A DNA stretch of 35,900 nt from Thiomargarita sp. (GTDB lineage Bacteria > Pseudomonadota > Gammaproteobacteria > Beggiatoales > Beggiatoaceae). Every line of letters starts with the position of its first letter. Position 1 is the first letter of the stretch. Made by a program: the position numbers and the translations under genes. The DNA lies in the NCBI GenBank assembly GCA_020726335.1, contig DYSU01000024.1:1-35900 (forward strand), written 5' to 3'. The notes beneath the pieces were generated by a model. It worked only from the letters and a program-made list of their open reading frames with translations. It had not been told where the DNA came from and made no database searches. Below, piece after piece: positions 1 through 35,900 of the stretch.

Positions 1-31
1 AAAGAAGGGGAATAACTAAAGTCTTGGGCGG

Positions 32-421
32 TCATTCGGTTTTTGGCCGAATAGACAACAAACGAATGGGTCTCCCCCACATTTTTTCCGTCATTTCTTT
101 TTCAACGAATTGTGCCACCACCTCAATTTCTAAACCACTGCGTCGATATTCATTGGGCAAATCCAGCGGCAAATATTTTTCACCGTAATGGCTGAGGATG
201 CCATAAAAACCGCCTTCCAATTCCTCAACATAAATCACAATGCCCGTGAAATGAAACACATTTTTAACAGGTGACAAGGGAAGTTTAATGGCAGGCAAGG
301 TGAGGCTGTCAACAGGCGGCAACGCAGGCAAGGTTATCGGGGCTTGCGGGCTGACGCTTTTTAAGCCGTCCGCCAACACAGCCATGCTGAACAACAACAG
401 CATAATGAAAACTGTTTTCAT
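32..421 (-). CDS. Small secreted protein of unknown function
   Basis: The 129-residue product starts with a clear signal peptide (MKTVFIMLLLFSMAVLA), then a proline-rich linker at about residues 20-50. A compact C-terminal domain carries the pattern FTGIVIYVEELEGGFYGI, then YLPLDLP, then MWGRPIRLLSI. The G-(F/W)-x-GI and MWG-(T/R)-P signatures resemble small beta-barrel (OB-like) secreted proteins that bear no enzyme motif; this is my family impression only. I place the start at the ATG at 421, where the signal peptide begins. An in-frame GTG at 430 overlaps the TGA of the upstream deaminase (GTGA), so either start implies translational coupling. It is the last visible gene of the purD-mtaD unit. 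No function is assigned. Confidence 0.6.
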   Translation of the reverse strand: MKTVFIMLLLFSMAVLADGLKSVSPQAPITLPALPPVDSLTLPAIKLPLSPVKNVFHFTGIVIYVEELEGGFYGILSHYGEKYLPLDLPNEYRRSGLEIEVVAQFVEKEMTEKMWGRPIRLLSIRPKTE

Positions 422-426
422 GATGA

Positions 427-1746
427 TCACCGAGGATTGAGAATTTTATGTCGCCATGCAAAAATTTTAGCTTTTAATTCACGCACATGCAAAGTGGTCA
501 ACGTGCGGTCTTTCAACAAATGCCGTCCCGCCACCCAGACATCGCTGATTTGCTCACGGGTACAACTGTACACCAAATGCGCCAACGGCGAATAAATGGG
601 CTGGTTGATGACCCCGCCCAAATCCAAAGCCGTCACATCGGCAAATTTGCCCACGCTCAACGAACCCGTTATTTTAGCCAAACCCAAGGCTTTGGCACCG
701 TTCAAAGTCGCCATACTCAATGCTTGTGCCGCTGAAACAGCGGCTGCATTTTGGCTCACCCCTTTGGCCAACAACGCAGCGGTGCGCATTTCAGCCAACA
801 TGTCCAAATTATTGTTGCTGGCCGCGCTGTCCGTTCCCAACGCCACATTGATGCCCGCTTGCAAATAATCATGGACGGGGGCAAAACCGCTGGCCAGTTT
901 CAAATTGGAATGCGGACAATGTACAATATGCACGCCTTTTTCAGCCAACCTATTGATTTCAAATTCATTCACTTGGGTCATATGCACTGCCAACAACCTT
1001 GGGCTGAGTAAACCCAATAATTCCAAACGTTCAATGGGTCGATAAGGGTCTTTTTGCATGGCCTGTTGAATTTCTTCTTGGGTTTCATGCACATGCATGT
1101 GAATGGGGATGTCATATTTATCCGCCATCGCCGCCACCTGCGCCAACGGTTTATCAGACACACTGTAAGGCGCGTGCGGGGCTAAGGCGATGTGGATCAA
1201 GGGGTGGTGGTGGTATTTGTTGTAAATGCCGTCAACTTTTCCCAAGTAGTCTTGCGCATCTTGCGCCCACGCGGACGGAAAATCCAGCACAATCATGCCC
1301 AACATGGCACGGATGCCTGTTTCTTCGGCCACTTTGCCCACCACATCGGGAAAATAATACATGTCATTAAAACAGGTGGTGCCGCTGAGCAACATTTCAG
1401 CAATCGCCAAGCGCGTGCCATCCATGACAAATTGCGGGCTGACCCATTTTTTTTCCGCAGGCCAAATGCGTTCATGTAACCAAGTCATCAACGATAAGTC
1501 ATCAGCATAACCGCGCAATAAATTCATCGCCGCATGGCTGTGGGCGTTGATAAAGCCGGGGATGAGCAAATGGGTGGGCAAACGGTGGGTGACACGGGCA
1601 GAAAATTGGCCGACGGCATCGGCGGTTGGCAACAAGGCGATGATTTTACTGTCGTTGATCACCAGCGAGTGTTGGGGCAAGACCACGCCTTCGGGTTCGA
1701 CAGGAATCACCCAAGCGGCATGGATTAAAGTATCGATGTGTTGCAT
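427..1746 (-). CDS. mtaD: 5'-methylthioadenosine/S-adenosylhomocysteine deaminase
   Basis: An amidohydrolase of the TRZ/ATZ family, 439 residues, that deaminates methylthioadenosine or S-adenosylhomocysteine in the cytoplasm, feeding purine and methionine salvage. The metal-binding HxH is H69-S-H71 in FINAHSHAAM. Further ligands and catalytic residues lie in HMHVHETQEE (about residues 216-225) and LGTDSAASNNN (about 303-313). Full length for the family, with the usual C-terminal TIM-barrel and beta-sandwich closing sequence. Its ATG lies inside the end of purD (22-base overlap), so the two are co-transcribed. The family also contains enzymes for other aminated purines and pterins, so the exact substrate is inferred from the general fit to the MtaD group. 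Confidence 0.85.
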   Translation of the reverse strand: MQHIDTLIHAAWVIPVEPEGVVLPQHSLVINDSKIIALLPTADAVGQFSARVTHRLPTHLLIPGFINAHSHAAMNLLRGYADDLSLMTWLHERIWPAEKKWVSPQFVMDGTRLAIAEMLLSGTTCFNDMYYFPDVVGKVAEETGIRAMLGMIVLDFPSAWAQDAQDYLGKVDGIYNKYHHHPLIHIALAPHAPYSVSDKPLAQVAAMADKYDIPIHMHVHETQEEIQQAMQKDPYRPIERLELLGLLSPRLLAVHMTQVNEFEINRLAEKGVHIVHCPHSNLKLASGFAPVHDYLQAGINVALGTDSAASNNNLDMLAEMRTAALLAKGVSQNAAAVSAAQALSMATLNGAKALGLAKITGSLSVGKFADVTALDLGGVINQPIYSPLAHLVYSCTREQISDVWVAGRHLLKDRTLTTLHVRELKAKIFAWRHKILNPR

Positions 1747-3026
1747 TTAAGCTCCCGTGCCAGTGCGCGGTGGCCAATGTCGGTGCGATAATACATGTTG
1801 CGCCAATGCACTTGCTCAACCACGGCATAAGCGCGTTGTTGCGCGGCGGTGACGGTGTCGCCCAAGGCGCAAACGCACAACACCCGCCCGCCATCAACCA
1901 CCACTTGGCCATCGACGGTTTTAGTGCCTGCGTGGAAGATTTTACACCCTTCTGGCAGTTGCTGTGGCAAGGTGATGACATCGCCTTTAACGTGATCATC
2001 GGGATAACCGCCTGCGGCCAACACCACGCCCAACGCGCTTTGGCTTGACCATTGTGCGGTCATTTGGTCTAGCCGCTGGTCTAAGCTGGCCAAACACAGT
2101 TCAACCAAATCTGATTGCAAACGCATCATAATCGGCTGGGTTTCGGGGTCGCCAAAACGGCAATTGTATTCCAGCACTTTGGGATTGCCCGCGTCATCTA
2201 CCATGATGCCCGCGTATAAAAACCCTCTGTAAGTGTTGCCTTCAGCGGCCATGCCGTTGACGGTGGGCCCAATAATTTGTTGCATGATTTTGTCGTGCAA
2301 TCTGGCATCGACCACAGGCGCAGGCGAATACGCACCCATGCCGCCTGTGTTGGGGCCTAAATCGCCGTCGTCACGCGCTTTGTGGTCTTGGGAGCTGGCC
2401 AGCGGCAAGACGTTTTTGCCATCGACCATGCAAATGAAACTGGCTTCTTCACCCGATAAAAATTCTTCAATCACCACGCTGTGGCCTGCTTGGCCAAACA
2501 CATTCCCTGCCAGCATGTTGTCAATCGTGGCAAACGCCTGTTGTTCCGTTTGGGCGATGATGACCCCTTTGCCTGCGGCCAAACCATCGGCTTTAATCAC
2601 CAGCGGCAGGCCCTGTTGTTGCACATGGGCTTTGGCGGGCGCACACGCTGTGAAGACTTGATAAGCGGCGGTGGGAATGTGGTGGCGCGCCAGAAAGTGT
2701 TTGGTAAACGCTTTAGAGCCTTCCAGTTGCGCGGCGTTTTTGCTGGGGCCAAAACAGGGCAAGCCTGCCGCTAAAAAGGCATCGACCACGCCCAACACCA
2801 GCGGCAATTCAGGGCCTACCAGCGTTAAATCCATTTGGTTTTGTTGGGCAAAATCGACCAAGGCGGGAATATCTGTCACGGCGATGTTGATGTTGTGCAT
2901 TTTTGGCTCTAACGCCGTGCCTGCATTGCCGCAGGCCAGATAAATGTCGCTGACTTTTGGGTTTTGCGCCACTTTCCAAGCCAAAGCGTGTTCACGTCCA
3001 CCATTGCCGATGATTAATATCTTCAT
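1725..3026 (-). CDS. purD: Phosphoribosylamine-glycine ligase (GARS)
   Basis: Catalyses ATP-dependent joining of glycine to 5-phosphoribosylamine, the second step of purine synthesis. The 433-residue protein opens with the typical ILIIGNGGREHALAWK loop and has the ATP-grasp core, including LPLVIKADGLAAGKGV and VLEYNCRFGDPETQ near residues 290-300. After the usual last helix it carries a short extra tail (LKCNTSIL) created by reading into the start of mtaD. It is normally linked to purH in gammaproteobacteria; here the upstream neighbour is the divergent petABC operon, so purH is not at this site. ATG start; the upstream region is AT-rich. Confidence 0.96.
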   Translation of the reverse strand: MKILIIGNGGREHALAWKVAQNPKVSDIYLACGNAGTALEPKMHNINIAVTDIPALVDFAQQNQMDLTLVGPELPLVLGVVDAFLAAGLPCFGPSKNAAQLEGSKAFTKHFLARHHIPTAAYQVFTACAPAKAHVQQQGLPLVIKADGLAAGKGVIIAQTEQQAFATIDNMLAGNVFGQAGHSVVIEEFLSGEEASFICMVDGKNVLPLASSQDHKARDDGDLGPNTGGMGAYSPAPVVDARLHDKIMQQIIGPTVNGMAAEGNTYRGFLYAGIMVDDAGNPKVLEYNCRFGDPETQPIMMRLQSDLVELCLASLDQRLDQMTAQWSSQSALGVVLAAGGYPDDHVKGDVITLPQQLPEGCKIFHAGTKTVDGQVVVDGGRVLCVCALGDTVTAAQQRAYAVVEQVHWRNMYYRTDIGHRALARELKCNTSIL

Positions 3027-3330
3027 GTGTTGTCCTTGGGTGATTGAATTTGCTGTTTATTTTAACAAAGTCATGCTGTTTACAAAATAAAATAAGCCAA
3101 AATCGACCCATAAAAGCCAGTGTAATAGTATAACTAAATGATATATAACTCAAAATAAACATTAATAATATAAATCCTCACCTATTATAAGTTATTTGAT
3201 TTTAGCTTCATAAGCGATTTATAATATGCAACTTTCAGTCAGGCCTGTTGCCCATTCCAGATTGTATAGGTTTTGCCATGGAATACATGCCTATCCCTTT
3301 TGTCGATTTAGCTGGGAGAACAAAAATATC
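3027..3330. other. AT-rich divergent intergenic region between purD and petA
   Basis: This 304-base gap is markedly AT-rich, with repeated TATAA/TAATA tracts between about 3118 and 3230. It must hold the purD promoter (minus) and the petABC promoter (plus). I see a usable -35/-10 pair only for the plus strand. No gene-like reading frame stands out; an upstream in-frame extension of petA to 3226 is rejected because it would precede the Tat signal. No RNA gene was recognised. Confidence 0.6.
3196..3225 (+). promoter_or_regulatory. Putative sigma-70 promoter for petABC
   Basis: TTGATT at 3196-3201 and a perfect TATAAT at 3220-3225 are separated by 18 bases. Transcription would begin near 3232, giving a leader of about 100 bases before petA. 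The -10 is convincing, the -35 moderate. Confidence 0.5.
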
Positions 3331-3927
3331 ATGAATAAAGATGGCGCAAATCTCAGTAGACGCCGCTTCTTGACGGCTGCAACCACCGTGGTCGGTGCTG
3401 TAGGCACAGCTTTTGTGGGAGTGCCTTTTATCGCTTCGATGCAACCCAGTGCCAAAGCACAAGCGGCGGGCTCAGCCGTGGAAGTTGACATCAGTAAATT
3501 AGAGGTTGGTCAACGCATGACCGTAGAGTGGCGCGGTAAGCCGATATGGATTGTCCGCCGCGATGACGCAATGTTGGCAGATTTGAAAACGTTGGATGTT
3601 AAACTGCGTGACCCCGCTTCACAAGTGGCCGAACAACAGCCCGCTTATACCCAAAATCCTCACCGTTCAATTAAAGCGGAATATGCCGTATTAATCGGTA
3701 TTTGTACCCATTTGGGTTGTTCTCCCAGTTATGTGCAAAAAACCGATACCCACAATTTAGGCAATGACTGGAAAGGCGGCTTTTTCTGTCCTTGTCATGG
3801 TTCACGTTTTGATTTGGCAGGTCGCGTTTTTCAAAGTGTGCCTGCGCCCACCAATTTAGTTATCCCCCCGCACAAATACTTGAGCGATACTAAAATTTTG
3901 GTCGGTGTTGACCAAGGAGAAGCCTAA
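3331..3927 (+). CDS. petA: Rieske iron-sulfur subunit of the cytochrome bc1 complex
   Basis: The 2Fe-2S subunit that moves electrons from ubiquinol at the Qo site to cytochrome c1 in the inner membrane. From the ATG at 3331 the protein is 198 residues. It starts with a twin-arginine signal-anchor (SRRRFLTAATTVVG, residues 9-22) that is kept as the membrane helix. Cluster ligands are in CTHLGC (125-130) and CPCHGS (153-158), with the disulfide cysteines C130 and C155. GGGAGA at 3314-3319 supports this start; the reading frame is open further upstream to 3226 but without a ribosome site. The stop overlaps the petB start (TAATG). First gene of petABC. Confidence 0.96.
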   Translation: MNKDGANLSRRRFLTAATTVVGAVGTAFVGVPFIASMQPSAKAQAAGSAVEVDISKLEVGQRMTVEWRGKPIWIVRRDDAMLADLKTLDVKLRDPASQVAEQQPAYTQNPHRSIKAEYAVLIGICTHLGCSPSYVQKTDTHNLGNDWKGGFFCPCHGSRFDLAGRVFQSVPAPTNLVIPPHKYLSDTKILVGVDQGEA

Positions 3928-5156
3928 TGAGCCTGTTGACTGCTACCCGTGATTGGATTGATGACCGTTTTCCCCTGACCAAAATGTGGGAAGACCATTT
4001 GTCTAAATATTACGCGCCGAAAAACTTTAATTTCTGGTATTACTTCGGCTCTTTGGCTTTGTTGGTGTTTGTGTTGCAAATCGTCACAGGCATTTTTTTG
4101 ACCATGAATTACAAACCCGATGCCAGTTTGGCTTTTGCTTCGGTTGAATACATCATGCGTGATGTCGATTGGGGCTGGCTGATTCGCTACATGCACTCCA
4201 CGGGCGCGTCGCTGTTTTTTGTGGTGGTGTATTTACACATGTTTCGCGGTCTGATGTACGGCTCTTATCGCAAACCGCGTGAATTGGTGTGGCTGATGGG
4301 CATGTTCATTTATTTGGCCTTGATGGCGGAAGCCTTTATGGGGTATTTATTGCCTTGGGGACAAATGTCGTATTGGGGTGCGCAAGTCATCATTTCCTTG
4401 TTTGGCGCAATCCCCTATATTGGCGAGAGCTTGGCTTTGTGGGTGCGCGGTGATTTCGTGATTGCCGATGCCACTTTAAACCGGTTCTTTGCTTTTCATG
4501 TCATCATGGTGCCTTTCATTTTGGCCGCTTTGGTGGTGATGCACATCATCGCCCTGCATGAAGTAGGCTCTAACAACCCAGACGGCATTGAAATCAAAAA
4601 AAATAAAGACAAAAACGGCATTCCTCTCGATGGCATTCCTTTTCATCCCTATTACAGCGTTAAAGACATTGTCGGCGTGGCGGTGTTTCTGATGGTCTTT
4701 TCAGCCATTCTTTTCTTTGCGCCAGAAATGGGCGGCTGGTTTTTGGAAAAAGACAACTTCATTCCGGCTGATCCTTTGAAAACCCCGCAACACATTGTGC
4801 CTTTATGGTATTTCACCCCATTTTATGCCATTTTGCGCGCTGTACCTGACAAATTCTTGGGCGTGGTGGCCATGGGCGGTGCGATTGCAGTGTTGTTCGT
4901 CTTGCCTTGGCTAGACCGCAGTCCTGTTAAATCCATCCGTTATAAAAGTGTGATTTTTAAAGTGGCTTTGGCCATCTTTGTTGTTTCTTTTGTTGTTTTA
5001 GGTTGGTTAGGCACACAACCTGCCACACCTGTGTTCACTAATTTAGCACGTTTATTCTCGGTGCTGTACTTTGCCTTTTTCCTGTTAATGCCATTCTATT
5101 CCGTGATGGGAAAAACCAAACCTGTGCCTGAACGTGTTACTTACCACGCCCATTAA
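3927..5156 (+). CDS. petB: Cytochrome b subunit of the bc1 complex
   Basis: The membrane core of ubiquinol:cytochrome c oxidoreductase, 409 residues, with eight predicted helices. Haem ligands are H90 and H104 on one helix and H191 and H206 on the other; the 15-residue second spacing is typical of bacterial bc1 cytochrome b. The Qo-site motif, usually PEWY, reads PLWY at 292-295, so the proton-accepting glutamate is replaced by leucine. Non-glutamate forms are known in beta- and gammaproteobacteria, so this is a lineage trait rather than damage. AAGGAG stands about 8 bases before the ATG, which overlaps the petA stop by one base. Confidence 0.97.
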   Translation: MSLLTATRDWIDDRFPLTKMWEDHLSKYYAPKNFNFWYYFGSLALLVFVLQIVTGIFLTMNYKPDASLAFASVEYIMRDVDWGWLIRYMHSTGASLFFVVVYLHMFRGLMYGSYRKPRELVWLMGMFIYLALMAEAFMGYLLPWGQMSYWGAQVIISLFGAIPYIGESLALWVRGDFVIADATLNRFFAFHVIMVPFILAALVVMHIIALHEVGSNNPDGIEIKKNKDKNGIPLDGIPFHPYYSVKDIVGVAVFLMVFSAILFFAPEMGGWFLEKDNFIPADPLKTPQHIVPLWYFTPFYAILRAVPDKFLGVVAMGGAIAVLFVLPWLDRSPVKSIRYKSVIFKVALAIFVVSFVVLGWLGTQPATPVFTNLARLFSVLYFAFFLLMPFYSVMGKTKPVPERVTYHAH

Positions 5157-5168
5157 AGAGGATGACCC

Positions 5169-5918
5169 ATGCGTTTATTATTATCACTCTTGACATTATT
5201 ACCCGCTTTGGTATTGGCCAGTGGCGGCGAACAATTAATGCACGCTGACAACAATTTGAGTGACAGCGATTCCTTAAAACGTGGGGCAAAAATCTTTGTC
5301 GACAACTGCTTGTCTTGCCATTCTGCCAGTTTCATGCGTTTTTCCCGCATGGGACAAGACCTTGGCATCAGCGATAAAGAACTGTTGAGCGACTACATGC
5401 ACGGCAACGACAAAGTGGGTTCCCCCATGAACACCGCAGTGGATAAAGCCGCTGTGGCCACTTTCTTTGGCGTGGTTCCCCCTGATTTGAGTGTGGTGGC
5501 CCGTTCGCGTGGGGTTGATTGGCTATACACCTATTTGCTCAGCTTCTATGTTGATAACAGCACCAATACAGGCATGAACAATTTGGTGTTCAAAGACGTG
5601 GGTATGCCCCATGTGTTATGGGAGCAACAAGGCTTGCAAAAAGCCGTGTTCAAAACGGAAAAAGATGCGGATGGCAACGAACACCCTGTATTTGAAAAAT
5701 TTGAACCCGTTAATGCCAAAGGTTTAAGCCAAACCGAATTGGATAAAAAAGCGGAAAACTATCAAACCACCGTGCGCGATTTGGTCAACTTTTTAGCCTA
5801 TCTTGGTGAACCGATTAAAACCTATCGCCAAGCCTTGGGTGTTAAGATTTTGATTTTTCTTGCAATTTTCTTTGTATTCGCTTATTTATTGAAAAAAGAA
5901 TACTGGAAGGATATATAG
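5169..5918 (+). CDS. petC: Cytochrome c1 subunit of the bc1 complex
   Basis: A periplasmic c-type cytochrome of 249 residues that accepts electrons from the Rieske protein. It has a signal peptide (residues 1-18), the haem-attachment motif CLSCH at 47-51, a candidate methionine ligand in DVGMPHVLWE, and a C-terminal membrane anchor of about 20 hydrophobic residues ending in KKEYWKDI. AGAGGA lies just upstream of the ATG, which follows petB by 12 bases. An intrinsic terminator follows 25 bases after the stop, closing the operon. Confidence 0.96.
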   Translation: MRLLLSLLTLLPALVLASGGEQLMHADNNLSDSDSLKRGAKIFVDNCLSCHSASFMRFSRMGQDLGISDKELLSDYMHGNDKVGSPMNTAVDKAAVATFFGVVPPDLSVVARSRGVDWLYTYLLSFYVDNSTNTGMNNLVFKDVGMPHVLWEQQGLQKAVFKTEKDADGNEHPVFEKFEPVNAKGLSQTELDKKAENYQTTVRDLVNFLAYLGEPIKTYRQALGVKILIFLAIFFVFAYLLKKEYWKDI

Positions 5919-5942
5919 AAGCCCTTTGCTGGCTTGAGCCAT

Positions 5943-7336
<1,394 letters not shown>

Positions 7337-7342
7337 CCGCCA

Positions 7343-7371
7343 AACCAGTTGGGTTCACCACCTGACTGGTT
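7343..7371 (+). terminator. Possible weak terminator hairpin after eno
   Basis: AACCAGT (7343-7349) can pair with ACTGGTT (7365-7371), starting 6 bases after the enolase stop. No T run follows, so it could be a 3'-end stabilising hairpin rather than a true terminator. Confidence 0.3.
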
Positions 7372-7413
7372 GCGTGCTTAAGTCTGCTCATGCTGAGTTC
7401 AGCCGAATACAAC

Positions 7414-7443
7414 TTGTTTTTCATAATATCAATACGTTATCAT
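7414..7443 (+). promoter_or_regulatory. Putative promoter for the pilin gene
   Basis: TTGTTT at 7414-7419 and TATCAT at 7438-7443 are 18 bases apart, about 50 bases before the pilin start. The match is fair only. I looked for a sigma-54 element, common for pilin genes, and did not find one with correct spacing. Confidence 0.3.
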
Positions 7444-7491
7444 CCCATCTCATACTGTTCAACCCTTAATCAATGGTCACAAGGTCTTATT

Positions 7492-7944
7492 ATGAAACAA
7501 CAAACAGGTTTTACTTTGATTGAAATTCTCATTATTATGGCGATTCTTGGGGTTATTGTGGCTGTGGCCTATCCCAATTATACCGAGCAAATGAAAAAAT
7601 CACGTCGGGCTGAAGCCAAAGTGGCGTTGGTGGAATTGGTGCAAATGCAGGAAAGTGCTTTTTCTGATAACAACGCTTATGCCAGCGCACTGAATACAGG
7701 CGGGCTTTTGTGCGCCACCCGTGGCACATGCTTATTAGACAACAGTGAATTGTATACCCCTAAAAAAAATTACATTTTAACCATCAGCAACGCCACCGCA
7801 CGCGGCTACACCATCACCGCCACCATCAGCACCACAGGCCAACAACAAGACGATGCCCAATGCAGAACGTTCAGCATCAATCAAAAAAATCAACGCACCG
7901 CCGCCAATGCCAGCGGCACGGATACCACAGCACATTGTTGGTAA
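7492..7944 (+). CDS. Type IV pilin-like protein (PilE-type minor pilin)
   Basis: A 150-residue prepilin. The N-terminus MKQQTG/FTLIEILIIMAI is a class III signal: prepilin peptidase would cut after Gly6 and methylate Phe7, and the conserved glutamate at position 5 of the mature protein is present. The hydrophobic helix is followed by YPNYTEQMKKSRRAEAKVALVEL and a C-terminal domain with two cysteine pairs, including a final CW. This layout fits the minor pilin PilE of gammaproteobacteria rather than a major pilin. The reading frame is open back to 7390, but the cleavage motif fixes the start at 7492. No other pilus genes adjoin it, so its assembly partners lie elsewhere. Confidence 0.85.
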   Translation: MKQQTGFTLIEILIIMAILGVIVAVAYPNYTEQMKKSRRAEAKVALVELVQMQESAFSDNNAYASALNTGGLLCATRGTCLLDNSELYTPKKNYILTISNATARGYTITATISTTGQQQDDAQCRTFSINQKNQRTAANASGTDTTAHCW

Positions 7945-7953
7945 ACAACCGCA

Positions 7954-9105
7954 GTGAAAGTTTTATCTTTTAACCAAGAAATACAAAAACTTGCGCGCAG
8001 TGATGACGGTGCTATATCCTTCATCGGTGCAGGTCGTTATTCACATGACAGGCCGCCATTGGTCGATGAAATGCGCACCTTGTTTGCCGATTGCCCCATC
8101 AACAACGCCAATCAAGGCAGTTTGGCCGCGTTATATGCGTATCAAACTGCGCTGGCACAGTTGACGGGCATGGATAACGTGGCCTTGGGTTTGATTGATG
8201 GTTCAGCCGCTTTAAGGGCAGCGGTGGCAATGGCACGAAGTCTTCACGCGGGACACAAGGTTTTAATGCCGCGTACGCTTGCGCCTCATTGGCGAAACAC
8301 CTTGGCCGATGACGATAAAATTGATCTGGATTATCAACAAGATACAGGTTTGATTGCCTTGGATGCTTTGCCCAAAAACAGCAACGCTTGCGCCTTGTTG
8401 TTGCCTTACCCCAATTTTTTTGGGTTGCTGGAAGACGTTGACGCATTGATCGCTTGGGCAAACCAGCAAGGTCTGTTGACCCTTGCGGTGGTCAACCCAC
8501 TGGCCATCAGTTTGAGACCACCCAATACTTGGGGGCAAGGTGCGGATATTGTGTGTGGTTCGGCACAACCTTTGGGTTTGCCACCCAGTTTGGACGTGGG
8601 TTTTTTGGCCTGTCGCGCCAGACATCAAGCCAAGTTGCGCGGTCATTGGGTGGAGAAAGTGGGTGAACATTATCGGCTCAGCGATGCACAGGCCGACACG
8701 GCGCACGATGTGCTGGCGTTGAGCGTTGGGGTGTATTTGGCTTTGCAAGGCATCGCAGGCATCCAACAACAAGCGCGGTTGAATCAACAAAAATTAGCGT
8801 TGCTGTGCCAAGCGGTGGAAAAAATTGCGGGCATTCGTCGGCGTTTTGCTGCGGTATGTTTTAATGAAGTGGTGTTGCAGGTGGATAAACCCGTGCGCGC
8901 TGTGTTGCGCACGTTGGCTGCCCACAATATTTTGGCAGGGCTGGATTTAAACACGGTTTATCCTGATTTACCCCAAACTTTGTTGATTTGTTGTACCGAA
9001 ATCCACAGCGATGAACAAATCACAAAATATATCAACCACTTACATAGACTCCTTGAGCCGCATAAACTCGACACATGCCCGCGTACTCGGCCTCGCTCAT
9101 TGTAG
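7954..9105 (+). CDS. Short, divergent glycine dehydrogenase subunit 1 (GcvPA)-like protein
   Basis: The 383-residue protein resembles the alpha half of the glycine-cleavage P-protein. Near the N-terminus it reads FIGAGRYSHDRPPLVDEM, then QGSLAALYAYQTALAQLTGM, LIDGSAALRAAVAMA, ADIVCGSAQPLGLPPS and FNEVVLQV near the C-terminus, all aligning in order with GcvPA. It lacks the first 60 or so residues of that family (usual length about 450) and the segment carrying the REKATSNICTNQ motif. The PLP lysine belongs to the GcvPB subunit, which is absent here, as are gcvT and gcvH. The only start is GTG at 7954, 9 bases after the pilin stop, without a clear ribosome site. Its own role may differ from glycine cleavage. 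Confidence 0.65.
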   Translation: MKVLSFNQEIQKLARSDDGAISFIGAGRYSHDRPPLVDEMRTLFADCPINNANQGSLAALYAYQTALAQLTGMDNVALGLIDGSAALRAAVAMARSLHAGHKVLMPRTLAPHWRNTLADDDKIDLDYQQDTGLIALDALPKNSNACALLLPYPNFFGLLEDVDALIAWANQQGLLTLAVVNPLAISLRPPNTWGQGADIVCGSAQPLGLPPSLDVGFLACRARHQAKLRGHWVEKVGEHYRLSDAQADTAHDVLALSVGVYLALQGIAGIQQQARLNQQKLALLCQAVEKIAGIRRRFAAVCFNEVVLQVDKPVRAVLRTLAAHNILAGLDLNTVYPDLPQTLLICCTEIHSDEQITKYINHLHRLLEPHKLDTCPRTRPRSL

Positions 9106-9465
9106 TTTGGTTTTGGCCAACGCCGCCAATGAGTGTTCAATCAATTGTGGAATTTGCGCTGATAAAGAAAACGCGGTGTCAATATCACCGTGTTTACAAT
9201 CGTGTTCAATTTGTAATGCCGTTTGATACAACTGCTCGGCACCAATCCATTGCGCACTGCTCCTTAACGAATGGGCTTCTTGTGCCAAACTGAAACTGTC
9301 TTTGGTCAATAGCGCATGTTGAATATGGCGTTTATGTTTATTGGTTTCAGTGGTGAAGATGCGCACAATTTGCGGAAACAAACTGGCACTGGTTTTTTGA
9401 ACTAAACGGTTGATAGCGACCATATTTAATAAATGCGCAGGCGCAAATGGGGTGGTTGACTGCAT
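9097..9465 (-). CDS. Histidine phosphotransfer (HPt) domain protein
   Basis: A stand-alone HPt protein of 122 residues. The pattern LAQEAHSLRSSAQWIGAEQL contains the phospho-accepting histidine in the AHSL(R/K)SS context, followed by the helix LQIEHDCKHGDIDTAF. HPt proteins pass phosphate between hybrid kinases and response regulators. No kinase lies beside it, so its partners are unknown; the PleD-like regulator at 26285 is one candidate by function only. AAGGA 9 bases before the ATG at 9465 decides the start over an upstream TTG at 9498. The end overlaps the convergent GcvPA-like gene by 9 bases. Confidence 0.8.
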   Translation of the reverse strand: MQSTTPFAPAHLLNMVAINRLVQKTSASLFPQIVRIFTTETNKHKRHIQHALLTKDSFSLAQEAHSLRSSAQWIGAEQLYQTALQIEHDCKHGDIDTAFSLSAQIPQLIEHSLAALAKTKLQ

Positions 9466-9548
9466 TATGAGGGTTCCTTTGCTGGTATTCGCCGACAACA
9501 GAGCATAAGCTATGCCACTGTAGTGATGAGCATAAAGGGGTCGTTTTT

Positions 9549-12035
9549 TTATGAGTTTAGCATAACAAACTGCACTGGTTGGGTTAATTTTGCAAAATGC
9601 AAATAATAGTGCAAACTGTCCAGTTTGCCTTCCATTTCACCCACGACATATTCCATCGGTCGCAAATCTTTATGATAAATAATCGGTTCTTCAGCCACTT
9701 TAATAAACCGCCCCAACTCCGCCAACGGCACGGTTTGCCCAGTCGGCGTGCTGACAGGCACATTGTGCATCCGTTCAATTTGACCGCGAATTTCCAAGGG
9801 CATTCGCAACACCAATGGCACAGGCTCTAAGGTATTGTCGCGTTTGACATCGCCCAATGGATAACCGCCCATGGCCATCAACACATTGCGGTTAATGGTT
9901 TCAATTGACACGCCCAAGCGAATGGCTTTTTCTGTATCGACTGCAAATTGCCAGCGGTCAAACGGGCTGATCATATAATTGTCCGCATCGACCAAATTGG
10001 GCGTGTGATTAAAAATTTGGGTTAAATCCTGTGCCACTTGGCGGCGGGTTGCCGCATCAGGGCCATAGACTTCTGCCACCATGGTTTGCAACACGGGCGG
10101 GCCGGGCGGCATTTCCACCACAGCGATGTTCGCCCCATATTTTTGCGCCAGCGGGGTCAACAAATGCCGCGCAACTGTGGCGATTTCATGGCTGTTGCGC
10201 TCACGCTGGTTTTTGTCTTGCAACACATTGAATTCAGGTTTGTTATCAAACGGCAACATTTTTACCGTCACCGTTTGGTTATAAAACAGAAAACAAGCGG
10301 CAAAAAATGCGAAAATAATGATAAAAATCAATGAAATGCCTGCTTTTCGACTGCGGATAAGCGGGTTGATGATGGGCTGATAATAGCGTCCCACGGCTTG
10401 CTGGGCTTTCATTTCACGTTCTTCGGCTTTTTTCAGCGTGGCTAATTGGGGTTTTAAGCGCATGGATGTCCATGGGGTAAAAACAAACGCCGCGACCAAC
10501 GAAAACGCCATGGCCAATGACCCCAACACGGGGATAGGCAACATATAAGGCCCCATCATGCCGCTGACAAAACCCATGGGCAACAAAGCCGATAAAATGG
10601 TCAACGTGGCGATGATGGTGGGGTTGCCCACTTCGCGCACGGCATCAATGGCGGTGTCGATGCGGGTGTTGTCTTCGCGCAACCAACGGCGAAAAATGTT
10701 TTCTACCACCACCGTGGCATCATCGACCAAAATGCCGATGGCGAAAATCAGCGCAAACAAGCTGACGCGGTTGACCGTATAGCCAAACATCCATGTCGCC
10801 CAAATGGTGATTAAAATCACGACGGGGATGACGGTGATCACCACAATCGCAGGACGCAAGCCCATGGTAATCCAGCATAAAAAGCTGACAACGAGGGCTG
10901 CCACCACCAAAGCTTCCAACAGCTCGTTGACTTTGTCATTGGCGGTTTTGCCATAGTTGCGCGTGACCGTCACCTCAATTTCACTGGGAATCAAACGGCC
11001 TTTTAACGTGTCCATTTTGGCCAAAATCGCATGGGCGACATCCACACCGTTGCTGCCTTCTTTTTTGGCGATTGCCAAGGTGACAGCGGTCTTGCCTTCG
11101 CTGTGTCGCGCATTCTGCATATCATAGTGCGTGACCATTTGGCGAAATTCGGATGCCCCATCAATGACTTTGGCCACATCGCGGACATAAACAGGGCTGC
11201 CGTTTTTAACCCCAATCACCAAGTTTTCCACATCTTTGCCATTGCGCAAAAATGAGCCTGTGGACACATTGAACACATGGTCTAAATTTTCTAAATGGCC
11301 GCCTGTTTGTTCTTTGTTGGCACTGGCGATGGTTTGGGCGATTTGGTCCAAACTGATGCCAAAACTGGTCAAATGCTGGGGCAAAGGCTCAATGCGTACT
11401 TGATGGGTGCGACCACCGACGATGAACGCCAAACCTGTGTTAGGCACTTGTTTGAGGCGTTGCAAAACTTGTTGCGCCAAGGTGTGCAGTTCATAATCGA
11501 AACTGTTTTTTGCAGACAAAGTTAAAGTCACCACAGGCACATCATCAATGCCTTTGGGTTTGACCAGCGGCATTGACACGCCTGTGGGTATTTTATCCCG
11601 ATTCGATTGCAATTTATCGTGGACTTTGACAATGGATTTGCCCCAATCTTCAGACACTTCAAAACGCACCGTCACCATCCCTTGACCGCGTTCGGCGGCT
11701 GAATAAACATGCTTGACCCCGGGGATTTCACTCATGATGCGCTCTAACGGGCTGATGGCCAAATTGGCCACTTGTTCGGCTGATGCGCCTGTGTAGTGCA
11801 AAAAAATGTCAATCATAGGCACGGAAATTTGCGGGTCTTCTTGCCGTGGGGTTTCAAGCAAACCGATGAGACCAATCAACAAGCTGGCAATCAGCAACAG
11901 CGGTGACAGTGGCGAATCAATGAAAAAACGGGCAATATTGCCTGCAATGCCCAAAGGCGGTATAACCTCATGGGGAATAGGGGGATGAGATAAAACAGGG
12001 CGGCGCGATTTATGGCCAATAGATTGTTTTAACAT
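9549..12035 (-). CDS. C-terminally truncated RND efflux permease
   Basis: An HAE1/AcrB-like proton antiporter permease, but only 828 residues against about 1,030-1,080 in the family. It has membrane segment 1 (about residues 41-60) and the first porter domain. Segments 2-6 follow with the proton-relay pair in GILVDDATVVVEN, then segment 7 near 575-597 and most of the second porter domain. It stops after EGKLDSLHYYLHFAKL, before segments 8-12. No remainder is visible in any frame downstream, where the HPt gene begins within 85 bases. RND permeases need both membrane halves, so this copy is probably inactive. No membrane-fusion or outer-membrane partner gene adjoins it. Sequencing error cannot explain a missing 200-plus residues. 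Confidence 0.85.
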   Translation of the reverse strand: MLKQSIGHKSRRPVLSHPPIPHEVIPPLGIAGNIARFFIDSPLSPLLLIASLLIGLIGLLETPRQEDPQISVPMIDIFLHYTGASAEQVANLAISPLERIMSEIPGVKHVYSAAERGQGMVTVRFEVSEDWGKSIVKVHDKLQSNRDKIPTGVSMPLVKPKGIDDVPVVTLTLSAKNSFDYELHTLAQQVLQRLKQVPNTGLAFIVGGRTHQVRIEPLPQHLTSFGISLDQIAQTIASANKEQTGGHLENLDHVFNVSTGSFLRNGKDVENLVIGVKNGSPVYVRDVAKVIDGASEFRQMVTHYDMQNARHSEGKTAVTLAIAKKEGSNGVDVAHAILAKMDTLKGRLIPSEIEVTVTRNYGKTANDKVNELLEALVVAALVVSFLCWITMGLRPAIVVITVIPVVILITIWATWMFGYTVNRVSLFALIFAIGILVDDATVVVENIFRRWLREDNTRIDTAIDAVREVGNPTIIATLTILSALLPMGFVSGMMGPYMLPIPVLGSLAMAFSLVAAFVFTPWTSMRLKPQLATLKKAEEREMKAQQAVGRYYQPIINPLIRSRKAGISLIFIIIFAFFAACFLFYNQTVTVKMLPFDNKPEFNVLQDKNQRERNSHEIATVARHLLTPLAQKYGANIAVVEMPPGPPVLQTMVAEVYGPDAATRRQVAQDLTQIFNHTPNLVDADNYMISPFDRWQFAVDTEKAIRLGVSIETINRNVLMAMGGYPLGDVKRDNTLEPVPLVLRMPLEIRGQIERMHNVPVSTPTGQTVPLAELGRFIKVAEEPIIYHKDLRPMEYVVGEMEGKLDSLHYYLHFAKLTQPVQFVMLNS

Positions 12036-12154
12036 TGTTTTTTTCTATAAAAGAATGAACAGGGTGCTTATTATAACGCCAAGCTTCGTTTGTTGGCTCA
12101 ATCATTTTGTTCGAGAAATCCGTTATTTTTTCATATTCATTTGCAAAATAAAAT

Positions 12155-12275
12155 CTAATGCCCTATCAGCCCTGCCGTTTTTTGGGCAAAGCACGGTTTG
12201 ACTTGCGCATTTAGGGCATAAATATTGCCTTTGGCAAACAACGCCTGAAAATATTTTATCAAATATTCAGGGGTA
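12155..12275. other. Structured intergenic segment with nested inverted repeats
   Basis: Between the divergent RND and HAMP genes, ATGCCCTA (12158-12165) is complemented by TAGGGCAT (12212-12219), enclosing a smaller GCCC/GGGC hairpin (12169-12187). A second imperfect stem runs from 12244 to 12271. The segment has no recognisable reading frame. It could be a leader RNA, a small mobile-element remnant or operator DNA; I cannot tell which. Confidence 0.35.
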
Positions 12276-12316
12276 TTTTTATGCCAATTTACTGATATTA
12301 ATAAGGATACAATGCC

Positions 12317-13135
12317 ATGAATCCCGCAGACAGTCATCAAACAACCCAACCGCCCGGCCTGTTGATTGCCACCAAACTCATTTTGATTCTTTTATCATTC
12401 ATCACCATCACCGCGCTGATTATGAGCATGATTTATCAGCACTATACGCATGATTTAATTATGAAACAGATTAATTTGCGCACCTATTCCATCAGCCACA
12501 GTTTAAGTGATGCGGTGTTAGAGCCTTTGATTGAACGCAATTATTTGCGCATCAACAAAATCACCCGTGGTTTTTCAAAATTACCGGGGGTTGCTTATGT
12601 GGTGGTCAGCAATGACAAAGGCCATGCCATTTCCAGCGTGTTGGGCGATGAAAGTCGTTTTGACGCAAATTTTATTGCCCAAGTTAGAAATCAAGGCTTT
12701 ACAGGGGAACAAATTCAAAAAAACCCGTTGGCCAAAGATGAAAAACAAGCTGAATACAATTTAATTTTAGGGGGTCAAGACATTTATGAAGTGGCGTTGA
12801 AAGTCGGTGATTTAGCGGCCAAAGCAAGGGTGGGCTTGTTTATTCAAGACATCAAAGAATCAGCCGATGCGGTGTTAAAGCCCATTGTGATCACTTTTGC
12901 GATTATTTTATTGTTAGGCGGCGTGGTTGCTTGGTGGGTGGGACAAAGCATTGCCCAACCCATTCGATTATTGGCCAAAGAAGCAGAAAAAATCAGCATG
13001 GGGCAACGGGGCGAATTTGGCCAGATAAAAACCTCGGGCGAAGTATGGCAACTCAGCCACGCATTCAGTCGTATGCAACATTCAGTGGAAAAGTTGCTGG
13101 ATATGATTGAAAAAACTAAAAAAAACCAAGCTTAA
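12317..13135 (+). CDS. Membrane HAMP-domain receptor without output domain
   Basis: The 272-residue protein has a first membrane helix at about 16-40, an extracytoplasmic region (about 42-187) with a Cache-like stretch VAYVVVSNDKGHAISS, a second helix at about 188-209, and a HAMP linker to about residue 262. The HAMP features are P215 and GEVWQLSHAFSRMQ. The chain ends ten residues later with a lysine-rich tail: there is no kinase, methyl-accepting or GGDEF domain. AAGGA at 12303-12307 precedes the ATG, and a mini-frame ATG-CCA-TGA overlaps it. It is followed 11 bases later by a PhnD-like periplasmic protein, so the two probably act as one sensor whose output partner is encoded elsewhere. Confidence 0.8.
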   Translation: MNPADSHQTTQPPGLLIATKLILILLSFITITALIMSMIYQHYTHDLIMKQINLRTYSISHSLSDAVLEPLIERNYLRINKITRGFSKLPGVAYVVVSNDKGHAISSVLGDESRFDANFIAQVRNQGFTGEQIQKNPLAKDEKQAEYNLILGGQDIYEVALKVGDLAAKARVGLFIQDIKESADAVLKPIVITFAIILLLGGVVAWWVGQSIAQPIRLLAKEAEKISMGQRGEFGQIKTSGEVWQLSHAFSRMQHSVEKLLDMIEKTKKNQA

Positions 13136-13146
13136 GGGGCAAAACC

Positions 13147-13980
13147 ATGCGTAAAATTTTATGTTTATTATTGGCTTCTGTTATGCACACTGCTGTGGTG
13201 GCCGAAACCTATAAATTATCGATGTTGCCACGTTATTCACCTGAAGAAATTCACAACCGCATCAAACCGTTGGCTGATTATTTGGCCACGGTATTAAACG
13301 CGCCTGTTGAAGTGATTATCACCACCGATTTTGACAGCTATATCAAAAAGCTCAATTCGGGTGAAATCGCCATCGGTTATGAAAACCCCTATGTGTATAC
13401 CCAAATTTCTGAACATCATGAAGCGGTTGCGATAACCGTTAAAAGTCAAGAAGGTGCGAAATTTCGCGGGATTGTCATCACCCGCGCTGATTCACCCATC
13501 ACGAAATTAACCCAACTGAGAGGCAAAACCATTTCCATTGTCAGCCTGACATCGGCGGGCGGTTATTTGTCGCAAAACATCAGCTTAAAAGAGCTGGGCA
13601 TTGATCTTAAAAAAGACAGCGTTTTGATTGAAGCGGCGGATAACAAACAAGAAAACGTGATTTTCAATGTTTATCATGGCGATGCGGACGCAGGTTTTAT
13701 CCGTGAATCGGCCAAAGAGATGATCAAAGAATACGTCCCCAAACAACAAATGCGCATCATTGCCGCCACTGCATGGTTGCCCAACTGGGCATTGTCCGTG
13801 CGCCGTGATTTACCGCAATCGGTCAAAACCGACATTCAAAATGCCGTATTGGGGTTAAAATCTTATGAAAAAGCCATCAGCGCACTGAAAATTGATGCTT
13901 TTCAAAAAGCCGATGACAGTGATTATGACATTCTGCGCGAAAAACCCAGCGAAAACCCAGAAGAACCAGATAAAGAATAA
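13147..13980 (+). CDS. PhnD-like periplasmic phosphate/phosphonate-binding protein
   Basis: A 277-residue solute-binding protein with a signal peptide (about residues 1-19). Its fold signatures follow PhnD/phosphite-binding proteins: a start of the type LSMLPRYSPEEIHNRIKPL, then AIGYENPYVYTQ, FRGIVITRADSPITKLTQLRGKTISIVS, SAGGYLSQ and GDADAGFIRES. The C-terminus is an acidic tail ending EEPDKE. No permease or ATPase gene adjoins it; its only partner is the HAMP receptor just upstream, so I infer a sensing rather than an uptake role. The ligand cannot be read from the sequence; phosphate-type oxyanions are the family norm. Confidence 0.82.
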   Translation: MRKILCLLLASVMHTAVVAETYKLSMLPRYSPEEIHNRIKPLADYLATVLNAPVEVIITTDFDSYIKKLNSGEIAIGYENPYVYTQISEHHEAVAITVKSQEGAKFRGIVITRADSPITKLTQLRGKTISIVSLTSAGGYLSQNISLKELGIDLKKDSVLIEAADNKQENVIFNVYHGDADAGFIRESAKEMIKEYVPKQQMRIIAATAWLPNWALSVRRDLPQSVKTDIQNAVLGLKSYEKAISALKIDAFQKADDSDYDILREKPSENPEEPDKE

Positions 13981-13987
13981 ACGTCCT

Positions 13988-14014
13988 TGCCCATTGGCCA
14001 AGTTACAATGGGCA
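13988..14014. other. Perfect hairpin between the PhnD-like gene and tRNA-Ser
   Basis: TGCCCATTG (13988-13996) and CAATGGGCA (14006-14014) form a perfect 9-base stem with a 9-base loop, 7 bases after the CDS stop and 11 bases beyond the tRNA 3' end. No T run follows on either strand. It could end both convergent transcripts or protect their 3' ends. Confidence 0.5.
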
Positions 14015-14025
14015 TAAAGGTTAGA

Positions 14026-14114
14026 TGGCGGAGAAGGCGGGATTCGAACCCGCGTGGGGTTTCCCCCCAGCCGATTTCGAGTCGGAGCCGGTCTGGCCGC
14101 TTCGGTACTTCTCC
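14026..14114 (-). tRNA. tRNA-Ser (anticodon CGA)
   Basis: On the minus strand an 89-base class II tRNA begins GGAGAAGTACC and ends with CTTCTCC, discriminator G and an encoded CCA (14026-14028). The T arm is GCGGGTTCGAATCCCGC, and a long variable arm GGGGGGAAACCCC is present, as expected for serine. The anticodon loop CTCGAAA gives anticodon CGA, reading UCG. The seven-base acceptor stem is perfect. Confidence 0.96.
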
Positions 14115-14116
14115 AT

Positions 14117-14129
14117 GGCGCGCATTATA
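14117..14129 (-). promoter_or_regulatory. -10 element and GC discriminator of the tRNA-Ser promoter
   Basis: On the minus strand TATAAT (14129-14124) is followed by GCGCGCC directly before the tRNA. A GC-rich discriminator after a perfect -10 is typical of stable-RNA promoters subject to stringent control. I see no good -35 at 16-18 bases. Confidence 0.6.
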
Positions 14130-14132
14130 CCT

Positions 14133-14161
14133 GAAAAAAGCCGTTGGTTGAGCTTTTTTTC
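14133..14161 (-). terminator. Possible terminator downstream of def
   Basis: GAAAAAAGC (14133-14141) can pair with GCTTTTTTTC (14152-14161), with T runs on both strands. It lies about 100 bases past the def stop and just before the tRNA promoter. The stem is mostly A-T, so the call is weak. Confidence 0.3.
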
Positions 14162-14263
14162 AAGCCTGTCAAAAAACACGCAAATGCCCAACCCGCGCAG
14201 GCAAATGATGGCCGATAAAATCTTTTGAACAGCCCTCATTAAGTTATAACCTATTGTTTAAGC

Positions 14264-14761
14264 TCAAATAAATTGGCGCAACATTAGATCACGTTTTTTG
14301 CTGACCAACCGGTCTAAAAATAATTTGCCGTCTAAATGGTCGATTTCGTGTTGCACGGCCCGCGCTTCATAGCCTTCCATCGCGTATTCTCGCCATTGGC
14401 CATGGCGATCTTGTGCTTTGAGCTGAATTTTTTTGGCGCGAATCACGGTGCCAATGTAGTCAGGCACGGATAAACAACCTTCGCGCCCACTGGCAAAACC
14501 TTGCCAATCTAAAATTTCAGGGTTGACCAACACCTGCAAACCGTGGTGTTTGATGTTGGCTTTGCTGGAAACATCAACGATGACCAGCCGTTGCAATACG
14601 CCCACTTGGGTGGCGGCCATGCCCACGCCGTGCGCTGAGACGCGCAAGGTTGCAAGCAAATCATCGACCAAAGTTTGAAAATTTTGGCCAAAATCAATGA
14701 CAGGTTCGGCAACGCGCTGTAAACGGGGATCGGGGTAGGTGAGAATGGGTAACACGGCCAT
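14264..14761 (-). CDS. def: Peptide deformylase (copy 1)
   Basis: Removes the formyl group from nascent peptides. The 165 residues hold all three metal motifs: GVGMAATQ (45-52, with Met in place of the usual Leu), EGCLS (94-98) with the cysteine ligand, and HEIDH (138-142). The ATG at 14761 overlaps the gcvR stop (TAATG); an upstream ATG at 14773 is possible but would extend the N-terminus beyond the family norm. It is third in waaA-gcvR-def. A second deformylase at 30937 occupies the more usual position next to tsaP. Confidence 0.92.
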   Translation of the reverse strand: MAVLPILTYPDPRLQRVAEPVIDFGQNFQTLVDDLLATLRVSAHGVGMAATQVGVLQRLVIVDVSSKANIKHHGLQVLVNPEILDWQGFASGREGCLSVPDYIGTVIRAKKIQLKAQDRHGQWREYAMEGYEARAVQHEIDHLDGKLFLDRLVSKKRDLMLRQFI

Positions 14762-15276
14762 TACATGATACACGCATCAATGGCGGAGATTTCCACTTGC
14801 ACATCGCGCAAATCGGCCAACGCCTGTTGCAGTTCTTCCAGCGGTGCGGTGGCCACGCCTTCAATTTGTAATATATAAAACGGTTGCTCTTGACTGCCGC
14901 CAACATCAGAACATAATTCCAAGATATTAAAGCCTTTTTGCGCCAACGCGCTGGTGACTTGGGCGACAATGCCCGCACGGTCTGCACCGTGAACGCGCAC
15001 ACAAATGTTGGGAATTTGGTGTTGATGCAAATCCCCTTCAATGACAACCACATGCAAAGACAAATTAAAACGTTCAACCACAGGTTGCAACAAGGCTTTA
15101 AGGGCGGTTTTGGGCAAAGTTTTTTCCACCATCAGCATCACGGTAAAACTGCCGCCCAAGCGGTTCATGTTGGCTTCGCCCAAACGACAACCCGCTTGGT
15201 ACAAAAGGCGGGTTGTGTGGGCAACGATATTGGGTTGGTCTTTGCCGACCAAGGTGAGCATATACCAGTGTTTCAT
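14761..15276 (-). CDS. gcvR: Double-ACT-domain protein, GcvR type
   Basis: 171 residues with two ACT domains: one opening MLTLVGKDQPNIVAHTTRLL, the other VRVHGADRAGIVAQVTSAL at about 93-111. This matches the glycine-cleavage repressor GcvR, which in Escherichia coli binds GcvA and responds to glycine rather than binding DNA itself. The start overlaps the waaA stop (ATGA) and the stop overlaps def. No gcv operon is nearby, so the glycine link is by family; GcvR-like proteins of other species are less well defined. Confidence 0.75.
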   Translation of the reverse strand: MKHWYMLTLVGKDQPNIVAHTTRLLYQAGCRLGEANMNRLGGSFTVMLMVEKTLPKTALKALLQPVVERFNLSLHVVVIEGDLHQHQIPNICVRVHGADRAGIVAQVTSALAQKGFNILELCSDVGGSQEQPFYILQIEGVATAPLEELQQALADLRDVQVEISAIDACIM

Positions 15277-16526
15277 TGAATAAATCCTTGAATAATATTT
15301 AAAGTTTTCTGTAATGCGCCGCGATTTTGGGCAATGAATTGTCGGGCGCGTTGTCCTGTTTGCTGGCGCAAGGGCGCGTCAGTCAAAAACGCCAACACCG
15401 CTTGCGCCAATTGTGTTTGATTTTCAACTTGTTGCGCGGCATGGTGGGCTAACAATTGTTGGCTGATGTGGGCAAAATTAAACATATGGCGACCAAACAC
15501 CACGGGCAGACCCAACGTGGCCGCTTCCAGCACATTGTGGCCACCCGTCGGCACCAAACTGCCGCCAACAAAAGCGACATCGGCGCAAGCATACAGCAAT
15601 GGCAATTCGCCCATGGTGTCGGCCAGATACACCGCTGTTTGCGCGTTGGCCGCTTGCTGACTGCGCCGCACCATGGCTTGCCCCGATTGTCGGCACAATT
15701 CAGCCACCGCGTTGAAGCGTTCAGGATGACGCGGCACCAAAATCAATAACACATCAGGGCATTGGGCTTGAATTTGGCTAAAAGCGTGTAAAACGGGCTG
15801 TTCTTCGCCTGCGTGGGTGCTGGCGGCAATCCATACCAGACGGTTTTCTCCCCACGTTTGCCGTGTGTGGCGCGCTTTTGCAGGCAGGTTTTCATCGACA
15901 GGGACATCAAATTTAATACTGCCTGTGACTGTGATGCGTGCGGGGTTTGCGCCCAATTGGATGAACCGCTGGGCTTCGGTTTCAGTCTGCACTGCAATAT
16001 GCGCCACAAGCCCCAAGCTGTGTTGAATCAATGTTGGGATATGGCGTTGATAGGCCAAGGCGGAACGCGCCGATAAGCGCGCATTGGCTAAAATCAACGG
16101 CAGGGCATTTTTTGCCGCCGCTTCAATCAAATTGGGCCACAATTCGGTTTCAATGAGGATGCCCAACACGGGCTTGACACAGCGCAAAAACCGTTGTACT
16201 GCAAAGGGATAATCATAGGGCAGATAACATTGTTGCACTTTGGGCAATTGCCTTGCGCACGCCGCCCCTGTTGGGGTCATGTTGGTGATTAAAATCGCAT
16301 GGTGTGGGTAAAGCCGTTGCAGTTGTTGAATCAAGGGTATGGCGGCTTGGGTTTCGCCCAACGACACCGCGTGAATCCACAATGTCGGTTGGGTGTTTTG
16401 CGGATAGCCAAAGCCAAACCGTTGTGGCCAATAATGAAAATACGCCCGTGTTTTTAGCCCGCGCCAACCAAGACGCAAGATAATCAACGGGGTGAGCAAA
16501 TACCACAGCAGGCTATAAACGCGCAT
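15273..16526 (-). CDS. waaA: 3-deoxy-D-manno-octulosonic acid (Kdo) transferase
   Basis: Transfers Kdo from CMP-Kdo to lipid A precursor at the cytoplasmic face of the inner membrane. 417 residues from the ATG at 16526; a TTG two codons upstream is less likely. It has an N-terminal membrane anchor, then WIHAVSLGETQAAIPLI containing the catalytic glutamate, ILITNMTPTGAA, GILIETELWPNLI, and the C-terminal donor-binding part with LYACADVAFVGGSLVPTGGHNVLEAA. First gene of waaA-gcvR-def, with ATGA overlap to gcvR. Confidence 0.95.
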   Translation of the reverse strand: MRVYSLLWYLLTPLIILRLGWRGLKTRAYFHYWPQRFGFGYPQNTQPTLWIHAVSLGETQAAIPLIQQLQRLYPHHAILITNMTPTGAACARQLPKVQQCYLPYDYPFAVQRFLRCVKPVLGILIETELWPNLIEAAAKNALPLILANARLSARSALAYQRHIPTLIQHSLGLVAHIAVQTETEAQRFIQLGANPARITVTGSIKFDVPVDENLPAKARHTRQTWGENRLVWIAASTHAGEEQPVLHAFSQIQAQCPDVLLILVPRHPERFNAVAELCRQSGQAMVRRSQQAANAQTAVYLADTMGELPLLYACADVAFVGGSLVPTGGHNVLEAATLGLPVVFGRHMFNFAHISQQLLAHHAAQQVENQTQLAQAVLAFLTDAPLRQQTGQRARQFIAQNRGALQKTLNIIQGFIQ

Positions 16527-16614
16527 TTTCAAAACTCACAACAAACTGTTTTTTCAGTAAAACAATTTTTCGGCTAAAAATCAAGCAGAACGGGGGCAAG
16601 TCTTCGGCATAATC

Positions 16615-16643
16615 ATTGCTTTGGGCTGTTTATTCAGAGCAAT
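16615..16643 (+). other. Leader hairpin before the glycosyltransferase
   Basis: ATTGCTTTG (16615-16623) pairs with CAGAGCAAT (16635-16643), with one G-U pair, ending at the GAGG ribosome site (16644-16647). It could modulate translation of the next gene, but no ligand or regulator is apparent. Confidence 0.3.
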
Positions 16644-16655
16644 GAGGCCAGTGGG

Positions 16656-17876
16656 ATGTCTTTTTCAAGGAAGATTAAAATTTTATATGTGATTGATAAG
16701 ATGTTGTTGGCGGGCGCGCAACGCCATTTGGTGCAAGTATTACAAGCCATTGATAAACAACGCTATGATGTTAAATTATTGTGTTTAGTCGATGGCGGTT
16801 CTTTTATCCAAGCTTTGCAAGCGCAACACATTGATTATCATATCATTGGGGTGAAAAATTGGAATACGGTGCAGGGCTTGGGCGGTTTTTGGCGCATGTA
16901 CCGTTATATCCGTCATTGTCGACCCGACATTGTACATGCCTATTTATTCACCGCCAATTTTTTCGCGCCACTGGCCGCATGGCTGGCGCGTGTTCCCCAT
17001 TGCATCAGTTCTCGCCGTGATTTGGGCGATTGGATGTCTGGCCGTCGGCGATGGATGTGCCGCTTGGCCAATCAGTTTGTCGATGTGGTCACCGCCAATT
17101 CACAGGCGGTTAAACAAACCGCGATGGCCTTGGAACATTTGCCTGAAGCTAAAATGCGGGTGATTTACAACGGCATGGATGCCGATGAATTTGTTTGTAA
17201 AACAGCCAAAAAAGCCCTACGAAACAAAATAGAATTACCCCATGACGCGCTGGTGATCGGCACAGTGGGCAATATTCGTGCAGAAAAAGACCCCATGACT
17301 TTGGTTCGTGCGTTCAGTCGCTTGGCGCGGGTTCAAGCTGATTGTTATCTGTTGTATGCGGGCTATGTGATTGATCCCGCGTTGTTTGCTCAAATGAAGG
17401 CGTATTTGCAACAATACGGTTTGACTGAACGGGTTATTTTTACGGGTTCCATCGACAATGTACCGCAGTTGTTGAAAACCTTGGATATTTTTGTATTCAC
17501 TTCGCAATCAGAAGGTTTTTCCAATGCCATTTTAGAGGCAATGGCCGCAGGTTTGCCTGTGGTGGCCAGCGAATGCGGTGGCAATAAAGAACAAATTCAA
17601 CACAAAAAAACAGGTTTGTTGTTTCCCACGGGCGATGTCAACCAGTGTTTCGCTTGTTTGCAGTATTTTTTATCCGCACAAAACCGTCAAACTTTGGGAA
17701 CCGCCGCTTATCAACACGTTAGACAGCGGTTCAATGTCAATAACATGTTGATTCAAATGGATTTATTGTACCAGTCTTTGATGGAAGAAAAAGATGAACG
17801 CCTCACAAGAAGAACAACTCAAACAAGCCCTGTTGCCACAAAGTCATCAAGCCAAAAATCTGAAACAACAACTTAG
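16656..17876 (+). CDS. Family 4 glycosyltransferase
   Basis: A GT-B glycosyltransferase of 406 residues. The N-terminal acceptor half begins KILYVIDKMLLAGAQRHLVQVL. The C-terminal half has GTVGNIRAEKDPMTLVRAF and the EX7E donor motif in SEGFSNAILEAMAAGLPVV. It probably builds a surface polysaccharide or LPS sugar; donor and acceptor are unknown. GAGG at 16644-16647 fits the ATG. The last 28 or so residues are Thr/Ser-rich low-complexity sequence, read out of frame through a small gene starting at 17794, so the true ancestral end was probably near residue 380. No other sugar genes follow; waaA lies divergently upstream. Confidence 0.9.
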   Translation: MSFSRKIKILYVIDKMLLAGAQRHLVQVLQAIDKQRYDVKLLCLVDGGSFIQALQAQHIDYHIIGVKNWNTVQGLGGFWRMYRYIRHCRPDIVHAYLFTANFFAPLAAWLARVPHCISSRRDLGDWMSGRRRWMCRLANQFVDVVTANSQAVKQTAMALEHLPEAKMRVIYNGMDADEFVCKTAKKALRNKIELPHDALVIGTVGNIRAEKDPMTLVRAFSRLARVQADCYLLYAGYVIDPALFAQMKAYLQQYGLTERVIFTGSIDNVPQLLKTLDIFVFTSQSEGFSNAILEAMAAGLPVVASECGGNKEQIQHKKTGLLFPTGDVNQCFACLQYFLSAQNRQTLGTAAYQHVRQRFNVNNMLIQMDLLYQSLMEEKDERLTRRTTQTSPVATKSSSQKSETTT

Positions 17877-18004
17877 CACCCGAAAAATTTTAGCCACCTT
17901 GCCTTATCAAAAATCACCAAGCAGAGTTTGATGCCAAATATTATTTTAATGAAGACAAACGAATACAAGACACCTTGCGTGCTGCATTGGACATAACCCA
18001 TTGA
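17794..18004 (+). pseudogene. Small frameshifted gene overlapping the glycosyltransferase end
   Basis: An ATG at 17794 with GGAAG six bases upstream opens a 45-codon frame (MNASQEEQLKQALL..., stop 17929-17931), rich in Gln and Lys. From about 17903 the +1 frame continues with protein-like sequence for 33 codons to a TGA at 18002, including FDAKYYFNEDKRIQ and ending LRAALDITH. Together the halves would make a 70-odd residue, mostly helical cytoplasmic protein broken by one frameshift near 17900. I do not recognise the family. A sequencing error or a natural shift would both explain it. Confidence 0.4.
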
Positions 18005-18030
18005 TTTCTATCCATAAAATACTGCAAGGT

Positions 18031-18507
18031 TCAGCGGTCTTGTCCCGTTTCTTTTTCGCGTTGGTTTAACCATAAAACCTTCAAGACCTCGACTTTGCGC
18101 AACAAGCTGTTGTAAAACCACAAACTGGGCATGGCCACCACCAAGCCCAAGGCCGTGGCTTTTAACGCCAACGCCAAACCCAACATGATGGCGTGTGCTT
18201 CAATGCGCCCGCTTTGGCCGATGTCGTAAAAAGTCACCATAATGCCCAACACCGTGCCAAGCAGGCCAACATAAGGCGCGTTCGCGCCGATGCTGGCAAC
18301 GGTGGTCAAATGGTCGGTCAACGCACAATCCAGCACATCAAGCCGTTGAAAGCGTTGCCAACGGCGTGGGATAAACCAATAATACAACCAGCGTTCAATC
18401 ACCAACGTCAGCATGACCACGCTCATCAAACCCAAGACCAAAAAAATGGCGGCATCCAAGTGTAATTTGACCAGTTCCAGCCATGCCACGGAATTAAAAT
18501 TCAGCAT
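18031..18507 (-). CDS. ExbB/TolQ/MotA-family proton channel subunit
   Basis: A 158-residue inner-membrane protein with a first helix at about 18-40, a cytoplasmic stretch, and the conserved two-helix core IGANAPYVGLLGTVLGIMVTF through ALKATALGLVVAMPSLWFYN. It is on the short side for ExbB. It overlaps the receptor gene by 14 bases, so it presumably energises that receptor. ExbD and TonB, needed for a complete motor, do not follow: the next bases run into the convergent small gene. They must be supplied from elsewhere. Confidence 0.85.
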   Translation of the reverse strand: MLNFNSVAWLELVKLHLDAAIFLVLGLMSVVMLTLVIERWLYYWFIPRRWQRFQRLDVLDCALTDHLTTVASIGANAPYVGLLGTVLGIMVTFYDIGQSGRIEAHAIMLGLALALKATALGLVVAMPSLWFYNSLLRKVEVLKVLWLNQREKETGQDR

Positions 18508-20530
18508 TGAGTTTCAGCCATGCGGTGCGCCCTGCTTCGTTGACTTTAAATGATTGATTATCCATTAAATTTGCGCGGTTCAAGTGTTGTGCATAGGTTT
18601 TATTCAACACATTGTCCACGCCAAGGCGCAGATTCAGCCAAGCGTTAAGCGGATAATGGCCATATAAATCCAGCACACCATAGCCTGCGGTTGTGCCGAC
18701 TTCTTGTTTGCTCAACCCGTTAATGCGCATTTGGCGTTGAGCAAAACGCAACCGTGCGCCCATGCCCCAGCGGCTTGGTTGATAATCCAATTGCAGTTGG
18801 CCGTTAAGCGGCGGCATTTGCGCCAAAGGACGGTCATCGCTGTCGTTGTCGCCATGCACATAAGCCAAACTGCCGCCAAGTTGCCAGCGTGGATGCAACT
18901 GCCATTGCCCTTGCCATTCTGCACCGTATAAATCAGCCGACACGTTGCGGTAAATATCGGCGTTGTCGCTCAATAAAACGCCTGTTTGTCCGCGTGCGCC
19001 ATCGCGCAAAATAAAGTCGCTCACTTTATCGTAAAACAGCACGGTTTGCCAGTTGAAGGCGGGCCGATTTTGGCCAAAGCTGACATCCCATTGGTGGTGT
19101 TTTTCTGCCGCCAACGCAGGATTGCCAATCCAACGGGTATTGGCGGGCATTCCCCACTTATTGATATACAATTCTGTGGCATCAGGCGTGCGCACGCTGC
19201 GGCTTAAACCCGTCGCCCATGTCCAATCGTTGATTTGCCGTTCATAGCGCAACAGCCCACCCCATTGCCAGTGGTCATGGCTGGTTGCTGTCGTGCCGTA
19301 ATACATCTGATACATCTGCGCCGCTGTTTTCATGCCTGCTTCGGGTTTAACCTGCACTTTATCGGCATCTGTTTGCACATAATCGGCGCGCAAACCATAG
19401 GTAATTTGTTGATTATTTTCGTGTTGTGTCGCTTGGGCAAATAAACCCGTTTGTTTAACAGCGGCTTTTGGCCACACCAACGAAATCGCCCGCGCTGTGC
19501 CTGTGTCGTTGTTGGTCAACGCGGCATCGCGTTGATTGTTTTGCATGTCCATGCCATACAACCATTGCAGTTCGCCCTCGGCCTGTAATTGCAACCGCCC
19601 GCCCACGGTTTTCGATTGGGTGCGGGCTTCGCGCAACATCGCCTCCCCCGTGGCATAACGCGGAGGTGGGCGCAAACGGTAATTGTCCATCACATGGTCG
19701 ATATCGCTGAGATAGGTTTCAAATTGCAGCCCCGTCAACCACGGCCCATCCAGTTTGTCGGCAAATTTTATGCGGGCGATGTTGCCCGATTCTTCAGGGC
19801 TGTCCATATTGCCCGCGTATAAAGTGTCGTTGAATTGATTGCGTTCAAAACTGAGTTCCAGCAACCTTGACGCGGTGGGTGTCCAGCCGACAATCATCCC
19901 GCCCTGTTGATGGTCAAAAGCAGAGCGCACTTCATCGCCCGCACCGTCTTGATAATTCTCCATTTTTTTCTTTTCGCCCATCACACGCCAATGGCCTTGT
20001 TCGCTGGCCAGCAGGCCATCGGCCAGCACATCGTGTTGAATGCCATTGTCGCTGCCGCCGGCGACCACCCGCCCTTGGTTGCCGCCTTCTGCGGCCAAAC
20101 GGCGCGAATCGCGTTCAAACAACACCGTGCCGCCACTGCCGCCGCCGCCATAAACCACCGATTGCACGCCTTTTAACACCTTGACTTCTTCATAGGTTTC
20201 CAAGGCCGCCCAACTGCTGGGCGGGTCCATGCGGTTGGGGCAACCGCCGTGCAAATACGCGCCGTCCAACAGCACGTTGATTTGGGTTTGTGCTTGGCCG
20301 CGAATCACGGGTTCTAAACCGCGCCCACCAAAACGGCTGGTTGATACGCCATTGATTTGATTCAAAAACTCTCCGCCATCCCCGCTAAAACCGCGCAATT
20401 GATTGTATTGCGCAGGGCTGGCAACGTTGGCATTGATGGGCAACTGGGCTTCTTCAACTGTCACGCGGTCAAGTTCATCCGCCGCCACGGGCAGAGCGAC
20501 AAGGGCGAGTGGCCATAAAAAACGCTTCAT
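18494..20530 (-). CDS. oprC: TonB-dependent copper receptor, OprC/NosA type
   Basis: Outer-membrane receptor of 678 residues with a signal peptide (1-17), a TonB box-like DRVTVEE at 21-27, a plug domain and a 22-strand barrel ending in the sorting signal LNAEF. The two copper motifs known for Pseudomonas OprC are present at nearly the same spacing: CxxxM as C97-P-N-R-M101 (in HGGCPNRMDPPSS) and HxM as H279-V-M281. Copper import for cuproenzymes such as haem-copper oxidases is the likely role. Co-transcribed with exbB and divergent from a TauE-like membrane protein of the type linked to copper oxidase assembly. An intrinsic terminator stands directly before its ribosome site GAGAGAAG. Confidence 0.9.
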   Translation of the reverse strand: MKRFLWPLALVALPVAADELDRVTVEEAQLPINANVASPAQYNQLRGFSGDGGEFLNQINGVSTSRFGGRGLEPVIRGQAQTQINVLLDGAYLHGGCPNRMDPPSSWAALETYEEVKVLKGVQSVVYGGGGSGGTVLFERDSRRLAAEGGNQGRVVAGGSDNGIQHDVLADGLLASEQGHWRVMGEKKKMENYQDGAGDEVRSAFDHQQGGMIVGWTPTASRLLELSFERNQFNDTLYAGNMDSPEESGNIARIKFADKLDGPWLTGLQFETYLSDIDHVMDNYRLRPPPRYATGEAMLREARTQSKTVGGRLQLQAEGELQWLYGMDMQNNQRDAALTNNDTGTARAISLVWPKAAVKQTGLFAQATQHENNQQITYGLRADYVQTDADKVQVKPEAGMKTAAQMYQMYYGTTATSHDHWQWGGLLRYERQINDWTWATGLSRSVRTPDATELYINKWGMPANTRWIGNPALAAEKHHQWDVSFGQNRPAFNWQTVLFYDKVSDFILRDGARGQTGVLLSDNADIYRNVSADLYGAEWQGQWQLHPRWQLGGSLAYVHGDNDSDDRPLAQMPPLNGQLQLDYQPSRWGMGARLRFAQRQMRINGLSKQEVGTTAGYGVLDLYGHYPLNAWLNLRLGVDNVLNKTYAQHLNRANLMDNQSFKVNEAGRTAWLKLNAEF

Positions 20531-20541
20531 ATGCTTCTCTC

Positions 20542-20569
20542 AAAAAAAAGGGAAAACCGAGGTTTTCCC
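20542..20569 (-). terminator. Intrinsic terminator/attenuator in the copper-receptor leader
   Basis: On the minus strand GGGAAAACC (20569-20561), loop TC, GGTTTTCCC (20558-20550) and eight T residues (20549-20542) make a perfect terminator ending 11 bases before the receptor ATG at 20530. No gene precedes it on this strand, since 20742 onward is transcribed the other way, so it can only act on the receptor's own leader. A run of nine C residues (20588-20580) lies just upstream. Confidence 0.7.
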
Positions 20570-20608
20570 GTGTGTTTATGGGGGGGGGTTGTGTGTTTCT
20601 CATCTGCA

Positions 20609-20638
20609 TTGCGATAACGTAGGAGAGCCTGTTATAAT
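20609..20638 (+). promoter_or_regulatory. Putative promoter for the TauE-like gene
   Basis: TTGCGA (20609-20614) and TATAAT (20633-20638) are 18 bases apart on the plus strand. The -10 lies within TGTTATAATACA, an imperfect palindrome that could serve as an operator for the divergent genes. A leader of about 97 bases follows. Confidence 0.4.
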
Positions 20639-20741
20639 ACAAAAGCGATGCCAAAACTAACTTATTGTTTTTTAATTAAATTTATTTTTACTCTGCTGAA
20701 AATTGAGTCAAATGCCGCATGGCCATGGGTGAAATAACCCC

Positions 20742-21431
20742 ATGACGGACATGAATCTGGTGCTGGCGTGGTTGATGGGTTTTTTCGGCGGTGTGCATTG
20801 TTTGGCCATGTGCGGCAGTATCATCGCGGCGTTGAGTTTCAGTTTGCCGCCCGAAATTCGCCAACAGCGCAAACCCCTGTGGCGATTCATTGTTGTTTAC
20901 AACGCAGGCCGTTTGCTGAGTTATACGCTGGCTGGCGGGTTGATGGGTGCGTTGGGACACGCCTTGGCGGTGCAAGTTCAATGGGTTGACGGTCATTTTT
21001 GGCTCACTTTATTGAGCAGTTTGATTTTAGCCAGTACAGGCTTGTATTTGGGTCAATGGTGGCCGAAATTCGCCGCTTTAGAGCGCGTTGGCCTGCCACT
21101 GTGGCGGCGGTTAGAGCCTGTGGCGCAAAGTCTATTGCCCGTTAAAAACCTAAGGCAAGCCTTTGTTTTGGGTACGGTTTGGGGTTGGTTGCCGTGCAGC
21201 ATGGTGTACATTGCTTTGTTTTGGGCAAGCAGCCAAGGCGATGCGTGGCAAGCGGCGGGTTTGATGTTGGCATTTGGGCTGGGTACTTTGCCTGCGATGT
21301 TAAGCGCGGGGCTTTTCAGCCTCTATTTATTGCAAGCGGCACAATCACTTTATCTGCGTCAGCGCGTGGGTTTGTTGTTGATTTTAATGGCGGCAATCAA
21401 TTTAATCATTCAAGGGGGAACAACGAAATGA
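20742..21431 (+). CDS. TauE/SafE-UreH-like membrane protein
   Basis: 229 residues, about six membrane helices. It opens with [19 protein letters not shown], the signature of the cytochrome-c-biogenesis/UreH-like transmembrane family often found beside cbb3 oxidase assembly genes (ccoGHIS), and has the matching [16 protein letters not shown]. The CxxxC pair in HCLAMC could bind metal. Divergent from the copper receptor, it may take part in copper handling for oxidases; this is inferred from context. ATG codons at 20742 and 20751 are both possible; neither has a strong ribosome site. The stop overlaps the sigma-54 activator start (ATGA). Confidence 0.8.
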
Positions 21432-22363
21432 CGGCCATGACAGGACAATCGGCGGAGTTTTTGGCGGTGTTGCGTGCCGCCAAAATCGTTGCCGCCACCG
21501 ATGTCAGTGTATTGATTCAAGGCGAAAGCGGCACAGGCAAAGAACTGTTGGCGCAAGCCATTCACGCCGACAGCCCACGCAAAACCAAGCCCTTTATTGC
21601 AGTCAATTGTGGCGCGTTGCCTGAGCCGTTGCTTGAATCAGAATTGTTTGGCCATCGCAAAGGCGCGTTCACAGGCGCGGTGCATGATTACCCCGGCAAA
21701 ATCTGCGCAGCCGATGGCGGCACTTTGTTTTTGGACGAAATCGCTGAATTGTCGTTGGCCGCGCAAGTCAAATTATTGCGCTTTTTGGAAACGGGCGAAT
21801 GCCAAACCTTGGGACAAGCCCACAACACCTGTGTCAATGTGCGTTTGCTGGCCGCCAGCCATCAAAATTTAGCCCAACTGTGCCAAACAGGCCAGTTTCG
21901 CCGAGATTTGTATTATCGCTTGCATGTGGTGCCGTTGCTGTTGCCGCCGTTGCGCGAACGCACAGGCGACATTGATTTGTTGCTCAAACAACTGACCGCA
22001 CAATTGAGCCTGCGCCATCGCCTGCCGCCACCCCAGTATTCAACGCAAGCACAGGCGATTTTGCGCCGTTATCCGTGGCAAGGCAATGTCCGCGAATTGC
22101 GTAATTTTTGTGAACGCATGGTGATTTTGGCCGCAGGAAAAACCATTGAAATTGAGGATTTGCCGCCTGAAATGCGCGGTTTACCGCAAACAGCGGCTTG
22201 GCAATTGCCGGATGCGGGTTTACGTTTGGATGAGCTGGAAAGCAATTTAATCCGTCAAGCGTTGGTCAAAAGTGACGGCAACCGTTCTAAAGCCGCCCGT
22301 TTGTTGGGCTTAAGTCGTGATACCTTGTTGTATCGGTTGAAAAAACACCTGATTTGTGTTTAA
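21428..22363 (+). CDS. Sigma-54-dependent activator without receiver domain
   Basis: 311 residues beginning almost directly with the AAA+ domain: Walker A GESGTGKE (32-39), the sigma-54 loop GAFTGA (79-84), Walker [13 protein letters not shown], and the arginine-containing [12 protein letters not shown] Fis-type HTH closes the protein ([18 protein letters not shown]). The receiver or sensor domain of NtrC-like regulators is missing, as in PspF, so control must come from a partner or from expression. AAGGGGGA precedes the ATG at 21428, which overlaps the previous stop; the frame is open upstream to 21179, but that is the shadow of the membrane gene. Its targets are unknown. Confidence 0.9.
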
Positions 22364-22366
22364 GGT

Positions 22367-23143
22367 TTATTCGATTTCACAGCCGATAATCTGTTGATTT
22401 TCATCGCTCCGGGTAGGCTTTTTTGCGTCATCATGGCGGTGGGGCATTCGTTGGGTGGCGGTTAAAATGCCGCGTAAAATGTTCATTTCAGACAGCGTGG
22501 GCGCGGCTTTGTGGTATAAACGGCGCAAACGGCGCATCAAATGGCGCGGGTTGTCGGGGTTGAGAAAATCAATGGCGATCAATGTTTGCTCTAAATGTTG
22601 ATAAAACCGTCCCATGGTTTCTTGATCAACCCTCGTTTCAATCGGCGCGATGTTGGGCGCGGGCTGTTGCGCGGCTTGATACAGCTCATAACTGACCACT
22701 TGCACGGCCGCCGCCAAATTCAATGAAGCATAATCGCCTGCGGTGTCGATCCGCAATAAATGCTGGCAATAATCCAATTCATCGTTGCGCAAGCCTGAGT
22801 GTTCGCGGCCAAACACAATCGCCGCCGTTTGGGGGTAAATCGCCAGTTGTTCGGCACATTGGCGCGGACTCACACACGGCCATTGAATGCTGCGATCACG
22901 CGCACTGCTGCCAATCACCCATTGGCAATCGGCGATTGCTTCGGCTAAATTGCCGCACACTTGGGCTTGTGCCAGCACGTCATCCGCGCCCGATGCACGG
23001 GCAGAGGCTTCTGCGCTGGGGAAATTTTTCGGTTGCACCAGCACCAAGCGTTTTAAGCCCATGACTTTCATTGCCCGCGCCGCCGCGCCGATATTGCCCG
23101 CGTGGGTGGTGCCAACCAATACGATTTTAATGCGTTCAAACAT
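22367..23143 (-). CDS. trmJ: tRNA (cytidine/uridine-2'-O-)-methyltransferase TrmJ
   Basis: A SPOUT methyltransferase of 258 residues that methylates the ribose of tRNA position 32. Knot motifs are IVLVGTTHAGNIGAAARAMKVMG at the start, AAIVFGREHSGLRNDELDYC (about 108-127) and YASLNLAAAVQVVSYELYQ (about 137-155). The C-terminal dimer tail is present with RRLRRLYHKAAPTLSEMNILRGIL. Its start overlaps the end of pyrD by 8 bases. In many gammaproteobacteria trmJ precedes iscR or suhB; here it does not. Confidence 0.93.
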   Translation of the reverse strand: MFERIKIVLVGTTHAGNIGAAARAMKVMGLKRLVLVQPKNFPSAEASARASGADDVLAQAQVCGNLAEAIADCQWVIGSSARDRSIQWPCVSPRQCAEQLAIYPQTAAIVFGREHSGLRNDELDYCQHLLRIDTAGDYASLNLAAAVQVVSYELYQAAQQPAPNIAPIETRVDQETMGRFYQHLEQTLIAIDFLNPDNPRHLMRRLRRLYHKAAPTLSEMNILRGILTATQRMPHRHDDAKKPTRSDENQQIIGCEIE

Positions 23144-24155
23144 CGCGCAATGCCTGCGTTATTGCGCTGACCAACGCAGGCCCTTGATAAATCAAGCCCG
23201 TATAAATTTGCACCAAGCTTGCGCCTGCATCCAGCTTGGCTTTGGCGTGTGCCGCGTAGGTGATGCCGCCGACACCGATGATGGGAATTTTGCCCGCAAG
23301 ATTTTCAGCCAACAGCCGCACCACGTCAGTGGATTGGCTGAACAACGGCGCGCCGCTCAAACCGCCTTGTTGTTGCGCCAACGGCAAATCTGCCACCCCA
23401 TCACGGCTGTTGGTGGTGTTGGTGGCAATCACACCATCCATTTCGTATTGTATCAAGGTGTTGGCGATGTCGTGAATTTCATTCGCTGTTAAATCGGGCG
23501 CGATTTTGAGCAACAGCGGCACAGCGCGTCCGTGTTGGCGGGCCAATTGTTGTTGGCGATTTTTAAGTAAATCAAGCAGTTGCTTTAAAGTTTCCCCGTG
23601 TTGCATCTGGCGCAGATGGGGGGTGTTGGGCGAAGATAGATTGATGGTGATGTAATCGGCAAAAGGGTAGACTTTTTCCAAACAGGTGAGGTAATCTTGG
23701 CTTGCGTTTTCCAGCGGCGTGTCAAAATTTTTGCCGATGTTGATGCCCAAAATGCCACGGTAATGGCTGGCTTGAATGTTTTTGAGCAACATATCCACGC
23801 CACGGTTGTTAAATCCCATGCGGTTGATCAAGGCCTGTGCTTGTGGCAAACGAAATAAACGTGGCGCGGGATTGCCCGTTTGGGCGCGTGGCGTAACCGT
23901 GCCAACTTCAATGAACCCAAAACCCAACGCGGCCAAGCCGTCGAGGTATTCGCCATTTTTGTCTAAACCTGCGGCCAAACCCACCCGATTGGGAAAGGTT
24001 AAACCCCACACTTGATGGGGTGTGTTCACCGCTTTGGGCAACAGCCAAGGGCTTAAATGAAGCTGGGTAAGGGTTTGCAAACTGCGCAAACTGAGCTGAT
24101 GCGCCAACTCAGGCGGCAGTTGAAATAACAATGGTTTCAATAGATGATAAAACAT
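23136..24155 (-). CDS. pyrD: Dihydroorotate dehydrogenase (quinone), class 2
   Basis: Oxidises dihydroorotate to orotate with ubiquinone at the inner membrane. The 339 residues include the class 2 N-terminal amphipathic helices (PLLFQLPPELAHQLSL), GLAAGLDKNGEYLDGLAALGF, NLSSPNTPHLRQMQ with the catalytic serine, and IGVGGITYAAHAKAKLDAGA near the C-terminus. Only 11 bases separate its ATG from the divergent gene at 24167, so promoters of each must lie inside the other's coding sequence. AGGA within this gap serves as its ribosome site. Confidence 0.97.
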   Translation of the reverse strand: MFYHLLKPLLFQLPPELAHQLSLRSLQTLTQLHLSPWLLPKAVNTPHQVWGLTFPNRVGLAAGLDKNGEYLDGLAALGFGFIEVGTVTPRAQTGNPAPRLFRLPQAQALINRMGFNNRGVDMLLKNIQASHYRGILGINIGKNFDTPLENASQDYLTCLEKVYPFADYITINLSSPNTPHLRQMQHGETLKQLLDLLKNRQQQLARQHGRAVPLLLKIAPDLTANEIHDIANTLIQYEMDGVIATNTTNSRDGVADLPLAQQQGGLSGAPLFSQSTDVVRLLAENLAGKIPIIGVGGITYAAHAKAKLDAGASLVQIYTGLIYQGPALVSAITQALRDV

Positions 24156-24166
24156 GCAGAGTTCCT

Positions 24167-25582
24167 ATGTTTGCCCAATCACCCGTTTTGTATTTAAGTG
24201 ATCAACAAGCCCTATTGTATCGCATTAAAGGCCAACAAATACAGCCCGCTTGGCAGGGCGCAAACGATTTTGCCAGTCAACAGCGATTGCAATTTTATTT
24301 GCAACAGCAACCGCTGTATCGCTTAAAAATTGTATTGGACAGCGGCGATGAGCTGTTTTTGCTCAAACTTTTGCCGCGTTTAAATTCTCGGCAACAAACA
24401 AGGTTAATCAAAACACAAGGGCAACTTTTGTTTGCAAAAATGCAGCATCAAGCGTGGGTTAAAGCCAGCCGAGGCTCGCAGATACCCGTGTTGTTTTCAG
24501 GCTTATTGGCATACGACAATTTACAACCGTGGCTTGAATTGCTGTTGGAACAAAAAATTGCCATTGACGGCGTTTATTCGCACACGTTGTTGTTACATCA
24601 TTTAGTGTCTTGTTTATCGTTGCCGCCGCATTGTTTGTTGCTCAGCCATCAGGCCGCCACAGCACAACAAGGCTTGATTCGCCACAGTTTTTGGCAACAA
24701 CAGCATTTGCAATTCAGTCGGTTGCTGGCATGGCACCCCGATGAACCCAAGGTTTTGCACCACGAAATACAAAAAACCCGTGATTATTTACGCCAACAAA
24801 ATTTACTGCCCAATGATGCCGATTTGGAGATTTGGTGGATCAGCGATTCAGCCAAGCCCCCAAGCGACAAATTTCAGCCTATTGACCTTCTCGCTTGGGC
24901 AAAAAAATGTGGCTGGCACCAACCCCAGCCCACATTGCCGCAATTGTTGGTTTGGTTTTTAAGCCAGCGTCAAATCAAAAACCATTATGCCGATAAAACG
25001 ACACAACGTTATGTTTATCACCATCGCTTCAAACGGCTGTTGTATGGATTGAGTGCATTGTCATTGATTGGCAGCGTAATCATGGGCGGCTATTGGTGGC
25101 AACAAAGCCGACAATTGCAACAAAAAACGCAACAAATTCAAACAGATAATAAAAAACAACAAGCGGAATTTGCTCAATTAACCCCTACTAACCCGTCGGT
25201 GAATTTAGCACAATTAAAACACAGTCTATGGCTGGTGGCACAATTAAAAAAACAGCCACAACCGTTTGCCACGTTGCTTTGGTTGGGACAACAATTACGA
25301 AACCAACCAAAATTTCAATTAAATCAATTAGATTGGTCAAGTGAAGCACAAGATTATTGGTGGCAAGTGTCGGGCAGTTGGTTGCAAAACGCGCCGTATC
25401 ACAGCCAACAAGCGGCGATTCAACAGTGGACGAATCAATTACAACAAGACCGACGCTTGCAAAAATTAAGCGTGCAAATTCAACACCCCAACCTCATTGA
25501 TGAGGGCAAAGAAATTCATGGTCAAATTCAAAACGATCACCCCGCCTTGTCTTTACACCTGCGCTTTAACTGGCAACCGTGA
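24167..25582 (+). CDS. GspL/PilM-PilN-like bitopic membrane protein
   Basis: A 471-residue protein. The first 290 or so residues are cytoplasmic, with a beta-rich start (PVLYLSDQQALLYRIKGQQI) and mid-section IDGVYSHTLLLHHLV, which recalls the actin-like cytoplasmic part of GspL/PilM. One membrane helix lies at about 300-318, then a coiled coil rich in Gln and Lys (about 319-345), then a C-terminal alpha/beta domain typical of GspL/PilN. The similarity is to architecture, not to strong motifs. The start at 24167 avoids overlap with pyrD; an upstream ATG at 24131 exists. It overlaps the next gene, which looks like its GspM/PilO partner. The gene is unusually Gln-rich. Confidence 0.6.
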   Translation: MFAQSPVLYLSDQQALLYRIKGQQIQPAWQGANDFASQQRLQFYLQQQPLYRLKIVLDSGDELFLLKLLPRLNSRQQTRLIKTQGQLLFAKMQHQAWVKASRGSQIPVLFSGLLAYDNLQPWLELLLEQKIAIDGVYSHTLLLHHLVSCLSLPPHCLLLSHQAATAQQGLIRHSFWQQQHLQFSRLLAWHPDEPKVLHHEIQKTRDYLRQQNLLPNDADLEIWWISDSAKPPSDKFQPIDLLAWAKKCGWHQPQPTLPQLLVWFLSQRQIKNHYADKTTQRYVYHHRFKRLLYGLSALSLIGSVIMGGYWWQQSRQLQQKTQQIQTDNKKQQAEFAQLTPTNPSVNLAQLKHSLWLVAQLKKQPQPFATLLWLGQQLRNQPKFQLNQLDWSSEAQDYWWQVSGSWLQNAPYHSQQAAIQQWTNQLQQDRRLQKLSVQIQHPNLIDEGKEIHGQIQNDHPALSLHLRFNWQP

Positions 25583-26196
25583 TGTGGGCTTGGTTTGATG
25601 GCGTTTTCTTGCGTAAACCATTGTTATGGTTTATTTTTACAGCGATTTTCAATGCGGGGTTGCTGTATTTCACTCAAACGTTTTTTCAACGCCAACAAAT
25701 TGATTATCAACAACAATATTCAAAACAACAGTTTATGCGCGAACAATACAGTTCAAAATACAGTGTACAACAGTTTGTGCAACAGGCCTATCCTCAATTC
25801 AAACAATTGAAAGATCAACACTATTTTCAACCACAAAGCGATGGTTTGGCTTATTTGGACAGCTTAAATCGATTGCAACGACAACTGCATTTGGCGCATT
25901 TTTCCTATCAATTGATCAAAGCCCAACCCCATCTTTTGCCTGAAAATCCGTTAGATACGCCAGTGGTGCTTCTATATCGCACCGTGGTTGAACTGGATTT
26001 GGGTTTGTTGCACGAAGGTGAGCTGTATCAATTCCTATCAGCGTTGGCCACAGAATATGCCCATCGTTTGCAAATACAAAGCTGTCAACTCAAGCGACAA
26101 CCCAGTGATGGCAAACAAATTCAAAGTGTGAATGTGATGGCCCATTGTCGCCTACACTTTTATTATATGGTGAGGATAGATGATATAAGTGATTGA
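25582..26196 (+). CDS. GspM/PilO-like membrane protein
   Basis: 204 residues. An N-terminal membrane helix (about 12-32) is followed by a Gln-rich coiled coil (33-95) and an alpha/beta domain of the kind in PilO and GspM, with LLYRTVVELDLGLLHEGELYQFLSAL and ending LHFYYMVRID. The ATG at 25582 overlaps the upstream stop (TGATG); a GTG one codon earlier is the alternative. With the preceding gene it would form an inner-membrane heterodimer such as links a cytoplasmic motor to a periplasmic channel. No motor, secretin or pseudopilin genes follow. Confidence 0.6.
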   Translation: MWAWFDGVFLRKPLLWFIFTAIFNAGLLYFTQTFFQRQQIDYQQQYSKQQFMREQYSSKYSVQQFVQQAYPQFKQLKDQHYFQPQSDGLAYLDSLNRLQRQLHLAHFSYQLIKAQPHLLPENPLDTPVVLLYRTVVELDLGLLHEGELYQFLSALATEYAHRLQIQSCQLKRQPSDGKQIQSVNVMAHCRLHFYYMVRIDDISD

Positions 26197-26234
26197 ATTT
26201 TAATTTAAAAAAATCACGATCTTGAGTGTGTGGC

Positions 26235-26250
26235 TGGCTTGTAAAATGCT
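26235..26250 (+). promoter_or_regulatory. Sigma-54-like promoter before the response regulator
   Basis: TGGCTT, five bases, then ATGCT places GG at 26236-26237 and GC at 26248-26249, the exact -24/-12 spacing of sigma-54 promoters (TGGCAC-N5-TTGCW). Transcription would begin near 26261, 24 bases before the regulator's ATG. Two bases of the -24 box and one of the -12 box differ from consensus. Confidence 0.4.
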
Positions 26251-26284
26251 TATGCTATTAAAAACAACCCTGTTTAGCTTAAAC

Positions 26285-27196
26285 ATGATGAAACATACAC
26301 CTGCATCCATATTGATTGTTGACGATACACCGACGAATGTGCAAACCTTGGGCATTCATTTACGTCAGCAAAACTACCGTATTTATGTGGCCACCAACGG
26401 CCAACAAGCGATAAAAATCAGCCATGAAAGCCAACCCGATTTAATTTTATTGGACATCAGTATGCCGGGCATGGACGGTTTTGAAGTGTGTCACCACCTA
26501 AAAAGTGATAACACAACCAAGAATATTCCCATTATTTTCCTCACGGCACGAATTGAACCCGATGACATTGTTAAAGGCTTTGATTATGGCGCAGCCGATT
26601 ACGTCACCAAACCCTTTAATTCCCGCGTATTGCTGGCACGGGTGCGCACCCATTTGGCTTTGCGTCAACAAGATAAACGCCTGCGTGAATTGGCCACCAA
26701 AGACGGTTTAACAGGCATCGCCAATCGGCGTTATTTTGATGAATTTTTGGAGTTAGAATGGCGGCGCAGCCTACGCCAGCAACAGCCGCTGGCGGTGATT
26801 ATGTTGGATATTGATTATTTTAAACCCTACAATGACACTTACGGCCATTTGCAAGGCGATGAAACCCTTAAAAAAATTGCTCAAATATTGGATGAAAAAA
26901 TTTCACGCTCTAGCGACCTTTGCGCCCGTTTTGGCGGTGAAGAATTTGCCATTGTTTTAGGCAATACCAACAGCCAACAAGCCTATGCCATCGCAAAAGA
27001 ACTTTGCCAAGAAATTCAAGCCGCTGGCATTCCTCATCAAAGCAGCCGCGTTAAAAACTGCCCAGTCATCACCGCCAGCTTGGGCATGGCCTGCATGATT
27101 CCACAACAACAGCAAAAATGGCATGAAATCATCGACCAAGCCGATAAAAACCTCTATCTTGCCAAGGAACGCGGTAGAAACCAAGTTGCCCAATAA
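26285..27196 (+). CDS. PleD-like response regulator with GGDEF diguanylate cyclase domain
   Basis: 303 residues from ATG 26285. The receiver domain begins [10 protein letters not shown]; the phospho-aspartate is in [15 protein letters not shown] and the switch lysine in DYVTKPFN. A short linker ([23 protein letters not shown]) leads into a GGDEF domain with an intact active site, [10 protein letters not shown], so it should make cyclic di-GMP when phosphorylated. No I-site RxxD is seen at the usual place before GGEEF ([13 protein letters not shown]). Its kinase is not adjacent. Earlier in-frame starts (TTG 26222) are unlikely since they precede the receiver fold. Confidence 0.9.
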
Positions 27197-27252
27197 GCAC
27201 AACAGATGCGATAATGGGTTCATCTTGGCTGACAGCCAATACCGTATGTGCC

Positions 27253-27879
27253 ATGGCCCACTCAATGTTATTCATTAAAAAATTCAATCAGTTGCAAAAT
27301 TATGCCGCCACTTTGGCGATGATGCAAGCCTTTACGGCACAACGGCAAAATCACCGCGCCAGCACGGTGGATGAAATTTGGCTGATGCAACACCCGCCTG
27401 TCTACACTTTGGGTTTGGCCAGCAAACCCGCGCATTTGCTCAACACGGGCAATATTCCTGTGCTGCAAAGCGACCGTGGTGGTCAAGTAACCTATCACGG
27501 TGTGGGGCAATTGGTGGTTTATCTGTTGTTGGATTTGCCACGCTTGGGTTTGGGGGTGAAAGCCTTGGTTTCTCTGTTGGAACAAAGTGTATTGGAGGTG
27601 TTGGCACACCATGCCATTACAGGCCAACGGCGGGCAGGCGCGGCGGGGGTGTATGTTGATGGGGCAAAAATCGCCTCTTTGGGGTTGCGGGTGCGCCACG
27701 GTTGCAGTTATCATGGCTTAAGCCTCAATATTGACATGGATTTAACCCCCTTTTTAGGCATCAATCCCTGCGGTTATGCGGGCTTGGCCATGACCCAAAT
27801 GGCTGATTTTATTCAGCCTGATTTTGCCCGCATCGAACAACAATTGATCAGCGCATTGCAACACACAATATTCGCATGA
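27253..27879 (+). CDS. lipB: Octanoyl-[ACP]:protein N-octanoyltransferase LipB
   Basis: Transfers octanoate from acyl carrier protein to lipoyl domains of 2-oxoacid dehydrogenases and GcvH. Family signatures are [45 protein letters not shown] with the catalytic lysine, [12 protein letters not shown], and NPCGYAGL with the catalytic cysteine. ATG codons at 27214, 27253 and 27265 are in frame; family length favours the last two, and no ribosome site decides between them. It overlaps bioF by four bases (ATGA). lipA is not adjacent. Confidence 0.95.
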
Positions 27880-29027
27880 CGCTTAACCCCTATTTACACG
27901 CCGCGATTGAACAACACAAGCAACAGCATCTTTATCGTCAACGGCTGTGCCACGATGGCGCGCAAACGGTTCAATTGCACATCGACGGCAAAACCTATCT
28001 GAATTTCAGCAGCAACGATTATTTGGGCTTGGCCAGCCAACCCCAGTTGATTGCCCAAGCGCAACAGGCGTTAAGCCAATATGGTTTGGGGGCAGGCGCG
28101 GCGCATTTGGTCACAGGCCATCAACGCCCGCACCACGATTTAGAACAGCGGCTGGCCACGTTCACACAACGTCAACAATCTTTATTGTTTTCAACAGGTT
28201 ACATGGCAAATTTGGGGGTTATCAGCGCGTTGATCAACCGCCACGACGCGCTGTTTATGGATAAATTGAATCACGCCTCATTGCTTGATGCCGCGTTGTT
28301 GTCCCGCGCCCAAGTACACCGTTATCGCCACCGCGATGTGTCACATTTGGCCCAGCTATTGGCGCACAGCACGGCGCGGCATAAATTAATCGCCACCGAT
28401 GGCGTGTTCAGCATGGAAGGCGATGTTGCACCGTTGGCCGACATTGCCGCGTTGGCCAAACAACACGACGCATGGTTGATGGTTGATGATGCGCACGGTT
28501 TGGGGGTGTTGGGCAACAAAGGCGGCGGCAGTTTGGCGCATTTTGAGTTGTCCACCGTTGACGTACCGATTTTAATGGGAACTTTGGGCAAGGCGTTTGG
28601 CGGCTTTGGGGCGTTTATCGCGGGCGATGGGCTGTTGATTGATTATTTAATCCAACGCGCCCGCCCGTATATTTACACCACCGCCATGCCCGCTGCGATG
28701 GCCTCGGCATTGATCATGGCCGTGGATTGGGTGGAACAAGCCGATGACAGACGCGCCCATTTGCATCAGCTTATTCAATCGTTTCAACAGCTTGCCAATC
28801 AAAAACGGTTGCCCATTTTGGCCAGCGATACACCGATTCAAGCGGTAATGGTCAAACAAGCGGATAAAGCGGTCGCACTCAGCCGCCGCTTGTTTCAACA
28901 AGGTATTTTGGTCACTGCAATACGTTCGCCGACGGTGCCGCACAACAGCGCACGGTTGCGCATCACGCTGTCGGCCCATCATCAATTGTCGGATGTGGAA
29001 CGTTTAATTGGGGCGTTGACCGCTTAA
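27876..29027 (+). CDS. bioF: 8-amino-7-oxononanoate synthase
   Basis: PLP enzyme of biotin synthesis that condenses pimeloyl-ACP with alanine. The 383 residues show [14 protein letters not shown], the [12 protein letters not shown] region, [24 protein letters not shown] with the PLP-binding aspartate, and [16 protein letters not shown] with the Schiff-base lysine. The start overlaps the lipB stop, so the two acyl-ACP-using cofactor genes are co-translated. bioB, bioC, bioH and bioD are not in the window. The 3' end overlaps the convergent livG by a few bases. Confidence 0.96.
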
Positions 29028-29812
29028 TCTTCGCCCAAATAAGCGGCAATGACCTGTGGATTGTGGCGAATCGCTTGCGGCACACCTTCGGCAATTTTTT
29101 CGCCGTAATCTAAAACCACAATAAAATCAGATATGTCCATCACCACTTGCATGTCGTGTTCAATCAATAAAATCGTGGTTTGGTGTTGGTGTTGAATAAA
29201 CCGCAACAACTGCCCCAATTCTTGCGATTCAACGGGATTCAGCCCTGCGGCGGGTTCGTCCAAACAGAGTAAACGCGGCTGGGCGCACAGGGCGCGGGCG
29301 ATTTCTAATTTACGTTGCGCGCCGTAAGGCAAGCGGCCTGCGATCTGGTCAGCAAAGGCGATGAGTTGGGTTTTTTCCAGCCAATAACAGGCTTGTTCAA
29401 TTGCAAGCTTTTGTTTTTGTTTGTAATATTTTGGATAAAGCAACGCGCCCAAGGTATAGCCTGAGGCGCGCATTAACGTATTGTGTTGTGCCACCAGTAG
29501 ATTTTCCAGCACGGACATTGCGCCAAACAAGCGAATGTTTTGAAAAGTGCGCACCACATTGGCTTGTTGGCTGATTTGAATTTCATTCATTTGGTGTAAT
29601 GCCAGCGGGCGTTTTTCATGGTGCAAATGGATTTGTCCTGCGCTGGGGCGGTAAAACCCTGTTATGCAATTGAATACCGTGGTTTTTCCCGCGCCATTGG
29701 GGCCAATTAAGCTGGTGATTTTTTGTGCTTCCAGATTAAATGACAGTTGGTTAACCGCCACTAAACCACTGAATCGCATGGTTAAATTGTTGATTTGTAA
29801 TAAGTCAGACAT
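29024..29812 (-). CDS. livG: LivG-type ABC transporter ATP-binding protein
   Basis: 262-residue ATPase of the branched-chain amino acid (HAAT) transporter family. Walker A is GPNGAGKT, the signature YGAQRKLEIARAL, Walker B LLCLDEPAAGLNP, and the C-terminus has the LivG-type [17 protein letters not shown]. The ATG at 29812 overlaps the tsaP stop by one base. The permeases (livHM), the second ATPase (livF) and a binding protein are all absent here, so substrate assignment rests on family only. Confidence 0.88.
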   Translation of the reverse strand: MSDLLQINNLTMRFSGLVAVNQLSFNLEAQKITSLIGPNGAGKTTVFNCITGFYRPSAGQIHLHHEKRPLALHQMNEIQISQQANVVRTFQNIRLFGAMSVLENLLVAQHNTLMRASGYTLGALLYPKYYKQKQKLAIEQACYWLEKTQLIAFADQIAGRLPYGAQRKLEIARALCAQPRLLCLDEPAAGLNPVESQELGQLLRFIQHQHQTTILLIEHDMQVVMDISDFIVVLDYGEKIAEGVPQAIRHNPQVIAAYLGED

Positions 29813-30861
29813 CAAGGCAAACCCACTTCATCTTGCACATGAATGGCGCGTTCAGCACGCATGACCAACGCATAGCTGACGCGGTCAAACACTTTGAAAA
29901 CCAACAACACCCCTGATTTTTGTTTGGGAACGTATAACGGCTCTTTGCCTGCTTCTTTTTTGAGGCTGTCTTGAATTTCGCGCTCGGCTTGATACACCGC
30001 TAAAACATTGCCGCGTTCGACATCATCCAATGAACCGCGATTGATGACCACCACTTGGTATTGCCCGATGTTGTTCACGCCGTCCACCACGGCGATGATC
30101 ATGGCTTCGTTGAGTTCCAGCGGCACTGTGGGATAAAAATCTTGCTCTAAAATGTCTTCTTCAACGGGCAGTAAAAAATCACCCACTTGAATTTCACGTT
30201 GCGCCCGTTCAATCACCAGCGTGGCGGGGTCGCCCATTTGCGTCAAACGTGCTTCACCCAGATAAATGGCTTCATAAGCCAGCACTTCATGGCCGTTGGA
30301 GGGGTCAGCATAGGTATTGCCTTGGCGCACGATGATGTAGTATTCGTTGTCAGTGTCGTCTTCATCAAGGCCACGAACATAAATTTTATCGTTGTTGCCC
30401 ACCAGCAAGCGGCCTGTGTCAATTTCGACAATATACGGCGTTTCATCGCGTTGTTCGGCTGAAATAATTTGAGGGCGGTTAAAAAATTGGCGGATTTTGC
30501 TGACAGGAATGGTTTCAATCGCTTTTTCATCGCGGGCAATGTGTACCCCGGGCGATAAACGCACTTGCCGTTGATGTTTGATTTGTAAAACCTTATGATT
30601 GCCTTGGTTGACCAAGCTGACTTCATCGCCTGGATAAACAGGATAAGTGGTGTGTTTCCAAACATCGCCCACTTGCCACGGCTGGGCTAAAAATAAACTG
30701 GCAATATCCCATAAGGTATCCCCTTGTTTAACAAGGTATTTTTGTGGATGGTTGGGCGCAATCAGTGCGTGGGGTGGTAAAATCAGCGCGGCCGCTGTAC
30801 AAGGGCTGACACACCCAAGGCCACAGAAAACAGCCCAAACCCAAAGTATACGAAAAAACAT
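29812..30861 (-). CDS. tsaP: LysM protein TsaP, type IV pilus secretin-associated
   Basis: 349 residues with a signal peptide or lipoprotein-like leader (cysteines near residues 13-21), a single LysM domain (KYLVKQGDTLWDIASLFLAQPWQVGDVW, about residues 41-68) that binds peptidoglycan, and a C-terminal beta-rich domain (FLLPVEEDILEQDFYP, GNVLAVYQ). This architecture and the divergent position next to def match TsaP of Pseudomonas and Neisseria, which anchors the PilQ secretin. AAGGA seven bases before the ATG at 30861 decides against a TTG at 30867. Fits with the minor pilin at 7492: the organism should make type IV pili. Confidence 0.85.
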   Translation of the reverse strand: MFFRILWVWAVFCGLGCVSPCTAAALILPPHALIAPNHPQKYLVKQGDTLWDIASLFLAQPWQVGDVWKHTTYPVYPGDEVSLVNQGNHKVLQIKHQRQVRLSPGVHIARDEKAIETIPVSKIRQFFNRPQIISAEQRDETPYIVEIDTGRLLVGNNDKIYVRGLDEDDTDNEYYIIVRQGNTYADPSNGHEVLAYEAIYLGEARLTQMGDPATLVIERAQREIQVGDFLLPVEEDILEQDFYPTVPLELNEAMIIAVVDGVNNIGQYQVVVINRGSLDDVERGNVLAVYQAEREIQDSLKKEAGKEPLYVPKQKSGVLLVFKVFDRVSYALVMRAERAIHVQDEVGLP

Positions 30862-30936
30862 AGACAATTCCTTGTAAGTCAGTGAAAAACCAGCAATAGC
30901 AGATTATATTCCAACTGAAAACAACTTAAGACTGAT

Positions 30937-31440
30937 ATGGCTTTACTTGATATTTTACATTTTCCCGACCAACGCTTGCGGCTCAAAGCCCAGCCCGTCA
31001 CGGTGATGGATGAAAAAACGCAACAAATTGTAGCAAATATGTTTGAAACCATGTATCACTTTGCGGGCATTGGCTTGGCGGCGGTACAAGTCAACATTCA
31101 AAAATCTATTATTGTCATGGACTTAAGCGCGGAAAAAAATCAACCCCAGTGCTTTATCAATCTCAAAATTTTAGCCAAACAAGGCAAAGACAAACACGAA
31201 GAAGGGTGCTTATCGGTGCCGGGGATTTATGAAAAAGTGGCGCGTGCCAAATGGATCAAAATTGAAGCGTTGAACCAAAACGGCCAGTTGATACAACAAG
31301 AATTGACAGGCTTGCCCGCGATTTGTCTGCAACACGAACTCGACCACCTCAATGGCAAACTGTTCATCGACTATGTTTCAGCGTTGAAATTACAACGGGC
31401 GCGTGCCAAACTCAAAAAACAACAAGCTGAACCGCTTTAA
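30937..31440 (+). CDS. def: Peptide deformylase (copy 2)
   Basis: 167 residues with canonical motifs GIGLAAVQ (44-51, Val in place of Thr), EGCLS (89-93) and HELDH (133-137). It is divergent from tsaP, the classic place of the essential deformylase in gammaproteobacteria, where fmt and rsmB normally follow. Here fmt is missing: the gene is followed at once by dusB on the other strand with a four-base overlap. It has a short lysine-rich tail. The two deformylases differ too much to be a recent duplication. Confidence 0.95.
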   Translation: MALLDILHFPDQRLRLKAQPVTVMDEKTQQIVANMFETMYHFAGIGLAAVQVNIQKSIIVMDLSAEKNQPQCFINLKILAKQGKDKHEEGCLSVPGIYEKVARAKWIKIEALNQNGQLIQQELTGLPAICLQHELDHLNGKLFIDYVSALKLQRARAKLKKQQAEPL

Positions 31441-32393
31441 TCAAAAAATTCAGCCAATAACTGTTGTTGTCGTGCAATGGTTTCCGCTTGATTAATCGCT
31501 TGGCGAAAACTTGCGCCGTTGACCTGCGCCTTGCTGTACCATGCCAAATGTTTACGTGCCATCCGCAGACCTGTGTATTCACCATAAAAATCATATAATT
31601 CAGCTAAATGCGTGCTTAATACCTGATAAATTTCTGCCAGGCTGGGACGGGGTAAATGTTCACCCGTGGTCAAAAAATGCTGAATTTCTTGAAAAATCCA
31701 AGGATTGCCCTGCGCCGCACGACCCATCATCAAACCATCCGCGCCTGTTGTTTGCAACACCCACAACGCTTTTTCAGGGGTTTTGATGTCGCCATTGGCG
31801 ATGACAGGTATCTTAACCGCTTGTTTTATCTTGGAAATGGTCTCATATTCTGCTTCGCCACGGTAGCCACAAGCGCGGGTACGCCCATGCACCGCCAACG
31901 CCTGCACCCCTTCTTGTTCCGCAATTTCTGCGATTTTCACCCCGTTGCGATTGCTGACATTCCAGCCGGTGCGAATTTTTAAAGTCACAGGCACAGCCAC
32001 CGCGTTGACCACAGCGGCTAAAATTTTGGCCACCAAAACTTCATCTTTGAGCAAGGCCGAACCCGAGGACGCATTGCACACTTTTTTTGCAGGACAACCC
32101 ATATTAATATCAATGATTTGCGCGCCATTATCGGCATTTATTCGCGCCGCATCCGCCATCATGTCAGGTTTTGCCCCCGCAATTTGCACACTGCGCGGCT
32201 CGTCTTCGCCCGCGTGATTCATCCGCCGTTTGGTTTTATCGCTGCCCCACAGCAAAGCATTGCTGTGAATCATTTCTGACACCGCCATCCCTGCGCCCAA
32301 ACGGCGGCACAATTGGCGAAAAGGGCGATCGGTCACGCCCGCCATCGGGGCCAAAATTAAGTTGTTGTGCAATTGATAGCGGCCAATTTTCAT
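31437..32393 (-). CDS. dusB: tRNA-dihydrouridine synthase B
   Basis: FMN enzyme that reduces uridine in the tRNA D loop. The 318 residues begin LILAPMAGVTDRPFRQLCRR and carry QIAGAKPDMMADAARI, IDINMGCPAKKV with the catalytic cysteine, VTLKIRTGW, AVHGRTRACGYRGEAEY and IANGDIKTPEKA. The DusB subtype follows from the N-terminal IGRYQLHNNLILAPMAG and KVCNASSGSALL. AGGA lies before the ATG. fis, its usual downstream partner, is absent because the def gene lies there. Confidence 0.95.
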   Translation of the reverse strand: MKIGRYQLHNNLILAPMAGVTDRPFRQLCRRLGAGMAVSEMIHSNALLWGSDKTKRRMNHAGEDEPRSVQIAGAKPDMMADAARINADNGAQIIDINMGCPAKKVCNASSGSALLKDEVLVAKILAAVVNAVAVPVTLKIRTGWNVSNRNGVKIAEIAEQEGVQALAVHGRTRACGYRGEAEYETISKIKQAVKIPVIANGDIKTPEKALWVLQTTGADGLMMGRAAQGNPWIFQEIQHFLTTGEHLPRPSLAEIYQVLSTHLAELYDFYGEYTGLRMARKHLAWYSKAQVNGASFRQAINQAETIARQQQLLAEFFD

Positions 32394-32425
32394 TTCAGTT
32401 CCTGTTCAGTTTTGATTGCGGCACA

Positions 32426-32431
32426 ATTATA
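32426..32431 (-). promoter_or_regulatory. -10 element for dusB
   Basis: A perfect TATAAT on the minus strand (32431-32426) places the start about 26 bases before the dusB ATG. No good -35 is seen. It is only ten bases from the divergent clpB promoter. Confidence 0.4.
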
Positions 32432-32441
32432 GCGCAACCAA

Positions 32442-32470
32442 CTTGAGTTTTAGCCCGCAAACGCCATCAT
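32442..32470 (+). promoter_or_regulatory. Sigma-32-like heat-shock promoter for clpB
   Basis: CTTGAGT (32442-32448), 13 bases, then CGCCATCAT (32462-32470) matches the heat-shock consensus CTTGAAA-N13-CCCCATNT at most positions with exact spacing. Transcription would start near 32477, about 25 bases before the clpB start. Confidence 0.6.
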
Positions 32471-32501
32471 GGCACAATGACCCCACAACAATGAGGATTT
32501 T

Positions 32502-35090
32502 ATGATGAACATGGAGAAACTCACCAGCCAATTTCAACAGGCTTTGGCACAAGCACAAAGTTTGGCCGTTGGCCAAGACCACCCCCATATTGAAGCCGTA
32601 CATGTGTTGCTGGCCTTGCTCAACCAACAAGGCGGCTTGACCCGCCAAGTGCTGTTGCAAGCAGGCATCAACATGAATGCGTTGGTCAATGAATTACAAA
32701 AGATATTCAACAACTTACCAAAAGTCACAGGCGAACAAAGCCAAATCAATGTGTCGCCTGAATTGGGGCGGTTGCTGAATTTGACGGATAAATACGCCCA
32801 ACAGCACCATGATCAATTCATTTCCAGCGAATGGTTTATTCTCGCATCGTTAAAAGACAAAAACGGCTGTGGTCAAGCCTTGCGCGATGCGGGTGCGGAT
32901 GACAAGAACCTGAAGGCGGCGGTGGATAAAATTCGTGGTGGGCAAGCGGTCAACAACGCCAATGCCGAACAACAACGCCAAGCGTTGGCGCGTTACACCA
33001 TTGATTTAACCGCCCAAGCCGAATCAGGCAAATTGGACCCCGTGATTGGGCGCGATGATGAAATTCGCCGTTTGGTGCAAGTGCTACAGCGGCGCACCAA
33101 AAACAACCCCGTGTTGATTGGTGAAGCAGGTACCGGAAAAACGGCCATCGTTGAAGGGTTGGCGCAACGCATTATCAACGGCGAAGTGCCTGAAGGCTTA
33201 AAAAACAAACGCTTGCTGGCATTGGACATGGGCGCGTTGATTGCGGGGGCAAAATTTCGCGGCGAATTTGAAGAACGTCTCAAAGCAGTGTTGAATGATT
33301 TGGCCAAACAAGAAGGGCAAATCATTTTGTTCATTGACGAACTGCACACCATGGTCGGTGCAGGCAAAGCCGAAGGCGCAATGGATGCGGGCAATATGCT
33401 CAAACCCGCGTTGGCACGCGGTGAATTGCATTGCGTGGGCGCGACCACCTTGGATGAATACCGCAAATATGTGGAAAAAGATGCGGCCTTGGAACGGCGG
33501 TTTCAAAAAGTGTTGGTGGAAGAACCCAACGAAACCGACACCATCGCCATTTTACGCGGCTTGAAAGAGCGTTATGAAGTGCATCATGGGGTGGACATCA
33601 CCGACCCTGCGATTGTCGCCGCCGCCACCTTGTCGCAACGCTACATCACCGACCGCCAATTGCCCGACAAAGCCATTGATTTAATTGATGAAGCCGCCAG
33701 TCGCATTCGCATGGAAATCGATTCCAAACCCGAGCGCATGGACAAACTCGACCGCCGTTTGATTCAACTGAAAATTGAACGCGAAGCTTTGAAAAAAGAA
33801 AAAGACAGCTTGTCCAAACAACGGCTTTCGGAACTCAATGATAATATTCATGTTTTAGAAAAAGACTACGCTGATTTAGCCGAAATTTGGAAAGCGGAAA
33901 AAGCCATGGTCGAAGGCAGTACGGCGGTCAAAGAAGAACTGGAAAAAGCCAAGCAAGCGATGGAAACCGCACGCCGTGCGGGCGATTTGGGCAAAATGTC
34001 AGAACTGCAATACGGCGTGATTCCCAGTTTGGAAAAGAAACTACAAACCGCCAACCAACAAGACCCCGCCGCCAAAATGCAATTGTTGCGCAACACCGTG
34101 ACCGAAGAAGAAATTGCCGAAGTGGTGTCGAATTGGACAGGCATTCCCGTCAGTAAAATGTTGGCCAGTGAGCGCGAAAAATTACTGCAAATGGAAGCCG
34201 CATTGCACCGACAAGTGATTGGTCAAGATGAGGCGATTCAATCGGTGGCCCATGCCATTCGCCGTTCACGCGCAGGGCTGGCTGACCCGATGCGTCCCAA
34301 CGGCTCATTTTTGTTCATGGGGCCGACGGGCGTGGGCAAAACCGAACTGACCAAAGCCTTGGCTAACTTTTTATTCGATACGGAAGATGCGATTGTGCGC
34401 ATTGACATGTCCGAATTTATGGAAAAACATTCGGTATCGCGCTTGATTGGCGCGCCCCCCGGCTATGTCGGTTATGAAGAAGGCGGCTATTTAACCGAAA
34501 ACGTGCGACGCAAACCGTATTCAGTGGTCTTGTTGGATGAAGTGGAAAAAGCCCATTCTGAAGTGTTCAACGTGTTGTTGCAAGTCTTGGATGACGGGCG
34601 TTTAACCGACGGTCAAGGCCGCACCGTGGATTTTCGCAACACCGTGATTATCATGACTTCAAATTTGGGTTCGCAACTGATTCAAACCATGGCGGGCGAA
34701 GAAAATTATCACACCATGAAAGCCGCGTTGATGGAGATTGTGACCCAGCATTTTCGCCCAGAATTTATCAATCGGATTGATGATGTGGTGGTGTTTCATC
34801 CGCTGTTGCCCACACAAATTCATGCCATCACTAAAATTCAATTGGCACGCTTGCAACAACGGTTAAGCCAACAACATTTGAATTTAGACGTGAGTGACGC
34901 GGCGATTGAACACATTGCCAACGCAGGTTTTGACCCTGTCTACGGCGCACGACCTTTGAAACGTGCGATTCAACAAATGTTGGAAAATCCGTTGGCACAA
35001 ACCATCTTAAATGGAGAATATCAGGCAGGCGATACTGTTCACGTTGATTGGACAGGAACACAGAGCAATTTAGTCATTGATATCAAATAA
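32502..35090 (+). CDS. clpB: ATP-dependent disaggregase ClpB
   Basis: Hexameric AAA+ chaperone that works with DnaK to rescue aggregated proteins. The 862 residues comprise the N-domain (about 1-145), first AAA domain with Walker A GEAGTGKT (207-214) and [19 protein letters not shown], the long coiled-coil middle domain (about 410-530) that separates ClpB from ClpA, and the second AAA domain with [27 protein letters not shown] and [11 protein letters not shown] near the end. No ClpP loop is expected or seen. GAGGA precedes the start; ATGs at 32502, 32505 and 32511 are all usable. A heat-shock-like promoter lies just upstream. Confidence 0.98.
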
Positions 35091-35133
35091 ATATGCCATC
35101 TACTTGCATTAGATAACAATTAGGAAACAACCC

Positions 35134-35900
35134 ATGAGTCAAATATCAACAACAGCATTGGCTAAAATATACCATCTTTCTTCAAAAGAGTTATTTGCCC
35201 GCCTTTTAGAAATAGGATACATTATTAAGCAAGATAATAGTTGGTCTTTAACTGAACTTGGTATTAAAAAGGGAGGATCAATTAAAGAATCAACTCAATA
35301 TGGTCAATATATTGTCTGGCCAATCGATGTTGATCTAAGTAAAGAACAAAAAAATACAGAGCTTATTACATCAACTGTTATCGGAAAGAATTTTGACTTA
35401 TCGGCAAATAAGATTAATTTCATCCTATCGGAATTGGGTTGGGTACAAAAAAGCTTAAAAGGTTGGGCAGTCACTGAACAAGGAAAAAAACAAGGCGGTG
35501 TTCAATCAGAAGATAAAAAATCAGGTATTCCCTATGTTAGATGGCCTGAATCAATTATAGATTCAAAATCATTAAATGAGACAATAGGTCATGTTAAAGG
35601 AGTTTATAACTCTCCTCTTATAGAAACAATCAAGACCACCAATGAAGAATCTGTAGAGTTCAGAGAAAAATTCGAGGCTAAACATCGAAGTGCTGATGGT
35701 CATATGGTTCGCTCAAAAGCAGAAATGTTAATTGATAATTGGCTTTATATGGCTGAGATTGTCCATGCTTACGAAAGAAAACTACCCATAGAAGAAGATG
35801 TTTATTGTGATTTTTATATTCCAATAGGAAAAGTATATATTGAATACTGGGGTTATGAACATGATCCAAAATACTTGGCAAGAAAGAAAAAGAAAATCGA
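35134..35900 (+). CDS. Partial AT-rich gene: tandem DNA-binding-like repeats plus PD-(D/E)XK-like nuclease domain
   Basis: The gene runs off the window; 255 codons are visible. AGGAA at 35122-35126 precedes the ATG. Residues 6-63 and 79-138 are two copies of one domain: an N-terminal helical part (KELFARLLEIGYI; NKINFILSELGWV), then WSLTELGIKKGG / WAVTEQGKKQGG, and a closing YIVWP / YVRWP. This looks like a winged-helix or KilA-like unit. From about residue 190, RSKAEMLIDNWL, YCDFYIP, VYIEYWGYE and LARKKKKI follow the order of a PD-(D/E)XK nuclease: E197, D226, E237 and a lysine cluster at 251-254. AT content and codon use (ATA, AGA, TCA, CTA) differ sharply from its neighbours, suggesting recent acquisition. 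Function unknown. Confidence 0.7.
   Translation, partial: MSQISTTALAKIYHLSSKELFARLLEIGYIIKQDNSWSLTELGIKKGGSIKESTQYGQYIVWPIDVDLSKEQKNTELITSTVIGKNFDLSANKINFILSELGWVQKSLKGWAVTEQGKKQGGVQSEDKKSGIPYVRWPESIIDSKSLNETIGHVKGVYNSPLIETIKTTNEESVEFREKFEAKHRSADGHMVRSKAEMLIDNWLYMAEIVHAYERKLPIEEDVYCDFYIPIGKVYIEYWGYEHDPKYLARKKKKI

What the first reader, a model, noticed from the sequence alone, without database searches (positions are those of the whole stretch)
35134..35900. AT-rich boundary gene with duplicated domain and nuclease-like end
Composition and codon use change abruptly after clpB. The product joins two tandem copies of a winged-helix/KilA-like unit, each ending in Y-(I/V)-x-WP, to a domain with E197, D226, E237 and a lysine cluster in PD-(D/E)XK order. 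It could be a defence or mobile-element nuclease that reads DNA or RNA by its repeats, and the start of an island whose rest is outside the window.
Basis: partly seen in the sequence, partly recalled or inferred. Interest (0 to 1): 0.6.

Follow-up and report, generated by a model that had tools for sequence, protein, structure and literature searches.

The report
Single-gene phage-defence candidate nuclease (PDC-S69)
The contig ends inside a foreign-looking gene for a DNA-cutting protein (two DNA-reading winged helices plus a nuclease) of a family that is already catalogued, but untested, as a bacterial defence against viruses.

Summary
At 35134-35900 an AT-rich gene (GC 0.33 against 0.48) follows clpB and is cut off by the contig end, about 38 residues short. 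Its product has two tandem winged helices (34% identical, E 2e-11, Pfam ANT/KilAC) and a C-terminal nuclease domain.

The PD-(D/E)XK reading holds. AlphaFold2 of a full-length relative gives a VSR/EDxHD-type nuclease core (best match: homing endonuclease I-Bth0305I, Z 11.1). A distant nuclease domain inside a neighbouring helicase keeps the residues equivalent to E197, E214, D226, E237 and K254.

The family is known: all 69 members scanned match PADLOC's PDC-S69, a defence candidate with no published test in the papers I could search. It is patchy, absent from the phage and viral collections searched, and most copies lack a methyltransferase neighbour. Ten of 28 carrier genomes also carry dam, so a DpnI-like Gm6ATC cutter is unlikely.

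New here: a recurrent neighbour carrying a topoisomerase-type zinc ribbon on another nuclease (NERD, Mrr or helicase IV type), once fused to the gene; and a nuclease domain nearly frozen while the winged helices evolve faster.

An island to the right could not be tested. Ordinary in kind, moderately interesting.

The parts
35134..35900 (+). PDC-S69 family gene, truncated by the contig end (255 of ~293 codons)
35134..35343 (+). winged helix 1 (residues 1-70), KilA-C/ANT like, ends YIVWP
   Evidence: Pfam ANT 2.4e-9; AF2 models of a relative; repeat E 2e-11
35344..35583 (+). winged helix 2 (residues 71-150), ends YVRWP; the more conserved of the two repeats
35584..35676 (+). variable low-confidence linker (residues 151-181)
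   Evidence: pLDDT below 50 at much of the equivalent stretch of L018
35677..35900 (+). VSR/EDxHD-type PD-(D/E)XK nuclease domain, last ~38 residues missing
35722..35724 (+). E197, helix A of the active site
   Evidence: invariant; kept in the UvrD insert
35773..35775 (+). E214, conserved acidic residue (YE)
   Evidence: invariant; kept in the UvrD insert
35809..35811 (+). D226, metal ligand (DFY)
   Evidence: invariant; kept in the UvrD insert
35842..35844 (+). E237, metal ligand (IEYWG)
   Evidence: 99%; E in the UvrD insert, Q in the Vibrio copy
35893..35895 (+). K254, probable catalytic lysine moved to helix B
   Evidence: 96% K; aligns with WKR of the UvrD insert; role inferred
35122..35125 (+). 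AGGA ribosome-binding site
   Evidence: sequence
32502..35090 (+). clpB, ordinary core gene upstream, same strand, 43 bases before the gene (context, not part of the family)

Best explanation
It is a horizontally acquired, probably stand-alone DNA endonuclease of the PDC-S69 family that serves as an innate, restriction-like defence. Two tandem KilA-C-like winged helices read the DNA target. A VSR/EDxHD-type PD-(D/E)XK domain (E197, E214, D226, E237, K254 with a metal ion) cuts or nicks the bound DNA. Since no methyltransferase goes with it, self-harm must be avoided by the target itself (a modified or structured DNA of invaders, or a long rare site read by two winged helices) or by a partner, such as the Zn-ribbon nuclease or helicase found next to it in some genomes. 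Shown by sequence and comparison: the gene, its domains, fold prediction, active-site conservation, patchy spread, recurrent partners. Inferred: catalysis, DNA as substrate, defence role, how self is spared.
For: PADLOC PDC-S69 full-length match, E 3.9e-96, and 69 of 69 relatives. PDCs were named by 'guilt-by-embedding' in defence loci (PMC12988326 citing Payne et al. 2024). AF2 model (pLDDT 80.9) with wH-wH-nuclease order. Nuclease core: I-Bth0305I Z 11.1 over 91 residues, VSR Z 9-10, TnsA Z 9. Five active-site residues kept in a distant homologue, the UvrD insert. Nuclease domain dN/dS about 0.01-0.09, winged helices 0.04-0.44. Neighbours in some loci: PDC-S41, HsdM/HsdS, SoFic, HNH, Mrr-type nucleases, integrases. 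Patchy: 6 of 369 genomes of the class and 13 of 57 relatives, some matches weak or partial. Gene GC below the flanks in 80% of 77 loci.
Against: No activity has been measured. Many neighbours are ordinary genes, and defence enrichment was not tested against a control. The gene tree largely follows genus and family (11 phylum changes, least possible 7, shuffled mean 26), and the nuclease domain is more conserved than I would expect of a defence gene, which would also fit a housekeeping or repair role. pTM is low (0.41), so the domain arrangement is unknown.
Confidence: 0.55

Rival explanations
1. A host DNA-repair or branched-DNA nuclease (VSR or junction-resolvase like) that works with a helicase IV type protein or other Zn-ribbon nuclease, not a defence system.
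For: Fold close to VSR; PHROG 'Holliday junction resolvase' 1.2e-5 over the nuclease domain of L018; operon with a helicase IV type protein in Methylococcaceae, gaps 34-58 bases; strong purifying selection and mostly vertical inheritance within genera.
Against: Very patchy distribution; no SOS-box excess upstream, 3 of 78 against 5% at random; presence beside R-M, SoFic and PDC-S41 genes in some loci; the faster-changing winged helices suggest target diversification.
Confidence: 0.25
2. A modification-dependent (type IV) restriction enzyme in which the winged helices sense a modified base, as in DpnI and the wH-nuclease fusions. This is a more specific version of the best explanation and overlaps with it.
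For: wH plus PD-(D/E)XK architecture has proven 6mA-dependent precedents (PMC11037411); methyltransferase neighbours are rare.
Against: Dam is co-resident in 10 of 28 carrier genomes, which makes Gm6ATC untenable as target in those hosts; the wH matches ANT/KilAC and, weakly, MerR-like folds. Other modified bases are not excluded.
Confidence: 0.25
3. A selfish homing-type or phage-borne nuclease.
For: Best fold match is a homing endonuclease; winged helices related to phage antirepressor C-terminal domains.
Against: No hit in 50,697 phage records, none in the IMG/VR pattern scan, stable chromosomal neighbourhoods within some genera.
Confidence: 0.05
4. A sequence-specific DNA-binding regulator whose nuclease domain is no longer active.
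For: Photobacterium plasmid homologues have lost E197 and E237.
Against: The window gene and about 80 relatives keep the active-site residues at 96-100%, and the nuclease domain is the more constrained half.
Confidence: 0.05

Closest known systems
PADLOC PDC-S69 (PDLC05067), phage defence candidate, single gene
   Same: Full-length homology, E 3.9e-96; same order and length
   Different: The window copy is cut by the contig end; otherwise a member
PADLOC PDC-S68 and HEAT_CxxC_PD-DEXK
   Same: Related C-terminal nuclease (window E 5e-8 to 1e-9; relatives down to 1e-15)
   Different: Other N-terminal parts; PDC-S68 is about 1,200 residues
I-Bth0305I (EDxHD homing endonuclease), VSR endonuclease, TnsA
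   Same: Nuclease fold (Z 9-11)
   Different: Only 11-22% identity over the nuclease part; no tandem KilA-C winged helices in the matched stretch; not found in phages here
DpnI and wH-nuclease fusion type IV enzymes (Helbrecht et al. 2024, PMC11037411)
   Same: Winged helix joined to a nuclease, no regular methyltransferase partner
   Different: Two wH before the nuclease, matched by ANT/KilAC; coexists with Dam
Phage antirepressor Ant / KilA-C domain (PF03374, phrog_63, phrog_9329)
   Same: Winged-helix repeat homologous (2.4e-9; 1.3e-11 for phrog_9329)
   Different: Only the C-terminal part of the antirepressor is matched; here it is joined to a nuclease
Helicase IV/UvrD with inserted PD-(D/E)XK domain and Zn ribbons (operon partner in Methylococcaceae)
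   Same: Homologous nuclease domain with the same five catalytic positions
   Different: Helicase protein of ~980 residues

Membership tests
PDC-S69 (PADLOC) | Full-length profile match PDLC05067 | tested here: met
   Window 1-254 to profile 1-251 of 289, E 3.9e-96; 69 of 69 relatives
PDC-S69 (PADLOC) | Embedded in or next to known defence systems | tested here: inconclusive
   True for some relatives; the window's downstream side is missing
PDC-S69 (PADLOC) | Protects cells from phage | not testable with these tools
   No publication naming it in the held library
PD-(D/E)XK nucleases, VSR/EDxHD branch | alpha-beta-beta-beta-alpha-beta core | tested here: met
   AF2 model of a full-length relative; Z 11.1 to 3r3p, 9-10 to VSR
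PD-(D/E)XK nucleases, VSR/EDxHD branch | Conserved acidic metal ligands and a lysine | tested here: met
   E197, D226, E237 at 99-100%, K254 at 96%; same positions in the UvrD insert
PD-(D/E)XK nucleases, VSR/EDxHD branch | Metal-dependent DNA cleavage | not testable with these tools
   needs biochemistry
KilA-C/ANT domain | Pfam PF03374 above gathering score | tested here: met
   37.9 bits against 25.3, two stretches; 64 of 69 relatives match at E up to 1
DpnI-like 6mA-dependent wH endonucleases | Requires Gm6ATC, so should be absent from dam+ hosts | tested here: not met
   dam above cut-off in 10 of 28 carriers; none found in the window's own genome
DpnI-like 6mA-dependent wH endonucleases | DpnI-type winged helix | tested here: inconclusive
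   Not among listed fold matches, which excludes nothing
Homing endonucleases (EDxHD) | Found in introns, inteins or phage genomes | tested here: inconclusive
   No phage or viral hits; introns and inteins not searched

The most novel reading that the evidence does not exclude
PDC-S69 is the sensor-cutter of a modular two-nuclease immune device. Its KilA-C winged helices, shared with phage antirepressors, recognise an invader feature, and it acts with an interchangeable Zn-ribbon PD-(D/E)XK partner (NERD, Mrr or helicase IV type), sometimes fused to it.
Probability: 0.2. Interest if true: 0.65.

Novelty: new member of a known kind. Interest (0 to 1): 0.38.

Why it matters
PDC-S69 is one of many defence candidates with no mechanism. 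This work gives a testable active site (E197, E214, D226, E237, K254), argues against a Dam-methylation reader, and points to recurrent Zn-ribbon nuclease partners that could be co-expressed in a first assay.

Tried and rejected
Finding the missing end: full profile and tail peptide against the own genome gave nothing beyond the window. SOS control: no LexA-like box excess. DpnI-like target: disfavoured by dam co-residence. Phage or homing origin: no hits in phage or viral collections; the viral scan used only two exact peptide patterns, so diverged copies could be missed. Sequence search of solved structures: nothing, or only weak chance-like hits. wH-only fold search: MerR/RacA-like winged helices at Z about 6, too weak to name a family; DpnI not among the listed rows. 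Literature: no paper naming PDC-S69. A Zn-ribbon partner in the window's own genome: no NERD match, and the only Zn ribbons found are three in one 782-residue frame, probably topA. Defence enrichment of neighbours was not tested against a control set.

Full report
The sequence. The gene begins at ATG 35134, 43 bases after clpB on the same strand, behind AGGA. It is open to the last base of contig C64, so 255 of about 293 residues are present. Its GC (0.329) lies 4.1 sd below equal-length stretches of the window and its GC3 is 0.22 against 0.54 for clpB. The missing tail is not elsewhere in the assembly. The rest of the window looks like ordinary core genes by inspection of the translated ORFs.

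What the protein is. PADLOC calls it PDC-S69 over its whole length, E 3.9e-96. Eighty loci at 50-74% identity were fetched from several phyla, and all 69 members scanned match the same model. The PDC candidates were named because they sit inside other defence systems ('guilt-by-embedding', PMC12988326). No paper naming PDC-S69 was found in the held library.

Domains. The two N-terminal repeats are homologous (34%, E 2e-11), match Pfam ANT/KilAC and phage antirepressor families, and fold as winged helices with weak resemblance to MerR/RacA-type DNA binders. Repeat number varies: the Nostoc copy has a wH2-like unit plus nuclease, G003 has wH1 plus nuclease, and G030 has another N-terminus plus wH2 and nuclease. 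The C-terminal domain folds as a PD-(D/E)XK nuclease closest to I-Bth0305I (Z 11.1, 91 residues, rmsd 2.4), 3hrl, VSR and TnsA. The model is of the relative L018, 72% identical, because the window copy is truncated.

Active site. E197, E214, D226 and E237 are 99-100% conserved and K254 96%. A helicase IV/UvrD type protein encoded just upstream in Methylococcaceae carries an inserted domain that matches the nuclease profile (E about 1e-7) and keeps the same five positions. This makes them the likely active site, with the lysine on helix B. The Vibrio copy has Q at 237, and Photobacterium plasmid copies have lost 197 and 237.

Evolution. In close pairs the nuclease domain has dN/dS of about 0.01-0.09 and the winged-helix half 0.04-0.44; in nearly every pair that could be computed the winged helices change faster. 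The family is patchy: 13 of 57 relatives, some weak or partial, and 6 of 369 genomes of the class. The gene tree groups mostly by genus and family, with some cross-phylum mixing (11 phylum changes, minimum 7, shuffled 26). It is absent from the phage records and from a two-pattern viral scan, and present on a few plasmid-classed replicons.

Neighbours. Surroundings are mixed. Defence-type genes occur beside some copies: PDC-S41, SoFic, Type I R-M, HNH. One theme recurs: a neighbour carrying a topoisomerase-type C4 zinc ribbon on a nuclease: NERD type (seven loci, several phyla), Mrr type (L060, L075, and fused in frame in L020), or helicase IV type with its own PD-(D/E)XK insert (six Methylococcaceae loci, gaps 34-58 bases, and a UvrD-helicase gene in the same place on plasmid MEALZ_p). 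By regex the ribbon occurs in 10 of 149 genes at distance 1, 2 of 136 at distance 2 and 1 of 814 at distance 3 or more (Fisher p 6e-8, or 7e-5 with Methylococcaceae counted once). The pattern was noticed first and tested afterwards, gene calling was crude, and relatedness is only partly corrected. The window's own genome shows no such partner in the assembled part.

How it probably works. Tandem winged helices bind DNA and the nuclease cuts or nicks it. A lone nuclease without methyltransferase must spare the host. A DpnI-like Gm6ATC target is untenable in the 10 of 28 carriers that hold dam; the precedent for winged-helix 6mA readers is PMC11037411. Other modified bases, special structures, rare sites or partner control remain. 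A repair role is the main rival, since the fold is VSR-like and inheritance within genera is stable. No SOS box supports it, and the patchiness and defence neighbours speak for defence.

Verdict. The partner association and the frozen nuclease domain are the parts worth following.

Noticed in passing
L020:1-1383: In Candidatus Venteria ishoeyi the PDC-S69 gene is in frame with an upstream Mrr-type nuclease plus zinc ribbon (460-residue open frame, 5' end off the contig).
   Followed up: partly
L047:6955-9936; L063, L057, L066, L067, L052; L097:4997-7936: Helicase IV/UvrD type protein with an inserted PD-(D/E)XK domain homologous to PDC-S69's and C-terminal zinc ribbons, 34-58 bases upstream in Methylococcaceae (on L097 only the annotation was read).
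   Followed up: partly
L019, L021, L036, L081, L085, L092, L094: NERD-domain protein with N-terminal hydrophobic stretch and (mostly) a zinc ribbon next to PDC-S69 in several phyla, in varying orientation.
   Followed up: partly
L100:7977-8858: Photobacterium plasmid homologue with degenerate active site (E197 and E237 equivalents lost), possibly a DNA-binding protein without nuclease activity.
   Followed up: no
L009:1099-2139: G030 homologue in which winged helix 1 is replaced by an unrelated N-terminus of about 135 residues.
   Followed up: no
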